64,000 nucleotides of DNA from Pelomonas sp. Root1237 (lineage in GTDB: Bacteria > Pseudomonadota > Gammaproteobacteria > Burkholderiales > Burkholderiaceae_C), in NCBI RefSeq assembly GCF_001425055.1, contig NZ_LMDK01000003.1, positions 1,307-65,306 of the forward strand, read 5' to 3'. This document shows positions 1 through 64,000 of the stretch, in pieces. The notes under the pieces were generated by a model, which worked only from the letters and a program-made list of their open reading frames with translations, ran no database searches and was not told where the DNA came from. Positions within the stretch are counted from its first letter, which is position 1. Each line of letters begins with the position of its first letter. A program made the position numbers and the translations under genes.

Positions 1-300
1 GTCGTTCCACAGGATGGCCGGGCGCAGCACGGCATCGTCAGCGCCCAGCAGCACCGCGCCGTGCATCTGGCCGGACAGGCCGATGCCGCGCACGGCGGCG
101 AACTCGGTCGGGTGGGTCGTGCGCAATTGGGCGACGGCGGTGCCGGTCGCGCGCCACCAGTCGGATGGATTCTGCTCGGACCACAGAGGTTCCGGTGCCG
201 ACAGCGTCAATGCGCTGCCTGCGGTACCAACGATGCGACCGCTGTCGTCAAGCAACAGCAGCTTGACTTCCGAGGTACCCAGATCAATGCCGAGAAACAT
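1..300 (-). CDS. xylB: Xylulokinase-like FGGY sugar kinase, N-terminal part (runs off the window)
   Basis: Only the first 100 codons are present; the gene continues past base 1. The N-terminus has the FGGY-kinase phosphate-binding start (MFLGIDLGTSEVKLLLLDD), then a WSEQNPSDWW segment and GIGLSGQMHGAVLL, the motif typical of xylulokinases, which phosphorylate D-xylulose with ATP in the cytoplasm. The start codon overlaps the stop of the upstream ROK regulator by one base (TGATG), so the two are translationally coupled. A neighbouring ROK repressor fits a xylose-type sugar operon. The exact substrate cannot be settled from the N-terminus; another pentulose or hexulose is possible. Confidence 0.85.
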   Translation of the reverse strand, partial: MFLGIDLGTSEVKLLLLDDSGRIVGTAGSALTLSAPEPLWSEQNPSDWWRATGTAVAQLRTTHPTEFAAVRGIGLSGQMHGAVLLGADDAVLRPAILWND

Positions 301-1571
301 CAAGCAGCCTCCGCTGTTTCAAGAAAAATGGTTCCACCGTCAGCCAGAGGTAACGCGGGGCGGGTCAGTCGATAACGTGCCAGCGCTGCAGCGCCGACAG
401 CGACGGCGTTGACGCCGAAGCGCGACGTGCGCACGATCGGCGGTGGCAAACCGGCTGCAGCGGCATAGGCGTTCAGCGTATCCAGCGCCGGCTTAAGGAA
501 TGGTTCGCCCAGCTCGATCGCGGCGCCACCGAGAACGATGCACGCGGGGTCGTAAGTGGCAGACAGGTTCTGCAGCAGCACGCCGAGGTAGCGTCCGGCG
601 GAGGCGACGGCATTCTGGGTCTCAGGGTCGTTCCCCAACAGATGGCTGCGTATCCGAGACAGCGAGGTCATCTCCGTCCCCCTGCCGTAGCCCCGCTGCA
701 TGGCGCCCATCGAGATCAGCGCCTCCGCGCAGCCCCGGCGCCCGCAGGAACAACGCGGACCATCGAGTTGCAGCACGGTGTGCCCCACTTCGCCAGCGAA
801 ACCTCGGTTACCGGTCAGCAGCCGGTCACCGACGATGACACCGGCACCGAGGCCCTCGCTGATGGAGACGTAGAGCAATGGGTCCGCTGCGGTCGAGGAG
901 TTGAACTCCACTTCGCCAACCGCGGCGACAGCAGCTTCGTTCTGAAGGAAGAGCGGCACGTGCGCCAGCGGGGAGTCAGCCAGTCTTTCGGCCAGCAGTG
1001 CTGCGAATGGCACATCGCGCCAGCCCAGGTTGGGCGCGAATCGAAGCACGCCACGCGCTGCATCGACGCCGCCGGGCAAGCCGACACCGATACCCAGCGC
1101 CTGCTCGCTGGCGGCGAGCTGCCCGAAGACCTTCAGCAGCGATGCGGCAAGTACTCGAATGCACGACTTGGCCGAGCGAATGGCACCGTAGCTGGCGACA
1201 GTTTCTGCACGTATCTCGCCCGTGAGGGACGTGGCAACCACGCGCACGGAGTCGACGCCGACTTCGGCACCGAGCAGCAGCAGTCGGGTTGGATCGATGA
1301 ACAAGGGCGTGGGGCGGCGACCCATGTCGCCTGTCGGGACGATTTCACGCTCGACCAGCCAACCCTCGGTAATCAATTCACGGGCGAGCAGGCCGACGGT
1401 GGATTTAGTCAGGCCCACCACAGCAGCCAGATCGGCTCGTGACTGACCTGGTTTGGCGCACAGTTGCCTGACGAGCGCCATGCGATTGATGACTTTGAGG
1501 AGCTGTTGGCTCGCGGCGGCTTCGACCTGCAAGGCACTTCTCCCTGATGAACTTTCGTGGTCGGACCACAA
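300..1571 (-). CDS. ROK-family transcriptional repressor (XylR/NagC type)
   Basis: A 423-residue protein with an N-terminal winged helix-turn-helix (about residues 25-80, around SRADLAAVVGLTKSTV) followed by a ROK sugar-binding domain. The ROK zinc signature CSCGRRGCAE is intact, preceded by GFAGEVGH, the conserved glutamate/histidine segment. Length and layout match NagC/XylR-type repressors rather than ROK glucokinases, which lack the DNA-binding head. It probably senses a sugar and controls the coupled kinase gene downstream. An inverted repeat (1587-1599) lies 16 bases before the start, but its form is GntR-like, so it may belong to another regulator. An alternative start a few codons inside cannot be excluded. 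Confidence 0.88.
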   Translation of the reverse strand: MWSDHESSSGRSALQVEAAASQQLLKVINRMALVRQLCAKPGQSRADLAAVVGLTKSTVGLLARELITEGWLVEREIVPTGDMGRRPTPLFIDPTRLLLLGAEVGVDSVRVVATSLTGEIRAETVASYGAIRSAKSCIRVLAASLLKVFGQLAASEQALGIGVGLPGGVDAARGVLRFAPNLGWRDVPFAALLAERLADSPLAHVPLFLQNEAAVAAVGEVEFNSSTAADPLLYVSISEGLGAGVIVGDRLLTGNRGFAGEVGHTVLQLDGPRCSCGRRGCAEALISMGAMQRGYGRGTEMTSLSRIRSHLLGNDPETQNAVASAGRYLGVLLQNLSATYDPACIVLGGAAIELGEPFLKPALDTLNAYAAAAGLPPPIVRTSRFGVNAVAVGAAALARYRLTRPALPLADGGTIFLETAEAA

Positions 1572-1586
1572 CTTGTCGTTGTGTTT

Positions 1587-1599
1587 TTGGTATGACCAA
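1587..1599. promoter_or_regulatory. Inverted-repeat operator TTGGTATGACCAA upstream of the ROK gene
   Basis: Perfect 5-base arms TTGGT and ACCAA around ATG. The form TGGT-N3-ACCA is that of FadR-subfamily GntR operators such as UxuR/ExuR. The same TTGG-N5-CCAA pattern recurs at 5615-5633 before the L-fuconate genes, which suggests one shared regulator encoded outside this window. Confidence 0.6.
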
Positions 1600-1683
1600 T
1601 GTTAGTTGGGGCGATGGACAAAGTAAATAGGGGCGCGCGGCTTCGTCATCGCAGGCCGCGAGTCACGGCAGCAGCAGGAGATT

Positions 1684-2511
1684 TCACCGAGGCACTCCCG
1701 GAGCCTGTTGCCCGGTCCGGGAAGTGGCGGGGAGGGATCGGATCCTGATGTTCCGAAACCATACGGGCTGCGATTCCGCCTGCAGCGCGATATGGCCGAA
1801 TGACAACTGCAGGGGAGCACCGGCATCCAGCAGGGCCTTTGCGCTGTCCTCCCTGGGATCAAGCTGGGGGTGCTGATAGCGCAGGACCTCGACGCCATTG
1901 ACGCGATGGACGACTTCCTCGTTGCCTCGAACCTCGACCTCCACCGCTACCCACTCATTCAGGGGGAACAATTTCGAGGTCGACTCGATGATGTGGTCTG
2001 TCACCAGCCGGCCCTTCATCTCGAGGTTGGTGCCAGGCGTGCACACATTTCCCGTCTGGCGGCCCGCCGTTGCGCCCGCGCTGAGGAACTGGAATTCCAT
2101 GCTGGCAGGCCAGGCCTGGTTGAGCCCCATCGTCCAGGGCGACTGTGAATGGATCATCACGCCGCTGTTGAGTTTGGCCCAGGGTGGGGCATCTGCAACG
2201 GCAGTGCCCGTGATCCGGTACTCGAGCCTAAGGATGTAGTTGGCGTAGGCCAGGTTGGAGTACAGATGGCCGAACTGTTCGTCGAACTTGCCGTAGCCGT
2301 CATAGCTGACCTTGATCACGCCGTCTTCCACCCGAAAGGTGTTCGCGTGATTGTCACCAAGCGGATGCTTGTTGATCTTCACGGTCCATCCTGAAAGGTC
2401 GCGGCCATTGAACAGCGAATGCCATTCGCCCTCGTCCTGCGCACGCGCGCGCGCTGGGGTCAGGGCGATGCACAGGCAGGCCAGCATCGTTGACAGAGAT
2501 CGGTTCTTCAT
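1684..2511 (-). CDS. Secreted DUF1080 (3-keto-disaccharide hydrolase-like) protein
   Basis: A 275-residue protein with a clear signal peptide (LACLCIALTPARARAQ, cleavage near residue 24), so it acts in the periplasm or outside. The mature part opens with GEWHSLFNGRDLSGWTVK, the hallmark start of PF06439/DUF1080. This lectin-like sandwich fold is found with carbohydrate-active enzymes and in some members hydrolyses 3-keto-glycosides. The N-terminal third contains FRVEDGVIKVSYDGYG and the middle NSGVMIHSQSP, both typical. It lies between the fuconate dehydratase and the ROK regulator, behind a likely intrinsic terminator, so it may be transcribed at a lower level than the catabolic genes. The substrate is unknown. 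Confidence 0.85.
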   Translation of the reverse strand: MKNRSLSTMLACLCIALTPARARAQDEGEWHSLFNGRDLSGWTVKINKHPLGDNHANTFRVEDGVIKVSYDGYGKFDEQFGHLYSNLAYANYILRLEYRITGTAVADAPPWAKLNSGVMIHSQSPWTMGLNQAWPASMEFQFLSAGATAGRQTGNVCTPGTNLEMKGRLVTDHIIESTSKLFPLNEWVAVEVEVRGNEEVVHRVNGVEVLRYQHPQLDPREDSAKALLDAGAPLQLSFGHIALQAESQPVWFRNIRIRSLPATSRTGQQAPGVPR

Positions 2512-2528
2512 GACGTGGACCTATCCGG

Positions 2529-2567
2529 AAAAAGGCAATCGCGCGGGCTCTTTCGAGGCCGCGCGAT
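2529..2567 (-). terminator. Intrinsic terminator after the L-fuconate dehydratase gene
   Basis: On the minus strand a hairpin with a perfect 9-bp outer stem (2538-2546 with 2559-2567), one mismatch, 3 more pairs and a 4-base loop is followed after TTGCC by five T (complement of 2529-2533). It lies 25 bases past the stop of the dehydratase gene and only 18 bases before the next start codon, so it could act as an attenuator. Confidence 0.65.
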
Positions 2568-2591
2568 GGTGCTGGAACGGTTCTGGCGAGT

Positions 2592-3869
2592 TCAGCCCCC
2601 GAACCGGTATTGCGCCAGCGAGGCCGGTTTCATCGTGATCGAAAAGCCCGGTGCTTCGGGCGGCATGTAGGCCGCGCCGCGCACGACGCAGGGGTCGACG
2701 AAGTGCTCATGCAGGTGATCCACGTACTCGATGACACGGCCGTCACGCGTGCCGGCAATGCAGAGGTAGTCGATCATGGACAGGTGCTGCACGTACTCGC
2801 ACAGGCCCACGCCACCGGCATGCGGGCAGACGGGCAGGCCGTGCTTGGCGGCCATCAGCATGACGGCCAGGATCTCGTTGACGCCACCCAGGCGGCAGCT
2901 GTCGATCTGCACCACGTCGATGGCGCCGCGCATCATGAACTGCTTGAACAGGATGCGGTTCTGGCACATCTCGCCGGTGGCGACCTGCATGGGCGCGATG
3001 GCCTGCCGAATGGCGCGGTGGCCTTCGACGTCGTCGGGGCTGGTCGGTTCCTCGATGAACCAGGGCTTGGCAAAGGCCAGGTCCTTGAGCCAGTCGATGG
3101 CCACGGGAACATCCCAGACCTGATTGGCGTCGATCATCAGCTTGCGGTCCGGCCCCAGCACCTCGCGAGCGATACGCAGGCGGCGGATGTCGTCCTCGCG
3201 GTCGCGGCCGACCTTGAGCTTGACGTGGTTGAAGCCCGCGTCCACAGCCTCCTGGCACAGCCGGCGCAGCTTGTCGTCGGGGTAGCCCAGCCAGCCGGCC
3301 GAGGTCGTGTAGCAGGGGTAGCCCTCGCGCTCCAGCGTGGCCAGGCGCTCGGCCTTGCCCTCTGCTGCGCGGGTGAGCAGCGCCAGCGCCTCGTCGGGTG
3401 TGATGCAGTCGGTGATGTAGCGGAAGTCGATGCAGCGCACCAGCTCCGCCGGGCTCATGTCGGCCACGAGCCTCCACACCGGCTTGCCCTCGGCCTTGGC
3501 CCACAAGTCCCATACGGCATTGACGACGGCGCCGGTGGCGAGGTGGATAGCGCCCTTGTCGGGCCCGATCCAGCGCAGCTGGCTGTCCGACGTGACGTGG
3601 CGCCAGAAGCGGCCCATGTCGGCGGCGATCCAGCTCAGCTCCAGGCCGACAACCAGGTGGCGCATGGCCTCGATGGCGCGGCAGCAGATATCGTTGCCAC
3701 GGCCGATGGTGAAGGTCAGGCCATGGCCTTCCAGGCCCGGCGTGTCGGTTTCAAGGATGACGTAGGCGGCCGAGTAGTCCGGGTCGGGGTTCATCGCGTC
3801 CGAACCGTCGAGGTGCTGCGACGTCGGGAAGCGCACGTCCACTGTGCGCAGGTTGGTGATACGGGTCAT
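2592..3869 (-). CDS. L-fuconate dehydratase (enolase superfamily)
   Basis: A 425-residue enolase-superfamily enzyme that should dehydrate L-fuconate to 2-keto-3-deoxy-L-fuconate in the cytoplasm. It has the Lys-x-Lys catalytic motif (KLK, residues 217-219), metal-ligand segments IDANQ, EEPTSPDD and GEMCQ, and the catalytic histidine in CPHAGG. Spacing and length match characterised L-fuconate dehydratases, as do the N-terminal HLDGSDAMNPDPDYS and the GRGNDICC loop. Upstream homology-like sequence in the same frame is only overlap with the neighbouring gene. The ATG at 3869 directly follows the preceding stop (2-base gap) and gives the conserved N-terminus. The two genes upstream encode the next two steps. 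Confidence 0.92.
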   Translation of the reverse strand: MTRITNLRTVDVRFPTSQHLDGSDAMNPDPDYSAAYVILETDTPGLEGHGLTFTIGRGNDICCRAIEAMRHLVVGLELSWIAADMGRFWRHVTSDSQLRWIGPDKGAIHLATGAVVNAVWDLWAKAEGKPVWRLVADMSPAELVRCIDFRYITDCITPDEALALLTRAAEGKAERLATLEREGYPCYTTSAGWLGYPDDKLRRLCQEAVDAGFNHVKLKVGRDREDDIRRLRIAREVLGPDRKLMIDANQVWDVPVAIDWLKDLAFAKPWFIEEPTSPDDVEGHRAIRQAIAPMQVATGEMCQNRILFKQFMMRGAIDVVQIDSCRLGGVNEILAVMLMAAKHGLPVCPHAGGVGLCEYVQHLSMIDYLCIAGTRDGRVIEYVDHLHEHFVDPCVVRGAAYMPPEAPGFSITMKPASLAQYRFGG

Positions 3870-3871
3870 GG

Positions 3872-4726
3872 TCAGGCGGCAATGGTTTTCTGGGTCTGCA
3901 CGCCCAGGCCCTGGATGCCCAGGCGCATGGTCTGGCCGGGCTTCAGGTACAGCGGCGGCTTCTGGCCCAGGCCGACGCCGGGCGGCGTGCCGGTGGAGAT
4001 GATGTCGCCGGGCTGCAGGCTCATGAACTTGCTCAGGTAGCTGACGATCTGCGCAACGCCGAACACCATGGTGCGCGTGTTGCCGTTCTGGAAGCGCCGG
4101 CCGTCGATCTCCAGCCAGAGGTCCAGCTGCTGCGGGTCGGCCACCTCGTCGGCCGTGACGAGCCAGGGGCCGATGGGGCCGAAGGTGTCGCAACCCTTGC
4201 CCTTGTCCCACTGCGTGCCGCGCTCGAGCTGCCATTCGCGCTCTGACACGTCATTGACGACGCAGTAGCCGGCCACGTGCTTCATCGCATCGGCTTCCTC
4301 GATGTAGCGGCCACCTTCGCCGATGACGACGCCCAGCTCTACCTCCCAGTCGGTCTTGAGCGAGCCGCGCGGGATCTGCACCGCGTCATCGGGGCCGCAG
4401 ATGGCGCTGGTCCACTTGGCGAAGACGACGGGCTCGGTCGGCACGGGCAGGCCGGACTCGGCAGCGTGATCGGCGTAGTTCAGGCCGATGCAGATGAACT
4501 TGCCGACGCGGCCGACGCAGGGGCCGAGACGCAGGTCCTGTTGCGGCGTGCCGCTGACGAGTGGCAGGTCCGTCGGGTCGATATCGCGCAGCCTTGCGAG
4601 GCCGGCGGGCGTCAGCACGTTGCCTGCAACGTCATCGACAAGGCCTGAGAGGTCGCGCACGCGGCCGTTGTCATCGAGCAGGCCGGGTCGTTCTTGGCCC
4701 ACGGGGCCGTAGCGGAGGAGTTTCAT
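3872..4726 (-). CDS. Fumarylacetoacetate hydrolase-family enzyme, probable 2,4-diketo-3-deoxy-L-fuconate hydrolase
   Basis: A 284-residue FAH-family protein. It shows the typical core: KFICIGLNYADHAAE, PVVFAKWTSAICGP, the metal-binding EVELGVVIG, YCVVNDVSERE, KGCDTFGPIGPW and GDIISTGTPPGVG. In the non-phosphorylating L-fucose (and related L-rhamnose) pathways such a protein cleaves the 2,4-diketo acid to pyruvate and L-lactate. It sits between the dehydrogenase and the fuconate dehydratase, which supports that role over ureidoglycolate lyase, the name often given to the family. The start at 4726 gives MKLLRYGPVGQ, the usual N-terminus. It ends two bases before the dehydratase start. Confidence 0.88.
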   Translation of the reverse strand: MKLLRYGPVGQERPGLLDDNGRVRDLSGLVDDVAGNVLTPAGLARLRDIDPTDLPLVSGTPQQDLRLGPCVGRVGKFICIGLNYADHAAESGLPVPTEPVVFAKWTSAICGPDDAVQIPRGSLKTDWEVELGVVIGEGGRYIEEADAMKHVAGYCVVNDVSEREWQLERGTQWDKGKGCDTFGPIGPWLVTADEVADPQQLDLWLEIDGRRFQNGNTRTMVFGVAQIVSYLSKFMSLQPGDIISTGTPPGVGLGQKPPLYLKPGQTMRLGIQGLGVQTQKTIAA

Positions 4727-4776
4727 GAGAAGTTCGTTATTGACGGATCGGGAGATATGCCGAAATGACGCGCGCC

Positions 4777-5601
4777 TTAGATCGTGACGCCACCATCCAC
4801 GCAAACGGCCTGCCCGGTGATGAAGCGCGACGCGTCGCTGAGCAGGAAGACGACGAGCGGTGCGATGTCGTCGACTGTGGCCAGCCGGCCCATGGGCTGG
4901 CGGGCGATGAAGTCTTTCTCGGCCTGCACGGGATCGGCCGCCGCAGCGATCCGCCCGCGCAGGGACGGTGTGTCCACCGTGCCAGGGCAAAGGGCATTGC
5001 AGCGCAGGCCTTGCTTGACGAAGTCCGCAGCGACTGCCTTGCTCAAGCCGATGACGGCCGCCTTGGTCGTGCCGTAGGCGAAGCGGTTCGCAAAGCCCTT
5101 CACCGATGAGGCCATGGATGCCATGTTCAGCACCGAGGCGCCGCCGCCGTGGCGTGCGGCCTCTGCGAGCATGCCCGGCAGGAAGGCGCGCAGCGTGCGC
5201 AGCATGCTCTTCACGTTCAGGTCCATGCTGAAGTCCCAGGCCGCTTCGTCGCAGTCGAGCACCGTGCCGTGATGCACGAAGCCGGCGCAGTTGAACAGGC
5301 CATGCAGAGCAGGCAACCGACCGGCCAGGCTCTGCACCGACAGGGTGTCGCGGACATCGAGAACCTCGGTACGCAGCGCCGAAGACGCCGCTTCCCGGGC
5401 CAGCGCGGCCAAGCCGCTTTCCTGGATGTCCGTGGCGATCACCTCGGCACCCGCCGCGAGGCAGGCCAGGGCGCTTGCACGTCCGATTCCCTGTGCTGCT
5501 GCGGTGATCAGAACGGTCTTGCCCGTCAGGCAGGCGGAAGGGGCGTGGAAGTCACTCACGATGGTCAGGGTATTGAAGGTCTGACCAGTGTAGGCGAACA
5601 T
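4777..5601 (-). CDS. SDR-family dehydrogenase, probable 2-keto-3-deoxy-L-fuconate dehydrogenase
   Basis: A classical short-chain dehydrogenase: cofactor motif TAAAQGIGR, NCAG segment, catalytic Ser/Tyr/Lys in NMASMASS and YGTTKAAV, then CPGTVDTP and a C-terminal GQAVCVDGG. The aspartate after the second strand (ATDIQE) predicts NAD rather than NADP. It should oxidise 2-keto-3-deoxy-L-fuconate to the 2,4-diketo acid, the substrate of the next gene 50 bases downstream. It is the first gene of the operon, right behind the operator at 5615-5633. The start is uncertain: ATG at 5601 (274 residues) or GTG at 5559 (260 residues, closer to family length); neither has a good ribosome site. Confidence 0.85.
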   Translation of the reverse strand: MFAYTGQTFNTLTIVSDFHAPSACLTGKTVLITAAAQGIGRASALACLAAGAEVIATDIQESGLAALAREAASSALRTEVLDVRDTLSVQSLAGRLPALHGLFNCAGFVHHGTVLDCDEAAWDFSMDLNVKSMLRTLRAFLPGMLAEAARHGGGASVLNMASMASSVKGFANRFAYGTTKAAVIGLSKAVAADFVKQGLRCNALCPGTVDTPSLRGRIAAAADPVQAEKDFIARQPMGRLATVDDIAPLVVFLLSDASRFITGQAVCVDGGVTI

Positions 5602-5614
5602 GGCATAAATCGTT

Positions 5615-5633
5615 AAATTGGCCTTACCAATTT
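5615..5633. promoter_or_regulatory. Operator AAATTGGCCTTACCAATTT before the L-fuconate operon
   Basis: Perfect 7-base arms (AAATTGG and CCAATTT) around five bases, 14 bases upstream of the farther possible start of the dehydrogenase gene. It resembles the ExuR/UxuR-type GntR box and shares the TTGG-N5-CCAA core with the site at 1587-1599. It may also affect the divergent cyclase gene. Confidence 0.65.
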
Positions 5634-5787
5634 CAATTATCGAAGGCGCTGGCGCCCATCGAACCGATTCGCGGCAGTTGGCCAGGCCGCGTTTTTCATG
5701 GATTGCCGTCGACGGCGATTTGCCCCGTGAGGCGAGCGCTTCGTTGTGCCGGCGCCCGCCTTTGGATCTAGAGTGCACAGGACGCAA

Positions 5788-7128
5788 ATGCCGAAGTTTG
5801 ATGGCGTGCAATCTGACCTGACCAGCATCAGATTCCTCATGGGAGGGATCGTGCTCACCGTGGCCGTGCTGGGTGTTCACATGATGCTGCCCGCGCGAAC
5901 TCTGGATCTGCTGGAGCCGGGCGTGAGCAAGCATTTCCTGGAAGCCCCCCCTCAGGCCGGCGAGGAAGCCGCGGTGCAGTGGGTGGACGCCGGGCAGTTG
6001 CGATGGCGTTGCCAATACGTCGCCTCCGAGAAGTACCAGCCGTGCGTCCTGACCTATCTGCTGACCGGCGACGATCTCAGCCGCGGCCGGGATCTGAGCG
6101 GTTTTGACCACATCGAGCTGGAACTGAACTACCAAGGGCCGGCGCCATTCCTGCATCTTGATATCCGGAATTTCGATCCGCGCTTCTCCAGGCTCGAGGA
6201 CGCCAACAGCTCGCGGATGCACGCGGTCACGCTTCGAAGGCGAGACGTTGAGCAACCGGTGCGCATCAAGTTGAGCGAACTCAACGTGCCCGACTGGTGG
6301 GTCCAGATGTTCAATCTGCCTCGCGAGTACAACCAGCCGAGCCTGGACAACGCGACTTCGTTGTCCATCGGCATTCCCGGAGAGCTGACCGGCCAGCACC
6401 ATGAACTGCAGCTTCGCCGCCTGGTGCTGAAGGGCGAATTGATCAGCGACGACCGCGTCTACCTGGGAATCCTGCTTGCCTGGCTTTTTGGTGCTTGCGC
6501 CATGGTGTTGCGTGGCTGGCAGCGACTGCGCCTGAGCCATCGCCGCCAGCAGCGGGAGATCGATGCCTTGACAGCGCGCACGCGTCAGTTGCGCATCGAG
6601 CAGGAGAACCTGCGCCGCCTGGCTACGGTCGATGAACTGACCGGTGTGTTGAACCGGCGCGGCCTGGAGCAATCGCTGGGTGACATGGAAGAGGCGGCAC
6701 AGGGGATGTCGCTCGTGCTGCTGGACATCGACCACTTCAAGCATGTCAACGACCGCCATGGCCATGATTGCGGCGACGAGGTATTGCGCCGCGTTGCGGC
6801 CATCGTCGCGGCCAACCTGCGCGCGAGCGATGTCATCGGTCGCTGGGGCGGCGAGGAGTTCCTGATCGCCTGCCAGGGCACGCGTGTGCGTGATGCCGCC
6901 CGCCTGGCCGAGAAGCTGCGCGAACGCGTGCAGCAGAGCGAGGTCAGCTGCACTGCGGGCCGCCTCGCAATCACCGCCAGCTTCGGCGTGGCGCTGTCGC
7001 CGCCGGGAGGGTCGGCTGCGAATGCCCTCAAGCGGGCCGACGAGGCCCTGTATCGCGCCAAGGAGGCCGGCCGGAACCGCGTCGAGATAGACAGGACGCT
7101 GCAGAGCGACTCACCGACCACGGTCTGA
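5788..7128 (+). CDS. Membrane diguanylate cyclase with an extracytoplasmic sensor domain
   Basis: A 446-residue protein: short cytoplasmic tail, membrane segment (about 15-33), a roughly 185-residue periplasmic domain with a carbohydrate-binding-module-like beta pattern, a second membrane segment (about 222-240), a coiled coil and a C-terminal GGDEF domain. The active-site loop is GGEEF (354-358) and the inhibitory I-site RASD (345-348) stands exactly five residues before it, so the cyclase should be active and product-inhibited. It makes cyclic-di-GMP from two GTP. The ATG at 5788 is preferred over an upstream GTG at 5746 because AGGA lies 6 bases before it. The gene stands alone, divergent from the fuconate operon and convergent with the YeiH gene. 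Confidence 0.9.
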   Translation: MPKFDGVQSDLTSIRFLMGGIVLTVAVLGVHMMLPARTLDLLEPGVSKHFLEAPPQAGEEAAVQWVDAGQLRWRCQYVASEKYQPCVLTYLLTGDDLSRGRDLSGFDHIELELNYQGPAPFLHLDIRNFDPRFSRLEDANSSRMHAVTLRRRDVEQPVRIKLSELNVPDWWVQMFNLPREYNQPSLDNATSLSIGIPGELTGQHHELQLRRLVLKGELISDDRVYLGILLAWLFGACAMVLRGWQRLRLSHRRQQREIDALTARTRQLRIEQENLRRLATVDELTGVLNRRGLEQSLGDMEEAAQGMSLVLLDIDHFKHVNDRHGHDCGDEVLRRVAAIVAANLRASDVIGRWGGEEFLIACQGTRVRDAARLAEKLRERVQQSEVSCTAGRLAITASFGVALSPPGGSAANALKRADEALYRAKEAGRNRVEIDRTLQSDSPTTV

Positions 7129-7140
7129 TTTGTTGGACCC

Positions 7141-8193
7141 TCAATAGAACCGCAATCCCCAGGCGGCGGCGAGCGAAACGGCTGCAAGCCACAAGCTCGT
7201 CGCCACCATCAGCAAGATGGGCCGCCAACCTGCGCTGGCGAGGTGCGGGAACGACGTCTTCATGCCGAGCCCGGCCACCCCCAGCATGAGGCAGGCGCGC
7301 GAGGCGAGATTGAGCTGCTCCTGCACTGGCCGCAGGCATCCCAGCGAGTTGAGCGTCGCCAGCGCGACGAACAGCCATAGAAAGCCCGGCACCAGCGCGC
7401 CGAGTCGCATGACCATCGGTCGTGCCGTGGGAGGCGGCTCGTCGGCCGAACTGCGGCAGGCGATGGACACGCCCAGCACGACGATGAAGAGCAGGCTGAC
7501 GCGCAGGAGTTTGACGATGGAGGCCGCGTCGCCGGCGGCCGCAGAGATCGAATAGCCCGCTACCACCACCTGCGCCACGTCATGGATGCTTCCGCCGATG
7601 AAGAGGCCAGCACCAGCCGGCGACAGCTGCAACTGCCGCGCGATCAGTGGGTAGGCCACCATCGCCGCCGTCGACAGCAGCGTGGCCAAGACGGCCACGA
7701 CGAGCGCGTGGCGTTCGTTCGGCGTCTCCCCCTCACCGGCACGCGGCAGCACCGCACCAATCGCCAGCGCCGCCGAGGCGCCGCAGATGGCCGTGGCGCC
7801 GCCCGCCAGCATGCCGAGCGCCCACGGCAGGCGCAGTGCCTTCGCCAGCCACCGACCGCACAGGAGGGTGCTGGCGACCGCGAACAACACGACGAGCAAG
7901 GTCGGCCAACCGAGCCCGGCGACCTGCTCCCAGCTGATGCGCGCACCCAGCAGCCCCACGCCCAGGCGCAGCAGCGTGCGGCCGCAGAAGTCCACGCCAG
8001 CGGCCGTGCGGTCCTGCGGGCTCTGGCTGTGCAGCGCCGCGCCGAACAGCAGCGCGTACAACATCGGGGGCCCCTGATACAGCGCGGCAACGAATGACGC
8101 AGCCAAAGCGATCAGCACGCAGGTCGCCCACCCCGGCCAGACTCGCCGCAGGGCCTGGCCATGAGCGTCGAAGAAGGCAGCCCGTGCCAGCAT
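7141..8193 (-). CDS. YeiH/UPF0324-family membrane transporter (putative sulfate exporter family)
   Basis: A 350-residue, highly hydrophobic protein with about ten membrane segments. It has the family motifs LLRLGVGLLGARIS, GGATAICGASAALA and GGSIHDVAQVV. The family (PF03601) is annotated as putative sulfate exporters and occurs beside sulfur genes, for instance with sulfonate degradation in other bacteria. Here it is the last member of the operon running from the GntR regulator, behind the ferredoxin-NADP reductase. That position would suit removal of sulfite or sulfate released from an imported organosulfur compound, which is an inference. The substrate has not been fixed by anything in the sequence. 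Confidence 0.88.
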   Translation of the reverse strand: MLARAAFFDAHGQALRRVWPGWATCVLIALAASFVAALYQGPPMLYALLFGAALHSQSPQDRTAAGVDFCGRTLLRLGVGLLGARISWEQVAGLGWPTLLVVLFAVASTLLCGRWLAKALRLPWALGMLAGGATAICGASAALAIGAVLPRAGEGETPNERHALVVAVLATLLSTAAMVAYPLIARQLQLSPAGAGLFIGGSIHDVAQVVVAGYSISAAAGDAASIVKLLRVSLLFIVVLGVSIACRSSADEPPPTARPMVMRLGALVPGFLWLFVALATLNSLGCLRPVQEQLNLASRACLMLGVAGLGMKTSFPHLASAGWRPILLMVATSLWLAAVSLAAAWGLRFY

Positions 8194-8199
8194 GCGGCC

Positions 8200-8388
8200 C
8201 TAGATCCGGCAGTTGGGCACGACCGAGTGGCTGGCGAGGCGGGCCGCTGGCAAGGCGTGACGACGAAGTGGGCTCATGCCCACGAGGAGGAGCAACGCCG
8301 CCAGCGGGCTGAAGCGCCAGACCAGCGGGCGTGCAGCGTTGTTCACCGAAGTGGTGAGGACGGACCAAACGCCAAGGTGTTGATGCAT
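8200..8388 (-). CDS. Possible small membrane protein (hypothetical, 62 residues)
   Basis: An open frame of 62 residues in the 240-base gap between the ferredoxin-NADP reductase and YeiH genes, same strand. It has one hydrophobic stretch (PLAALLLLVGMSP) flanked by basic residues, so it could be a one-span membrane peptide. No recognisable family and no clear ribosome site. A near-palindrome (ATTCTTTCGAAGAAT, 8391-8405) lies just before the start. The frame could equally be chance in GC-rich spacer DNA; conservation would decide. Confidence 0.25.
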   Translation of the reverse strand: MHQHLGVWSVLTTSVNNAARPLVWRFSPLAALLLLVGMSPLRRHALPAARLASHSVVPNCRI

Positions 8389-8433
8389 CGATTCTTTCGA
8401 AGAATGGTGAGCGGTCAACTGCCGGATCTAGGG

Positions 8434-9207
8434 CTATTTCTCGACGAAGGCCCGCTCGATGACGAAATGCCCGGGATGGCTCATATTGCCCTCGGTCATG
8501 CCCATCTCGTCGAACACCGCGCGCGTGTCGCGCAACATCTCGGGGCTGCCGCACAACATGAAGCGGTCGTTCTCCTTGCACAGTGGCGGCAGGCCGATGT
8601 CGCTGGGCAGCTTGCCGTTGGCCATGAGCGTCGGGATGCGCCCCTGGTTGCGGAAGGGCTCGCGCGTGACGGTCGGGTAGTAGATGAGCTTGTCGCGCAC
8701 CTGGTCGCCGAAGAATTCGTTGTCGGGCAGCTCGCGCGTGATGATGTCCTCGTAGGCAAGCTCGCTCACCTGGCGACAGCCATGCACGAGGATGACCTTC
8801 TCGTAGAGCTCGTAGACGTCGGGGTCGCGCACGATGGCCATGAACGGCGCCAGGCCCGTGCCGGTGGCCAGCAGGTAGAGATGCCGGCCGGCCAGCAGGT
8901 TCTGCGTGACGAGGGTGCCCGAGGCCTTGCGGCCGATGTGCACCGTGTCGCCAACCTGGATGTGCTGCAGGCGCGACGTCAGAGGGCCGTCGGGCACCTT
9001 GATGCTGAGGAACTCCAGCGTGTCGTCCCAGTGCGGGCTGACGACGCTGTAGGCGCGCAGCAGCGGCTTGCCGTCGACCATCAGGCCGATCATCGTGAAC
9101 TGCCCGCTTTGGAAGCGAAAGCCCGGGTCACGAGTGCAGGTGAAGGAGAACTGGCGGTCGGTCCAGTGGCGGACGTCCAGCACCTTGGCGTCGAAAAGGA
9201 TGCTCAT
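8434..9207 (-). CDS. fpr: Ferredoxin--NADP(+) reductase
   Basis: A 257-residue bacterial-type FNR: FAD-binding RAYSVVSPHWDD (RxYS motif), the pyrophosphate-binding SRLQHIQVGD segment, nucleotide-binding GTGLAPFMAIVRD, and C-terminal MLCGSPEMLRDT with an aromatic-poor end (FVEK) as in Fpr. It moves electrons between NADPH and ferredoxin through FAD in the cytoplasm. Its ATG overlaps the stop of the DUF971 gene (ATGA), so it is coupled to the operon that also encodes two ferredoxins and an AprA-like flavoprotein. It most likely supplies NADPH electrons to FdxA and onward to that flavoprotein; a housekeeping role is also possible. Confidence 0.93.
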   Translation of the reverse strand: MSILFDAKVLDVRHWTDRQFSFTCTRDPGFRFQSGQFTMIGLMVDGKPLLRAYSVVSPHWDDTLEFLSIKVPDGPLTSRLQHIQVGDTVHIGRKASGTLVTQNLLAGRHLYLLATGTGLAPFMAIVRDPDVYELYEKVILVHGCRQVSELAYEDIITRELPDNEFFGDQVRDKLIYYPTVTREPFRNQGRIPTLMANGKLPSDIGLPPLCKENDRFMLCGSPEMLRDTRAVFDEMGMTEGNMSHPGHFVIERAFVEK

Positions 9208-9503
9208 GCGCAAGGCTCCAGGGAGAGTTGATGCAGATAGGGCCAGGGGTAGATGCCGCGGTCGTGGCCGTCGCTGAAGACGAGCTGCAGGCCCTGCGGC
9301 CCGACGGGGTGGAGGGCGGTGAGCTGTGTGTCGATAGGCGCCTGCACGGGCTCGCCGCTGCGCCGGCGCTGCTCGCAACCGGCACATTTGCAGGCGGCGC
9401 GCAGCACCGGGCCGCTGAGGCGGGCGGCGCGGCCATCGGCCCAGGCCAGCGCCAGCACGCCACTGGCCTGGTGCCAGACGACTTCGATGGGAACGGCGTC
9501 CAT
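9204..9503 (-). CDS. DUF971 domain protein
   Basis: A 99-residue protein matching the DUF971 / gamma-butyrobetaine-hydroxylase N-terminal-like domain. It shows the cysteine pair CKCAGC near residue 40 and the closing GHDRGIYPWPYLHQL, which is the most conserved part of the family (here YPWPYL). Small DUF971 proteins often sit with iron-sulfur or ParA-like proteins and the cysteines may bind a metal. The gene is coupled at both ends: TGATG with the ABC ATPase upstream and ATGA with fpr downstream. Its role in the operon is unknown; a metal-binding or electron-transfer accessory role is a guess. Confidence 0.88.
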   Translation of the reverse strand: MDAVPIEVVWHQASGVLALAWADGRAARLSGPVLRAACKCAGCEQRRRSGEPVQAPIDTQLTALHPVGPQGLQLVFSDGHDRGIYPWPYLHQLSLEPCA

Positions 9504-10369
9504 CAGACGAGGTGCTCCACGCCCTGCGGGCCGATCTCGGTGCACAGGCCCGCCAGCCCGCCTTCGCTCAGTTCGCCCCCCATGGCCGCGATGCTTTCCT
9601 CGCGGATCAGGCCCTTGATCTGGCGCACCATGGCGACGAACTCGGGCTCGGAGGTCATGTCCGGCGTGCGCGGCCGCGGCAGCGGCACGTCCAGCTCGGC
9701 CTTGATGCGCCCGGGCCTTGCCGTCATCACGTAGATGCGGTCGGACAGGAACACCGCCTCCTCGATGTCGTGCGTGATGAAGAGCACCGAGATGCGCAGG
9801 CGCTGCCACATATTGGTCAGGATCTCCTGCATCACCACGCGGGTCTGAGAGTCGAGGGCGCCGAAGGGCTCGTCCATCAGCAGCACCTGCGGGCTGGTGG
9901 CCAGCGCGCGGACGATGCCCACGCGCTGCTTCATGCCGCCGGAGAGTTGGTCGGGGTAGTGGTTCTCGAAGGACAGCAGGCCGGCCAGCCCCAGCAGCGT
10001 GCGCGCCTGCGCCTCGCGGTCGCTGGCCGACGCACCCTTCATGCGCAGCCCGAACTCCACGTTCGCACGCACCGTCATCCATGGGAAGAGCGAGTACTGC
10101 TGGAACACGACGCCGCGGTCCGAGCCCGGGCCCGTGATGGGTTGACCGTCCAGCAGCACCTGACCGCCACTGGGCTTGAGGAAGCCTGCCACCGCGTTCA
10201 GCAGCGTGGACTTGCCGCAGCCGGACGGCCCGATCAGCGACACGAACTCGCCGGGCCGCACATGCACGTTGGCGGCGCGCACGGCTTCGAAATCCTGGCC
10301 TTTTGAGTGGAAGCGGATGTCCAGCTCGCGCACGTCCACGCGGCCACGGGATGCTGTCGCCATGTCCAT
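9503..10369 (-). CDS. ABC transporter ATPase, nitrate/sulfonate/taurine type
   Basis: A 288-residue ATPase with Walker [11 protein letters not shown]-loop [13 protein letters not shown], signature LSGGMKQR, Walker B VLLMDEP and the H-loop FITHDIEEA. The FPWMTV and [11 protein letters not shown] wording is typical of the SsuB/TauB/NrtD group. The ATG at 10369 is supported by AGGAGG six bases upstream; a second ATG follows two codons later. The start overlaps the stop of the permease gene and the stop overlaps the DUF971 start. It powers the importer formed with the permease and binding protein. A C-terminal extension of about 40 residues follows the usual ATPase end. Confidence 0.92.
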
Positions 10370-11319
10370 CAACGTCCTCCTTGCGAATGGGCCTGCCAGG
10401 GCATGGCGAGCTTGGCCAGCAGCCGGATGGCGCCGCTGCACAGCAGCCCCAGCACGCCGATCGTGATCATCCCGAGCGCGATCTCGGCATAGCTGATCAG
10501 CGAGTAGGCCTCCCACGTGAAGTAGCCGATGCCGAACTGCCCCGAGATCATCTCGGCGGCGATCAGCGACACCCAGGCCACGCCCATGCCTACCGCCAGG
10601 CCCGTGAAGATGTGGGGCAGGGCGCCGGGCAGCACCACGTGCCTGAGCAGGCTGGCCTCGCCCGCGCCCAGCGTGCGGGCGGCGCGCAGCAGCACCGGGT
10701 CGATCGCCTCGACACCATGCACGGTGTTGAGCAGGATGGGGAAGAAGGCGCCCAGGAAGGTGATGAAGACGATGCTCACCTCGTTGTCGGGCCACAGCAT
10801 GATGGACATGGGCACCCAGGCGATGGCCGGGATGGGCCGGAAAACCTCCATCGCCGGCATGGCCAGCCCGCGCACGATGCGGTAGCGGCCGATCAGGATG
10901 CCCAGGCCGACGCCCAGGCCCGTGGCCACCAGGAAGCCGAGCAGGATGCGCCGCACGCTGATGCCGATGTTGGTGACGAACTTCGGGCTGGCGTTGACCT
11001 CCACCACCTTCTCCAGCACTTGGGCCGGCGTGGGGATGTTGTTGAAGCGGATGTAGGCGTCGAGCTTGTAGCGCGTGGCCAGGTGCCAGAAGAGCAGCAC
11101 GCTGGCGATGGACAGCGCACCCATCAGCACCGCCGCGCCACGGCCCCGCCAGAAGCGCTGCCGCAGGCTGGGCGCAGCAGCCGCGGGCAACGGCAGGGGC
11201 AGCGGCGTGATGCCCTGGCCCACGTGGGCGGGCGGGGCCGCCTTGGGCGCCGCCGCAGGCATTGCAGCAGGCGGCGCCAGGGGCGGCGTGTAGGTTTGGA
11301 TGCGGGGCAGCGCGCTCAT
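10369..11319 (-). CDS. ABC transporter permease, nitrate/sulfonate/taurine type
   Basis: A 316-residue BPD_transp_1 permease. After a proline/alanine-rich cytoplasmic tail (residues 1-50) it has about six membrane segments, with PIPAIAWVPMSIMLWP and the EAA loop LGAGEASLLRHVVLPGALP that docks on the ATPase. These wordings match the SsuC/TauC/NrtB group. It forms the inner-membrane channel for the substrate delivered by the binding protein encoded just upstream. Its stop overlaps the ATPase start (TGATG). The alanine/proline-rich N-terminus is longer than usual and may partly reflect a start placed too far upstream. Confidence 0.92.
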   Translation of the reverse strand: MSALPRIQTYTPPLAPPAAMPAAAPKAAPPAHVGQGITPLPLPLPAAAAPSLRQRFWRGRGAAVLMGALSIASVLLFWHLATRYKLDAYIRFNNIPTPAQVLEKVVEVNASPKFVTNIGISVRRILLGFLVATGLGVGLGILIGRYRIVRGLAMPAMEVFRPIPAIAWVPMSIMLWPDNEVSIVFITFLGAFFPILLNTVHGVEAIDPVLLRAARTLGAGEASLLRHVVLPGALPHIFTGLAVGMGVAWVSLIAAEMISGQFGIGYFTWEAYSLISYAEIALGMITIGVLGLLCSGAIRLLAKLAMPWQAHSQGGR

Positions 11320-11324
11320 GGTGT

Positions 11325-12791
11325 TCACTTCACGCTGACCGCGACGACAGTGGCGTTGGCCTGCCCCAGGGCCTCCGCAAAGGTGGCGAGCTTGCCGTGC
11401 GTCCTGGCGGCGTAGGCCTCGGCGTCTTTCTTCAGCAGGAAGGGCACGGCCAGCGGCGCCTTGGGGTTGCTGGCGTCGACCGCGTAGAAAGCCTTGTCGG
11501 CGACGACCTTGATGCCCAGCTCCTTGTCGTAGAGGTAGGCGACGTTGACCTTCTTGCCCGCCGCCTCGTACTGCTTCACGCCAGCCAGCAGGCAGGCGGG
11601 CGAGCTGGCCACGACGATCTCGCCGCTGGACAGCCAGATCTCGCCGGCCTCCTTGGGCCGCGTGACCGGCACCTTGCAGATGGGGTCGTTGCCGGCGATG
11701 TCGTAGTTGGCGAGCGTCTGCTTCTGGGCCTCGTAGTCCTGGCCGCGCTGCTTGAAGGCTTCGCGCAGATAGCTCTCGTTGACCCAGGCGACGGCGTCGA
11801 ACTCCTTCACGCGGCCCAGCTTGGCCAGCACGCCGTGTGCGATCTTGATGGTCTCGACCCAGCGCGGCTTGATGCTCGGGTCCAGCGTGTGAATGCCGCC
11901 CGGGCCGAGGAAGAGGTAGACGACCTCCTTCTCGATCTTGGTCCACTCTTCGATCTTGGCGGCGGCCAGCTTGGGGTCCTTGCGCACCCAGTCGTTGGCC
12001 TCCATCAAGGCCTTGATGTAGGCCACGACGGCCTCGGGGTATTTGTCGGCGAACTCCTTGCGCACGACGACGCCGTGGAAGGTCGGAACCTTGGTCTGTG
12101 CGCCGTCGAAGATCTTGCGGGCGAAGCCGCGCTGCGGCAGCAGGTCGGCGAAGGGCACGAAGTCGCCGTGGGCGTCGATCTTCTTTTCCTGCAGATTGGT
12201 GGTGCCCACCTCGGGGCTCTGGCTGACGAGGTTCCAGTAGTCCGCCGGCCAGCCGCGCTCCTGCATGGCCTGCAGCATCATGCCGTGCGCCGCCGAGCCG
12301 AAGGGCACCGACACCGTCTTGCCCTTGAGGTCGGCCAGCTCGTAGTAGGGGCTGTCCTTGTGCACCACGACGCCGTTGCCCGAGCCGAAGGCGTTGTAGG
12401 CGATGACGGCGACGAGCTGGGTCTCGTTGCCCTTGTTGAGCTGCCCGGTGGCGCCGTTCACCAGCAGCGGGTAGTCGCCCATCATGCCGATCTGCAGCTT
12501 GCCGGCGACCATGCCGTTGGTGATGGGCGGGCCGGAAGTGAAGTTCTGCCAGTCGAGCTTCCACTCGATGTTGGCGTACTTGCCCGTCTTGGGCAGGTGC
12601 TTCTCCAGCAGCTTGAGCTCCTTGAGCACCACACCGCCGGTGACGGTGTTGGTGGTGGTGTTCTGCGTGCCGATGCCGATGGTCACCACCTCCTTGGCGG
12701 CGTGGGCCTGCAGGAGCGTCATGCCGAGCGCGAGGCCGGTCAGGCATCGCAGGATGGCGGCGGGAACATTCGAGAGCTGGGTCATCCTCAT
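11325..12791 (-). CDS. ABC transporter substrate-binding protein (NMT1/SsuA-like)
   Basis: A 488-residue periplasmic binding protein with a signal peptide (LTGLALGMTLLQAHAA, cleavage near residue 32). The mature start VVTIGIGTQNTTTNTVTGG and later PPITNGMVAGKLQIGMMGDYPLL match NMT1/NrtA-type receptors for nitrate, sulfonates or similar small anions. It is considerably longer than SsuA or TauA (about 320) and nearer to NrtA (about 440), so its ligand may be neither taurine nor an alkanesulfonate. AGGAG six bases upstream supports the ATG at 12791. It precedes the permease gene by five bases and follows fdxA by 58 bases. Confidence 0.9.
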   Translation of the reverse strand: MRMTQLSNVPAAILRCLTGLALGMTLLQAHAAKEVVTIGIGTQNTTTNTVTGGVVLKELKLLEKHLPKTGKYANIEWKLDWQNFTSGPPITNGMVAGKLQIGMMGDYPLLVNGATGQLNKGNETQLVAVIAYNAFGSGNGVVVHKDSPYYELADLKGKTVSVPFGSAAHGMMLQAMQERGWPADYWNLVSQSPEVGTTNLQEKKIDAHGDFVPFADLLPQRGFARKIFDGAQTKVPTFHGVVVRKEFADKYPEAVVAYIKALMEANDWVRKDPKLAAAKIEEWTKIEKEVVYLFLGPGGIHTLDPSIKPRWVETIKIAHGVLAKLGRVKEFDAVAWVNESYLREAFKQRGQDYEAQKQTLANYDIAGNDPICKVPVTRPKEAGEIWLSSGEIVVASSPACLLAGVKQYEAAGKKVNVAYLYDKELGIKVVADKAFYAVDASNPKAPLAVPFLLKKDAEAYAARTHGKLATFAEALGQANATVVAVSVK

Positions 12792-12849
12792 CTCAATCTC
12801 CTGGGCTATCGGGTCAGATTCACAAAAGTCGGCGCGTCAGTTCCTGTCG

Positions 12850-13188
12850 TCAGGCCGGCTCGGTGCTTTCGGTCAGCAGGGCGCGCTTGTGCGTCTGGCT
12901 GGCCCAGTGCTCGGCGTCGGGCAGCGGTTCCTGCGCGGCAGTGATGAGCGGCCATTGCGCGGCCAGGCGCCGGTTCAGTTCGGCGTATTCGCGCTGTTCG
13001 GCTGGCAAGTCCTTCTCGTCGAAGATGGCCTCGACCGGGCACTCCGGTACGCAGACGCCGCAGTCGATGCAGGCGCTGGGGTCGATGACGAGAAAGTCGG
13101 GGCCTTCGTGGAAGCACTCCACGGGGCAGGCGGCGACGCAGTCGGTGTACTTGCAGCGGATGCAAGCCTCGGTGACGACGAAGGTCAT
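12850..13188 (-). CDS. fdxA: Seven-iron ferredoxin FdxA ([3Fe-4S][4Fe-4S])
   Basis: A 112-residue ferredoxin of the Azotobacter FdI type. Cysteines at 9, 12, 17, 21 and 25 and at 40, 43, 46 and 50 reproduce the pattern of the 3Fe and 4Fe clusters (CIRCKYTDC..., CIDCGVCVPECP), and the C-terminal tail with LNRRLAAQWPLIT and LPDAEHW is typical. It is a low-potential one-electron carrier in the cytoplasm, here the probable partner of the Fpr encoded in the same operon. Its ATG overlaps the stop of the HEAT-repeat gene (ATGA). Being inside a transport/redox operon suggests a dedicated rather than housekeeping copy. Confidence 0.93.
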   Translation of the reverse strand: MTFVVTEACIRCKYTDCVAACPVECFHEGPDFLVIDPSACIDCGVCVPECPVEAIFDEKDLPAEQREYAELNRRLAAQWPLITAAQEPLPDAEHWASQTHKRALLTESTEPA

Positions 13189-14138
13189 GCCGCACCTCCA
13201 TTCATCTGGATGGTGGTGAGTGCGAGCTTGGAGAGCTTGCGCACGTCCGGGTCGGGGTCGCGCAGCGTGCGTTCCAGCGGCGTGATGGCGCGCGGGTCGC
13301 CGATCTCGCCCAGTGCGATGACGGCTTCCTTGCGCAGGTTGCTGACCGGATGGATCAGCGCCTCCACCAGCGCCATCACACCGTCGCGCGCCTTCAGCTT
13401 GCCCAAGGATCGAGCGGCCTTCACCCGCACCTGCCAGTACTCGTCGTCCATGGCGCGCACGAGGTTGGGCACGCCCAGCGCCGAGCCCGTCTTGGCGAAG
13501 GTCGTGGCGGCTTCCTCGCGCACCTGCCACACCGGGTCGTTGAGAGCCCGGCTAAGCGCGGGATGCACGCTGACCTCGGCATCGTTGGCAAAGCTCAGCG
13601 CACCGACGGCGACGCGGCGCACCTCGGCGTCATCGTCATGCGCGGCGACTTCGGTCAGCGCCGAGATGGCCTGCGGCTTCTTCAGATAGCCCAGCACGCT
13701 GACGGCAGCGCGGCGCACCTTGGCGTCGGCATGGGCGAGCGCGGCCATAGCGGGGTCGAAGGCGGCGTCCACGCGCAGGGCTTTCACGGCCTGCAGCGCG
13801 GCGGCCTGCACTTCGGGGTCCGCGTCGCCCAGGTAGGGCAGCAGCGCTGTGGCGGAGGCTGAGTCTTTCAGCTCTGCGAGCGTGTAAGCGACGGCGGCGC
13901 GCACCTCGGCGTCCGGGTCCTTCAGCAGTGGGGCGAGCGCCGCCAGCACCTCGGGCTCCTCGAAGCCTTCGAGGGCCTTGGCGGCTTCCAATCGCACGGT
14001 GGCATCGGCATCCGAGAGCGCCGCGATCAGGAGCGGCGCGATGTCGTCTTCCTCGTCGGTGTAGGGCAGGTCGATGACGGCGATGCGGCGCACGCCTGCA
14101 TCGCTGTTGCGCAGCCGGTCATGGATGGTGGCAAGCAT
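13185..14138 (-). CDS. HEAT-repeat (armadillo-like) scaffold protein
   Basis: A 317-residue protein made almost entirely of about nine HEAT/PBS-lyase-type repeats of roughly 31 residues, each with the D-x-x-V-R signature (DATVRLEAAKAL, DAEVRAAVAYTL, DAKVRRAAVSVL, VWQVREEAATTF, YWQVRVKAARSL, DPDVRKLSKLAL). No signal peptide or catalytic motif; it should be a cytoplasmic protein-binding solenoid. In this operon it lies between the two ferredoxin genes (gap of two bases to one, ATGA overlap with the other), so it may hold the ferredoxins and the flavoprotein together or help cofactor insertion. Start at 14138 is chosen for the GAGGTGATC ribosome site just before it. Confidence 0.88.
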   Translation of the reverse strand: MLATIHDRLRNSDAGVRRIAVIDLPYTDEEDDIAPLLIAALSDADATVRLEAAKALEGFEEPEVLAALAPLLKDPDAEVRAAVAYTLAELKDSASATALLPYLGDADPEVQAAALQAVKALRVDAAFDPAMAALAHADAKVRRAAVSVLGYLKKPQAISALTEVAAHDDDAEVRRVAVGALSFANDAEVSVHPALSRALNDPVWQVREEAATTFAKTGSALGVPNLVRAMDDEYWQVRVKAARSLGKLKARDGVMALVEALIHPVSNLRKEAVIALGEIGDPRAITPLERTLRDPDPDVRKLSKLALTTIQMNGGAA

Positions 14139-14140
14139 GA

Positions 14141-14374
14141 TCACCTCACCAGGTAGGGGATGTCGACGCGCACGGCGCCGGTGGGGCAGTCCTTCTCGCA
14201 GGGCATGCAGTACCAGCATTCATCGAACTTCATGAACGCCTTGTTCTTCGTCAGATCGATGGCCAGCACGTCGAGCGGGCAAACGTCGACGCAGACGGTG
14301 CAGCCCTTGTCGGCGATGCACTTGTCTTCGTCGATGACGACGGGGGCCTGGGTGCGGGTGATGGTGATGGTCAT
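14141..14374 (-). CDS. Two-cluster [4Fe-4S] ferredoxin, AprB-like partner of the flavoprotein
   Basis: A 77-residue ferredoxin with cysteines at 19, 25, 28 and 32 and at 53, 56, 59 and 63, enough for two [4Fe-4S] clusters. The first set has a stretched C-x5-C-x2-C-x3-CP spacing, unlike ordinary 2[4Fe-4S] ferredoxins and reminiscent of the N-terminal part of adenylylsulfate reductase beta subunits. The motif DECWYCMPCEKDCP closes the second set. AGGAG stands six bases before the ATG. The flavoprotein gene is next upstream, separated only by the inverted-repeat element, so this is probably its electron-transfer subunit. Confidence 0.9.
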   Translation of the reverse strand: MTITITRTQAPVVIDEDKCIADKGCTVCVDVCPLDVLAIDLTKNKAFMKFDECWYCMPCEKDCPTGAVRVDIPYLVR

Positions 14375-14386
14375 TGCGGTCTCCTG

Positions 14387-14653
14387 AGGGCCTGTTGACG
14401 CTATGGCAATGGGTCGCGAAGGCCCGCCGCCACGGGCCAATCAAGGCGTGACACGCCGCCCGCACTGATGTGCGGGCAAGTGGCGCAACGCGGAGTGGCC
14501 CGTGGCGGCGGGCCTTCCCGAAGGGTTGTGGCCAAAACGACCGCGCGCGGCGTTGCAAATGCTCGCCGGGTGTGCAACCCGGCTCCGCTTTGCGCCTTGC
14601 TCGCGGCCGTTTTGGCCACAACGCGACCCGTTGCCATAGCGTCAACAGGCCCT
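14387..14653. repeat. Nested inverted-repeat (cloverleaf-like) intergenic element
   Basis: Outer arms 14387-14418 and 14622-14653 pair over 32 bases with one T/C difference. Inside are two side-by-side stems: 14419-14439 with 14496-14516 (21 perfect pairs) and 14525-14539 with 14608-14622 (15 perfect pairs, continuing with one mismatch). Each is capped by a smaller hairpin, for example GCCCGCAC/GTGCGGGC around TGAT, and CCGGGT/ACCCGG. The whole spacer folds as a four-way cloverleaf. Its right arm ends within the stop codon of the flavoprotein gene (14652-14654). It encodes no protein or transposase and looks like a small non-autonomous mobile or REP-like element. Confidence 0.8.
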
Positions 14654-16379
14654 AGGCGGCAGCGGGCGTGGCGACGCGCAGGCGCTGGTAGGCGGACTTC
14701 TCTTCCTCGTTGAGCTCCACGACGTAAGGCTCGACCTCGCGCTTGCGGAATACGGCGTTGCCGTTGGCGTCGCTGGTCACGTTGGTGTGGCAGAACCAGT
14801 CGGCGTCGTTCTTCTCGGGGTGGTCCACGCGCAGGTGGTACAGGCCCCAGCGGCTCTCGGTGCGGTACAGCGAGGCGCGCGCGGCCAGCTCGGCGCAGTC
14901 GCGGATGGTGTGGGCCTCCATCGCGCGCATCAGCTCGTGCGGGTCGGCCGCGCCCATGTGCTGCAGGTCCTCGCGGATCTCGTCGAAGCGCTGCAGGCCG
15001 ATCTCCATCTTGCGGGTGACCTTGGGCGGCTGCAGGTAGTCGTTGACGATGCGGCGCGTCTTGTATTCGACCTGGAATGGCGTCAGGCCCTCGGTCCTGC
15101 CCAGCGGCGCATAGACGCGGGCCTTCTCCTTCTCGACCTGGCCGGCATCGAAGGCCGGCGCCGCGATGCCGCTGACATAGTCGGCCGCGTTCTCGCCACA
15201 GAACTTGCCATAGACGAAGGCGCCGAGCATGTAGTTGTGCGGGATGCTGGCGCAGTCGCCGGCCGCGTACAGGCCGGGGATGGAACACTCGCCGCGCTCG
15301 TTCGTCCAGATGCCCGAGGCGCTGTGGCCGCTGCAGAAGCCGATCTCCGAGATGTGCATCTCGATCATCTGCTTGCGGTAGTCGGTGCCGCGGCCCTCGT
15401 GGAAGCGGCCGCGGCTGGGGCGCTCGTTGGTGTGCAGGATGTGCTCGATCTCGCTGATCGTTTCCTCGGCGAGGTGGTCGAGCTTCAGGAACACCGGGCC
15501 CTTGCCGCCTTCGAGTTCGTTGAAGAACTCCATCATCATCTGGCCGCTCCAGTAGTCGCACTCGATGAAGCGCTGGCCGGCGTTGTTGGAGGTGTAGCCG
15601 CCGAACGGGCCGGTCACGTAGGCGCAAGCCGGGCCGTTGTAGTCCTTGATCAGCGGGTTGATCTGGAAGCACTCGAGGTTGGTCAACTCGGCGCCGGCGT
15701 GATAGGCCATCACGTGCCCTTCACCGCAGTTGGTCGGGTTCTCGTAGGTGCCGAACAGGTAGCCGCTGGCGGGCAGGCCCAGACGCCCGGCCGCGCCGGT
15801 GCAGATGACCACTGCCTTGGCCTTGATGACGTGGAAGTCCGCCGTGCGGCAGTCGAAACCCATGACGCCGGCAATCTCGCCGTCAGGCCCGGTCAGCAGC
15901 CGCGTGGCCACGACGCGATTGGTGATCTCCACCCGCGCCCGCTTGAGCTGGCGATAGAGCACCCGCTTCATGTGGTGGCCCTCGGGCATGGGCAGCACAT
16001 AGCTGCCCAGGTGGTGGACCTTGCGCACCGAGTAGTCGCCGGTCTCGTCCTTCTCGAACTTGATGCCCCAGCGGTCCAGCTCCTCGATCATCGGGAAGCT
16101 GTTGGCCGCGTAGGCATAGACACCCTTCTGGTCGACGATGCCGTCGTTGGCGACGGTGATCTCCTTGGTGTACTGCTCGGGTGTGGCGTGACCGGGAATG
16201 ACGGCGTTGTTCAGGCCGTCCATGCCCATGCTGATGGCGCCGCTGCGCTTGACGTTGGCCTTGTCCAGCAGCAGCACCCGCAGCTTGGGATTCTTCTCCT
16301 TGGCCTTCACCGCGGCCATCGGGCCGCCGGTTCCACCGCCAACGATGACGAGGTCGTATTCGTGTTCGATCGTGTCCAT
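14652..16379 (-). CDS. AprA-like FAD flavoprotein (adenylylsulfate reductase/fumarate reductase superfamily)
   Basis: A 575-residue flavoprotein. The FAD-binding start YDLVIVGGGTGGPMAAVKA, the KRSGAISMGMDGLNN segment, VVICTGAAGRLG and the late GLYAAGDCASIPHNYMLGAF place it in the fumarate-reductase/AprA superfamily; the RSGA...GMDGLN region is closest in form to APS reductase alpha subunits. There is no signal peptide. The actual reaction is unknown; an AprB-like ferredoxin follows, and an ABC importer of sulfonate type is in the same operon, so a sulfur-centred redox step is a reasonable guess. Start at 16379 is set by GGAG nine bases upstream and overlaps nothing; the regulator gene ends 13 bases before. 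The stop codon lies in the repeat element. Confidence 0.88.
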   Translation of the reverse strand: MDTIEHEYDLVIVGGGTGGPMAAVKAKEKNPKLRVLLLDKANVKRSGAISMGMDGLNNAVIPGHATPEQYTKEITVANDGIVDQKGVYAYAANSFPMIEELDRWGIKFEKDETGDYSVRKVHHLGSYVLPMPEGHHMKRVLYRQLKRARVEITNRVVATRLLTGPDGEIAGVMGFDCRTADFHVIKAKAVVICTGAAGRLGLPASGYLFGTYENPTNCGEGHVMAYHAGAELTNLECFQINPLIKDYNGPACAYVTGPFGGYTSNNAGQRFIECDYWSGQMMMEFFNELEGGKGPVFLKLDHLAEETISEIEHILHTNERPSRGRFHEGRGTDYRKQMIEMHISEIGFCSGHSASGIWTNERGECSIPGLYAAGDCASIPHNYMLGAFVYGKFCGENAADYVSGIAAPAFDAGQVEKEKARVYAPLGRTEGLTPFQVEYKTRRIVNDYLQPPKVTRKMEIGLQRFDEIREDLQHMGAADPHELMRAMEAHTIRDCAELAARASLYRTESRWGLYHLRVDHPEKNDADWFCHTNVTSDANGNAVFRKREVEPYVVELNEEEKSAYQRLRVATPAAA

Positions 16380-16392
16380 GCGCAGGCTCTCC

Positions 16393-17214
16393 TCAAGAGG
16401 CTCGTTCGGAAACAGGCACGCGATCGACGCGCACCTTGTACTGGAAGGCGTCACCGCGGTAATAGAGGTGTTCGTAGTCGATGGGCGCGCCGTCGGCGGT
16501 GTGCGTCGTGCGCTCGATGAAGAGCACGGGCGAGCCCTCCTCGACCTTGAGCTGCCCGGCCAGCGTCTCGTCGGCCAGCGTCGAGCCGATCTGCAGCTCG
16601 GCGTGGCCGAGGGCCAGGCCGTAGTCGTTCTCCAGGATGGCGAAGATGTCGCGCGCGGCCAGGTCTTCCTTGGCCAGGCGCTGGCCGATGGCTGCGGGCA
16701 CGTAGGTCACGTCCAGCGAGATGGGCTCGCGGTTCAGGAAGCGCAGGCGGTGCAGCTCCGTGACCTTGGCGCGTTTGGCCAGCTGCAGCTTCTCGGCCAC
16801 CTGCGGCGGCGGCAGCACCGTCTTGATGGACAGCACGCGGGCAAAGGTCTCGTAGCCCATCTGCCGCATCGCCTCGCCGAAGCCCTGCAGGCGCCCCAGA
16901 TCCTGGAAGGCCTTGGGCTTGGAGACAAAGCTGCCCTTGCCGTGGATGCGGAAGATCAGGCCTTCGTTCTGCAGGTCATTGAGCGCCTGGCGCACGGTGA
17001 TGCGGCTGACGTCGAACGCGGCCATCATCTCGCTCTCCGACGGCATCTGCTGATGCGGTTGGTAGCTGCCGTCGAGGATGCGGGCGCGCAGGATCTCCTT
17101 GATCTGCGTGTACAGCGGCAGCGGTGACGACAGCTTGATGCGATGAGCGCCGTCCGCCTCGGGGGCGGGGACCAGCGTCAAGGATTTCCTAGCTGCAAGA
17201 GCGCCTTTGCTCAT
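16393..17214 (-). CDS. GntR-family regulator with UTRA ligand domain (HutC/FarR type)
   Basis: A 273-residue regulator: winged helix at about residues 30-100 (PLYTQIKEILRARI, PSESEMMAAFDVSRITVRQAL, GKGSFVS) and a UTRA domain at about 115-265 (ISLDVTYVPAAIG, GSPVLFIERTTHTADGAPIDYEHLYYRGD). It is the first gene of the operon and probably represses it in the absence of a small ligand, since a long palindrome (17225-17248) lies ten bases before its start. The ligand is presumably the imported substrate or its product. The N-terminal 25 residues before the DNA-binding domain are slightly longer than usual. Confidence 0.92.
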   Translation of the reverse strand: MSKGALAARKSLTLVPAPEADGAHRIKLSSPLPLYTQIKEILRARILDGSYQPHQQMPSESEMMAAFDVSRITVRQALNDLQNEGLIFRIHGKGSFVSKPKAFQDLGRLQGFGEAMRQMGYETFARVLSIKTVLPPPQVAEKLQLAKRAKVTELHRLRFLNREPISLDVTYVPAAIGQRLAKEDLAARDIFAILENDYGLALGHAELQIGSTLADETLAGQLKVEEGSPVLFIERTTHTADGAPIDYEHLYYRGDAFQYKVRVDRVPVSERAS

Positions 17215-17224
17215 GGCCGTCCAA

Positions 17225-17248
17225 CTCGTTATGACAAGTCATCACGAG
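17225..17248. promoter_or_regulatory. Palindromic operator for the GntR regulator
   Basis: Core ATGACAAGTCAT (17231-17242), a perfect 5-base inverted repeat around AA, is flanked by matching CTCGT (17225-17229) and ACGAG (17244-17248). The 24-base symmetry lies ten bases before the regulator's start, the expected place for self-regulation of the operon. Confidence 0.65.
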
Positions 17249-17505
17249 CAGGAGCCGTGCCAGCTTTTCCAGGCTGGGTTTGCACGCGGCTGGTGCCGTA
17301 GCGCGGCGTCTGCCGCAGGGCCTGTTTCCGGCGTCTGACGCCCGGGACGGCGGCGTCAGGAAGGTCTCATCGAGACCGCCCGCTGCCCCTCACGCCACGT
17401 GTTCTGGCAATGCACCGAAGCGGGTCCATGCCCCAATTTGAATGCGCCAAATGTGTGAATGACCCGCCGCTGGCGGAGCCCTGAAAACCGGACATCGATC
17501 CGCCG

Positions 17506-19833
17506 TCAATGCTCCAGAGGCTGGCGTCGCATGGGCAGCGCGATCCTTTCGCCGGCCGCCCCCGTGCCAGGGGCGGCCGCGGTCATTGCCAACTGCCGGC
17601 CCTCCAGCAGCATGCGGGCGTATTCCTCGGCCGGCACCGGGCGGCTGAAGTGGTAGCCCTGGATCTGGTCGCAGCCGCTGGCCCTCAGGAACTCCAGCTG
17701 CGCGGGGGTCTCGACGCCTTCCGCAATGACGTGCATGCGCATGCTGTGAGCCATGGCGATGATGGCCAGCGAGATGGCGGCGTCTTCTGGGCTGCGTGTG
17801 ATATCGGTGATGAAGGACCGGTCGATCTTCACCGAGTTGAAAGGAAAGAGCTTCAGGTAAGCGAGCGAGGAGTAGCCGGTGCCAAAGTCGTCCAGAGACA
17901 GGTGCAGGCCGAACTGGCGGAGGTCATGCATGGTGCGCTCGGCCGCGATGGGATCCTGCATGACCAGGGTTTCGGTCAGCTCGAGTTCGATGGCGTCGGC
18001 GCCCAGCCCGTTGTCGCGCAGGGCCTGCTCGACGCACTGGCGTACCCGGCCCTCGCGGAACTGCAGGGTCGACAGGTTCACCGCGACCGGCCGCGTCGCG
18101 ATGCCTCGCGACCGCCAGACCGCCTGCTGGGCGCAGACGGCCTGGATGACCCATTCGCCGATGGGCACGATGAGGCCAGTCTCTTCGGCGATTGGAATGA
18201 AATCGCCCGGCGGCACCAGGCCGCGCTTGGGATGCTGCCAGCGGATCAGGGCTTCGGCCGCGGTGATCTGGCCATCGGCCAGATTGACCTTGGGTTGGAA
18301 ATGCAACACGAACTGCTGCTGGGCCAATGCTTCGCGCAGCTGCCCCTCCATCTCCAGCTTCTCGGCCATGCGGGCATTCATCTCGGGCGAATAGGTGGCA
18401 TGCTTCTCGCCAGCCAAACGGGCCTGCTTGAGGGCGGACTCGGCATTGCGAAACAGCGATTCGGCACTGGCGCCGTCCTCCGGATACACGGACACGCCCA
18501 GGTGGGCGGACAGGCTGACGTCGCTGCCATCGACTGACGTGGGTCGGCCGATGACTTCGTCCAGCACGCGCAGCAGCGTCGCGACGTCCTCGTCGCCCTT
18601 GTAGCTGCCGGCGACGGCGAAGTTGTCGCCCGCCAGCCGGGCCACGTTGTGGCTGCGCGCGAATTCGGTGGCCAGGCGCTGCCCGAGTTGTCTCAGCAAC
18701 TGGTCCCCCACGTGCCGGCCCAGGGTGTCGTTCAGCCGTTTGAACCGGTGGAGGTTGGCAATGACGGCCACCACGCCGCCGCCGGCCGCAGCCGCGGACT
18801 GGATGGCAAGGTCAAGGCGGTCCAGGAAGACGAGGTTGTTGGGCAGGCCGGTCAGTGCGTCATAGCGGGACAGGTAATGGACCTTTTCCTCCTGCTCGAT
18901 GTGCCTGAGCGCAAACGAGATATCGCCAGCCAGCTCGCCGAGCAGCTTGAGCTCGTCTTCGTCGAAGAGATGGGCCTCCGTGGCGTACAGCGCGATGACG
19001 CCGACGAGCCGGTCACCGGAAGTCAACGGCAGCGCAATCGCGGAGCCGACCCCCTTCGCCGGCGCAACGGCGTGGACAGCCGCACCCATGTCCTCCTGCG
19101 AGAGGTCGTTGCAGTACACGACGCCGCCGCCATCGAGCGCCCGGTAGGGAAGTGAGCGTCGACCTGGCGCGCCGGTGGCGCCCAGAGCGCCGCGCAACTC
19201 GTCGAGCTGCCCGGCATCCAGGCCTCGCGCGGCAATGGGGTCGAGCCTCTTCAAAGGGCCGTGGGCGAGGCCGATCCAGGCACTCGCGAAGCCGCCATCC
19301 TCGGCGGCGATGCGGCAGGTTTCATCGAACAGCGCCTGCCGGTCGCGCAGCCTGACGATGGCCGAGTTGATGCCGCTCAGGACGCTCTTGATGCGGCTGA
19401 GCCGGCTGATCTTCAGCTGCTGGGCCTCGAGCTCCTTGACGTAGCGCTCCAGCATGGAGGTATGCACCAGCGACAGGTGGGTGCGCACCCGTGCCAGCAC
19501 CAGGGCCGGCGACACGGGCTTGACGATGTAGTCGACCGCGCCGCAGTCGAATCCCGCGGCCTCGTCGCCGACGTCGGCCAGCGCCGTCACGAAGATGACG
19601 GCGATGTGCTGGGTCTGGGGGGCGGCCTTGAGCCGGCGGCAGACCTCATAGCCGTCCAGGTCGGGCATCTGGACGTCCAGCAGGATCAACGAAGGCTGGT
19701 GCTTCTGCGCGGCGGCGAGGCATTCACCGCCACTGCGCGCGAACGCCAGCGGATAGTGCGGCGCGAGGATCTGCTTCAAGGTTGCGAGGTTGATCGGCTC
19801 GTCGTCGACGATGAGGATGGGTCCGTTCGGCAT
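17506..19833 (-). CDS. Response regulator with GAF, degenerate GGDEF and EAL domains (cyclic-di-GMP phosphodiesterase)
   Basis: A 775-residue cytoplasmic protein: receiver (1-125, phospho-acceptor in LLDVQMPDLDG, KPVSP lysine), a linker helix, GAF (about 160-310), GGDEF-like (about 330-490) and EAL (about 500-750). The cyclase loop reads AGDNF instead of GGDEF, so that domain is probably inactive. The EAL domain has EALIRW, DDFGTGYSS, KIDRSFI and EGVETPAQ and should cleave cyclic-di-GMP. It lies two bases after the hybrid kinase gene and is the obvious output of that kinase. A mild hairpin (about 17334-17359) follows the gene. Confidence 0.92.
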   Translation of the reverse strand: MPNGPILIVDDEPINLATLKQILAPHYPLAFARSGGECLAAAQKHQPSLILLDVQMPDLDGYEVCRRLKAAPQTQHIAVIFVTALADVGDEAAGFDCGAVDYIVKPVSPALVLARVRTHLSLVHTSMLERYVKELEAQQLKISRLSRIKSVLSGINSAIVRLRDRQALFDETCRIAAEDGGFASAWIGLAHGPLKRLDPIAARGLDAGQLDELRGALGATGAPGRRSLPYRALDGGGVVYCNDLSQEDMGAAVHAVAPAKGVGSAIALPLTSGDRLVGVIALYATEAHLFDEDELKLLGELAGDISFALRHIEQEEKVHYLSRYDALTGLPNNLVFLDRLDLAIQSAAAAGGGVVAVIANLHRFKRLNDTLGRHVGDQLLRQLGQRLATEFARSHNVARLAGDNFAVAGSYKGDEDVATLLRVLDEVIGRPTSVDGSDVSLSAHLGVSVYPEDGASAESLFRNAESALKQARLAGEKHATYSPEMNARMAEKLEMEGQLREALAQQQFVLHFQPKVNLADGQITAAEALIRWQHPKRGLVPPGDFIPIAEETGLIVPIGEWVIQAVCAQQAVWRSRGIATRPVAVNLSTLQFREGRVRQCVEQALRDNGLGADAIELELTETLVMQDPIAAERTMHDLRQFGLHLSLDDFGTGYSSLAYLKLFPFNSVKIDRSFITDITRSPEDAAISLAIIAMAHSMRMHVIAEGVETPAQLEFLRASGCDQIQGYHFSRPVPAEEYARMLLEGRQLAMTAAAPGTGAAGERIALPMRRQPLEH

Positions 19834-19835
19834 GC

Positions 19836-22800
19836 CTACTTCCTTTGCTCTTCCAGTTCGGCGACGAGGTCCCGCGCCATCTGTTCCGCGCGCCGGAAAT
19901 CGAACTCCTCGACGCTGGCAAGCAAGGCGGCCAGCGTGGCCTGCGGCAGCAGCCCGTCCAGGCGCTGGAACACGGGTGCGGCCAGGTCCGGGTTGTCGCT
20001 GTCCAGCGCGTCCAGCAGCTCATGAAGCAGGGCCGCCACCCGTGCCCTGTCGACGGACGGGCTGACCGGCGCCGGCCGCGGTTCATTCGCGGCGGCGTCA
20101 GCCGTGAACGCCGCAATCGATCGGAGCGCCTGGGCGAAGGCGGCCTCGAACGGCGCCCATTCGTCGAAGGGGTCCCTGCCTTCGATCAGCCGATGCTCCA
20201 GGCGGCCGGCAGCGCGTGCCAGCTGGGGAAGAGCCAGGTTGCCCGCAGAGCCCTTGAGCTTGTGCAGCAGGGCGGTGGCTTCCTTTTCTTGCCCCTGGTT
20301 GAGCAGCTTGTGCAGCTGCGCCGCGCTGTCGGCGTTGTCGCGGGCAAACTTGGCCAGGAACTTCCGGTAGACGGCGAGGTCCTGCCAGACCTTGCGCGCG
20401 TCGGCCACCGAGATGCCTTCAAAGGGCACGCCGTCCTCGGCCTGCGGGCCGACCGGCGCCACGGCCTCGACGGATGCGATGTCGGCCGGCTCGCGCTGCG
20501 CGGTCAGGCGCTGAATGGCCGCGATCAGCTCATCGACGGCAAAGGGCTTGGCCACGAAGGCATTCATGCCGGCTTCCCGCGCCTCTTCCTGCTGGACCTT
20601 GAACGCGCCGGCCGTCAGCGCGATGACCGGGAGGTCTGCCAGGCCTGGCGTGCCGCGCAGCACGCGCGTTGCCTGGTAGCCGTCCATCACCGGCATCTGG
20701 ACGTCCATCAGCACGATGTCGACCTCGCCGACATGGACCGTCAGCCAATCCAGGGCCTGCAGGCCGTTCTCGGCCAGCTGCACGGTGGCGCCTTCGGACT
20801 CGAGGATGCGCAGCGCGACCTCGCGGTTGATGTCGCTGTCGTCAACGACGAGGGCGCGCAGGCCTACAAGGCGCTGCGTCGCCTCGGCTTGCGGGCTGTC
20901 GGACATGGCCGCAACCCCCCGGCGCCGCATGGCCTGGGCGACGCTGTTGTACAGCGAAGAGCTGGTCACGGGCTTGTTGAGCACGCCGTCGATCAGCTCG
21001 CTGCCCTCGCTCTTGAGGAGCTCGTCCCGGGAGTAGGCCGTCACCATCAGCACGATGGGCGCTTGCTGTCCCTCCATCGTGCGGCGGATGGCCCGCGCGG
21101 TCGCCAGCCCGTCCAGGCCGGGCATCTTCCAGTCCAGCAGGAGCACGTCATAGGCCTCGGTGCCCTGAAGTCGATTGCGCACCTTGCCGAGGGCGGCTTC
21201 GCCGGAATCGGTCAGCGTGGGTGCCCAGCCCATGGCCCGAGCGGTCAGCGCAAGGTTTTCGCGCGCCACGTCGCTGTCGTCCGCGACCAGGACTTCCAGT
21301 TTTGACAGCGCCGCGGGCTGGTAGTTCTGGATCGGGACCCATTTGAAAGGCAGGCTGAACCAGAATTCGCTGCCTTTGCCAGGCGTGCTGATGACGCCGA
21401 TCTCTCCGCCCATCTTGGTGACGAGCTGGCGGCAGATCGCCAATCCCAGCCCGGTACCTCCGAAGCGGCGCGTCGTTGACATGTCCGCCTGGGCAAAGGC
21501 CGAGAAGATGTGGCTCTGCTTCTCCAGCGGAATGCCGATGCCCGTGTCGCTGACCGAAAAACGAAGGCGAGCCGAGCCGTCGGTGCGCTCCAGCAGCGCG
21601 ATGCCGACCTTGACGACACCGCTGGAGGTGAACTTGATGGCGTTGCTGGTCAGGTTGATCAGGATCTGTTCGAGCCGCAGCGCATCGCCGTGCAGTTCGC
21701 CACCAACATCGGGCGCCGGCGAGATGACAAGCTCCAGATCCTTGTCGCCCGCATTGGCGCTCATGATGTTGGCCAGGTTGTCCAGCACGCCGTCCAGGTG
21801 CAGGGGGGCCTCTTCGATCTCCAGCTGGCCGGCCTCGATCTTGGAGAAGTCCAGGATGTCGTTGATGATGGTCTGCAGCGACCGGCCGGCATTGCGGATC
21901 TTCTTGACCAGGTCCAGCGCATCGGGCTCCAGCGGCTTGTTCGCGAGCAGGTAGGCCAGCCCGAGCACGGCATTCATCGGCGTGCGGATCTCGTGGCTCA
22001 TGTTGGCGAGGAAGTCGGCCTTGGCGCGGCTCGCGGCCTCGGCCTCCTGGGTGCGAACGACCAGCTCCGCGGTGCGCCGCTCGACGCGCTGCTCCAGCTC
22101 CGCGTTCAGCGTGCGTACGGCCACCTCGGCCGTGCTGCGCTCGGCGATCTCATGCTCGAGCGTCTGCAGCATGCCGTTGAAGGATTCGGCCAGCTCTCCG
22201 ATCTCGTCCTCGGTCGTCTTGCGGGCACGCAGGCTGAAGTCGCGCTGCTGCATGACCTGCTGCGCCACTTCGCTGACAGCCAGCATGGGCCGGGTGATGC
22301 GGCGCTGCAGCCGAAAGGACACCAGCAGGCCCAGGGCGAGGCTGCCACCGAGCACGACGCCGAAGATCAGGAGATAGTCCCGCAGCCATTGGGCGACGTC
22401 GTAACGGCCATCGATGTAGACGGCTCCCAGGCGGCCATTGGCGCCATTGACCGGCAGCATCACGATCAGATTGCTGCGCAGGACCTGTACCCCCGCGGAT
22501 GGCGGCTCGGCAGGCAGGGCCGCGCCAGGAGTGGCTGCGTTCACATAGCGCGCAAACAGCTTGCCGCCTGCCGTGTAGATTGCCGCGGCATTGATATTGG
22601 GGTCACCGCGCAACTGGCCGAGGGTGTCGGTGGCAACCTTGGAATCATCGAACTCCAGGGCTGTCGCGCTGCCCTGGCCGAGGATGTCGGCTAGCGTTGT
22701 CAGTTCGCGCACCGAGCGGTCGCGGTTCTCCACCATGTCGTGATAGAAGAAGGCGGCGCTGGCCCCAAGCAGTGTGCAAGCGTTGACGGCAAGCACCATC

Positions 22801-22841
22801 AGCAGCAGCTTGGTGCTTATCGAACGCAGCCGGATCCTCAT
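19836..22841 (-). CDS. BarA-like hybrid sensor histidine kinase with two receivers and HPt
   Basis: A 1001-residue membrane kinase: membrane segment (about 10-32), a periplasmic CHASE-like domain, second membrane segment (about 155-178), HAMP, coiled coil, HisKA with phospho-histidine 283 in ANMSHEIRTPMN, HATPase (NLTSNAIKF, DTGIGIP, GGTGLGLAI), two receivers (LLLDWKMPGLDG and VLMDVQMPVMDG) and a C-terminal HPt domain (LLHKLKGSAGNL). It should run an internal His-Asp-Asp-His relay to the REC-EAL protein encoded next. Its ATG overlaps the stop of the YfiR-like gene (ATGA), indicating that the periplasmic protein and the kinase work together. Confidence 0.92.
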   Translation of the reverse strand: MRIRLRSISTKLLLMVLAVNACTLLGASAAFFYHDMVENRDRSVRELTTLADILGQGSATALEFDDSKVATDTLGQLRGDPNINAAAIYTAGGKLFARYVNAATPGAALPAEPPSAGVQVLRSNLIVMLPVNGANGRLGAVYIDGRYDVAQWLRDYLLIFGVVLGGSLALGLLVSFRLQRRITRPMLAVSEVAQQVMQQRDFSLRARKTTEDEIGELAESFNGMLQTLEHEIAERSTAEVAVRTLNAELEQRVERRTAELVVRTQEAEAASRAKADFLANMSHEIRTPMNAVLGLAYLLANKPLEPDALDLVKKIRNAGRSLQTIINDILDFSKIEAGQLEIEEAPLHLDGVLDNLANIMSANAGDKDLELVISPAPDVGGELHGDALRLEQILINLTSNAIKFTSSGVVKVGIALLERTDGSARLRFSVSDTGIGIPLEKQSHIFSAFAQADMSTTRRFGGTGLGLAICRQLVTKMGGEIGVISTPGKGSEFWFSLPFKWVPIQNYQPAALSKLEVLVADDSDVARENLALTARAMGWAPTLTDSGEAALGKVRNRLQGTEAYDVLLLDWKMPGLDGLATARAIRRTMEGQQAPIVLMVTAYSRDELLKSEGSELIDGVLNKPVTSSSLYNSVAQAMRRRGVAAMSDSPQAEATQRLVGLRALVVDDSDINREVALRILESEGATVQLAENGLQALDWLTVHVGEVDIVLMDVQMPVMDGYQATRVLRGTPGLADLPVIALTAGAFKVQQEEAREAGMNAFVAKPFAVDELIAAIQRLTAQREPADIASVEAVAPVGPQAEDGVPFEGISVADARKVWQDLAVYRKFLAKFARDNADSAAQLHKLLNQGQEKEATALLHKLKGSAGNLALPQLARAAGRLEHRLIEGRDPFDEWAPFEAAFAQALRSIAAFTADAAANEPRPAPVSPSVDRARVAALLHELLDALDSDNPDLAAPVFQRLDGLLPQATLAALLASVEEFDFRRAEQMARDLVAELEEQRK

Positions 22842-23446
22842 TCAGAGGCCCCTGGGTTCCCGCGCTGTGCGACAGCCAACAGGCGCGAGCTGATCTTGAG
22901 CCCATGCCGCTCCGCGTTGCGGACCGAGATCTCGAAGCGCACCCGGTTGTCCACCAGCATGAAGTTGATGACGCAGCCTGCGTCGATGCCGCCTGGGATG
23001 TCCGAGACCGTCAGTGTCGGCAGGGCCTTGTAGGGCTCGAGCGTGCGCCTGAGTTGCGGGGTGTCGGCGCCGCTCACAAAGATGAGCTGGACACTGCGGG
23101 GCAGTTCTCCGGCCTTGAGAAGGCGCACCTCGACGGGGTGGTCGCTCAGTGAACGGCCCGACGTGAGCTTGTTGAGCTCGGTGGCGATGTCCCCGGCGCC
23201 GACGATGCCGATGGTGAAAGGCATCGTGGCATCCACGAAGGCATTCGGCGGCCACTCCACATAGCCGGCGAACTTGTACAGATAGGCGGCCTTGATCTGG
23301 GCTTCCAGCGCACGGCTGTCGTTGTCGGCGGCGCCGCTTTGCGCGGCGGCGAAGAAGAGAAGACCTGCGATCGCCATGCGCCGCAGCACTGGCACATTGC
23401 CGCGCCATTGCAGGAGGCACCCGAGAAATAGGCTCAGGCGCGGCAT
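22838..23446 (-). CDS. YfiR-like periplasmic protein (DUF4154)
   Basis: A 202-residue protein with an N-terminal hydrophobic signal (LRRMAIAGLLFFAAAQSGAA). The mature part has the DUF4154 hallmarks: EAQIKAAYLYKFAGYVEWP near the start, FTIGIVGAGDI, and the late VSDIPGGIDAGCVINFMLVDNRVRFEISV. YfiR of Pseudomonas is a periplasmic repressor of a diguanylate cyclase; this relative is encoded between a TonB receptor (TGATG overlap) and a hybrid kinase (ATGA overlap). It probably links the two by binding the kinase's periplasmic domain. The ATG at 23446 gives a long signal; an inner ATG at the LRRMAIAG segment is an alternative. Confidence 0.88.
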   Translation of the reverse strand: MPRLSLFLGCLLQWRGNVPVLRRMAIAGLLFFAAAQSGAADNDSRALEAQIKAAYLYKFAGYVEWPPNAFVDATMPFTIGIVGAGDIATELNKLTSGRSLSDHPVEVRLLKAGELPRSVQLIFVSGADTPQLRRTLEPYKALPTLTVSDIPGGIDAGCVINFMLVDNRVRFEISVRNAERHGLKISSRLLAVAQRGNPGASE

Positions 23447-25413
23447 CAGAATCTCGCCGTGGCGGTGATCTGGGCGGTGCGCCCGACCATGATCGGGTCG
23501 GCCCCGGTAGCGCCGCCCTGCGCGAACTCGCGGTGATTTGCATGCAGGAGATTGCGCGCCGAGACGGCGAAGGCCAGCCTGTCGGAGTACCGCCAGCCGA
23601 CACGCGCATCGGCCTCGTTGTAGCCGGGCACGGTGGTGAAGCGCAGCTTGGCGACCCGCCGTAGCGTGACATCGATATCCACGCCCGCCGCCAGCGACCA
23701 AGAGGACTGCAGCCGAACCTGGTAGCGGGGATCGTTTCCGGGCGCGATGGCGGCCACGTTGGCGCCGCTGAAGCGCTCGTGCATCGAGGTCAGTCCCGCA
23801 TGAACAGCCCAGCTCCTGCTGACCTGGTAGCGGCCCCAGGCCTCGACGCCATAGACCTCCGCTTTGGATGCATTGATCAGTACGAAAGTGCGGTCGCTCA
23901 GGCGCCGGTAATTGCGCAGGCTCGAGTAGCGGCTGCCGAATACCGTGACCGAGTAGGACAGGTTCTCGCTGGGTTGAGCTCGCGCGCCAACCTCCAGCGT
24001 GTTGGCGATCTCCGAGCGGAAGTTGGGGCCGCCCGCCAGCTGGTAGGGAGGCTGCGCTGGCACGAAGAACTCGACGTCGATGCGGGAGGGCGTGCGCACC
24101 GCACGGGACGCTGCGCTCCACAACAGCAGTTGGGGCGACAGCTTCCAGCCCAGCCGGGCGCTTGGCATCCATTCCGTGCCCGTGTAACTGTTGTGCTCGG
24201 CCTTGGTGCCCAGTGTCAGCGTCGCGGTTGGCGAAAGCTGGCGCTCATGCTGAACGAAGGCATTCGTCCAGTGCAGGCGCCGGGATGCGGGCAGAAAGGC
24301 CAGGCTGCCGTAGTTGCCGACTTCGTCCTCGGCCATGCGGTGGCCGCCGCCGAAGATCCACTGGCTGCCCTCGCTGGCAGCCAGCAGGTACTGCAGGTCG
24401 ACATCGACGACCTGCAGGTTCTCGTTGTAGGAGCCAGGGACATCGCGCCAGGAGCGGTCGACGTAGGTCTGCAGATTCAGCGTTGCGCCGTCGTCCATCG
24501 GTCGTACCCAACGCGCCAGCAGGTTGCCACCATGGTGGCGCTGGTCGGCGGCATTGGGCTGGCTGATCGACTCCTTGTAGGCATCGCCCTGCAGCGTCAG
24601 CGCGCCGCCGCCGGCGTCGATGCCCGCACGAAAACCCAGCTGGAGCTTCTCGAAGCCATCGTCGGCATCAATGCCGCTGGCTCGCTCGCTGTCCTGGCGC
24701 CGGTTGTACTTGGCATAGGCGCGCATGGCGCCGCCGTCGTCGAAGCGCCAGCCCTGGCGCAGCGACAGGCCCTGGCTGAGATTGCCAGCCGCCGCCGACG
24801 CGAGCGTTCCCAGGCTGCCCTCGGCGGGCGTCGTGATGACATTGATGACGCCGTTGACGGCATTGGCGCCCCACAGCGTGCCGCCCGGGCCGCTGATGAC
24901 CTCGATGCGCTCCACGTCACCCAAAGGCACGTCCTGGGATTCCCAGAACACGCCGGAATACAGAGGCGTGTAGACGCTGCGGCCATCGATCAGCACCAGC
25001 AGCTTGTTCGCCGTGGCCGAATTGAAGCCGCGCGCGCTGATGGCGTACTGGCTGGCATTGATGCGTGCAACCTGCAGGTTGGGTGCCAGGCGCAGAGCCT
25101 CGGCCAGCGTATTGACGCCGGCGCGCTGGATGGCCTCCTTGGTGATGACGTAGATCGAGGCCGGCGCGTCGGCCAGGCGCTGCTCCCGTTTCGACACCGA
25201 AGTGATCTCGATGTCGCCGAGCTGTTCCAGCGACAGGTCTGCCAGGTTCGTGTTGCCAGCCGCGCTGGCCACGCCCTGTGCCATCACCAGAAGCGAAAAG
25301 AGCAGGCCCAGGCCATGAACGCAGCGCGGCGCGCGCGGCCACCGTTCAACTCTCCCACCTGTCTCCTGTCTCGGCCGGCTGCGCAGCGTCTCAGACATGG
25401 CCGCCTCGTTCAT
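23446..25413 (-). CDS. TonB-dependent outer-membrane receptor
   Basis: A 655-residue TonB-dependent receptor: signal region (GLGLLFSLLVMAQGVASA), a plug domain beginning LSLEQLGDIEITSVSKREQ with YVITKEAIQRAGV, RGFNSATANKLLVLIDGRSVY and the VERIEVISGPGGTLWGANAVNGVINV signature, then a beta barrel ending in aromatic F (ITATARF). The LADLSLEQLGDIEITSVSKR start is typical of receptors next to YfiR-like proteins and hybrid kinases. The ligand is unknown. A start at 25398 (MSETLR) is equally possible. First gene of a four-gene coupled operon leading to cyclic-di-GMP breakdown, so it may signal as well as transport. Confidence 0.92.
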   Translation of the reverse strand: MNEAAMSETLRSRPRQETGGRVERWPRAPRCVHGLGLLFSLLVMAQGVASAAGNTNLADLSLEQLGDIEITSVSKREQRLADAPASIYVITKEAIQRAGVNTLAEALRLAPNLQVARINASQYAISARGFNSATANKLLVLIDGRSVYTPLYSGVFWESQDVPLGDVERIEVISGPGGTLWGANAVNGVINVITTPAEGSLGTLASAAAGNLSQGLSLRQGWRFDDGGAMRAYAKYNRRQDSERASGIDADDGFEKLQLGFRAGIDAGGGALTLQGDAYKESISQPNAADQRHHGGNLLARWVRPMDDGATLNLQTYVDRSWRDVPGSYNENLQVVDVDLQYLLAASEGSQWIFGGGHRMAEDEVGNYGSLAFLPASRRLHWTNAFVQHERQLSPTATLTLGTKAEHNSYTGTEWMPSARLGWKLSPQLLLWSAASRAVRTPSRIDVEFFVPAQPPYQLAGGPNFRSEIANTLEVGARAQPSENLSYSVTVFGSRYSSLRNYRRLSDRTFVLINASKAEVYGVEAWGRYQVSRSWAVHAGLTSMHERFSGANVAAIAPGNDPRYQVRLQSSWSLAAGVDIDVTLRRVAKLRFTTVPGYNEADARVGWRYSDRLAFAVSARNLLHANHREFAQGGATGADPIMVGRTAQITATARF

Positions 25414-25598
25414 TTGATTTGTAGGTCAGCTCATTCTGTGAGTCATGTGCTACAGAGGCAACGCAAACACAATGGCCGCACCGTCGTTATGGTTTTTCGG
25501 CCGTTGGTGGGGGAGTCTGAAGTTAGGCCCCGATGCCGGTTGCGCCGCAAGTGTGTCAGTTTATTTGATAAGTTAGCTTTAGGATCGACCGGACGACT

Positions 25599-27701
25599 TC
25601 AGACCGCTCTGTGGCGGATGGCGTCGTCGATCGCAGACAGCAGATCACCCTGGTCAAAAGGTTTGGCAACCCGGCGGAACCAGAGGATCGGCTCGCTGTC
25701 ACCCTCGGGCATGGTGTCGGCCCCCGCGCTGATGGCGATCACCGGAATGCTGGCGGTACGCGGATCCTGCGACAGCAGTTGAAAGGCCTGGCGCCCGGTG
25801 AGTTCCGGCATCCGGTTGTCCATCAGGATGACGGCGGGTGCATGGGCGAGGGCCAGCGCCACACCCTCGCGGCCGTTGCTTGCCGTGATGAGGCGCAGGT
25901 CCGGCCGATGCAACAGCTGCGCGCGCACGAGGTCGTGGCTGGGCAGGTCGTCCTCGACCAGCAGCACGGTGAGCTGCGGCTGGATGTCGCTCACGCCGCC
26001 GGGGCGCTCCTGCGGGCCGACGCCGATCTCCGGCTTTCGCGACACGGCTTCACCGCCAGCCAGCTCGAACCAGAAGCAGCTGCCCGTTCCGGGCGTGCTG
26101 TCCACGCCGATTCGGCCGCCCATCAATTCGACCAGGTGCCGCGTCACGACCAAGCCGAGGCCCGTGCCTTCCACGGCGCCCGGGCCTTCGCCGGAATGCC
26201 CCAGCCGATTGAAGGCCTCGAAGAGCTGGGCCAGCTCCTGCGGGCGCAGTCCGGAGCCGCCGTCTTGTACTTCGATGCGCACACGCTCGGCGCCGGAGGG
26301 TCGCACCCGCAGTTCAAGCGCACCGCCCGGCCGGTTGTACTTGATGGCGTTGGACAGCAGGTTCAGCAGCACCTGCTTGAGTCGCGTTCGGTCCGCCACC
26401 ACGGCCAGGGCGTCTGGCGGCGCCTCGAAATTCGTCTGCAGGCCGCGGGCCTGGGCTTGCGGCATGACCATGGCCTCGCACTCGGCCAGCAACTGGCGCA
26501 GCGGCAGTACCTGCATGTCGAGCTTCAGCTTGCCGGCTTCGATCTGCGACAAGTTGAGCAGTTCACCGATCAGCGTCAGCAGGTGCTCACCGGCCTTCTG
26601 GATATGGGCGTTGAAGGCCGCTTGCCTTTCCGCGGGCAAGCCGTGGCCCGGGGAGGCAAGCATCTGCGAGAAGCCAATGATGGCGTTCAGCGGCGTCCGC
26701 AGCTCATGGCTCATGCGGCTCAGGAACTCGCTCTTGGCCTGGTTGGCATGCTCGGCGGCGCGGGTGGCAGCGACGAGCTCGCGGTTGGATGCTTCCAGCT
26801 GTTCGGTCCGCAGGGCCACCCGGTGCTCGAGCTGCTCGTTGAGGTCGCGCATGGTGGCTTCCACCGCCTTTTGGACCGTCACATCCTGCAGGGTGCTGAA
26901 CCATCGCAGGCCGCCGACCTCGGCCACCTCCTCGAGGGGCTCGATCACCTGGGCCACCTGCACGACTTCGCCATCGGCGCGCACCAGGCGGTACTCCACT
27001 TCGACTTTGGCCCGCGTGCGCGCCGCTTCGAGGCTCGCGCTGCGGTAGCTGGCCCGATCGTCGGCATGCACCCGTTGGTTCATCCAGTCACGTGTCGTGC
27101 GCGGCATGTCCTGCGGCGCGCAGCCGACGAGCTGGGGCAGGGTGTCGGACCAGCGCTCGAAGGAGCCGTCCGGGCGGGTCACCACATGGCTGAGTTTGGC
27201 CACCCCCTGGGCGCGCCGAAGGCCAGCCTCGCGCTCGCGCAATGCCGCTTCCGCCTGCATGCGCAGGGTCACGTCAAGCGGTGCGACGAAGCGGGCAGGC
27301 CGGCCTTCATAGAGCAGCTCATGCGAGGTGATTTCGACGTAGATCAGCCGCCCGTCCTTGAGCCGATGCCGCCAGACGCCGCTGTTGAACACCTCGGCGG
27401 GCGTGAGGCGTACTGACGTCTCCACGGCACCCACGTCTTCCGGTGGACGGATGTCGCGGATGGACATCGAAAGGAATTCCTCCCTCGTGTAGCCGTATTT
27501 CTGGCAGGCCACTTCGTTGACGTCGAGAAAGCGCAGCGTCTGCAGGTCATAGACCCACATGGGCAAGGGGTTGCAGGCGAAGAGCTGTTGATACCGGCGT
27601 ATGTCTGAGCCGCGTCTTCCCGCCAACTCACGCGCCAGCAAGCGCTTCCTGCGCAAGGTTTTTCTGCTTTGGTGAGCCACTTTCCTGGATCTCGTGACCA
27701 T
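25599..27701 (-). CDS. PAS-domain hybrid histidine kinase
   Basis: A 700-residue soluble kinase: two PAS domains with PAC tails (about 40-165 and 180-300), a coiled coil, HisKA with histidine 332 (RMSHELRTPLN), HATPase (NLLSNAIKYN, GTGLGLVV) and a C-terminal receiver (VILMDNRMPELTG, KPFD). No membrane segment, so it senses a cytoplasmic signal. The start at 27701 is preferred over a longer frame because AGGAG lies seven bases before and the extra upstream residues are low-complexity arginine-rich. It is not overlapped by neighbours; its response-regulator partner is not evident nearby, though its own receiver may suffice for phosphorelay. Confidence 0.9.
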   Translation of the reverse strand: MVTRSRKVAHQSRKTLRRKRLLARELAGRRGSDIRRYQQLFACNPLPMWVYDLQTLRFLDVNEVACQKYGYTREEFLSMSIRDIRPPEDVGAVETSVRLTPAEVFNSGVWRHRLKDGRLIYVEITSHELLYEGRPARFVAPLDVTLRMQAEAALREREAGLRRAQGVAKLSHVVTRPDGSFERWSDTLPQLVGCAPQDMPRTTRDWMNQRVHADDRASYRSASLEAARTRAKVEVEYRLVRADGEVVQVAQVIEPLEEVAEVGGLRWFSTLQDVTVQKAVEATMRDLNEQLEHRVALRTEQLEASNRELVAATRAAEHANQAKSEFLSRMSHELRTPLNAIIGFSQMLASPGHGLPAERQAAFNAHIQKAGEHLLTLIGELLNLSQIEAGKLKLDMQVLPLRQLLAECEAMVMPQAQARGLQTNFEAPPDALAVVADRTRLKQVLLNLLSNAIKYNRPGGALELRVRPSGAERVRIEVQDGGSGLRPQELAQLFEAFNRLGHSGEGPGAVEGTGLGLVVTRHLVELMGGRIGVDSTPGTGSCFWFELAGGEAVSRKPEIGVGPQERPGGVSDIQPQLTVLLVEDDLPSHDLVRAQLLHRPDLRLITASNGREGVALALAHAPAVILMDNRMPELTGRQAFQLLSQDPRTASIPVIAISAGADTMPEGDSEPILWFRRVAKPFDQGDLLSAIDDAIRHRAV

Positions 27702-27885
27702 TCGTCCGCTCCTGCAAGCGTGGCCATAGTTCCCAGCGCGACAGTGCGCTGTCCCGACTCTATGCGCATCCGCGCACGCTCGGCCATCACCGCGGGACGA
27801 ACGGCCAAGCAAACCGGTCAACGGGCCATGGCACGACGCCGCATCCATAGGCAAAGTTGACGCTCCTGTTCACGAAAGGGACCCT

Positions 27886-28548
27886 GTGAAGATTCGCTGG
27901 AAGCGCATGCGCGCAACGGTCATCGGCATTGCGACGCTCGGCATGATGCTCGGCACCACGCACGCCCAGGACAAGGAGGTCGGCACCGCGCCATCCGTCG
28001 CAGCGGCCACCGACTTGCCGCCATGGCTGCGCCGTGGATTGCCTGGCCCGGGCCACGCCATGCTTGCGCCGCTGGCGGGTATTTGGCGCGTGCAGATGGG
28101 TGTCTATGCCACGCTGGGCCGAAGCGCCGACGCACCGCCGATCACCTCCGACGACTTCGTCACGCGCCGCGAATGGGTGGCCGGCGGCCGCTACCTTGAG
28201 GACACAACCGAAGGCACGTTGGAAAAGTCACGCTATTGGCGCCGCGGCTGGCTGGGCTACGACAACATGGCTGCGCGCTACGAATGGGTCACCATTGACG
28301 AGGCGAACGCCGGGATGATGCGTTATGTCAGCCGCACGGGGTCGGGGCCGCAAACAAGCATTGACCTGTTCGGCACGTTCGTGGATCAAGGCGTCGCGGG
28401 CGAAGCTTTCGTTGGCAAGACGGTCCCGATGCGCACGGCGATACGCATCGAAGGGCAGGACCGTCACGTCATCGAGCTCTACTTCACGCCACCGGGCCGC
28501 AAGGAGGCGCTGGCTACCCGCGCGATCTACACGCGAACCGCACCGTGA
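27886..28548 (+). CDS. Secreted DUF1579-like protein
   Basis: A 220-residue protein with a signal peptide (VIGIATLGMMLGTTHAQ, cleavage near residue 27). The mature protein resembles DUF1579 proteins: a LAPLAGIWRVQM opening, REWVAGGRYLEDTTEG, GWLGYDNMAARYEWVTID, and an antiparallel-beta pattern like a lipocalin-type barrel. The function of the family is unknown. Translation appears to begin at GTG 27886 behind AAAGGG; an ATG seven codons later is an alternative. The stop overlaps the start of the following MFS gene (GTGA). It is divergent from the PAS kinase. Confidence 0.75.
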   Translation: MKIRWKRMRATVIGIATLGMMLGTTHAQDKEVGTAPSVAAATDLPPWLRRGLPGPGHAMLAPLAGIWRVQMGVYATLGRSADAPPITSDDFVTRREWVAGGRYLEDTTEGTLEKSRYWRRGWLGYDNMAARYEWVTIDEANAGMMRYVSRTGSGPQTSIDLFGTFVDQGVAGEAFVGKTVPMRTAIRIEGQDRHVIELYFTPPGRKEALATRAIYTRTAP

Positions 28549-29753
28549 GCCGGCAGCCCGACGCGCGCGCCGCACTGGTCGTGCTGGCGGTGGGAGCCTT
28601 CGTCTTCGGCACCGCAGAGTTTGTCATCGTCGGCGTGCTGGACCTGGTTGCGCGCGACCTGGGCACGTCGATCAACAGCGCCGGCTATATGGTGATGGCC
28701 TATGCGCTGGGCATCGCGATCGGCGGCCCCGTTGCAACGACGCTGACCACGCGCCTGGAGCGGCGCTCCGTGCTCGCGCTGTCGTTGGCGGTGTTCGTCA
28801 CATTCAACCTCATCGTGATCGTCTCGCATGAGCTCGGTCTGCTTCTGGTCGCGCGCTTCGTGCCCGGCGCCATGCACGGGCTTTTCGTTGGTGCCGCCTC
28901 CGTGGTTGCGGCTGGGCTCGTGCGTCCTGAGCAGCGCGGCCAAGCCATGGCGATGGTCTTCGGCGGCGTGGCCGTTGCCACCGTACTGGGCGTACCGCTG
29001 GGGACGTGGGTGGCGCAGGCGACGGGCTGGCGCACGGCCTTCGCGGCTATCGTCGCGTTGGGTGCCGCGGCCTGTGTCGCAACGCTGTGTTTCGTGCCGC
29101 GCTCGAATGTTCGCCTTGCTGACCCGTTCGGGGTGCAGGTGCGCGCCGCCTTCGCGCCGCGCGTGCTGGCGTTGCTGGGCGTGGCCGCGCTGCTGATGGG
29201 CGGGCAGTTCAGCGCTTTCACCTTCATCGCGCCGTACCTGAAGCAGGTCAGTGGCGCAGCGGACGCGACGATCAGCGTTTATCTGCTCGCTTACGGCGTT
29301 GCCAGCGCCGTCGGCATGTTTGCCGGCGGGCGTCTTGCGGACCGCGATGCTGGCCTCACGCTGGTGGCGGCGAACGTGGTGCTGGTGGCCGTGCTCGGTC
29401 TGTTCTACCTCTTCGGTTCGAGCCCGATGGTGGCGTTGATCGCGCTTGCTGCCTGGGGCCTGGCGGGTTTCGGCATGGTTCCGGCGATCCAGTTGCGCGT
29501 GGTGGCGCTGGCGGGCCCTGGTGCCGACCTCGCCGCAGCCCTCAGCGCCTCCGCAGTCAATGCCGGCATTGCAGCAGGATCACTGGCCGGCGGCGTGGCG
29601 TTGGCGCGTTTGGGCGTCGAGGCGCCGATGCAGATGGCGCTGCTGCTGTGTGCGCTCGCGCTGCCCGCGACCTGGTCGACCCGGCGCCTTGCCGTACCGA
29701 AAGACCCCGTCTTACGCTCACCCGGACAGCCCGCGCACACTCGGCCGCCATGA
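28545..29753 (+). CDS. MFS efflux transporter (DHA1/AraJ type)
   Basis: A 402-residue, 12-span major-facilitator protein. It opens with LAVGAFVFGTAEFVIVGVLD, the typical first helix of the AraJ/YdhP group of inner-membrane exporters, and has motif A-like and LVARFVPGAMHGLFVGAAS segments; GWRTAFAAI is another family marker. It probably exports a small molecule or drug. GTG start overlaps the stop of the DUF1579 gene, and its own stop overlaps the AraC-type gene start (ATGA), so the three are one unit. The AraC protein is the likely regulator. Confidence 0.9.
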   Translation: MSRQPDARAALVVLAVGAFVFGTAEFVIVGVLDLVARDLGTSINSAGYMVMAYALGIAIGGPVATTLTTRLERRSVLALSLAVFVTFNLIVIVSHELGLLLVARFVPGAMHGLFVGAASVVAAGLVRPEQRGQAMAMVFGGVAVATVLGVPLGTWVAQATGWRTAFAAIVALGAAACVATLCFVPRSNVRLADPFGVQVRAAFAPRVLALLGVAALLMGGQFSAFTFIAPYLKQVSGAADATISVYLLAYGVASAVGMFAGGRLADRDAGLTLVAANVVLVAVLGLFYLFGSSPMVALIALAAWGLAGFGMVPAIQLRVVALAGPGADLAAALSASAVNAGIAAGSLAGGVALARLGVEAPMQMALLLCALALPATWSTRRLAVPKDPVLRSPGQPAHTRPP

Positions 29754-30703
29754 ACACCCACCGGGATAATCCAGGGCCCCCCGACCTCGACCTGCTGAAC
29801 CCCGTTCTGCAGGACCTGCGGCTGGTGCGTGCGTCGTACTGCCGTACCGACATGACGGCGCCGTGGGGCCTGCAGATTCCGCGTCAGGATGGCGTGTGCT
29901 TCCATTTCGTGGTTGAGGGTGGATGCTGGCTGAGGCTGCCGTTGCAAGAACCCTTCTGGATTGGTCCGGGCGACGTGGCCTTGCTGCCGCGTGGCACCGG
30001 CCATGCGATCACCGACGCGCCCACGACGCCCGCCCGGCCGCTGGAAGAGTTCGACCAGGATTCGACCGGTCCCACCACGCACAACATGCGTGCCGGCGGT
30101 GGTGGCGCGCGTTCACTGATCGTCTGTTGCGCGCTCGAATTCGACGAACCCGCCGTGCATCCGCTGACCCAGTTGATGGACGAGGTGCTGGTGCTGCGGC
30201 GTACTGAGGCGAGTGACCCTGTACTGCCTACGTTGTTGTCCTTGATGGCCGCCGAGGTGGCGGCGCAGCGCGTCGGCGCCGCAACGATGATGACGCGGCT
30301 CGCCGATGCCGTGGTCACGGCCATGGTGCGTGGCTGGGCCGAGACCCACGCGGGAGACCTGAAGGGTTGGCTGGCCGGTGCGCGCGACGCACCGATTGGC
30401 CGCGCGCTGGCGGCGATCCATCACCAACCGGGTCATCTCTGGTCGGTCGTGGCGTTGGCGAAGATCGCCGGCTTGTCGCGTTCGGCCTTCACCGAGCGCT
30501 TCACTGCCGCTGTCGGCCTGTCTCCGGCACGCTATATCGCGCACTGGCGTATGCACGTGGCCGGCGCGTGGCTCCGTCATGGCCGCCTGACCGTCGCGGA
30601 CATCGCACAGCGCCTGGGCTATGAGTCTGAAGCTTCTTTCAGCCGCGCATTCAAGCGCCTCTTCGGCGTACCACCGGGAAGGCTGCGCTGGCGGGCCGGC
30701 TGA
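29750..30703 (+). CDS. AraC-family regulator with an N-terminal cupin domain
   Basis: A 317-residue regulator: AraC-binding-like cupin (about 25-190; CFHFVVEGGCWLRLP and PGDVALLPRGTGHAI) and a C-terminal double helix-turn-helix (about 215-315; SVVALAKIAGLSRSAFTERF, ADIAQRLGYESEASFSRAFKR). This layout (Cupin_6 plus HTH_18) is that of common regulators of neighbouring MFS or oxidoreductase genes. The ATG at 29750 overlaps the MFS stop. A longer upstream frame exists but is inside the MFS gene. Confidence 0.9.
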   Translation: MNTHRDNPGPPDLDLLNPVLQDLRLVRASYCRTDMTAPWGLQIPRQDGVCFHFVVEGGCWLRLPLQEPFWIGPGDVALLPRGTGHAITDAPTTPARPLEEFDQDSTGPTTHNMRAGGGGARSLIVCCALEFDEPAVHPLTQLMDEVLVLRRTEASDPVLPTLLSLMAAEVAAQRVGAATMMTRLADAVVTAMVRGWAETHAGDLKGWLAGARDAPIGRALAAIHHQPGHLWSVVALAKIAGLSRSAFTERFTAAVGLSPARYIAHWRMHVAGAWLRHGRLTVADIAQRLGYESEASFSRAFKRLFGVPPGRLRWRAG

Positions 30704-30759
30704 CGCCGCCGGCCGGCGCGGCAATTCACTTTGTTGCATTGCTAAACACAGGAGACACG

Positions 30760-31155
30760 ATGCCCATCATCAACGTCAAAGTCAGCGCGACGCCGTCGCC
30801 GGAAATGAGCGCCCGCATCGCCAGCCTCCTGCTCGAGAAGACGAGCCGCATCCTCAAGAAGAAGCCCGAGCTCACCGCCATTGCCATCGAATACGTCGAC
30901 CCTCACCATTGGATCGTCGGAGGCACTTCGCTGGCGGCGCAGCAAAAGAGCAGCTTCTATTTCGACATCAAGGTTGTCGACGAGACCAACACAAAGGCTG
31001 AGAAGGCGCTTTACGTGTCCGAGGTATTCGAGGCCTTTTCGCAATTGCTCGGCAAACTGCATCCGGAAAGCTATGTCTACGTGCAGGATGTCCGGCCAAC
31101 AGCCTACGGGTACGGAGGTCTAACGCAGGAGTACCGGTTCCAGCACGGGGCGTGA
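30760..31155 (+). CDS. Tautomerase-family protein
   Basis: A 131-residue protein beginning M-P-I-I-N-V-K-V, so proline becomes residue 1 after methionine removal, the catalytic base of 4-oxalocrotonate-type tautomerases. It is longer than the 60-70-residue single-domain enzymes, and the second half (YFDIKVVDETNTKAEK...SYVYVQDVRPTAYGYGG) looks like a related two-domain or MIF-like arrangement. The start is fixed by AGGAGA about five bases before the ATG; there is an in-frame ATG-free extension upstream that lacks the proline start. It follows the AraC gene by 56 bases. Natural substrate unknown. Confidence 0.88.
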   Translation: MPIINVKVSATPSPEMSARIASLLLEKTSRILKKKPELTAIAIEYVDPHHWIVGGTSLAAQQKSSFYFDIKVVDETNTKAEKALYVSEVFEAFSQLLGKLHPESYVYVQDVRPTAYGYGGLTQEYRFQHGA

Positions 31156-31359
31156 TCGCTCCGGAATACACGAGATGGTGGCAGGCAGGTGTGTGGTGCC
31201 GCTCGGTGAGTTCTATCACCTCCAGAAATATGTCTGCAACGCCCCGTCGGACGTGTCGCATGGCGTCCCAGTCATTGTTGGTCGCAAGCAGCGCCCGCGC
31301 CGCACGGCCTGCGCGCCGGCGCCCGGCACGCTTTTGTCCGGCACGCGATGTCCTGCGTC

Positions 31360-31965
31360 TCAAGCCTGGCCTTCGGCCTGCAGGGCCGCCTGGACCTCAG
31401 GGCGCTGGCGCGTTCGCGCCTGGTGGGCCGCCAGGTTCTCCAGGCCCGCGATGTCCACGCCGACGCGGCCGGCCCAGCCGGTGATCACGAACAGGTAGGC
31501 GTCGGCCACGGTGAAGGCCTCGCCCATCAGGTAGGACTTGCCGGCCAGTTGCTGGTTTACCCAGCCAAAGCGATCGAGCAGTTTCTTCTTGAAGATCGGC
31601 CTGGCCTCTTCGGGCAGGGCCGGATTGAACAGCGGCGAGAAGCCTTTGTGCAGTTCGCTGCCGACGAAGGCCAGCCATTCCTGCACGCGCGTGCGTGCCA
31701 GGGTGCCGGCCGGTGGCAGCAGGCCTCGGTCGGGCGCGCGTTCGGCCAGGTACTGCACGATGGCTGCGTTCTCAGTGATGCGCTGGCCGTCGTCCAGTTC
31801 CAGCAGCGGGACATAGCCGCGCGAGTTGATGGCGTAGTAGTCGCTGCCATCGAGCAGTTGGTGGGCCTTCAAATTGACCTGCACGGTTTCGGCGGTCAGG
31901 CCTGCTTCCAGCACCACGATGTGTGGGCACAGCGAACAGGCGCCAGGGGCGAAGTAGAGCTTCAT
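31360..31965 (-). CDS. gstA: Glutathione S-transferase (beta class)
   Basis: A 201-residue protein, the usual beta-class length. The N-terminus MKLYFAPGACSLCPHI carries the class cysteine at position 10; GYVPLLELDDGQRITENAAIVQYLAE supplies the thioredoxin-like glutathione site with cis-proline, and YLMGEAFTVADAYLFVITGWA the helical domain's ADAY motif. Cytoplasmic detoxification by glutathione conjugation or peroxide reduction is the expected role. It is convergent with the tautomerase gene (204-base gap holding no gene or clear terminator) and stands alone otherwise. Confidence 0.93.
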   Translation of the reverse strand: MKLYFAPGACSLCPHIVVLEAGLTAETVQVNLKAHQLLDGSDYYAINSRGYVPLLELDDGQRITENAAIVQYLAERAPDRGLLPPAGTLARTRVQEWLAFVGSELHKGFSPLFNPALPEEARPIFKKKLLDRFGWVNQQLAGKSYLMGEAFTVADAYLFVITGWAGRVGVDIAGLENLAAHQARTRQRPEVQAALQAEGQA

Positions 31966-32095
31966 GGAAAGGTCTCCTTGCGAGCGAGCGTGAGCCATGC
32001 AGGCTAATCCAATCGCTTCAGTCGTTCAAACCTCGAGGATTGCCGGGTGAGGGCAGGGCGCGCAACGCGCCCGCCCGGACCATGCCGCCGCTCAA

Positions 32096-33904
32096 TCAGT
32101 CAGCGCCTGCCGTGGGCGGCCATTGCAGGCCGAGCTGCTCTCCGATATGGGCCCGCAGCGCTTCCAGGGACACAGGCTTGGTCAGGAACACGTTGACGCC
32201 GGCCTGCAGGCAGGTGGCACGGTGCTCGGCGGTGGCCGAGGCCGAGACCGCGATCACGGGCACGGTGGCCAGCTCGGCGTCCCGCCGCAGCCGGCGCGTG
32301 GCTTCCACGCCGCCGACAGACGGCATCATGCTGTCCATCACGATCAGGTCCGGCCGGAAGCTCCTTGCCGCCGCCAGCAGTTCGCTGCCATCGCTGGCCT
32401 GCGCCACTTCGAAGCCGGCGTTGGTGAGGAAATCGCACATCAGCGTGCGGTTCGCCGCCACATCGTCGACCACCAGCACGCGTCGTGGCGGCCCCGCGTA
32501 GCGCGCCACGCCGGGCACCCTGCGAGGCGCGGCCTCCGCCCGCTGCGCTATTGGCAACGGCAGCTCCACGCGAAACCGGGAGCCGCGCCCGAACTCACTG
32601 CTCACCTGCACTTGTCCGCCCATGTCATTCACCAACGCGCGGGTGATCGCGAGCCCCAGCCCCGTGCCAGCACTGCGGTGCTGCACGTCGCCCACCTGCT
32701 CAAAGGGCTTGAAGATGCGTTCCATGTCATCGGGGCGCATGCCGACACCGGTGTCCTCGATATCCAGCCGCAGCAACACCTGCCCGGGGCCAGTCGGCTC
32801 GGCACGGGCGCGCAGCGCTACCGTGCCGGTGTCGGTGAACTTGATCGCATTGCCCAGCAGGTTCAGCAGCACCTGGCGCAGCCGGCGCTCGTCGGCCAGC
32901 ACGGCCTCGGGCAAGCCCTCACCGGCCTCGAACACGAAGGCCAGACGCTTCTCGTCTGCCTTCACCCGCATGAGGTTCACGACCGTCTGCAGCAGGCCGG
33001 TCAGGTGCACCGGCTCCGGGTTCAGGTCCGTGCGACCGGCCTCGATGCGCGCCAGGTCGAGGATGTCGTTGATCAGCGCCAGCAGGTGCTGCCCGCTCTG
33101 GTGGATGGTGTCCAGGCCGCGCGCCTGGCGCGCGCTCAGGCCGCCCTCCATGGTCAGCAGTTGCGCGTAGCCGAGGACGGCATTCAGCGGTGTGCGCAGC
33201 TCGTGGCTCATGCCGGCGAGGAACTCGCTCTTCGCGCGGTTGGCCGCTTCGGCTGCGTGCCGGGCGGCGCGCTCGGTCTGGAGCATCCCGCGCTCGAGTT
33301 CGATCGTCGCGGCATGCGCGCGATCCCGGGCATCCAGCTTCGACAGGGTGCTTCGCACCTGGCTTTCGACCGCCTCCTCGCTGAGCGCGAGCACCCTGGC
33401 GATCTCGGTGTAGGCGTTGCCCTGAGCGATGAATCGCAGGACGCTGATCTCCGCCGGCGTGAGGTTGTCGTCGATGATCTGCTCGGCCAGTTCAAATGAC
33501 CCTTCCGACGGAAGCGCGTGGCGGCCGGCGTGCACGGCGCGGATGGCGTCGAGCAGCTCCTTGTGCAAGGCGTTCTTCAGAAGGTAGCCGCGCGCGCCGG
33601 CTTGCAAGGCGCGCTGCGCCTGAGCGTCGCCGGCGTAGGTGGTGAGCACGATGATCCGGGCTTCGGGAAACTCGGCCCGGATCGCGCCGATCGCGTCGAG
33701 CCCGCTCATGCCGGGCATCTGCAAGTCCATCAGCGTGACGTCCGGGCGGTGCGCGCGGAATTGCTGAATCGCTTCGCGTCCGTTCGCCGCTTCCGCCACG
33801 AGGGCCATGTCCGGCTCCACGGAAAGCAGCATCGCGATGCCCTGCCGCACGATCGGGTGATCGTCGACGCAGAGAACCTGGATGCGGGTCAGATCTTCGG
33901 TCAT
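32096..33904 (-). CDS. NarL-type response regulator fused to a hybrid histidine kinase (REC-HTH-HisKA-HATPase-REC)
   Basis: A 602-residue protein with an unusual order: N-terminal receiver (about 8-125, LMDLQMPGMSG and LKNALHKELL as in NarL/FixJ), a LuxR-type helix-turn-helix (about 145-205, LTPAEISVLRFIAQGNAYTEI), then HisKA with histidine 234 (GMSHELRTPLN), HATPase (NLLGNAIKFTD, GTGLGLAI) and a C-terminal receiver (IVMDSMMPSVGG). No membrane segment. The reading frame is continuous across the joins, so it is a real fusion. ATG 33904 overlaps the stop of the upstream sensor kinase (ATGA). It probably takes phosphate from that kinase at the first receiver and could both bind DNA and phosphorylate a further target. 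Confidence 0.88.
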   Translation of the reverse strand: MTEDLTRIQVLCVDDHPIVRQGIAMLLSVEPDMALVAEAANGREAIQQFRAHRPDVTLMDLQMPGMSGLDAIGAIRAEFPEARIIVLTTYAGDAQAQRALQAGARGYLLKNALHKELLDAIRAVHAGRHALPSEGSFELAEQIIDDNLTPAEISVLRFIAQGNAYTEIARVLALSEEAVESQVRSTLSKLDARDRAHAATIELERGMLQTERAARHAAEAANRAKSEFLAGMSHELRTPLNAVLGYAQLLTMEGGLSARQARGLDTIHQSGQHLLALINDILDLARIEAGRTDLNPEPVHLTGLLQTVVNLMRVKADEKRLAFVFEAGEGLPEAVLADERRLRQVLLNLLGNAIKFTDTGTVALRARAEPTGPGQVLLRLDIEDTGVGMRPDDMERIFKPFEQVGDVQHRSAGTGLGLAITRALVNDMGGQVQVSSEFGRGSRFRVELPLPIAQRAEAAPRRVPGVARYAGPPRRVLVVDDVAANRTLMCDFLTNAGFEVAQASDGSELLAAARSFRPDLIVMDSMMPSVGGVEATRRLRRDAELATVPVIAVSASATAEHRATCLQAGVNVFLTKPVSLEALRAHIGEQLGLQWPPTAGAD

Positions 33905-36900
33905 TCGCCGACCTCGCTGGGTGCGAACTTCTTGTGGAGGAACCACGATCGAGCCGGTACTGGCCGACTGTACGCCTGCGAGCTGGGCGCACTGAATACC
34001 ACTTCCGTTCCTGTCCCCGGGCCGCTGCGAACCGTCAGCTTGCCACCGACGAGCTCGGCGCGCTCCCGCATGCCGCTCAACCCGAAGTGCCCTTGTTTTT
34101 CGCCCGCGTGCAGCACTTCCGGGTCGATCCCCTTGCCGTCGTCGCGAACCCGTACGCACAGCTGCCGCTCGTCGTAGCCAATCTCGACCTGGATCTGCTT
34201 TGCATCAGCGTGGTGGAAGGCGTTGCGCAGCGCCTCGCCGGCGATGCGGAAGGTCTCGTCGCGCACCAGCGGATGCAGAGCTTGCGGCGTTCCCTGCACT
34301 TCGACATGCGCCGATGCCGCGTGACCGCTCTCGTTCGCCAGATCCTCGGCGAGCGCCCGCAAGGCGTCCGCCAGGTTGTTGGTCTCCAGCGCCGAGGTCC
34401 GCAAGCCCTGCACGGTGTCGCGGCCCTCCGTGATCGCCTCGGCTGCATGGTCGATGGCGCCCGCAAGGATCTGCCTCGACTCGCGCGGGCGATCAGGCAG
34501 CAGGTTGAGCGCGGCCTGGAACTGCAGCAGCAGCCCGTGAAAACGCTGCAACAGGGTGTCGTGCAGGTCGCGAGCGATGCGCGTGCGTTCGGCAATACGC
34601 GCCTCCAGCGTCGCCTCCAACTGCCGATGCAGCCGCCGGATGCGCATGTGCAGCCGGAGTTGGAAAGCGCTCCATGCCAGGCCGATGAGCAGGACTGCGC
34701 CGGCCAGGCGGAACCAGGTGGTTTGGTAGAAGGCCGGCGGAATGGCGAACTCGAGCTGCGCGCCTTCCTCGTTCCACACGCCGCTGTTGTTGGACGCCTT
34801 CACGTGGAAGCGATAGTTGCCGGGCGGCAGATTGGTATAGGTGGCCTGGCGCCTGTCGACGGCCTCCTGCCAATCGTTGTCGTGCCCCTCCAGCCTGTAG
34901 CGAAAGCGCGTGCTCTTCGGGTCAACCAGGCTCAGCGCGGTGAACTCGATCGTCATGTCGCGGACCAGCGGGGGCAGACGAAGGCCGTTCTCGACCGCAT
35001 AGGGCTTGTGGTCGGCGAGCAGAGCTTCGATGTGAACCGGCGGAGGCAGCGGGTTGAAGGGCAGGTGGTCGGGGGCGATCACCTGGACGTCTGCGCCCGA
35101 CACAAACCAGAGCTTGCCGTCCGGCCCTTTCGCCACGGGAGGGTTGAAGTAGGCCGGCGTGAGCGCCAGCAGCGGCACGCCATCCGCGGCGCCCCAGACC
35201 TTCGTGGCGACCCGGCGGCTCGGGTCGGCGATCCAGGCAGCCAGGTCATCACGCAGAACCCGCACGAGTCCGCAGGACGCATACATCCACAGCGACCCGT
35301 CGTCGTCCAGCGTCGACCAGTGCACCGTGTTGCAGGGCAGGCCGTTGCCGACCGTGAGCGTGGCGACGCGGCCATCCTTGATCCGACTGAGGCCCCCCTC
35401 TTCGGTGGCAGCCCAGACCGCTCCTTCGGCATCGAGCCGGAGACCGGCGACGTGGCCCGCGCCCAGCCCTTCGGCGGGCGTGTAGGCGGCCTGGACCTTG
35501 CCGTCCTTGAAATACAACACCCCACCGTCCTGCCAGAAGGACAGCCACAAGCCACCTCGGTCGGCGACGACGACCTTGGCCTGTTGCCGGCGACCGAGCG
35601 CGGCCCACGGGATGTTCTCGGCGAATCGGCCCTTGTGCAGCCGTGCAAGGCCATCGTTGCCTGAAAGCCAGAGGTCGCCCGCCCCGTCCCCCGTGATGGA
35701 ATAGATCTCTTTGCTGGGCACACCGCTGACGGCGACGAAGCGGTCGTTCGCAAAGTAGGCGAGGCCACGGCCCGTGCTCACCCAGAGTCGCCCCTCGGCG
35801 TCCTGGTGCAGGGACTGCACCCTGGCGTCGGGCAGGCCGTCGCGTTCCCTGTAGACGGTCGGTCTCGCGCCCTTCCATCGGGCCAGTCCATCGCCGGTTG
35901 CCACCCAGACGCTGCCGTCCGTCGTGGCCAGCACAGACTTCGTGCCGTCATTGGGCAGCCCTTGTTGCAAGGAGAGGGTGGTGACAGGCAGCTTTCGGAA
36001 GCGGTCTATTCCCTTCTCGCTGCCGAACCAGATGTTGCCCTCGCGGTCTTGGAAGAGACTGCAGGCGATGTTCCCGGAGAGGCCGTCTGCCCGGGTGAAC
36101 GCGTCGGCCTGGCCCTCCTGCAAATGGAGGATCCCGTGGCCTTCGGTTCCGATCCAGAGTCCGCCATCGCGGTCCCGCAACAACTTGTTGGCCTTGACGT
36201 CGCGGTCAGAGAGCCACTCATCGGGCTTGGCAGCGCTTCGCATCGGAGCAGGCACCAACCTGTCGCCGTCGATGCGCTGGATTCCTGCGCCACGGATGCC
36301 AATCAGGAGCTGTCCATCGGCGGTCGTGCTCAGGTCGCCCACTCGCACGCCTGGCGTCTCGAATCGTTGCGGCGTCCCGGGCTTCCATCGCCAGAGGCCC
36401 GAGTCCGCACCCACCCACAGCGCCCCGGATTTGTCTTCGGCCAGGCTCCAGACGAACTGGCCAAACCCGCCTTCGGGCATGGAACATTGGGCCTGACCTG
36501 CGCGGATGGCGCACAGCCGTCCCTGTTCGCCCAGCAGGCCGGCCCAGACCGTTCCGTCGCGGTCCTCGAACAACGACGTCACGAACCCGTTGGGGATCTG
36601 CGGATAACGGGTCAGCTCGATGCCATTCCAGCTGACCAGGCCATTGAAGGTGCCAATCCAGAGCGTGCCGTCGCGGGAAACCAGCAGGGCGTAGGGATTG
36701 CTTGGCAGCGACTGGCCTCTCGGTGGTTGCCAGGGAACGAACCGAAGGCCGTCGAAGCGAAACATGCCAAATGACCCACCGACCCAGAGATATCCGTCTG
36801 GGGTTTGTGCCATCGCAAAGACGAGGCCCAGCAAGGCGCCGTCCCGAGCCGTCCATGAGGTGTGCGCGTATTGGGATACCTGCAGGGGAGGATCGAGCGC

Positions 36901-36990
36901 GAGGGCAGGGGATGGCGAGGTGAGCAGAGCCAACGCCAGGAGCAGACCCGGCAGGAAGTGTCTCTGACGCTGGCCTTCCAGTTGCCCCAC
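33901..36990 (-). CDS. Beta-propeller sensor histidine kinase (Reg_prop/Y_Y_Y/HisKA_3)
   Basis: A 1029-residue sensor. It has a signal-like N-terminus (LLLALALLTSPSPALA), two seven-bladed propellers of about 14 Reg_prop repeats (DGYLWVGGSFG, DGTLWIGTFNG, DGTVWAGLL, GNIWFGSEKG and so on, residues about 50-690), a Y_Y_Y domain (about 700-770, TNLPPGNYRFHVKASNNSG), one membrane segment, and a HisKA_3/HATPase kinase with histidine 810 (IARDLHDTLLQRFHG). The propeller probably binds a ligand in the periplasm, as in polysaccharide-sensing hybrid kinases. It begins at GTG 36990 and is translationally coupled to the fused regulator. Length and layout match the family. Confidence 0.9.
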   Translation of the reverse strand: MGQLEGQRQRHFLPGLLLALALLTSPSPALALDPPLQVSQYAHTSWTARDGALLGLVFAMAQTPDGYLWVGGSFGMFRFDGLRFVPWQPPRGQSLPSNPYALLVSRDGTLWIGTFNGLVSWNGIELTRYPQIPNGFVTSLFEDRDGTVWAGLLGEQGRLCAIRAGQAQCSMPEGGFGQFVWSLAEDKSGALWVGADSGLWRWKPGTPQRFETPGVRVGDLSTTADGQLLIGIRGAGIQRIDGDRLVPAPMRSAAKPDEWLSDRDVKANKLLRDRDGGLWIGTEGHGILHLQEGQADAFTRADGLSGNIACSLFQDREGNIWFGSEKGIDRFRKLPVTTLSLQQGLPNDGTKSVLATTDGSVWVATGDGLARWKGARPTVYRERDGLPDARVQSLHQDAEGRLWVSTGRGLAYFANDRFVAVSGVPSKEIYSITGDGAGDLWLSGNDGLARLHKGRFAENIPWAALGRRQQAKVVVADRGGLWLSFWQDGGVLYFKDGKVQAAYTPAEGLGAGHVAGLRLDAEGAVWAATEEGGLSRIKDGRVATLTVGNGLPCNTVHWSTLDDDGSLWMYASCGLVRVLRDDLAAWIADPSRRVATKVWGAADGVPLLALTPAYFNPPVAKGPDGKLWFVSGADVQVIAPDHLPFNPLPPPVHIEALLADHKPYAVENGLRLPPLVRDMTIEFTALSLVDPKSTRFRYRLEGHDNDWQEAVDRRQATYTNLPPGNYRFHVKASNNSGVWNEEGAQLEFAIPPAFYQTTWFRLAGAVLLIGLAWSAFQLRLHMRIRRLHRQLEATLEARIAERTRIARDLHDTLLQRFHGLLLQFQAALNLLPDRPRESRQILAGAIDHAAEAITEGRDTVQGLRTSALETNNLADALRALAEDLANESGHAASAHVEVQGTPQALHPLVRDETFRIAGEALRNAFHHADAKQIQVEIGYDERQLCVRVRDDGKGIDPEVLHAGEKQGHFGLSGMRERAELVGGKLTVRSGPGTGTEVVFSAPSSQAYSRPVPARSWFLHKKFAPSEVGE

Positions 36991-37409
36991 TGAATTCCTT
37001 TGCCTTCGCTTGCCGCTGGCAGCAAGTGAGCAGCGTATCGCAAAGGCGCGCTGCCGGGCGGTTCAGAACGTCATTGCCGATCGGGCTCGGCAAGCCAGAC
37101 CAACGGCTTAACTTTCTCGGCTTAAAGAGGTCTATGTGCTCGAAGAGTTGAAGCCATAGGCTGCGCAGTTGGCGAACAACCTCTTCGCTGCATCTGGGGC
37201 TCTATTGGCTGATGGCGTTCATGCATCTTTGCGAGCAGATCCGCAACAGGTTTGAATCGGCTCCTGCATGACTTCGTTGCTCCGTCGAACGGATTCGCTC
37301 GGGTTAACCCTGGCGAGCGCCATTCGTGCGTTCGCTCAGAATGCGCCGCACAAAAAGGTTATGAGGATGTGATTGCTTGGTGCTATCCAGCAACGCATGA
37401 GGGAGGTTA
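36991..37409. promoter_or_regulatory. Divergent 419-base promoter region between the sensor kinase and the RHS gene
   Basis: No gene is apparent. It must hold the promoters of the propeller kinase (minus) and the RHS protein (plus). The RHS start is preceded by a strong GGGAGG ribosome site (37401-37406). No palindrome of convincing length was seen. Confidence 0.4.
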
Positions 37410-40400
37410 GTGAACAAGATCGATCAAGGGCAACGCGCCGACCGCGTTGCAAGTCAGCGCCATTGCGACGTATCTGGGCGTTCTAGCCGCGTCGTGGCTG
37501 CACTGCTCCGGCTCTGGGTTCTTCTTCTGATGGTGCTGGCGCCTACGCTGGCCACAGCCGGCTGTTATCAAGACGGCACCGAGTGGTTCTGCGCAGCCCC
37601 GGATATTTCGATCCGCTCACCCGCTGCAGGGCAGTCGTTCTCAACGACAACGCCGGTCTCTGTGATCGTTGATGCGAGCGACTACGCCCCTATCGATGCA
37701 CCTCATACCTCGTTGATCTACGAGATTCGTCTCTACGTCAACGGCACGCTCAGCCGATACCAGCGCTATACGCCGGTAAATGTTGCAGAGGCTACCGCGC
37801 AGTTCGACCTTGGCGCATTGACCGCAGGGACCTATGTGCTGAAGGCGGTGGTGGCAGACCAGCAAGGTCGCGAGCGAAGCACGCAGATTCAGATCACCTC
37901 GACCGGCCCCGTTCTATCGGCCACTCAAACGACCACCACAGCATCTCCGAACCCCGTGCAGGTCGGCCTGCAAGTCATGGTTGGTGCACAGGTGACCGGT
38001 GGAAGCACGCCAACCGGCACCGTCACCATCCGTGAGGATGGTAAGGCTGGTACGGCGGTCACGCTTAGTGGCGGGCAGGGCAGTTTGGCAATGTCCTTCG
38101 CCGATCCAGGTTGGTACTACGTTTCTTCAACTTACAGCGGCGACAGCAGTCACCAGGGGTCCACTTCGTCAAGCGTGACGATCGTTGTTCAGAAGCGCCA
38201 GACATCGGTGTCGCTCAACGCGAGCAGCACCAGCGTACTGACGAACCAATCGTTCACGTTGTCCGCGGCCGTCAGTGGCGCCAGCCCGGGCGGGACGGTG
38301 ACGTTCAAGTCCGCAGGCACAGTGCTGCAGACGGTTGCCGTCAGCAACGGTTCTGCGTCTCTCACGACCAGCCTGCCCAACGCCGGCACCTACGCGGTTA
38401 CGGCGGAATACAGTGGAGACACCAACAATGTCGCATCCACGTCTGGCTCCGTGAGCATTGGCGTCAAAGCGCCTGCGAGCGTTGTATTGTCAAGCAGCCC
38501 TGCCTCTCCGGCTGTTTCCGGTTCCGTGACGTACACAGCAACCGTGACCGGATCATCGCCGTCGGGAGGGGTCCAGTTCAACGACAACGGATCTCCGCTA
38601 GGCAGCGCTGTGACGCTGTTGAACGGTAGCGCGTCTTTCACGACCAGCTACGCCACCGCGGGCAATCATGCAATCGGCGCGAGCTATGCCGGTGACGGCA
38701 ATAACACTGCAGCAACGGCCTCGACGCTGACCGTAGCGGTGGTGCCCCGCTCGACATCCACCAGCGTCTCTGCTGGGACCGCAGCGCCAGGCCTGAACCA
38801 GCCGGTGACGCTGTCTGCATCCGTAAGTGGCACCAACCCGGCGGGGACCGTCACCTTCCTGGCTGACGGCGTCGCGCTTGGCTCGCCCATTTCACTGTCC
38901 GGTGGCAACGCTTCGACCAGCGCCACCTTCGCGACGGCTGGTGCTCGCACCATCACGGCCCGCTACAACGGCGATGCAAACAATGCCGGCAGCCTGTCGG
39001 GTGGCACGGTAGTCACGGTGCAGAAGGGGGCGAGTTCGACGAGTGTCAGCGTCAGCGCGACGGCGTTGGTCGTCAACCAATCGACGACGCTCTCGGCCAC
39101 GGTTGTCGGTTCATCGCCCGGCGGCAGCGTGACGTTCCGCAGCAACGGTGCGGTGCTGCAGACGGTAGCGCTTTCGAGCGGAGCGGCCTCGCTCAACACC
39201 AGTTTTGCTGCGGCTGGAAGCTACGCCATTACTGCTGAGTACAGCGGGGACAGCAACAATGTCGCATCCACGTCGGGCTCCGTGAGCGTTGGCGTAAAGG
39301 CGTCTGCAAGCGTTGTATTGTCAAGCAGCCCTGCCTCTCCGGCTGTTTCCGGTTCCGTGACGTACACGGCGACGGTGACCGGATCATCGCCGTCGGGGAC
39401 GATCCAGTTCAGCGACAACGGATCTCCGGTGGGCAGCGCTGTGACGCTATCGAACGGTAGCGCGTCTGTCACGACCAGCTACGCCACCGCGGGCAGTCAT
39501 GTAATTGGCGCGAGCTATGCCGGTGACGGCAATAACACTGCCGCAACGGCCTCAACGCTGACCGTAACGGTGGTGCCTCGCTCGACCTCCACCAGCGTCT
39601 CTGCTGGGACTGCTACGCCGGGTCTGAACCAGCCGGTGACGCTGTCCGCATCCGTAAGTGGCACCAACCCGACGGGGACCGTCACCTTCCTGGCCGACGG
39701 CGCCACGCTTGGCTCGCCCATTTCACTGTCCGGTGGCAACGCTTCGACCAGCGCCACCTTCGCGACGGCTGGCGCTCGCACCATCACGGCGCGCTACAAC
39801 GGCGATGCAAACAATGCCGGCAGCCTGTCGGGCGGCACTGTAGTCACGACGCAGAAGGGGGCGAGTTCGACGAGCGTCAGCGTCAGCGCGACGGCATTGG
39901 CCGTCAACCAATCGACGACGCTCTCGGCCACGGTTACTGGTTCATCGCCTGGCGGTAGTGTGACGTTCCATAGCAATGGCACGCCGCTGCAGACGGTTGC
40001 GCTGTCGAACGGCGCCGCATCGTTCAACACCAGTTTCGCCGCCGCCGGCAGCTACGCCATCACGGCTGCATACAGCGGCGACGCGAACAACGCCATTTCA
40101 ACTTCGTCGAGTGTTGCTGTTGGCGTGAAGGCCGCCGCCGCCGTCAGCCTGGCGAGTTCGCCGGCATCGCCTGCAGTCTCCCAGTCGGTGACCTACACGG
40201 CGACGGTGACGGGCACTTCTCCGACCGGCACAGTGCAATTTGTCGACAACGGCACGCCGCTCGGGGCGCCAGTGGTCGTGGCGTCCGGTAATGCTTCGTT
40301 CACGACGAGCTACTCGACAGCAGGCAGCCGGTCGATCAGCGCAACCTATTCCGGCGATGCGAACAACGCCACCGCCACCGCAACGACGCTTAGCGTCAAT

Positions 40401-43400
40401 GTCGGCAAGCGATCAAGTGTCACTGCCCTCGCGGTTGGAAACGTGACACCTCTTGTAGGCGAGAGCACCACGCTGACGGCTACTGTGGCGGGTTCGAACC
40501 CAACTGGCAGCGTGACGTTCCTTGCCGACGGCACGCCGCTTGGGGCGGCGGTGCCCTTAAGCAATGGCACGGCGTCGTTCGCGACCAGTTTCGCCAGCAG
40601 CGGTGTGCGATCACTGACCGTTTCATATGGCGGTGATGTCAACCACACCGCCAGCACTTCCGGCGCTCAGTCGGTGTCGGTGCAGAAGCAATCGGCCGGT
40701 GTCGCCCTGACTCTGGCGGCATCGTCAGTCAAGGTTGGTCAGTCCGTCCGATTGACTGCAACACTCACTGGCGCGGGAGGTTCCGCTCCAACCGGTACCG
40801 TTTCTTTCCTCAGCAATGGTTCAGTGATTGCCTCCGCAGTCCCGGTGGTCGGGAGCAGCGCGGTGTTCGACGCCAGTTTTACGACGGTCGGCAGCCGCAG
40901 CCTCACTGTTTCGTATGGGGGGGACGCCAATAACAGCGCAGTGACATCGGTGGCTGTTGCGCTGTCCGTCGTCAAGCGCGACAGCACAGTCACGCTCGTT
41001 TCCAGCGCCGGCAGCGTTCAGCCAGACCAGACCGTCAAACTGACTGCAACCGTTATGGGCACATCGCCAACGGGCAGGGTCGACTTCTTTGATGGAACGA
41101 AATCTGCTGGTACCGTACCTTTGCTGGCGGGTAAGGCGTCAAGCACCGTTCCCCTGTCTTCAGTCGGTGCACATACGTTGACTGCGCGCTATGTTGGCGA
41201 CAGCAACCACAATGTCAGCACCTCACCAGGAGTGGTGGTCAGTGTTGCTGTGCAGACCGTGCAGGTGACGGTGCCCCATCTCGGCAACGCCAAGGCGGGT
41301 TCCCTGCCGGGAGCCGTTCAGGTCAATGGCAGCAAGGCGTCCTATTCGTTGCAATTGGCAATGCCGCCCGGGGTGCTTGCCATGACACCAGCGGTCTCGC
41401 TCGATTACGGCGGCGGTGCCGGCAACGGCATTGCGGGGGTGGGTTGGAATATCGGCGGGCAATCGGGCATTGCGCGTTGCCCGCCGACGCTTGCCCAGGA
41501 TGGGCGTGGTGACGCACTGCGGTTGAACACCAAAGACCGGCTTTGCCTCGATGGCAAACGGTTGGAACTGGTCGGCCCTGACACATCCAGCGCACAGACT
41601 GCGGATGAGTTCAATACCCGCTATTGGGCTGCGAACGCGGGGTACCGCACGGAGATCGACGCCTTCGTCCGCGTGCAGCGTGTGAACGACGGCTTCACCG
41701 TCTATGCCAAGGACGGGCGCATTCATCAGTACGTCAGTACAAACGCGCTGAACCCGACGCTGCCGCCGTCGAGCGTCGTCCGCAACTGGCCTTTGGCAAA
41801 AAGCCAAGACCGCAACGGCAACACCATCGAGTATCAATACACCCGCGACACGCAAACCGGTGAGCAACTGCTGTCCCAGATCTCTTGGGGCGCAAATAGC
41901 AACTTGCCGCAAAGCCATTTCGCGAAGGCTGTGTTTGGCTACGAGAGCCGTCCCGATACGGAAACGCAGTTTTTCGCCGGTGATCGTGCAGACCTGCGCC
42001 AGCGTCTGAAAACCGTCACCACGTGGACGAACACAAGTACGGCCACGCCAGTGCAGGCGCTCCAGTACACGCTGAGTTACGGCACCAGCCCGAGCAGTGG
42101 GCGCAGCATGTTGGCCAGCGTGCAGGCATGCTCGCCTGTAGACGGATGCCTGCCTGCGACCACGTTCCAATGGGGTGAGCCCGATTCGGCCAAGTCGCGT
42201 GCCTTTGTCAGCAAAGGCACTTGGAACGGGCCGGTGCTGGAAGACCGCTTCCGTGCCAATACCTCTGCCACCGCAGGTCATGCGCAGGACGAAATGTTTG
42301 TGTCCGGCGACTTTGATGGCGATGGCCGTGCCGATGTCATGACGCGTTTCGGAGGCGCAGGCATCACGCTATATCGCAGCACGGGAACGAGCTTCGTCAC
42401 CTCGCAGCCGTTTGCCGGCCTGGACGCGCAGATGGCTATCGTCGAGGTGGGCGATTTCGACGGCGACGGCCAAACCGATGTGCTGATGGCGCGCGGAAAC
42501 CTCGACATGTACGGCGTGGTCCAGGTCACGAACGAAGTGTTGAACGGTTGGAAGATCTGCTACTCGCGCCTGCGCCAGGGCGGAACCTTCTCCTGCACGG
42601 ACTGGGCCGTGGATGGGGTAAATGCCACTCAGCGCGTCGTCTACGACTTCAACGCAGACGGTCGTGACGACCTGTATTTCTCGGGAGGCAGTCCTGGTGA
42701 CGGCAACATGGGCACACAGCGCAGTTGCATCTCGACAGGGACAGGCTTCACATGCCAGGTGCAGGCTGCCGGCGCGGGCATTGATCTGGGCCCCGGACAG
42801 AGCAGCTTCACGCAGTTTTCTCCGCTGGCGACCGCTGACTTGGACGGTGATGGACGGCTGGACTTCATTACAGCCGGCCAAGCCGTCTACAACGCGGAAG
42901 GCAACTTCTGGACGTTCACTGAACCCTATATCGCTGGCCGGGGCTATTCGGCTGAGGCTGGTGGGCCTGTCACCTCGTCCTACTCCTTGCTGCATGACTA
43001 CGGTGTTCCGTCGCAATACACCGTCAACACGCCACCTGACTATCGAGCAAGCGCTGTCGGCGTTGCTGGCGACATCAACGGCGACGGGTTGACCGACTTC
43101 TTGTTCCTCTACGGCCCGACACCCTCAACTCCGCTGACGAGGCGCCTGTGCCTGATGACGGGCAGCGGGTCGCCGTTCTGCGAAAACCGAACTGAGGCGT
43201 TCCTGACGCCGGACTGGTACGTCGGCAACATTGAAGGCGACGGCGTGCCGCGAGCGCTGACGGCCCGGCCCAAGGCGGGTCTCAACACTCCGCCGCAGGC
43301 CTGTTTGATCCGTTTTGGCGGATCCATGGACTGCAAGCCGTGGGCCATGCCACCGCAGCCTGCCGGACTCAGCCCCAATCCTCCAACCGACTGGCAACAG

Positions 43401-46400
43401 TCGCGCCTCTTCTTCTTGGATCTGACCGGCGACGGGCATCCCGAAGTCGTCTACTACCAGGCGGGCGGCCACTGGGAGGTGTTGGAGCATGCGCGCCTGG
43501 CCAAGGACGGCGAGGCGCTGGACCGACTTGTGCAAGTCACCAACGGCGTTGGCCTGCCCACGCGCATCGTCTACTCCACGCATGGCGATCCGAGTGTCTA
43601 CACCCGCGACGCCGTCGACCCCGACGGCAACCTGAGTGCCACGGTCTATCCGCAGAAGCCCGTGCCGTTGATCGACCAAGTGGTCAGCGCCGTCAAGGTC
43701 GGCAATGGCCAGGGCGGCTGGCTGGAGACGCGCTACCGCTATGCGGGCGCTCGTTCGGACCAATCTGGCCGCGGTTTCCTGGGGTACGGTCGCATGGAGG
43801 CACTGGACGTCGCCAGTGGCGTGACCACCACGACCTGGTTCAGCCAAACTTGGCCCACCATCGGTATGCGCACGGCGATGCGCCAAACTGCGGCATCGGG
43901 CGTCGTGCTCGTTGACAGTCGCAGTGAACTGGATTCGCAGTCGATCGCTCATCCGAACGGCCGTACCACGCGTTTCCCGTTCACCAAGACGCAGACGGTG
44001 ACGAAGAACGATCTCAGCGGCGATCCGCTGGGAACGGTTGCCACGGCCTGGGTTTATGGCGATGGCTGGGGCAACGCAACGCAGGTCACGGAGACCGCAT
44101 CAGCCGATAGCGAGACCTTCGTATCCGGCACGACAACCACCTACGAGAACCGCACTGCCGATTGGTTGCTCGGCTTGCCAACGCGTGTCGAGGTCAAGAA
44201 GACCCGCGCCGGCGTGTCCGTCACTCGTACGAGCACCGCGGAGTTCGACGCCAAGGGCCAGCTGTCCAAGCAGACGGTTGAGCCGGATGCCCCGGCCTAC
44301 CGTCTCGTGACGGAGTCTTTGCGCACCGGCAACTTGTATGGTCTGGTGACCGGCACGCGGCAATCGTGGACCGACCCTCAAACCGGCCAGCTGGTGCAGC
44401 GCACTTCCAATTCCACGCAGTTGGACCCGAACGGTCGTTTCATCCTGAAGGCGACCAACCCTCTGGGCCATGAAGAAGCCAAGCAGTACGACCCTCGGCA
44501 TGGCGGGGTGACCCAGGCAACGTCGCCGAACGGCATCGTCACGAACTGGACGGTCGATGCCTTCGGTCGCATCACGAAGGAACAGCGCGCAGACGGCACC
44601 GAGACGAGGAACGTCATCGTGCAGTGCGACGCGGAATGCCCGCCCGGCGCTGTTCAAGCAACCGTGGTCGATCAATACCAAGGTGGTCAGCGTTACGGCG
44701 TTCCCAGCATCACTTACGCCGACAGCGCCGGCCACGTCCTGCGCAAGCGCACAAATGGATTGCAGGGCCAAGTGGTCGTGGCGGACCAGCGATATGACGT
44801 GCGCGGCCGCTTGAAAGAGGTGGACCAGCCACATGATGTGACTGCGTCGGCCACGCTGGCGTCCCGTACGGATTACGACGACCTGAACCGGCCGACCTCG
44901 GTCACCTCGCTGGACGAGGCCGGCACGGAGCGTTCACAGATCACGACCTACCGTGGCCTTCGCGTCACCACCACCAACGCCAAGAGCCACAGCATCGACA
45001 ACTATCGTGATGCGCTGGGCTTGCTGAAGCGTGCGGTGGATGCCAATGGCAAAGAAACTCGCTTTGAGCGTGATCCATTCGGTGGCCTGACCAAGACGCG
45101 TGACCCGATGGGTAACGAGGTCGTCGTTGTGTTGGACCGCCTGGGTCGCCGCACCCAGCTGTCGGACCCTGACCTCGGCATCACCAAGTATGAGGTCGAC
45201 CCGCCCGGCCGCGTCTGGAAGCAGACGTCGGCCAAGGCGCAGGTCACGACGATGGACTTTGACTCGCTGGACCGGATGACCGCGCGCCATGAGCCGGATC
45301 TGGAGAGCCGCTGGGTGTACGACACGGCCACCAAGGGCATCGGTCAATTGGCCGAGGCATACACCCTGCAGGGCCAGCAGAAAGACTACCGGCGTCAGCA
45401 CACCTTTGATGCATTGGGCCGCCCGGATACGACCACCATCACACTGAACAGCGTGGTCCAGTCGAGCAAGGCAACCTATGACGACAAGGGTCGCACCGCC
45501 GCGATCAGCCACCAACGCGGCAGTGACGCCGCCAAGACGTTCAGCTACCGCTACAGCCCCACCGGCTACCTGGCTGGGCTCGACCGGGGCGCGACGTCGC
45601 TCTGGACGATTCAGCAGCAGGACGCTGCAGGCCGGGTGCGCCAAGCTGACCTGGGCAACGGGCTGATCCGGTTCACGGCGGTCAACCCGAATTCGGGCCG
45701 AGTGAGCAGCGCCTCGGTGGAGCGCGGTTCAGGCGCCGCCATACTGAATGAGGGTTATCAATACGACCCGTTGGGTAACGTCGTGCTGCGCGTGCTGTGG
45801 GGGGAGGCGACAGGCTTCGTTGAATCGTTCGATTACGACCCGCTGCAGCGTCTGAAAACCTCGCAGGTCACGGGCCAGCCGCAGCAGGTCTTCAACTACG
45901 ACGATATTGGCAACCTGGTGTCCAAGACCGGTGTTGGCACCTACACCTACCCAGCCGCTGGGCAACCGCGGCCGCATGCGGTCACCGCCGTCACGGCCCA
46001 GAGCGGTAACTACGTTTACGACGACAACGGCAACCTGATGTCGGGGCCCAACGGCACGTCGCTGGTTTGGAGCAGCTTCGACATGCCCAGCCGTATTGCG
46101 AAGGGCAGCGCCTGGAGCCAGTTCGCGTTCGGGCCGGAACATCAGCGTGCACGGCAGACGCGCAGTGATGGCACAACCGTGCTGTACATGGGCGCGATGG
46201 AGCAGGAAACCAATGCCAGCGGCGGCATAACGCTCAAGACCTACTGGCCGATGGGCCTGGGTGTGGAGATTGATCGGCCTGGCGCACCATCGAGCGACCT
46301 GCTGTGGACGCATACGGACCGGCTGGGCAGCGTGATCGCGATCAGCCAGGCCGACGGGCAGTTCCGTGAGAAGCTGGCTTACGACGCCTGGGGCAAGCGC

Positions 46401-47459
46401 CGTACGCTGGACGGCACGGCCACGCCGGATACCTTGGATGGGCAGGCCGACAACCGCGGTTTCACGGGCCATGAAATGCTGGACAACGTCGACATGGTCC
46501 ACATGAACGGGCGCGTGTATGACCCCTATCTAGCCAGGTTTGTCAGTGCCGATCCGATCATTCAGGAACCCGAGCATAGCCAGAGCTATAACCGATATAG
46601 CTACGCCTGGAACAACCCGACGAATATGACGGATCCCACCGGCTTTTCGAAAGAGGAGGCTGAGAAGAAGAAGACGCAGGAAGATGTCGTGAATGACCTT
46701 GCGAAAGACTATTGCAAGAAGCAAGGCTATGGAAATTTGAATTGCGTGTTCGATGCAAAGTTTGCGCTGAATAAGTTTTTTGATGGCCTTAATAACGGTG
46801 CTGCCAATCCTGCGGAGGCAGGCTCAAATAGCGGTCCCGCCCAGCAGTCTAGGGAGAAGTCGGCAAACTCGGCGAATAATGGCTCACCGGTAGAGCGCTG
46901 CTCGGCTGGCGTATGCATTGATCAACGCACGCTGATGGCACGGGCGCAGGGTTTTGATGACAGTCCGCAAGGACGCCTCCAGCAACATCTTGCGGAAGCT
47001 CAAGCGGGCGCTTGGAACGCTTTTCGCGAAGCCTATTTAACCTCCGCTAAGGTGTCTCTGAGCGTTCTTTCCTCAGCGGACCTCTTTGCAATTGACCTTT
47101 TGAAAGGTATCGGCATTTGGCGCTACATTTCGGCCACCCAGCCTGTATTCGAAGGAACCGTGATTCCAAGGTCATTTGAATTGGCTGCTGGTAACGCGCG
47201 CGTGTGGGTTCATCCCAATGCGTCTGAACACATTGCGGAAATGGCGGTAAACTTGGCTTCACGTGGCTTGAGCCACGAAGCGATTGCATTGAGAATTCAA
47301 ATGCAAATTCTTCCAGGTCTTCGCGCAGCCGTTGCCGAAGCAACTCAAAATGGAATTCCTGCCACTATCGTACGGGTCGGTAGATGGGAGCTGAAATTTG
47401 CGGCTCCTCGGGCCGAAGGGCAGCTCCCAGCTCTTATCCATGCCCAACCCATCAAATGA
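37410..47459 (+). CDS. Giant secreted RHS/YD-repeat protein with twelve Ig-like domains and a variable C-terminal (toxin-like) domain
   Basis: A 3349-residue protein. Order: signal segment (about 28-50, LLLMVLAPTLATAG); an Ig-like start domain; twelve roughly 92-residue bacterial Ig-like (Big_3 type) repeats (about 174-1282, each with GTVTF and YSGD-N-like motifs); an SpvB-like part (about 1283-1400, GVGWNIGGQSGIARC); FG-GAP repeats (DFDGDGRADVM, DLDGDGRLDF); a TcdB-like middle; YD repeats; and the RHS core end (DPYLARFVSADPI...NNPTNMTDPTGF, D at residue 3075). The last 270 residues (3080-3349) are unrelated to the core, AT-richer, contain VWVHPNASEHIAEM and look like a polymorphic toxin domain of unrecognised type. 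The stop overlaps the following gene. Sec-dependent export is likely. Confidence 0.85.
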   Translation: MNKIDQGQRADRVASQRHCDVSGRSSRVVAALLRLWVLLLMVLAPTLATAGCYQDGTEWFCAAPDISIRSPAAGQSFSTTTPVSVIVDASDYAPIDAPHTSLIYEIRLYVNGTLSRYQRYTPVNVAEATAQFDLGALTAGTYVLKAVVADQQGRERSTQIQITSTGPVLSATQTTTTASPNPVQVGLQVMVGAQVTGGSTPTGTVTIREDGKAGTAVTLSGGQGSLAMSFADPGWYYVSSTYSGDSSHQGSTSSSVTIVVQKRQTSVSLNASSTSVLTNQSFTLSAAVSGASPGGTVTFKSAGTVLQTVAVSNGSASLTTSLPNAGTYAVTAEYSGDTNNVASTSGSVSIGVKAPASVVLSSSPASPAVSGSVTYTATVTGSSPSGGVQFNDNGSPLGSAVTLLNGSASFTTSYATAGNHAIGASYAGDGNNTAATASTLTVAVVPRSTSTSVSAGTAAPGLNQPVTLSASVSGTNPAGTVTFLADGVALGSPISLSGGNASTSATFATAGARTITARYNGDANNAGSLSGGTVVTVQKGASSTSVSVSATALVVNQSTTLSATVVGSSPGGSVTFRSNGAVLQTVALSSGAASLNTSFAAAGSYAITAEYSGDSNNVASTSGSVSVGVKASASVVLSSSPASPAVSGSVTYTATVTGSSPSGTIQFSDNGSPVGSAVTLSNGSASVTTSYATAGSHVIGASYAGDGNNTAATASTLTVTVVPRSTSTSVSAGTATPGLNQPVTLSASVSGTNPTGTVTFLADGATLGSPISLSGGNASTSATFATAGARTITARYNGDANNAGSLSGGTVVTTQKGASSTSVSVSATALAVNQSTTLSATVTGSSPGGSVTFHSNGTPLQTVALSNGAASFNTSFAAAGSYAITAAYSGDANNAISTSSSVAVGVKAAAAVSLASSPASPAVSQSVTYTATVTGTSPTGTVQFVDNGTPLGAPVVVASGNASFTTSYSTAGSRSISATYSGDANNATATATTLSVNVGKRSSVTALAVGNVTPLVGESTTLTATVAGSNPTGSVTFLADGTPLGAAVPLSNGTASFATSFASSGVRSLTVSYGGDVNHTASTSGAQSVSVQKQSAGVALTLAASSVKVGQSVRLTATLTGAGGSAPTGTVSFLSNGSVIASAVPVVGSSAVFDASFTTVGSRSLTVSYGGDANNSAVTSVAVALSVVKRDSTVTLVSSAGSVQPDQTVKLTATVMGTSPTGRVDFFDGTKSAGTVPLLAGKASSTVPLSSVGAHTLTARYVGDSNHNVSTSPGVVVSVAVQTVQVTVPHLGNAKAGSLPGAVQVNGSKASYSLQLAMPPGVLAMTPAVSLDYGGGAGNGIAGVGWNIGGQSGIARCPPTLAQDGRGDALRLNTKDRLCLDGKRLELVGPDTSSAQTADEFNTRYWAANAGYRTEIDAFVRVQRVNDGFTVYAKDGRIHQYVSTNALNPTLPPSSVVRNWPLAKSQDRNGNTIEYQYTRDTQTGEQLLSQISWGANSNLPQSHFAKAVFGYESRPDTETQFFAGDRADLRQRLKTVTTWTNTSTATPVQALQYTLSYGTSPSSGRSMLASVQACSPVDGCLPATTFQWGEPDSAKSRAFVSKGTWNGPVLEDRFRANTSATAGHAQDEMFVSGDFDGDGRADVMTRFGGAGITLYRSTGTSFVTSQPFAGLDAQMAIVEVGDFDGDGQTDVLMARGNLDMYGVVQVTNEVLNGWKICYSRLRQGGTFSCTDWAVDGVNATQRVVYDFNADGRDDLYFSGGSPGDGNMGTQRSCISTGTGFTCQVQAAGAGIDLGPGQSSFTQFSPLATADLDGDGRLDFITAGQAVYNAEGNFWTFTEPYIAGRGYSAEAGGPVTSSYSLLHDYGVPSQYTVNTPPDYRASAVGVAGDINGDGLTDFLFLYGPTPSTPLTRRLCLMTGSGSPFCENRTEAFLTPDWYVGNIEGDGVPRALTARPKAGLNTPPQACLIRFGGSMDCKPWAMPPQPAGLSPNPPTDWQQSRLFFLDLTGDGHPEVVYYQAGGHWEVLEHARLAKDGEALDRLVQVTNGVGLPTRIVYSTHGDPSVYTRDAVDPDGNLSATVYPQKPVPLIDQVVSAVKVGNGQGGWLETRYRYAGARSDQSGRGFLGYGRMEALDVASGVTTTTWFSQTWPTIGMRTAMRQTAASGVVLVDSRSELDSQSIAHPNGRTTRFPFTKTQTVTKNDLSGDPLGTVATAWVYGDGWGNATQVTETASADSETFVSGTTTTYENRTADWLLGLPTRVEVKKTRAGVSVTRTSTAEFDAKGQLSKQTVEPDAPAYRLVTESLRTGNLYGLVTGTRQSWTDPQTGQLVQRTSNSTQLDPNGRFILKATNPLGHEEAKQYDPRHGGVTQATSPNGIVTNWTVDAFGRITKEQRADGTETRNVIVQCDAECPPGAVQATVVDQYQGGQRYGVPSITYADSAGHVLRKRTNGLQGQVVVADQRYDVRGRLKEVDQPHDVTASATLASRTDYDDLNRPTSVTSLDEAGTERSQITTYRGLRVTTTNAKSHSIDNYRDALGLLKRAVDANGKETRFERDPFGGLTKTRDPMGNEVVVVLDRLGRRTQLSDPDLGITKYEVDPPGRVWKQTSAKAQVTTMDFDSLDRMTARHEPDLESRWVYDTATKGIGQLAEAYTLQGQQKDYRRQHTFDALGRPDTTTITLNSVVQSSKATYDDKGRTAAISHQRGSDAAKTFSYRYSPTGYLAGLDRGATSLWTIQQQDAAGRVRQADLGNGLIRFTAVNPNSGRVSSASVERGSGAAILNEGYQYDPLGNVVLRVLWGEATGFVESFDYDPLQRLKTSQVTGQPQQVFNYDDIGNLVSKTGVGTYTYPAAGQPRPHAVTAVTAQSGNYVYDDNGNLMSGPNGTSLVWSSFDMPSRIAKGSAWSQFAFGPEHQRARQTRSDGTTVLYMGAMEQETNASGGITLKTYWPMGLGVEIDRPGAPSSDLLWTHTDRLGSVIAISQADGQFREKLAYDAWGKRRTLDGTATPDTLDGQADNRGFTGHEMLDNVDMVHMNGRVYDPYLARFVSADPIIQEPEHSQSYNRYSYAWNNPTNMTDPTGFSKEEAEKKKTQEDVVNDLAKDYCKKQGYGNLNCVFDAKFALNKFFDGLNNGAANPAEAGSNSGPAQQSREKSANSANNGSPVERCSAGVCIDQRTLMARAQGFDDSPQGRLQQHLAEAQAGAWNAFREAYLTSAKVSLSVLSSADLFAIDLLKGIGIWRYISATQPVFEGTVIPRSFELAAGNARVWVHPNASEHIAEMAVNLASRGLSHEAIALRIQMQILPGLRAAVAEATQNGIPATIVRVGRWELKFAAPRAEGQLPALIHAQPIK
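38404..40065 (+). repeat. Tandem duplication of a three-Ig-domain, 831-base unit in the RHS gene
   Basis: Two consecutive copies (about 38404-39234 and 39235-40065) are nearly identical: markers GTTGTATTGTCAAGCAGCC at 38481 and 39312 and CAGAAGGGG at 39021 and 39852 are both exactly 831 bases (277 codons, three Ig-like domains) apart. The remaining Ig domains are more diverged, so this is a recent in-frame duplication that can expand or shrink by recombination. Confidence 0.85.
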
Positions 47460-47965
47460 TTAAAACCGTCCAAGTATCGAATGTCGCACGAATGGCTCCC
47501 GTTTGTCATATTGATATTGATGGATATGTGCCGCTTCGATGGCGCTCATACGCGGATCTGATAAAAATCGCGCGCCTTCGGTTCGGGAACTTTAGTGAAT
47601 CGTTATTTGAATTTCTATTGGATCAAGAAGATATGACCATCCGCGGGATGGCGCTAATTTCTGTTGATTCTATTCATCGGCCGAAAGCGGCGACGGGATT
47701 GCCTAGGACTCTAGGCTTGCCAATTCTTAACCTTCTTACCAAAGACTTTTTAAACGAGGCCTATGGGCTGCGTATTGACGCGGAGGTGCCGTTTTCTGTC
47801 GGTTACGGGGACGATTTCGTTGAAGTGGATTTGGGGGGGATGGAAGAGGCTGGGCGAATAATTCAATGTGATCAAGCCGAATTTTATTTGAAATTAGAGA
47901 CGCTATTGGGTGTGCGTGTAATCGGCCTGACGGCGGAGCAAATGTTACAGATTCGACAGTTTTGA
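47456..47965 (+). CDS. Probable immunity protein for the RHS C-terminal domain (unrecognised family)
   Basis: A 169-residue protein of no family I recognise, start ATG overlapping the RHS stop (ATGA). It is noticeably AT-richer than its surroundings, with AT-ending codons (for example ATTGATATTGATGGATATGTG around 47514), the usual mark of toxin-immunity modules. No signal peptide or membrane segment; acidic stretches (GDDFVEVDLGGMEEAGR) suit a protein that binds a basic toxin. A small immunity protein directly after a polymorphic RHS toxin gene is the standard arrangement. A longer in-frame upstream extension would lie within the RHS gene and is rejected. Confidence 0.72.
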   Translation: MIKTVQVSNVARMAPVCHIDIDGYVPLRWRSYADLIKIARLRFGNFSESLFEFLLDQEDMTIRGMALISVDSIHRPKAATGLPRTLGLPILNLLTKDFLNEAYGLRIDAEVPFSVGYGDDFVEVDLGGMEEAGRIIQCDQAEFYLKLETLLGVRVIGLTAEQMLQIRQF

Positions 47966-48332
47966 TTTTCTATGTTCGAGTCGCTTACGAGTCTTGCGAA
48001 TTTTTCGGAATAGAACTTGGAGCTGGGCAGATTTGAATAAGTAGTCGCAGACTTTCTGCTAGAACTCTTTCGCTCTCATGGTATTGAATTTAGGTGGCTC
48101 TTATCAAGGTTGATGTTTGAATAGGGTGGCCTGAGGCAGGCGGCGGTGTTTACTGCTGGGAGCCGGCAGTGGGACTTTTTTAAATCGACGATGTCGGTTT
48201 ACGATGCTGCATAGCATTGGCCAGGTAAAATGTTGGAGTTTTGTGAATGGAGGCCAGGCCACTTACGTGGCCGCATCCGACTCGCTGGTCGAAGCTGAAG
48301 TGCTAAAGTGGTCATTTCAAAGGTGCACTGAA
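47966..48332 (+). other. AT-rich spacer after the toxin-immunity pair
   Basis: No gene is convincing here. A weak stem (ACTGC/GCAGT, 48152-48170) followed by TTTTTT (48176-48181) could be a terminator for the RHS unit. The rest presumably holds the promoter of the secretion-type operon that starts at 48333. The composition matches the immunity gene rather than the GC-rich flanks, marking the right edge of the foreign-looking segment. Confidence 0.4.
48152..48181 (+). terminator. Possible weak terminator after the immunity gene
   Basis: Five-pair stem ACTGC/GCAGT with a nine-base loop, followed five bases later by six T. The short stem and the gap make this doubtful. Confidence 0.3.
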
Positions 48333-49031
48333 ATGGCGAAAAGATTGCTTTCTATTTTTGTTAATAGAGGTAATGCGTGTTCCGCGGCGGCAATCCTAAT
48401 GCCTTTGTTTTTTGGGCTTGCGATATACGTCGCGCTAACTCGCGCTGCCGATGCTATATGGGCTCAACTGCAGAGGGCGAATGATGCGGTCCCTGCAATG
48501 CGGGGACAACTGAACAGCGCCCGGTCACCGGGAGGCAGTGTCCCGTTCGTCACCCGCTTGCCTTCGATTCAGCCTTTCCCGCGCATCGCGATGCATTTGC
48601 AGGAAGCGGTCGACCGGTACGGGGTTCAGGTCGTCGGAATTTCCTCCACCCAGCAGCTGCCATCAGCGCACGCATTGGGGCGCTTGACTATCGACTTTCG
48701 CCTGCGCGGTTCATACGGTTCAGTCAAGAACGTACTGGCTGATTTGTTGACGCGGGATTCACAGTCGGCCGTTTTGCAGCGGTTGTCGATGATTCGCTCG
48801 CCCCAGCCGGGTAATGCAACTAATTTGATTTCTACAGGGAAAGCGCGCGACTTGTCCGCGTCGCCTGCTGAATCGAATGTTGACGCGCACGTTGTTGCAG
48901 TTTGGCTGACCTGCCCAAGGTCGGAAGGGGAGCGTTCTGCCCCAATGTCGGGTGAGCAGACAGATGCGCGTGCTTCTGACATTACTTACGACTGCATGGA
49001 ACCAACGGCCGCTGTGCGTGGAGCGCCGTGA
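48333..49031 (+). CDS. PilO/GspM-like inner-membrane assembly protein
   Basis: A 232-residue protein with one N-terminal membrane helix (SAAAILMPLFFGLAIYVAL) and a periplasmic domain (MHLQEAVDRYGVQVVGISSTQQLP, LGRLTIDFRLRGSYGSVKNVLADLLTR) in the style of PilO/GspM ferredoxin-like folds, including a G-SY-SVKNVLADLL segment as in PilO. It is first in the secretion cluster and would pair with the PilN-like protein to form the inner-membrane platform. The ATG at 48333 (AAAGG upstream) is preferred to a longer frame from 48204 that lacks sense. The stop overlaps the next start (GTGA). Similarity is structural, not strong. Confidence 0.6.
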   Translation: MAKRLLSIFVNRGNACSAAAILMPLFFGLAIYVALTRAADAIWAQLQRANDAVPAMRGQLNSARSPGGSVPFVTRLPSIQPFPRIAMHLQEAVDRYGVQVVGISSTQQLPSAHALGRLTIDFRLRGSYGSVKNVLADLLTRDSQSAVLQRLSMIRSPQPGNATNLISTGKARDLSASPAESNVDAHVVAVWLTCPRSEGERSAPMSGEQTDARASDITYDCMEPTAAVRGAP

Positions 49032-49648
49032 CGGCCAGGACGATGGCAAAACGATCGCTGATATCGCTGGCTGGCGGGTTCAGCCGGGTGCGCCCAGGTT
49101 TGCGCTGGGCATTGGGCCTGTCTGCCGTGGCATCGCTGGGGGCCTTGGTGTACTCGGCTGATCCAGCGGTTGAGGCTGTGGCGGTTCCATCGAGCGCCGG
49201 CCGTACGGCTTCGGAAGCGCCCGGAATCGCCCCCAAAACAGGCATTGCGGTTCAGCGTTCGGCAATCGCACTGCCGACGCGCTTGCCGGAATTTCCACTA
49301 GAGGCCGCAGAGCGCGACCCGTTTGCCACCTTGCCCGCGGCTGGCATTGCGGTGCCTCAGCCGCCTCCGGCAGCGTTGCCGCTTCCCACTGCTGCAGCGC
49401 CGCCATCGCCCCCTCAAGCCCCTGCGCTGGACTATCGATATCTCGGACGCATGCTCGATCCCGATGGACACCAGAAAATCTATCTCGCCCGCCAGAACAA
49501 AGACGTCCTTGTCGAGCCGGGCATGGTGCTGGAGGAGGGCTATCGCGTCGAGGCGATCACCGACGATGAGATTCGTCTTCTGCACGAGGCGTTGCAACAG
49601 CGCGCCGTGATTCGCATTCCGCCCCCGCCCCCGCCGCCGTCGCCTTGA
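49028..49648 (+). CDS. PilP/GspC-like inner-membrane protein
   Basis: A 206-residue protein with a basic N-terminus, one membrane helix (LRWALGLSAVASLGALVYSA), a long proline/alanine-rich linker (about 105-135) and a small beta domain (about 137-195, LDYRYLGRMLDPDGHQKIYLARQNKDVLVEPGMVLEEGYRVEAI). This layout is that of GspC HR domains and PilP, which contact the secretin. Translation likely starts at GTG 49028 overlapping the previous stop; an ATG five codons later is possible. The C-terminal tail of prolines is unusual. Confidence 0.65.
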   Translation: MTARTMAKRSLISLAGGFSRVRPGLRWALGLSAVASLGALVYSADPAVEAVAVPSSAGRTASEAPGIAPKTGIAVQRSAIALPTRLPEFPLEAAERDPFATLPAAGIAVPQPPPAALPLPTAAAPPSPPQAPALDYRYLGRMLDPDGHQKIYLARQNKDVLVEPGMVLEEGYRVEAITDDEIRLLHEALQQRAVIRIPPPPPPPSP

Positions 49649-49672
49649 TCCGCCTGTTCGCTTGCCTTCTTG

Positions 49673-52003
49673 ATGTTCCACCGACACAACCGCAGCCCTC
49701 GTTGCCAGCGCCATCCCGCCTGCTTTGCCAGCGCTCTTGCTGCGCTCCTTGTTCTTGGGGGATGCGCCGAGAGCCGCATCCGCAGCGAATCAAGCAAAGC
49801 GTTGGTCAGCGGCCAATACAAGCAGGCGGTCGTTGCATTGGAGGAGGGCGTCAAGGAGCATCCCGATAGCACGTCGCTGCGCAGCGCCTTGCTGCAGGCG
49901 CGCGCTGAAGCGCAGGCACAGCTCATCTCGAAGGCCGTCTCCCAGCGCGTAAACGGCCAGTACGACGCCGCGGCCGCAACGTTGCGGGAAGCACTGGCGC
50001 TCGACCCGGGCAATGCACGCCTGCAGTCGTTGCTTGGCGACCTTGACCAGGAGCGCAAGAGCGCGGCCGACCTGGCCGCTGCTCAGCAATGGGCGGATGC
50101 CCGGCAACCCGACCGGGCACTGCGCGCGCTTGAACAAGCGCTGAAGGACAACCCGCGCCATGCCGGCCTGCAGGAACTGCAGCGCCGGTTGCTTGGCGAG
50201 CAGCGCAACGCGCAGGTGCAGGCCTTGAACAGCGGGCTGGCCGAATCCCGCCCGATCTCGCTGGATTTTCGTGACGCCAGCTTGCGGACGGTGCTTGACG
50301 TGGTGACCCGCCACAGCGGCGTCAACTTCGTGCTGGACCGCGATGTGCGTGCCGAAACTCGTGTGACGGTACTGCTGCGCCAGGCGCGCGTGGACGATGC
50401 GCTGGACCTGATCACCTCCAGCAACCAGCTTGCGAAGAAGGTCGTCGACGCGCGCACCGTCGTCATCTATCCGAACACGCCGGAGAAGCAGCGGGAGTAC
50501 CAGGAGCAGCTGGTGCGCGTCTTCAACCTCTCGAACAGCGACCCCAAGGGCGCCGCCGCCTTCCTCAAGGCGATGCTGAAAATCCGCGAACCGTTCATCG
50601 ACGAGCGCACCAACATGCTGGCGCTGCGCGATTCGCCCGAGAACATCCAACTGGCCGAGCGGTTGCTGGCCGTCTACGACAGCGCCGAGCCCGAGGTGCT
50701 GCTGGAGCTCGAAGTTCTGGAGGTGAATGCGACGCGCCTGACCGAGCTGGGAGTGAAGTTCCCAAACTCCTTCTCACTTTCACCGCTGGCGCCGAGCGGC
50801 ACGACACAGTTGACGGTGGCCAATCTCGACAACATCGGCCGGGACCGCATCGGCGTCGGCATCGGCAACCTGCTGGTCAACCTCCGACGCGAGGTGGGCG
50901 ACACGTCCACATTGGCCAACCCGAAGCTGCGCGTGCGCAACAAGGAGCGTGCCAAGATCCTCATCGGCGACAAGATCCCGATCGTCTCCACGACCAGTGG
51001 TACTGGCGGCTTCGTGTCCGAGAACATCAGCTACCTCGACGTGGGCCTCAAGCTTGATGTGGAGCCCACCGTATTCGCCGACGACGAGGTTGCCATCAAG
51101 GTGAGCCTGGAAGTCAGCTCGCTGGGCAGTTCCATCAAGACGTCTGCCGGGTCGATTGCGTACCAGATTGGCACTCGCAATGCTTCGACCCTGCTGCGTC
51201 TGCGTGATGGCGAGACTCAACTGCTTGCGGGGCTCATCAGCCGCGACGAGCGCTCCATCGCCAGCCGCATTCCCGGCCTCGGCGACCTGCCATTGCTGGG
51301 GCGCTTGTTCTCCAGCCAGCTCGACGACGGCAAGCGCTCTGAGTTGCTCCTGGCGATCACGCCGCATGTGTTGCGCAACGTCAAGCGGCTCAATGCCAGC
51401 GAAGCGGAACTCTGGGTCGGCACCGACGCAGCGCCCAAGTTGCGCCCCGTGGGTGGGCTGCAGTTCAGCGCACAGCCACCGGCTGCTGGGCCGCCGGCTG
51501 GCGCCTTGCCGGCGGCTGCGGGTACTGCTGCCGCGCCGGCGAAGTTGCAGGGTGGTGCCGCAGAGAACCTGGCGCCCGTATCACCCGCGCCGTTCAAGGG
51601 CCCTGGCAGCTTGACGCTTTCTGCGCCCGCATCGGCCCAAATCGGCGAGACGGTCGAGGTGCGTCTCGGTGTGCGCGATGCGCCTCTGCGTGGGTTGATG
51701 ACCGAGTTGCAGTTCGATGCCGAAAAGCTGGCGTTGATGGAAGCTGAGGAGGACGACTATTTCCGCCAAGGCAATGCGGTCACCAGTTTCGGCAAGCGGG
51801 TCGAGCCCGGTCGCGTGAACCTCAGCGTGCTGCGCAATCAGGCGTCGGCGACCGAGGGCGCTGGCAACGTGTTCAAGCTGCGCTTCAAGCTGTTGTTGGC
51901 AGGCCGCGCCGATGTACGTGTGGCCTCGGTTCAGCCGGTCTGGACCGAGCCGTCTGCTGACAAGCCTGCCTTGCCAGCCCCAGCCGTCATCGAGGTCAAG
52001 TGA
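49673..52003 (+). CDS. gspD: Secretin (GspD/PilQ-like) with TPR head and a C-terminal cohesin-like domain
   Basis: A 776-residue outer-membrane secretin. It begins with a lipoprotein signal (LLVLGGCAES), followed by TPR-like repeats (about 45-165), an N-domain (ISLDFRDASLRTVLDVVTRHSGVNFVLDRDV), N3-like repeat, and the secretin pore (about 335-560, ending RIPGLGDLPLLGRLFSS and LLLAITPHVL). A C-terminal domain (about 625-760, GSLTLSAPASAQIGETVEVRLGV...) has a cohesin-like beta pattern, absent from ordinary GspD. It should form the outer-membrane ring. The ATG at 49673 follows TTG directly; the preceding gene ends 24 bases before. Confidence 0.85.
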   Translation: MFHRHNRSPRCQRHPACFASALAALLVLGGCAESRIRSESSKALVSGQYKQAVVALEEGVKEHPDSTSLRSALLQARAEAQAQLISKAVSQRVNGQYDAAAATLREALALDPGNARLQSLLGDLDQERKSAADLAAAQQWADARQPDRALRALEQALKDNPRHAGLQELQRRLLGEQRNAQVQALNSGLAESRPISLDFRDASLRTVLDVVTRHSGVNFVLDRDVRAETRVTVLLRQARVDDALDLITSSNQLAKKVVDARTVVIYPNTPEKQREYQEQLVRVFNLSNSDPKGAAAFLKAMLKIREPFIDERTNMLALRDSPENIQLAERLLAVYDSAEPEVLLELEVLEVNATRLTELGVKFPNSFSLSPLAPSGTTQLTVANLDNIGRDRIGVGIGNLLVNLRREVGDTSTLANPKLRVRNKERAKILIGDKIPIVSTTSGTGGFVSENISYLDVGLKLDVEPTVFADDEVAIKVSLEVSSLGSSIKTSAGSIAYQIGTRNASTLLRLRDGETQLLAGLISRDERSIASRIPGLGDLPLLGRLFSSQLDDGKRSELLLAITPHVLRNVKRLNASEAELWVGTDAAPKLRPVGGLQFSAQPPAAGPPAGALPAAAGTAAAPAKLQGGAAENLAPVSPAPFKGPGSLTLSAPASAQIGETVEVRLGVRDAPLRGLMTELQFDAEKLALMEAEEDDYFRQGNAVTSFGKRVEPGRVNLSVLRNQASATEGAGNVFKLRFKLLLAGRADVRVASVQPVWTEPSADKPALPAPAVIEVK

Positions 52004-52005
52004 CC

Positions 52006-52524
52006 ATGCGGCCGTGGCGCGCCCGCAGTCCTGCGCGTGCAGCTTGCCGCGCGAGACGAGGGCACGGCTTCACGTTGATAGAGCTGCTGGTTTGCCTGGC
52101 CATCCTCGGGCTGCTCGCTTCGATGGCTATGCCGATGGCGGAGATGGCCTGGCAGCGCGAGAAGGAGCGTGAACTCAAGCGAGCACTCTGGGAGATTCGC
52201 GATGCACTGGATGTGTACCGGTCCGCACGTGAGTCCGGCGCGGTGCTTGGGCCAGCAGACCAAGCCCCTTACCCATCCACGCTGCGGGAGCTCACGCTCG
52301 AAGTTCCAGATGCCCGAGCCGACCGGCAGGGGCAGACGCTGCGGTTCCTGCGAAGCGTCCCGCGAGATCCGTTCGCCGATCCGGCCCTGCCCGCCGAACA
52401 GACCTGGGGACTGCGTGGCTATCAATCCGAGGCTGAAGACCCGCGGCCAGGGCGCGAGGTCTACGACGTGCATTCGCGATCGGGCCTGGTGGGCCTCAAC
52501 GGCATCCCGCTCAAGGCTTGGTGA
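52006..52524 (+). CDS. Type II secretion/type IV pilus pseudopilin
   Basis: A 172-residue pseudopilin: basic leader then G|FTLIELLVCLAILGLLASMAMPM, with glycine before the cut and glutamate at +5 as required by prepilin peptidase. The rest (PRDPFADPALPAEQTWGLRGYQSE..., DVHSRSGLVGLNG) resembles GspG-type minor pilins. Start at ATG 52006; a GTG at 52000 overlapping the secretin stop is also possible. It is first of four small pilin-like genes in a row. Needs a prepilin peptidase, which is not in this window. Confidence 0.85.
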   Translation: MRPWRARSPARAACRARRGHGFTLIELLVCLAILGLLASMAMPMAEMAWQREKERELKRALWEIRDALDVYRSARESGAVLGPADQAPYPSTLRELTLEVPDARADRQGQTLRFLRSVPRDPFADPALPAEQTWGLRGYQSEAEDPRPGREVYDVHSRSGLVGLNGIPLKAW

Positions 52525-52952
52525 CGATAGCCATGGGCGTAGCAAAGCATCGGCGTGGCAAAGCGAAGGTCGTGATCGGTCGACACGGGTTCACCGTGAT
52601 TGAGCTTTTGGTCGTCCTGGCGGTCATGGCGTTGTTGTTGAGCGTGGCCGCGCCGCGCTACGTTCAGCACGTCGATCGCGCTCGCGAAACAACGCTGCGT
52701 CATGACTTGTATGCCATGCGCGACGCGATTGACAAGTTCTGTGCCGACCAGGGGCGCTATCCGAAGGATCTGTCTGAGCTCGTGCAGCGCCGCTACTTGC
52801 GTGACATTCCCGTGGATCCACTGACAGAGCGACGGGATACATGGACCGTCGTGCCAGGCCGTACCGGTAGCGCCGTGGAAGACGGTGTGGCGGATGTGCA
52901 CAGCGGTGCGCGCGCGACTGCGCTGGACGGGAGCAGTTATGCGTCCTGGTGA
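52521..52952 (+). CDS. Second pseudopilin
   Basis: A 143-residue pseudopilin with a basic leader and G|FTVIELLVVLAVMALLLSVAAPRY, so the cleavage glycine and +5 glutamate are both present. The short globular part includes YVQHVDRARETTLRHDLYAMRDAIDKF and YPKDLSELVQRRYLRDIPVDPLT, a GspG-like segment, and ends DVHSGARATALDGSSYASW. Start GTG 52521 overlaps the previous stop (GTGA); ATG 52533 is an alternative. It ends inside the start region of the third pilin-like gene. Confidence 0.83.
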   Translation: MTIAMGVAKHRRGKAKVVIGRHGFTVIELLVVLAVMALLLSVAAPRYVQHVDRARETTLRHDLYAMRDAIDKFCADQGRYPKDLSELVQRRYLRDIPVDPLTERRDTWTVVPGRTGSAVEDGVADVHSGARATALDGSSYASW

Positions 52953-53409
52953 ACGGCCGCCACGAGGTTACGGACTGGTGGCGATGCTGCTACTGGTGGC
53001 GTTGACGGCAGCGGGCCTGTCGACGGTGGCGCAGTCTTGGGCGGAGTCGGCGCGACGCGACAAGGAACAACAGCTGCTGCGCATCGGGGCGCTGTACGTG
53101 CATGCGCTGGAGGACTACCGCCGCAAGTCCCCCGGTACCGAAAAGGTATTGCCGATGGAACTGGAGGAACTCGTGATGGACCGACGCTTCGTCGGCACGG
53201 TGCGGCACATCCGTCGGCTGTACCCAGACCCTGTTGGCACCGATGGTCGCTGGGGCGTCATACGTGGTGACAATGGCCGCATTCAGGGCGTTCACAGCCT
53301 CAGCGCCGACGAGCCTTTGATCGGCGCCAGCATCGAACGCCCGGGATTGCAGTTGCCCGCTGCCCGCCGCTATGCCGACTGGCGATTCGTCGTGGATTCA
53401 AAGCGATGA
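52939..53409 (+). CDS. Third pilin-like protein, lacking the +5 glutamate
   Basis: A 156-residue protein with an N-terminal hydrophobic helix (GYGLVAMLLLVALTAAGLS) after a short basic leader, then a helical KEQQLLRIGALYVHALEDYRRKSPG segment like pseudopilins and LYPDPVGTDGRWGVIRG. In place of F-T-L-I-E it reads Y-G-L-V-A-M, so the conserved glutamate that drives pilin assembly is missing. That is known for the tip subunit GspK of type II systems, but this protein is much shorter. GGGAG five bases before the ATG supports the start. Overlaps the previous gene by 14 bases and the next by ATGA. Confidence 0.75.
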   Translation: MRPGERPPRGYGLVAMLLLVALTAAGLSTVAQSWAESARRDKEQQLLRIGALYVHALEDYRRKSPGTEKVLPMELEELVMDRRFVGTVRHIRRLYPDPVGTDGRWGVIRGDNGRIQGVHSLSADEPLIGASIERPGLQLPAARRYADWRFVVDSKR

Positions 53410-53870
53410 CTGCAATTGGCAGAGGCGGAGTAACGGCCGGCGTCTTCGTACGCTCACGCCCGCGCTACGTGCTCGGGTTCACGCTGCTCGAACTGTTGAT
53501 CGTCATGGTGATCATCGGGCTGCTGATGGGTATCGTCGGGCCTCGTTTCATCGGGCAGATCTCGCGTTCAGAGGCTACAACTGCGCGGGCGCAGATCGAT
53601 GCACTGGACAAGGCGTTGCAGGCGTTTCGCCTCGACCTGGGCCGGTATCCAAGTTCATCAGAAGGATTGCGTGCGCTGATCGAAGACGCCTCAGGCGACA
53701 AGCGCTGGCGGGGGCCATACCTGGCCAAGGGGCTGCCCGTGGATCCTTGGGGAATGCCGTATCGCTATCACTCGCCATCAGCGTACGCTGGCAGGGACTA
53801 CGACCTGGTGAGTTTTGGGCGTGATCGTGCGCCTGGCGGCGTCGGCGACGACGGCGACGTTCAGCTGTGA
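53406..53870 (+). CDS. gspG: Major pseudopilin GspG
   Basis: A 154-residue protein matching GspG closely: leader then G|FTLLELLIVMVIIGLLMGIVGPRF, QIDALDKALQAFRLDLGRYPSSSEGLRALIED, and the closing PVDPWGMPYRYHSP...YDLVSFGRDRAPGG with the aspartates that bind calcium in GspG. It should be the main pseudopilus subunit. ATG at 53406 overlaps the preceding stop (ATGA). The leader of about 22 residues is longer than in classic GspG. Confidence 0.92.
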   Translation: MTAIGRGGVTAGVFVRSRPRYVLGFTLLELLIVMVIIGLLMGIVGPRFIGQISRSEATTARAQIDALDKALQAFRLDLGRYPSSSEGLRALIEDASGDKRWRGPYLAKGLPVDPWGMPYRYHSPSAYAGRDYDLVSFGRDRAPGGVGDDGDVQL

Positions 53871-53895
53871 CACCCGCACATCCTGGCCCACCGAG

Positions 53896-55101
53896 ATGAA
53901 ATTCCGCGTCCGCGTTCTGGATCCAGTGCTCATGTCCATCAGCGAGACGCTGGTAGAGGCGCCGTCGAAAGAAGCGCTAGGCAGTCAACTGGCTGATGGC
54001 CGCCGGATCATTGCGGTGGTCCCTTTGCGCGATGGTTTGCCGAGCATGACATCTGCGCGTGGTTCCCCGGGACGGGCGCTGGATGTCGCTTGGTGGTGCC
54101 GAGAGTTGATGACGCTACTCAAGGCGGGCATGACCGTGGTCGAGGCAATTGAAACCCTGCATGTCCAATCGACGGGTGATGTGGCTCGCGCAAGCGTCCA
54201 GCAGGGTTTGCTTGAGCAGTTGCATCAAGGCAAGCCGCTGTCGGCGGCGATGGAGTCGTTGAACCGTTTTCCCATGGTGCTGATCGCCAGCGTCCGCGCT
54301 AGCGAGCGCAGCAGTTCGCTGCAAGAGGCGTTGGCCAACTATCTGCGCTATCACGACATGCTTGATGCCTTGCGCAAGAAGGTCGTGAGCGCGGCGATCT
54401 ATCCCGCGTTGGTGCTCGGTCTTGGCCTGCTGGTCTGCACCTTCCTGGTAATGGTGGTGCTGCCACGCTTCGCTGCCATGTATGCGGATGTGCGCGGTGA
54501 CATGGGATGGTCGACCCAGGTGCTTGTCACTGCCAGTGGCTTTGTGCATCAACATCGACCAGCCTTGTTGATCGCTCTGGCGCTCACCGCAGCGGCGGCC
54601 ATCATGGCTTGGCGCCGTGGCGCCATCCAGCACGTGGCGCTGCGCTTCGTCAGGGCCGTGCCACCGGTCGGCCGCGCATTGCGGGAGTTCCGAATGGCGA
54701 AGTTCTATCACGCGGTCACTGTGATGTTCCGCGGGGGGTATCCGCTGGATGAAGCCCTGAGGCGCTGCGAAGGCCTTGCACTAGGAGACGACGTTGATGC
54801 GGCCATGCGTGCTGCCCATGACGCCTTGACGCAGGGAGCACGGGTGTCCACCGCGTTTGCTGATGCTGGGCTGACTGACACGGTGACCCGACGCCTGCTT
54901 GCCGTCGGGGAGCGCTCCGGCCACTTCGACCAAGTGCTTCAGACGATCGCCGAACGCCACGCTGACAATTTCGCGCTGTTCATGGATCGCGCCACGCGCA
55001 TCGTTGAGCCGTTGATGCTCTTGTCTGTTGCATTGCTCGTGGGTGGCATCGTGGTATTGATGTATCTGCCAATCTTCGACATCGCTAGCAGCATCCGCTG
55101 A
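53896..55101 (+). CDS. gspF: Inner-membrane platform protein GspF
   Basis: A 401-residue GspF/PilC-family protein with the two repeated cytoplasmic domains (each with a FxxxLxxLLxxGxxLxxAL-type motif: WCRELMTLLKAGMTVVEAI and FYHAVTVMFRGGYPLDEAL) and three membrane helices (PALVLGLGLLVCTFLVMVVLP, LLIALALTAAAAIM, EPLMLLSVALLVGGIVVLMYLPIFD). It anchors the ATPase and drives pseudopilus growth. Translation begins at ATG 53896, 25 bases after gspG. Confidence 0.93.
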   Translation: MKFRVRVLDPVLMSISETLVEAPSKEALGSQLADGRRIIAVVPLRDGLPSMTSARGSPGRALDVAWWCRELMTLLKAGMTVVEAIETLHVQSTGDVARASVQQGLLEQLHQGKPLSAAMESLNRFPMVLIASVRASERSSSLQEALANYLRYHDMLDALRKKVVSAAIYPALVLGLGLLVCTFLVMVVLPRFAAMYADVRGDMGWSTQVLVTASGFVHQHRPALLIALALTAAAAIMAWRRGAIQHVALRFVRAVPPVGRALREFRMAKFYHAVTVMFRGGYPLDEALRRCEGLALGDDVDAAMRAAHDALTQGARVSTAFADAGLTDTVTRRLLAVGERSGHFDQVLQTIAERHADNFALFMDRATRIVEPLMLLSVALLVGGIVVLMYLPIFDIASSIR

Positions 55102-55127
55102 CTCGGCCTTCCGATAGACCTGTTTTG

Positions 55128-56759
55128 ATGAATCCAGAATCTTCCGAGACGTTTCTTGCCGCGTTGCAGTCGGCTCGCCGCCGCATCGCAATGCCGGCTG
55201 AGGACAATGGCGATGTCACCGTGCTCGATCAGTTGCGACGCGATGTGCGTTGGCGCGATTGCCTTCCGAGCTTGCTGCGCGAAGTCGGTGGACTGGAAAC
55301 TGTCGACAGTGCCGTGCTGCGCGTCAAACCGGCCATCGAGTTGTTCGGTACGTCTGGTGCCGCGATGGCACGCCAGTTGCGCGCCGTTCCAGTACTGCTG
55401 GGTGGCGACCCGAACCAGCTTCGGCTGGCGATGGCGGACCCGTGGGACGATGTGGCTTTGCGGCGAGCCACTCAGTCTTTAGGGCGGCGTGTCCCTGCGC
55501 TAGCCGCGACCGGCGAGCAACTGGCTGCTTGGCTTGGCGCTGCAGCGTCACCTGATTCTCCTGTTGGCCAGGAAGCGGCTGCTGCCGGCCCGGTCGTAGC
55601 GTTCGTAGATCGAGCGCTTCAGCACGCCTACGAAGTCGGTGCCAGCGACATCCACTTCGAATGTGGCCGCAAGGGCGTGACGGTTCGGCTACGACGTGAT
55701 GGCGTATTGATCCCGCACGGCCAGCTTGACGGCGTGCGCCTGGCGGAGGAGGTCATATCGCGCATCAAGGTGCTCGCGCAGCTTGACATCACCGAACGTC
55801 GGCTACCCCAGGACGGCCGCTTTCGTACAGCGTTCTCTGGTGCGGAACTCGATTTGCGCGTGTCCATCATTCCAAGCGTGTTTGGCGAAGACGCAGTATT
55901 GCGGCTCCTGGACAAGGCCCAACTGCGAGATCCTGGCGAGCAGGTGTCGTTGGATCGACTTGGATTCGATGTTGATAGCGCTGAAAGGATCCGCGATTTG
56001 GCGGCCTTGCCCCATGGCATGTTGCTGGTGACCGGGCCGACAGGCAGCGGCAAGACAACAACCGTCTACGCGGCGTTGTCTGAGGTCAACAACGGGATAG
56101 AAAAGATCGTCACCATCGAAGACCCGGTCGAGTACGAGCTGTCGGGCGTGCTGCAGGTGCCTGTGAACGAACGCAAGGGACTCACGTTCGCTAGAGGCCT
56201 GCGTGCGATCTTGCGGCACGATCCAGATCGCATCCTGGTTGGTGAGATCCGCGACGCGGAAACCGCAGAGATCGCCGTTCAGTCTGCATTGACGGGGCAC
56301 CAAGTCCTGACGACGGTGCACGCCAACAGCGTGTTCGACGTGACGGGACGCTTCAAGCACTTCGGTCTTGATATGTTTGGATTCATGGCGGCCTTGAACG
56401 GTGTGATCGTCCAGCGCCTCGTGCGATGCTTGTGTCGGCATTGCTTGACGACCCGACCAACCACGCCGCGAGAGGCGCAGTGGTTTGCCAGTCTCGATCT
56501 TCCCGTGCCGGAGGCAATGCCTCATCCAGCAGGCTGCCCGCACTGCGACCGTGTGGGCTATAGCGGCAGACGCGTCATCGCGGAAGTGCATGCGATTGAC
56601 GATGGCTTTCGCGATCTGGTCACGACTGGTGCGCCGGTGTCGGCGCTGCGCGATCATGTCTATCGACAAGGCGCCACGACGCTGTCCCGCTTGAGCGCCG
56701 ACCTCGTGAATCGCCATGAAACGAGTGCTGAGGAGATCAAGCGTGTGGTGGGCTGGTAA
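55128..56759 (+). CDS. gspE: Type II secretion/type IV pilus ATPase GspE
   Basis: A 543-residue traffic ATPase. N1E-like domain (about 20-140), then Walker A GPTGSGKTTT, Asp box VTIEDPVEYE, Walker B ILVGEIRDAETAEIA, His box LTTVHANSV, and a tetracysteine zinc site (CLCRHC and CPHC...GYSGR). Powers pseudopilus assembly from the cytoplasmic side. The ATG at 55128 immediately follows a TTG. Overlaps the next gene's start by 17 bases. Confidence 0.94.
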   Translation: MNPESSETFLAALQSARRRIAMPAEDNGDVTVLDQLRRDVRWRDCLPSLLREVGGLETVDSAVLRVKPAIELFGTSGAAMARQLRAVPVLLGGDPNQLRLAMADPWDDVALRRATQSLGRRVPALAATGEQLAAWLGAAASPDSPVGQEAAAAGPVVAFVDRALQHAYEVGASDIHFECGRKGVTVRLRRDGVLIPHGQLDGVRLAEEVISRIKVLAQLDITERRLPQDGRFRTAFSGAELDLRVSIIPSVFGEDAVLRLLDKAQLRDPGEQVSLDRLGFDVDSAERIRDLAALPHGMLLVTGPTGSGKTTTVYAALSEVNNGIEKIVTIEDPVEYELSGVLQVPVNERKGLTFARGLRAILRHDPDRILVGEIRDAETAEIAVQSALTGHQVLTTVHANSVFDVTGRFKHFGLDMFGFMAALNGVIVQRLVRCLCRHCLTTRPTTPREAQWFASLDLPVPEAMPHPAGCPHCDRVGYSGRRVIAEVHAIDDGFRDLVTTGAPVSALRDHVYRQGATTLSRLSADLVNRHETSAEEIKRVVGW

Positions 56760-57450
56760 GCGGTCACGACGAACGGCGCTGGCCTACGTGGGAGCGCACG
56801 TCGTGAGGTTGGCGCAAGGTGAGACCTTGGTATACGCGGCGACGGCGACGGATCCGGAGGACGCGATTCGAGGACTTGCCGATGCGATCACTTTGCTGCC
56901 GCGTGGCACTCGTCTGCAGGTCTTCGTCAGTGGCGCGATCTGCCGCCCGTTTTTGATTCCGGCGGTAGAGGGCGCGCGCGATGCGATGGACTGGGCTGCG
57001 ATTGCCGCGACGTTGGTAGAAGGGGCGACAGGCTTGCCGTCGGATAGCTTGGTCTGGATGGACGACGGCCAATCCTCTCCGCGATTCGCGGTGGCGATGC
57101 ACCCGACATGGCAGGGGCACATGCAGCGCGCATGCGGTTCGATGGTTGAGAACCTGAAGCCTTGGTGGGTGCTTGCGGTTGACCAGGTCCGAAGTAGCGG
57201 CGACTCCAGGCATGGGCTGGCCGTTTTCGACAGCGACGCGCTCGTGCTGTTGGTCGCTGAGGGCGGCACTTACTTGGAAGCTCAGGCCTATCCACTCCTT
57301 GATGAGGACCCCGACGCATTGCTACGCCGAGCGTTGATCACGCACGACTTGTCGCCCGACGCATTGGACGTGGTGCGCTTCCATCATGACGAGGTGGCCG
57401 GCGTTCCGGTGAATGCCGCGTTGCCGTTCAGTACGGGAGAAGCCGCATGA
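56743..57450 (+). CDS. PilM/GspL-like cytoplasmic assembly protein
   Basis: A 235-residue protein rich in short beta strands with RTALAYVGAHVVRLAQGETLVYA near the start, like an actin-like PilM/GspL cytoplasmic domain without clear ATP motifs. It has no membrane segment. The start is set to GTG 56743 because AGGAG precedes by seven bases; an ATG at 56716 without ribosome site would extend it by nine residues. It lies between gspE and a PilN-like gene, the position of PilM partners. Family assignment is by context and weak resemblance. Confidence 0.6.
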   Translation: MWWAGKRSRRTALAYVGAHVVRLAQGETLVYAATATDPEDAIRGLADAITLLPRGTRLQVFVSGAICRPFLIPAVEGARDAMDWAAIAATLVEGATGLPSDSLVWMDDGQSSPRFAVAMHPTWQGHMQRACGSMVENLKPWWVLAVDQVRSSGDSRHGLAVFDSDALVLLVAEGGTYLEAQAYPLLDEDPDALLRRALITHDLSPDALDVVRFHHDEVAGVPVNAALPFSTGEAA

Positions 57451-57968
57451 GACGCTTGCAAGTTGAATTCGCGCCTCCACGGCGTCCCGTTGCGGCGCTC
57501 GTCGCGCTCGGCGTGGCGTCTGCTGTGATCACCGTGGCGTGTGGTATCGGCGCATTCCAAGCTTGGGAGCGGCGACAGGGCCTCATGGCGCAACTAGATA
57601 GGGAGACGCTCGAAGCGAATCGACTGAAAGCTGCTTTGAATGCACAGGCTCAGCATGCCGCAGCAGAGGCGAAGGATGCGCCTTTTGCCCAGGATGCACG
57701 GGCTATCGTCCAACTTGCAGCATTCCCCATTCAGCGAGCGCTTCGTGCATTGGAGGCGGTGGCAGTAGATGGCATTCGGCTCAACGCCATCGACGCAAAC
57801 GCGGTTCGCGGTACCGTCGACGTGCAATTGGAATTCGATGACTACAAGAGTTTGATTGCTTACCTGGAGCGACTCAATGACGGCGAGCCAACCCAACGCT
57901 GGAGTCTCGTGACTGCCGAGGCAAGCGGCCAGCGGAAGCAGGCGGCAATCCGCTCCAACTGGCGCTGA
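57447..57968 (+). CDS. PilN/GspL-C-like membrane protein
   Basis: A 173-residue protein: short basic tail, one membrane helix (PVAALVALGVASAVITVACGIGAF), a coiled coil (WERRQGLMAQLDRETLEANRLKAALNAQAQHAAAE), and a PilN-like periplasmic domain (ALRALEAVAVDGIRLNAIDANAVRGTVDVQLEFDDYKSLIAYLERLN). It would dimerise with the PilO-like protein at the start of the cluster. ATG 57447 overlaps the previous stop (ATGA). It is the last gene of the secretion cluster and is convergent with the MFS gene, 55 bases away. Confidence 0.72.
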   Translation: MRRLQVEFAPPRRPVAALVALGVASAVITVACGIGAFQAWERRQGLMAQLDRETLEANRLKAALNAQAQHAAAEAKDAPFAQDARAIVQLAAFPIQRALRALEAVAVDGIRLNAIDANAVRGTVDVQLEFDDYKSLIAYLERLNDGEPTQRWSLVTAEASGQRKQAAIRSNWR

Positions 57969-58023
57969 GCGCACAACCCCGCCGATGGATTTTTGATGAC
58001 TACCGCAGCGTTTGCTGCACCAG

Positions 58024-59364
58024 TCATTGCGAGGAAATCCTGGGGGGCAACGGCACCGAAGATCGCTGAAGGCGCAACAGGCACACAACGCACAGCAGAG
58101 AGAAAACCGTTCCTGCAAGCAACGTGTAGCGATAGTCGTGTTCGGACAGGTCGAGCATCGGCCCTTGGACGCTGCTGACCAGGATCGTGCCGAAGATCAC
58201 CATCAGATCTTTGGTCGAGTTGAACTGCACGAATCTTTCGCGCGGGAAAAGCGCCATCGGCATTGATGCGGCAGCCGTGAACCAGGCGCCGGAAATCACC
58301 ACGTGGGCGAAGTAGAAGACGCGGAAGCTGGCGGCGTCCGACACCAAGGCGAAGCCGGCCGCCGAGATGGCGCAATACACCGTCATGATGGCTACCGAGA
58401 CCCGCACCGCACCCAAGCGATCAGCCATCGATCCAATGGCAAAGGCCGACACGATGGACACCGCATAGCCGGCTGCCGTCAATGCGCCCAGCGTGGCCTT
58501 CTGGATGCCGGCTGCGTGCGCGTAGTGCAGATAGAAGGTGTTGAAGGGGCTGAAGGTGACGCTCGCCAGCACGAAGGCGGCGACGGCCCACCCGTAGGAG
58601 CGATGGCGAAAGCAGGCCAGCACGTGGTCGAGGGGAAATCTCAGCCGGCGCTCCGTCTTGTCAGCGGGCGCGGTGTCGGGTGGCAAGGGTGTCTCCTTCA
58701 GCATCAACGCCATCGCCAGGATAGGCAGGCAGAAGAAGAGGCCGACGCCCATCAAAACCTCGCGCAGATGGTGGTCCGTGAGCGCGAAGATCCAGTTGTG
58801 ATACGCGATGCCGATCGTCAGGCTGACGATTCGGAACACCGCGAAGAAGCGACCGAGCAGGCCCGCGGGCACGAGGTCATTGACGAGGCCGTTGAACAGC
58901 GAGAAAGCGCTGATGGCCGCGCAGTCGAATGCGGCCCAGAACAGGCTGAACAACGCGAGTCGGCAGTTGTGCAGGCCAGGTGACCAGCTGCCCATTGCCG
59001 CATCGAGCGAGCCCGCCAGCGTGGGTGAAGCGGCCAGGCCCACCATGGCCAGCAGGCCGGTGGGCGCTGCAATCATCAAAAAGGGCTTGCGCCTGCCAAG
59101 GCGGCTGCGGCAGCGGTCCGAGTGATAGCCGGCCAGGGGGACCAACAGCAGGCTCAAGGCGGCGGGCACCGTGGACAGCAGCAGCGAGATCGTCGTATCA
59201 GATGCCGCGTGCCGGCGCAGCAGCTCCAGTGCGCTGGGCACGGCAGCGCGCTCGCGTATCGAAACGCCGAAGTCGCCGCACAGCAGCCAGAGCAGCAGGG
59301 CGCCCAGCCCGACAAGGCTGAGCGGCACAGCCGCTCCAGCTCTCGCAGCCAGTGCGCGATTCAT
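58024..59364 (-). CDS. MFS sugar/oligosaccharide transporter (SLC45/GPH-like)
   Basis: A 446-residue 12-span transporter with motif A-like YHSDRCRSRLGRRKPFL, of the form D-R-x-R-S-R-x-G-R-R, characteristic of the sucrose/SLC45-like MFS group. It probably imports a sugar or short uronic oligosaccharide into the cytoplasm. Start at ATG 59364 is preferred because it leaves one base after the LacI stop; a longer frame extends into that gene. Co-transcribed behind the lacI-type gene and divergent from the GH105/DUF2264 genes. Confidence 0.88.
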   Translation of the reverse strand: MNRALAARAGAAVPLSLVGLGALLLWLLCGDFGVSIRERAAVPSALELLRRHAASDTTISLLLSTVPAALSLLLVPLAGYHSDRCRSRLGRRKPFLMIAAPTGLLAMVGLAASPTLAGSLDAAMGSWSPGLHNCRLALFSLFWAAFDCAAISAFSLFNGLVNDLVPAGLLGRFFAVFRIVSLTIGIAYHNWIFALTDHHLREVLMGVGLFFCLPILAMALMLKETPLPPDTAPADKTERRLRFPLDHVLACFRHRSYGWAVAAFVLASVTFSPFNTFYLHYAHAAGIQKATLGALTAAGYAVSIVSAFAIGSMADRLGAVRVSVAIMTVYCAISAAGFALVSDAASFRVFYFAHVVISGAWFTAAASMPMALFPRERFVQFNSTKDLMVIFGTILVSSVQGPMLDLSEHDYRYTLLAGTVFSLLCVVCLLRLQRSSVPLPPRISSQ

Positions 59365-59365
59365 G

Positions 59366-60385
59366 TCAGCCGCGCAGAGCCACGGGGCCGGTCGACTTGC
59401 GGACGACGAGTTCAAGCGGGAGGGCGATCTTCCTCGCCCCGACGCCCTGGCCCTCGATCAGCGCCACGAGCTCTCGTACCGCGCACGCGCTGAGTTCCAC
59501 CAGCGGCTGGCGCATCGTCGTCAGGGGTGGGTGGATGTGGCTGGAGATGGCGATGTCGTCGAAACCCACGACCGAGATGTCTTCGGGGACGCGCAGGCCT
59601 TTGCTGTGGATGGCGTCGATGGCGCCGAACGCCATCTCGTCGTTGGCCGCGAAGATGGCGGTGGGCGGCTCCGGCAGGTCCAGCAGCTGCACGGTGGCCG
59701 CGTAGCCGCCGGTCTGGACGAAACGACCCGGAACGATCAGCGCCGGGTCTGCGGCGATGCCGGCTTCGTTCAGGGCTTCGACATAGGCGGCCTGCCGCTC
59801 GGTGCTCTGGCCCGTGTAGTGGGAGCCGGCAATGAACGCGATGCGACGGTGCCCCAGCGACAGCAGGTGCTCGACTGCCGTGCGGGCGCCCTTGCGGTTC
59901 TCGACGACGACGACGGGCAGCCCCATGGCGCGCGCATCGAAGTTGACGAACACACAGGGCAACTGGCGGTGTTCAAGGTCGCCGAGGTAGGCATCCTCGA
60001 CGTTCGGCATGGGCAGGATCAGGCCGGCGCACAGGTTGGCGAGCATGTCCCGAGTGTCTGCGCGGCCTGGGGCGTCGAAACGGTCGGCGTTGAACAGCAG
60101 GATGTCGTAGCCGCGGGCACGCGCTTCGTTGCTGATCTCCTTCGTGATCTCGTGCAGCACCAGTGAGCCGAAGTTGTTCACGAAGATACCGATGAGCCGG
60201 CTTTTCTCGCCGCGCATGCGTCGCGCCACCATGTCGGGCGAGTAGTTCAGCTTGGCCGCAGCCTCCATGACGCGTGCGCGTGCATCTTCCGAGACGTAGC
60301 CCGTGCCGCGGATTGCACGCGATGCGGTGATGGGCGCGACACCGGCCAACTTCGCTACTTCACTGAGCCTGCTGGGTTTTGGCAT
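59366..60385 (-). CDS. LacI-family repressor
   Basis: A 339-residue repressor: N-terminal LacI helix-turn-helix (about 6-55, SEVAKLAGVAPITASRAIRG, YVSEDARARVMEAAAKLNY) and periplasmic-binding-protein core (IGIFVNNFGSLVLHEIT, GHRRIAFIAG, PPTAIFAANDEMAFGAID, ISVVGFDDI). The start is ATG 60385. Two LacI-type operators are in the divergent promoter (60411-60434 and 60493-60510), so it probably represses both its own operon and the GH105 operon, released by an uronic sugar. Confidence 0.92.
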   Translation of the reverse strand: MPKPSRLSEVAKLAGVAPITASRAIRGTGYVSEDARARVMEAAAKLNYSPDMVARRMRGEKSRLIGIFVNNFGSLVLHEITKEISNEARARGYDILLFNADRFDAPGRADTRDMLANLCAGLILPMPNVEDAYLGDLEHRQLPCVFVNFDARAMGLPVVVVENRKGARTAVEHLLSLGHRRIAFIAGSHYTGQSTERQAAYVEALNEAGIAADPALIVPGRFVQTGGYAATVQLLDLPEPPTAIFAANDEMAFGAIDAIHSKGLRVPEDISVVGFDDIAISSHIHPPLTTMRQPLVELSACAVRELVALIEGQGVGARKIALPLELVVRKSTGPVALRG

Positions 60386-60410
60386 AGATCGACGCTGAGA
60401 TGGAATACCA

Positions 60411-60434
60411 GAATGTGGTGACGATACCACATTC
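60411..60434. promoter_or_regulatory. LacI-type operator O1
   Basis: GAATGTGGT-N6-ACCACATTC with perfect 9-base arms and a central CG, so the core TGGTGACGATACCA fits the LacI-family consensus TGGTAACGTTACCA. It lies 26 bases before the repressor start. Confidence 0.7.
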
Positions 60435-60492
60435 GTTGGCGCGGCCGGCAAAGCGTGCCGGTCGCGCAAATTTCTTTGTGATTTCGATTTGA

Positions 60493-60510
60493 TATGCTAA
60501 CGTAACCATA
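60493..60510. promoter_or_regulatory. LacI-type operator O2
   Basis: TATGCTAACGTAACCATA; its complement contains TGGTTACGTTAGCA, again centred on CG and close to the LacI consensus. It is 82 bases before the GH105 start, and its centre is 79 bases from that of O1. Confidence 0.6.
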
Positions 60511-60591
60511 CTCTATGGCCGCAGCAGCCAACCGGCGGGCTGCGCCGACCAAGCCGACGCATTGGAATTGCTCCGTGCGTTCAACGGATCG

Positions 60592-61737
60592 ATGCTGATG
60601 AAACTGAAGAATTGCGTGAGCGGCTTGTTATTGACGCTGGGCATTGCTCTGGGTGGATGTGCGGGCGCGCCCGCTCAGAATGGCAGCAATCGCGGCGAAG
60701 TGATTGCGGCGATCAACAAGGTCAATTCCTACTGGCAGGCGCGCGCACCCGCTCAGGACAGCCCGTTCTGGAATGTGGCGGCCTATCACACCGGCAATAT
60801 GGAAGCCTACCGGGTGACCGGCAATGAAAGTTATCGGCGCTATACCGAGACCTGGGCCGAATACAACCAATGGGCGGGCGCGCGGTCCAAGGATAAATCG
60901 GCCTGGAAATACACCTACGGCGAAACGCCGGAGCACGTGCTATTCGGTGATTGGCAGATCTGCTTTCAGGTTTACGCGGATCTTTATCAACTGGAGAAGG
61001 ATCCGCGCAAGATTGCCCGCGCCCGCGAGGTGATGGAATATCAGATGAGCACCCCCGACAAGGACTATTGGTGGTGGGTGGATGGGTTGTATATGGCCAT
61101 GCCGGTCATGACAAAGATGTACGAGGCCACCGGCAATCGCCAGTATCTCGACAAGATGTACGAGTATTACAGCCACGCCAACAGCATCATGTACGACGCG
61201 CAGGAGAAGCTCTATTACCGGGACGCGAGATACGTGTTCCCGCAGCACAAGAGCGTCAACGGCAAGAAGGACTTCTGGTCCCGCGGCGATGGGTGGGCAT
61301 TTGCGGCGCTTGCCAGGGTCCTGTCGGAATTGCCGCAGGACGATCCGCACCGCGGTGAGTACGTGCAGCGCCTCCAGGACATGGCTGCGGCGCTGCTGCC
61401 GCTGCAGCAACCCGAGGGTTACTGGACGCGCAGCCTCATGGACCCGGCCCATGCGCCGGGCCCCGAGACCAGCGGGACGGCCTTCTTCACCTACGGGCTG
61501 CTGTGGGGCATCAACAATGGCCTGCTGCCGCGTGACCGGTATCTGCCTGCGGCGCAGCGCGGCTGGCATTACCTGACAACCGTGGCCCTGCAGCCCGACG
61601 GCAAGCTGGGCTATGTGCAGCCGATCGGCGACCGCGCGATTCCGGGGCAGGTGGTAGACCAGAATTCCACGTCGCACTTCGGCGTCGGCGCCTTCCTGCT
61701 GGCGGGGGCTGAAATGGTCCGTCTGCTCGACAAATAA
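60592..61737 (+). CDS. GH105/GH88-type unsaturated glucuronyl/galacturonyl hydrolase, lipoprotein
   Basis: A 381-residue lipoprotein (TLGIALGGCAGAP lipobox). The fold is (alpha/alpha)6 GH88/GH105: NMEAYRVTGNESYRRYTE, ETPEHVLFGDWQICFQVYADLYQL, WWWVDGLYMAMPVMTKMYEATGN, FWSRGDGWAFAALARVL are all family hallmarks. It removes the 4,5-unsaturated uronic acid left by polysaccharide lyases, here probably from pectin or a related polymer, at the membrane or periplasm. ATG 60592 is preferred; ATG 60598 follows. It starts the operon with the DUF2264 and DUF4861 genes. Confidence 0.9.
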   Translation: MLMKLKNCVSGLLLTLGIALGGCAGAPAQNGSNRGEVIAAINKVNSYWQARAPAQDSPFWNVAAYHTGNMEAYRVTGNESYRRYTETWAEYNQWAGARSKDKSAWKYTYGETPEHVLFGDWQICFQVYADLYQLEKDPRKIARAREVMEYQMSTPDKDYWWWVDGLYMAMPVMTKMYEATGNRQYLDKMYEYYSHANSIMYDAQEKLYYRDARYVFPQHKSVNGKKDFWSRGDGWAFAALARVLSELPQDDPHRGEYVQRLQDMAAALLPLQQPEGYWTRSLMDPAHAPGPETSGTAFFTYGLLWGINNGLLPRDRYLPAAQRGWHYLTTVALQPDGKLGYVQPIGDRAIPGQVVDQNSTSHFGVGAFLLAGAEMVRLLDK

Positions 61738-61757
61738 CGGCGCAGCCAGGAGACAAA

Positions 61758-63029
61758 GTGCAACGTCGAAATTTCATGCGCGCTGCGGCCTTGGGGCCGA
61801 CCGTGCCGGCCCTGTTGGCCACCAGCGAGGCGGCAGCTGCGGCGACTGCTGCGACTGCCGCTGCGCCTGGACAGGAGCGTGCCTACATGCTCAACCTGCT
61901 GCGCCAGATGGCGGAGCCGGTGCTGGGCCTGATGTCCAAAGGCGAGCTGAAAAAGAAGTTCGCGCTCGAACTGAGCCCCACCTGGGATGGCCGCGACCCT
62001 TCCGTCGCCTATCTTGAATGTTTCGGCCGCCTGATTTCGGGCATCTCGCCGTGGCTCGCGCTGCCGGCGGATGACACTGCCGAGGGCAAGCTGCGCCAGC
62101 GCCTGCAACAACAGGCGCTGCAGAGCTACGCCAACGCGGTCGACCCCAAGAGCCCCGACTACCTGACCTGGAAGGGACATGGCCAGGCGCTGGTGGATTC
62201 CGCCTATTTCACCAACGCGCTGATGCGCGCACCCAAGGTGTTGTGGGAGCCGCTGGACGCGGCCACGAAAGGCCGCATCGTCGCCGAGATCAAGGGCCTG
62301 CGCCGCATCGAGGTGCCCTACATCAACTGGCTGCTGTTCGCGGCGATGAACGAGGCTTGGCTGCTGTCCATCGGTGAGGAATCCGACCCGATGCGCATGA
62401 ACGGGGCCATCCGCAAGATCAACGAGTGGTATGTCGGCGACGGCTGGATCAAGGACGGCCAGGACTTCCATTTCGACTACTACTGCTCCTACGTCATGTA
62501 CCCCATGCTGCTCGAGATCCTCGAGGTGCTGGTGGCCAGGAAGGGGCCGTTCTGGAACGCCAAGCCCGAGGACCTGCTCGCGCAGGCCACCAAGCGTGCG
62601 CAGCGCTATTGCGAGCATCTGGAGCGCTTCGTCGGCCCGCAGGGCAGCTACCCGCCGATCGGCCGCTCGCTGACCTACCGCACCGCGGTGTTCCAGCCGC
62701 TGGCCTTGCTGGCCTGGCGCAAGCAGCTGCCGGCATCGTTGCCCGAGGGGCAGGTGCGCTCGGCCTTGCACGCCGCGCACGTGGCGATCTGGGACGGCCC
62801 CGGAAACTTCACGAAGGACGGTTTCCTGACCATCGGCTTTCGCGGCCATCAGCCCGAACTGGGGGACTGGTACTCCAACAACGGCAGCATGTACATCGCC
62901 GCGGCGGGCCTGCTCGCGCTGGGCCTGCCCGCGACCGACTCCTACTGGACGGCGCCGGCGCAGGACTGGACGCAGAAGAAGGCGTTCAGCAGCAACCGCT
63001 TTCCCAAAGACTACGCCGTGGGCTACTGA
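61758..63029 (+). CDS. DUF2264 (GH154-like) protein, Tat-exported
   Basis: A 423-residue protein whose N-terminus has a twin-arginine signal (QRRNFMRAAALG). The body matches DUF2264: FALELSPTWDGRDPSVAYLECFGRLISGISPWL, YTAAAA-free helical body, WLLFAAMNEAWLLSIGE, DGWIKDGQDFHFDYYCSYVMYPMLLE, LERFVGPQGSYPPIGRSLTYR. The family contains GH154 beta-glucuronidase-type enzymes. GGAG nine bases before GTG 61758 sets the start; 20 bases after the GH105 stop. Its stop overlaps the next start (TGATG). The substrate is likely a glucuronic oligosaccharide. Confidence 0.88.
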   Translation: MQRRNFMRAAALGPTVPALLATSEAAAAATAATAAAPGQERAYMLNLLRQMAEPVLGLMSKGELKKKFALELSPTWDGRDPSVAYLECFGRLISGISPWLALPADDTAEGKLRQRLQQQALQSYANAVDPKSPDYLTWKGHGQALVDSAYFTNALMRAPKVLWEPLDAATKGRIVAEIKGLRRIEVPYINWLLFAAMNEAWLLSIGEESDPMRMNGAIRKINEWYVGDGWIKDGQDFHFDYYCSYVMYPMLLEILEVLVARKGPFWNAKPEDLLAQATKRAQRYCEHLERFVGPQGSYPPIGRSLTYRTAVFQPLALLAWRKQLPASLPEGQVRSALHAAHVAIWDGPGNFTKDGFLTIGFRGHQPELGDWYSNNGSMYIAAAGLLALGLPATDSYWTAPAQDWTQKKAFSSNRFPKDYAVGY

Positions 63030-64000
63030 TGAAGCGGGCGTTCCTCGCCGTTTGGCTGGCCTTGAACGCGCTCGGCGCCAGCGCGGCGGAGCGCCTGGTC
63101 GTCACTGTCCGGCACGAGCTGAAGGCCGCGCGGCCGGCCGAGACGATCGCGGTCCCCTGGTCCGAAGTGGCCCGGCGCCTGCCCGGGGCGTTGCTGCATC
63201 AGCTCGCCGTGCGCGATGCCAGCGGCAACTTGGTGCCCTACCAGGTCACCAACGTGGCGCCGTTGGCGAAAGACCCGAAGAACGAAGGCATCGCCTACGG
63301 GGAGCTGATCTTCCAGCATGACTTCGCCATGGACGAGCAGAGCGCACGCTTCACCGTCGAGAAGGCAACGACGGTCGCGCCGCCGTTTCCCGTCAAGGCC
63401 TTTGCCCGCTATGTCCCCGAGCGCCTCGACGACTTCGCTTGGGAGAACGACAAGATCGGGCACCGCACCTACGGCCAGGCGCTGGCCGCGCCGGCGCCGC
63501 CCGGGAGCGACAAGGAAGTCCTCGTCACCAGCGGTGTCGACATCTGGTTCAAGCGGCCGTCCTATCTCATCGTCGACCGTTGGTACAACAAGGGCCACGA
63601 CCACTATCACAAGGACGAGGGCGAAGGGCTCGACATGTACGCCGTCGGCCGCACCCGCGGCGCGGGCGGCACGGGCATCTGGAATGGCAGCCGGCTGTTC
63701 GTCAGCCGCAACTATTCGGCGTGGCGCGTCGTCACGAACGGGCCCGTCCGTGCCGTTTTCGAGTTGACCTACGACAAGTGGGACGCGGGCGGTGTGGCGG
63801 TCAGCGAAGTGAAGCGGTTCACGGTCGACGCGGGCCATCTTTTCGACACGGTCGAAAGCACTTTCAGCACTGCCACGCCGCAGACGCTCACGGTCGCGCT
63901 GGGTCTCAACAAGAAGCCGGCCTATCCCGAGCAGGCGCCGACGGTCGCTGCTTACCGTGCCCCGGACACGCTGATGCAATGGGTGCGCCAGCGCAGTGCG
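63029..64000 (+). CDS. DUF4861 family protein, 5' part (continues past the window)
   Basis: The first 324 codons of a secreted protein: signal peptide (AFLAVWLALNALGASA), then DUF4861-type sequence (ETIAVPWSEVARRLPG, VRDASGNLVPYQVT, VPERLDDFAWENDKIGHRTYG, WYNKGHDHYHKDEGEGLDMYAVG). DUF4861 proteins sit with unsaturated uronyl hydrolases and pectin/alginate genes in many genomes; the HDHYHKD histidines are a notable conserved patch and may bind metal or sugar. ATG overlaps the stop of the previous gene. Function unproven. Confidence 0.85.
   Translation, partial: MKRAFLAVWLALNALGASAAERLVVTVRHELKAARPAETIAVPWSEVARRLPGALLHQLAVRDASGNLVPYQVTNVAPLAKDPKNEGIAYGELIFQHDFAMDEQSARFTVEKATTVAPPFPVKAFARYVPERLDDFAWENDKIGHRTYGQALAAPAPPGSDKEVLVTSGVDIWFKRPSYLIVDRWYNKGHDHYHKDEGEGLDMYAVGRTRGAGGTGIWNGSRLFVSRNYSAWRVVTNGPVRAVFELTYDKWDAGGVAVSEVKRFTVDAGHLFDTVESTFSTATPQTLTVALGLNKKPAYPEQAPTVAAYRAPDTLMQWVRQRSA

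Follow-up and report, generated by a model that had tools for sequence, protein, structure and literature searches.

Gene content and layout of the locus

Eleven genes on the minus strand (7141..17214) form an operon in the window, that is, in the whole stretch of 64,000 nucleotides that was analysed. All genes listed by an earlier note on this DNA were found, in the order given there. The first gene codes for a GntR/UTRA regulator (16393..17214; PF00392 and PF07702), the second for a 575-aa flavoprotein of the PRK08275 family that is related to APS reductase (14652..16379). They are followed by genes for a 77-aa 2x[4Fe-4S] ferredoxin (14141..14374), a HEAT-repeat protein (13185..14138; PF13646, 201.8 bits), the 7Fe ferredoxin FdxA (12850..13188; NF045490, 155.8 bits, cut-off 135), a binding protein of SsuA type (11325..12791), an ABC permease (10369..11319; PF00528), an ABC ATPase (9503..10369; PF00005), a DUF971 protein (9204..9503; PF06155), an Fpr-like ferredoxin-NADP reductase (8434..9207; NF008178, 159.8 bits, cut-off 390) and a YeiH-family membrane protein, possibly a sulfite exporter (7141..8193; PF03601, 189 bits, cut-off 24.5). 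The assignments made earlier for the regulator, the flavoprotein (NF006131), FdxA, the DUF971 protein and YeiH all hold.

Overlaps do not join most of the genes, as had been claimed, but are limited to four of the ten junctions (HEAT/FdxA and DUF971/Fpr, 4 bp each; permease/ATPase and ATPase/DUF971, 1 bp each). Three further junctions have gaps of at most 13 bp, and the remaining three have larger ones, of 277 bp between flavoprotein and ferredoxin, 58 bp between FdxA and the binding protein, and 240 bp between Fpr and YeiH. The 277-bp gap is filled by a repeat element of about 265 bp (14388..14652, no strand assigned), inserted at the stop codon of the flavoprotein gene. Its terminal inverted repeats are perfect over the first 20 bp, its predicted fold has an energy of -219.8 kcal/mol (z -16.5), and the genome contains at least 18 near-full-length matches, this copy included. 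The element is absent from a near-identical operon (L037) and does not belong to the conserved operon. Rfam at gathering scores gave no match over the whole window.

Upstream of the GntR gene, a conserved palindrome, ACTTGTCATAACGAGT (17224..17239, minus strand), is a predicted operator-like site. Allowing at most two mismatches, 67 of the 83 GntR genes have the pattern ACTTGT-N4-ACAAGT close to their start, versus about 0.8% of shuffled regions; the pattern was derived from the same regions in which it was counted. In its own 6.43-Mb genome there is one site with 0-1 mismatches and one other with 2. A promoter and terminator scan of positions 17200-17520 found nothing.

Conservation of the gene set

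The operon occurs in Proteobacteria, Cyanobacteriota and Actinomycetota. Gene content was counted in those 80 of 87 loci that have 7 kb or more of downstream sequence; the other 7 lie on short contigs and were left out. The small ferredoxin and the HEAT protein accompany the flavoprotein in all 80, and the three genes form the core of the operon; their co-occurrence is far beyond chance. In two Actinomycetota (L132 and L133), flavoprotein and HEAT protein are one polypeptide.

Other genes are less constant. The regulator is present in 75 loci, and the usual partners are the SsuA-type importer and the DUF971 gene (67/80). A long binding protein is encoded in 70 loci, with none on the operon strand in the other 10; Ralstonia and Paraburkholderia loci have the core without importer. 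FdxA, Fpr and YeiH, which had been taken for fixed parts, are optional (17, 12 and 7 of the 80 loci, respectively, YeiH being counted at 30% identity or more to the copy in the window). A fixed chain from NADPH via Fpr to FdxA was rejected as a general feature, since FdxA and Fpr are mostly missing. The HEAT gene does not always sit between the ferredoxin genes either: it does so in 16 of 80 loci, and follows the binding protein gene in 50. Judged by titles and listing entries, we found no paper describing the operon in the open-licence PMC literature, a search that could miss subscription papers.

Relationships of the flavoprotein and its small ferredoxin

The flavoprotein scores 1075.8 bits against NF006131 (PRK08275; cut-off 587) and consists of FAD_binding_2 and flavoprotein C-terminal domains. 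It stays below the cut-offs of both better-known families, with 161.5 bits for TIGR02061 (aprA, cut-off 641.75) and 162.8 bits for TIGR01812 (cut-off 567.3). Its best PDB match is the alpha subunit of MtPAPSR (8a8o, 9.2e-59), and in a tree it was joined to AprA and MtPAPSR, apart from SdhA and NadB, with 100/100 support. The small ferredoxin shares eight cysteines and the motif CW.C..C with seven AprB rows, lacks the AprB tail, and matches TIGR02060 (aprB) with 38.4 bits (E 1e-9, cut-off 135.65). Profile and PDB matches, tree and shared motif support the earlier description of the flavoprotein as AprA-like and of the ferredoxin as AprB-like.

In the active-site alignment, Asn57 and His352 correspond to AprA Asn74 and His398 and are invariant in 32 rows; Lys245-Asp246 also match conserved AprA positions. 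The residues that bind APS in the A. fulgidus enzyme (Glu141, Gln145, Arg265 and Arg317) are not conserved in the alignment, which covered 12 rows of the family. Near the sulfo group, Arg265 is replaced by Leu243 and Trp234 by Tyr212. With these two positions changed, the flavoprotein may not share the N5-sulfite mechanism. The loop that binds APS in the case of AprA, and PAPS in that of MtPAPSR, is replaced by a family motif, KVHH.G.YVLPMPEGH, and the PAPS loop of MtPAPSR, Lys120-Arg121-Ser122 (PMC10322725), is not kept in the family.

Succinate-binding residues, whose complete presence the earlier note had named as evidence against its proposal, are not kept, which favours that proposal. In the numbering of E. 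coli SdhA, the catalytic His242 aligns with Asn241, Arg286 with Met283 (variable in the family) and Arg399 with no residue. Residues and tree led us to reject a fumarate reductase identity. By PDB match, profiles and tree, the flavoprotein belongs with the APS and PAPS reductases and not with succinate dehydrogenase, but key residues of both are missing.

The importer and the DUF971 protein

The binding protein matches the SsuA model TIGR01728 with 130.1 bits, under the cut-off of 163.5, and the taurine model with 81.5 bits; no nitrate-binding model was matched in the NCBIfam profile search. This bears out the placement of the importer in the sulfonate group and leaves little support for the nitrogen option of the earlier note, although the permease (best matches SaoP, NtrB, TauC and SsuC) and the ATPase (SaoA, taurine and nitrate ATPase models) match nitrate-transporter models as well, all below cut-off. 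The binding protein was correctly described as longer than SsuA, because of a NosL-like C-terminal domain that starts at about residue 366 of 488 (hhalign probability 97.7, E 1.7e-12; six controls at 0.4 or less). A Pfam search with the last 155 residues alone, at E-values up to 10, gave no match. NosL relatives are copper proteins. The motif CxxCGM, presumably their copper site and present in some of the NosL sequences compared, is absent from the binding-protein rows examined; the likeness is at profile level only, and in view of the motif a copper-binding role was set aside.

The DUF971 protein is possibly an Fe-S cluster maturation factor. In the cyanobacterial versions of the operon (L129-L131), an Mrp/NBP35 gene follows the HEAT gene, an assignment that was checked for L129.

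Sulfite and other sulfur genes

Among 16 carriers with a YeiH gene, five have it inside the operon or within 10 kb of it, namely the window itself and 4 of 15 others. For these others a hand estimate predicts about 0.07; three of the four belong to one genus. The copy in the window scores 109.4 bits against TIGR00698, under the cut-off of 232.6. Genes annotated as YeiH and TauE follow the core on the cyanobacterial plasmids L129 and L131, the TauE of L129 matching no NCBIfam model, and a gene annotated as TauE stands beside the operon in a Rhizobium (L033). YeiH is reported to be responsible for the sulfite resistance of Salmonella (PMC12880088), and a second paper lists both YeiH and TauE as exporters of sulfite (PMC12423496). 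The recurrence of both genes beside the operon in several lineages points to sulfite as product. The product export suggested earlier can be specified, by inference, as sulfite export.

Several other neighbours are sulfur genes, in support of the suggested link to sulfur: tau or ssu genes adjoin the operon at L036 (SsuD) and L034, and TauA and TauD in genome G054. Monooxygenase and amidase genes are also found at some loci. SsuA-family genes outside the operon but within 20 kb occur in at least 3 of 18 genomes, among the matches listed, where roughly 1 would be expected from a calculation by hand, a weak statistic. A CysH-type reductase is present in 17 of 18 carriers, which indicates that the operon does not in general replace CysH. 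ATP sulfurylase or APS kinase was annotated in none of 13 plasmid stretches with (incomplete) gene tables.

Proposed function and alternatives

We propose, at about even odds (0.5), that the operon scavenges sulfur by importing a sulfo-organic anion and releasing sulfite from it reductively with a ferredoxin-driven enzyme. The substrate would be an organic anion with a sulfo group (sulfonate, sulfate ester or sulfamate), taken up by the SsuA/NosL-like binding protein and the ABC importer. The flavoprotein would bind the two-cluster ferredoxin as AprA binds AprB, with the HEAT protein holding the complex together and the DUF971 protein, or Mrp in cyanobacteria, helping to load the 4Fe-4S clusters. 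Electrons may pass from NADPH via Fpr and FdxA to the small ferredoxin where these are present, and come from housekeeping donors elsewhere. Reduced FAD would then release the sulfo group as sulfite in a chemistry related to that of APS reductase; the sulfite would feed the sulfite reductase of the cell, with excess leaving through YeiH or TauE. The dedicated GntR protein may control the operon via a single operator. Because the C-S bond of a plain alkyl sulfonate is difficult to cleave reductively, the substrates may rather be sulfate esters or another anion. What the data show directly is the gene set, its conservation, the fusion, the family placement and the operator-like palindrome; substrate class, direction, sulfite as product, complex, regulation and mechanism are inferred.

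Alternatively, the flavoprotein could act on carbon, with ferredoxin-driven reduction of an unsaturated or activated bond in an imported sulfonate and later loss of sulfite, either in an elimination or with the help of an enzyme encoded nearby. The fold is that of the fumarate reductase family, and monooxygenase, SsuD, TauD and amidase genes in some neighbourhoods make further substrate conversion plausible. However, none of these neighbours is constant, the core occurs without importer in Ralstonia and Paraburkholderia, and the fumarate-reductase catalytic residues are missing, so that we consider this version unlikely.

Operation in the oxidative direction is improbable. The flavoprotein would oxidise sulfite or another sulfur compound, with electrons passing via the ferredoxins and Fpr to NADP. 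In its favour, AprAB works in the opposite direction in sulfur oxidisers, and YeiH and TauE do suggest that sulfite matters. Against it, Fpr and low-potential ferredoxins as a rule act as electron donors, most loci encode the long binding protein, and the nucleotide-binding residues of AprA are not kept. We give similarly little credence to a role in nitrogen acquisition or an unrelated redox process (nitrate-type anion, metal or cofactor): the sub-threshold nitrate-transporter matches and the NosL relatives, which are copper proteins, fit it, against the SsuA and taurine matches of the binding protein, the missing CxxCGM motif and the neighbouring sulfur genes. Least probable is an assimilatory APS/PAPS reductase for ordinary sulfate assimilation, as in Methanothermococcus, which the PDB match and the two-subunit architecture would suggest and which we reject on the replaced nucleotide-binding loop and residues, the aprA cut-off and the co-occurring CysH, with the usual organic-anion importer and the lack of an annotated ATP sulfurylase or APS kinase in the 13 plasmid stretches also speaking against it.

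Reductive sulfur scavenging would, more tentatively, amount to a widespread, oxygen-independent, ferredoxin-driven route in which an APS-reductase relative without nucleotide binding removes the sulfo group directly as sulfite, in a stable complex with the HEAT protein. A large part of the sulfur in soil is present as sulfonates and sulfate esters, whose known aerobic use as sulfur source requires oxygenases or sulfatases. If correct, the route would be a third one beside the oxygenases SsuD/TauD and hydrolytic sulfatases, and soil bacteria would gain sulfur in a manner not recognised so far. A conserved operon annotated only as fumarate reductase would then open a way into sulfur metabolism that has been overlooked, and APS-reductase chemistry would have a new branch.

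Comparison with known systems

Succinate dehydrogenase and fumarate reductase, after which the flavoprotein is annotated, share its two domains but form a separate clade and have the substrate residues that it lacks. SsuABC and TauABC have a related binding protein, permease and ATPase; the importer described here differs in falling below the family cut-offs, in its added NosL-like domain, and in that no SsuD or TauD oxygenase is encoded inside the operon. The sulfite resistance and export systems YeiH/YeiE and TauE have a counterpart in the YeiH-family gene in or beside the operon in several lineages, although the YeiH of the window stays below the TIGR00698 cut-off. Dissimilatory AprAB differs in its AprB tail and in residues Glu141, Gln145, Arg317, Arg265 and Trp234, and has neither HEAT partner nor importer operon; its FAD subunit is nevertheless related along its length, with the Asn74 and His398 positions kept, and its small ferredoxin likewise has two clusters and CW.C..C. 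MtPAPSR of Methanothermococcus thermolithotrophicus, unlike the operon, has the PAPS-loop residues and no HEAT protein or ABC importer, but it is the closest solved relative by sequence and, as proposed for the operon, puts an AprAB-type enzyme to assimilatory use.

Organization and Conservation of the Operon

Read on the minus strand between 17214 and 7141, the eleven genes listed in the earlier note come in the claimed order (GntR/UTRA regulator, flavoprotein, ferredoxin, HEAT-repeat protein, FdxA, binding protein, permease, ATPase, DUF971, Fpr and YeiH). The accompanying statement that most are joined by overlaps was too strong, as only four junctions overlap (HEAT/FdxA, permease/ATPase, ATPase/DUF971 and DUF971/Fpr), three are gaps of at most 13 bp, and three are gaps of 277, 58 and 240 bp. 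The 277-bp gap, between flavoprotein and ferredoxin, contains an element of ~265 bp with terminal inverted repeats (14388-14652) at the flavoprotein stop codon. Its termini form a perfect inverted repeat over 20 bp (97% over 32 bp), its predicted fold is a very stable cruciform (z -16.5), and scoring of 40 out of 76 candidates gave at least 18 near-full-length matches in the genome including itself (71-100%), besides incomplete ones. Pelomonas sp. Root1217 has an almost identical operon, with a 99% identical flavoprotein, that is without the element; the stop codon is TGA there and TAG at the insertion.

Among 299 genomes from the phylum of the window, the flavoprotein was found in 18, the window's own genome included (E up to 1e-100), and the same search detected none in the 8 other sampled genomes of the window's family. 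At E up to 1e-60, the flavoprotein is also encoded on 53 of 72,556 records of a plasmid collection; these include cyanobacterial and actinobacterial records, and some are of chromosome size (for example, the Nonomuraea one). Of the 87 loci in our comparison, one is the window, 6 are plasmid stretches and 80 come from genomes; these last are the best 80 of at least 594 confirmed and therefore biased to close relatives. Genes were counted in the 80 loci whose downstream sequence extends for 7 kb or more (the other 7 were dropped) by blastp against the window's proteins; because of the identity floors, weak homologs, such as some upstream YeiH genes, were missed.

Ferredoxin and HEAT genes occur with the flavoprotein gene in 80/80 loci. 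GntR (75/80), binding protein (70), permease (69), ATPase (70) and DUF971 (67) are frequent; FdxA (17), Fpr (12) and YeiH (7) are not. The HEAT gene does not always sit between the ferredoxins, a point that the earlier note had left to be checked: it does so in 16 of 80 loci, 17 having FdxA, which in L034 follows the ATPase. It lies 5' of the binding protein gene in 20 loci and 3' of it in 50; in the remaining 10 the operon strand encodes no long binding protein, and one of these loci (L032) has ABC genes on the opposite strand. In two Actinomycetota loci (L132, L133) flavoprotein and HEAT protein are one polypeptide, the best evidence that the HEAT protein is a physical partner of the flavoprotein.

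Variants of the operon were also seen. On two cyanobacterial plasmids (L129, L131), flavoprotein, ferredoxin, HEAT and Mrp/NBP35 genes are followed by genes annotated as YeiH and TauE, in either order; next to one of them (L129:8661-10676) is a gene for a LysR regulator whose C-terminus weakly matches an NMT1-like binding domain. In Paraburkholderia/Burkholderia (L073, L079, L092), a minimal version comprises flavoprotein, ferredoxin, HEAT and DUF971, without long binding protein, and adjoins a cysteine-desulfurase-like class-V aminotransferase gene, as tested in L073, and an SrpI-like gene for a type 2A encapsulin, as tested in L092. Fpr was not found in L084 or L032, where a flavin-type oxidoreductase of ~1150-1190 amino acids (L084:16839-20420, L032:10574-14032), matching only Pyr_redox_2 and, weakly in L084, Fer4_20, adjoins the operon genes and may stand in for it.

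Candidate Operator

Upstream of the GntR gene lies the candidate operator ACTTGTCATAACGAGT (17224-17239), a palindrome ACTTGT-N4-ACAAGT. With up to 2 mismatches, it occurs in 67/83 regions upstream of GntR genes versus ~0.8% of shuffled regions, a count that is indicative, since the pattern was derived from the same regions and related loci do not count as independent observations. When the pattern was derived, dyads recurred at most 3 times in 20 shuffles. In the window's own genome, only the operon's site matches with 0 or 1 mismatch and one other matches with 2 (reversed palindrome as control: 2 matches), and this near-uniqueness suggests that GntR is a dedicated regulator of the operon.

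Importer and Sulfur Neighborhood

The binding protein scores 130.1 bits against SsuA_fam, below the cut-off of 163.5, and Pfam gave no match for its last 155 residues. A profile of this region (71 relatives) matched 13 NosL sequences (of 20 NosL loci fetched) with probability 97.7 and E 1.7e-12, versus 0.4% or less for five column-shuffled controls and one ferredoxin. The copper motif of NosL is not kept, which makes a different role for the domain probable.

Of the 16 flavoprotein carriers that have YeiH, 5 encode it in the operon or at most 10 kb away (the window's genome, G012, and G111, G149 and G174 of one genus); by hand estimate, chance would give ~0.07 in the 15 other carriers. Sulfite resistance of Salmonella is driven by YeiH (PMC12880088), and a Hyphomicrobium paper (PMC12423496) regards YeiH and TauE as sulfite exporters; its reference list includes work on Cupriavidus TauE as exporter of sulfite in the metabolism of C2-sulfonates. 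Other neighbors are tauA and ssuD (L036), TauD (L092), and an SrpI-type encapsulin with a cysteine-desulfurase-like gene (Paraburkholderia L073 and L092). A CysH-type reductase is present in 17/18 carriers, 11 above cut-off; none was found in G054 at E 1e-20. Among the matches listed, SsuA-family genes outside the operon lie within 20 kb in 3/18 genomes (G012, G054, G235) versus ~1 expected by hand estimate, which cautions against over-reading the sulfur context.

In G054, TauA, two ABC genes and TauD lie ~14-18 kb from the flavoprotein gene, TauA and TauD scoring above cut-offs. In G235 (L165-L166; C68:1-35000), five SsuA-family binding proteins, the operon's included, are encoded within ~24 kb around the flavoprotein gene. 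Also encoded there are two amidases, an amidohydrolase and an acyl-CoA-dehydrogenase-like protein that matches SfnB weakly. Amidase genes occur near the operon in four loci (L130, L134, L165, L168), which could be chance because amidases are common.

Flavoprotein, Ferredoxin and Proposed Reaction

The most economical account is that the operon imports a sulfo-organic anion and releases sulfite reductively. The importer would take up the anion, from which sulfite would be split off by reduction, the leaving group being an alcohol (sulfate ester), an amine (sulfamate) or a stabilized carbon (some sulfonates); a non-nucleotide group is proposed because the flavoprotein lacks the nucleotide-binding residues of AprA. 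Sulfate esters would be chemically easiest, and the importer family points to sulfonates. No description of this operon was found in the open-licence literature searched; NCBIfam assigns the flavoprotein to PRK08275, a family already named there as a fumarate reductase, and there is a real chance that the operon carries out a new reaction.

The earlier note had proposed that its role would fail if all succinate-binding residues were present. They are not: SdhA His242 and Arg286 correspond to Asn241 and Met283, and Arg399 has no counterpart. Among solved structures, the best-matching chain is the PAPS reductase alpha subunit from Methanothermococcus thermolithotrophicus (MtPAPSR; 9.2e-59), followed by AprA. 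In a tree of 24 rows (200 bootstrap trees), the flavoprotein family, AprA and MtPAPSR split from SdhA and NadB at 100/100; the rows of MtPAPSR, SdhA and NadB are marked by the program as long and unsure. A long branch leads to a separate group of AprA and MtPAPSR. The flavoprotein family makes up one side of a branch in 12% of bootstrap trees, so that a single clade is not settled. Two 4Fe-4S motifs are present in the small ferredoxin; its DECWYC..C matches CWEC of AprB, and it lacks the AprB tail. The comparison suggests that it may form an AprAB-like dimer with the flavoprotein.

Active-site residues were read on the window and reference rows of an alignment of 12 family members with nine AprA, MtPAPSR, SdhA and NadB. 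Of the A. fulgidus AprA positions, Asn74 (Asn57), His398 (His352) and Lys267-Asp268 (Lys245-Asp246) are kept, whereas Arg265 (Leu243), Trp234 (Tyr212), Glu141, Gln145 and Arg317 are not; the numbers 74, 234 and 265 were counted on the flavoprotein-AprA alignment. In place of the APS/PAPS loop region of AprA and MtPAPSR, the family has its own motif, KVHH.G.YVLPMPEGH. PMC10322725, from which number 145 is taken, proposes for APS reductase that N5 of the reduced flavin attacks sulfur. Since the Arg265 and Trp234 positions are altered, the flavoprotein may work by a mechanism different from that of APS reductase.
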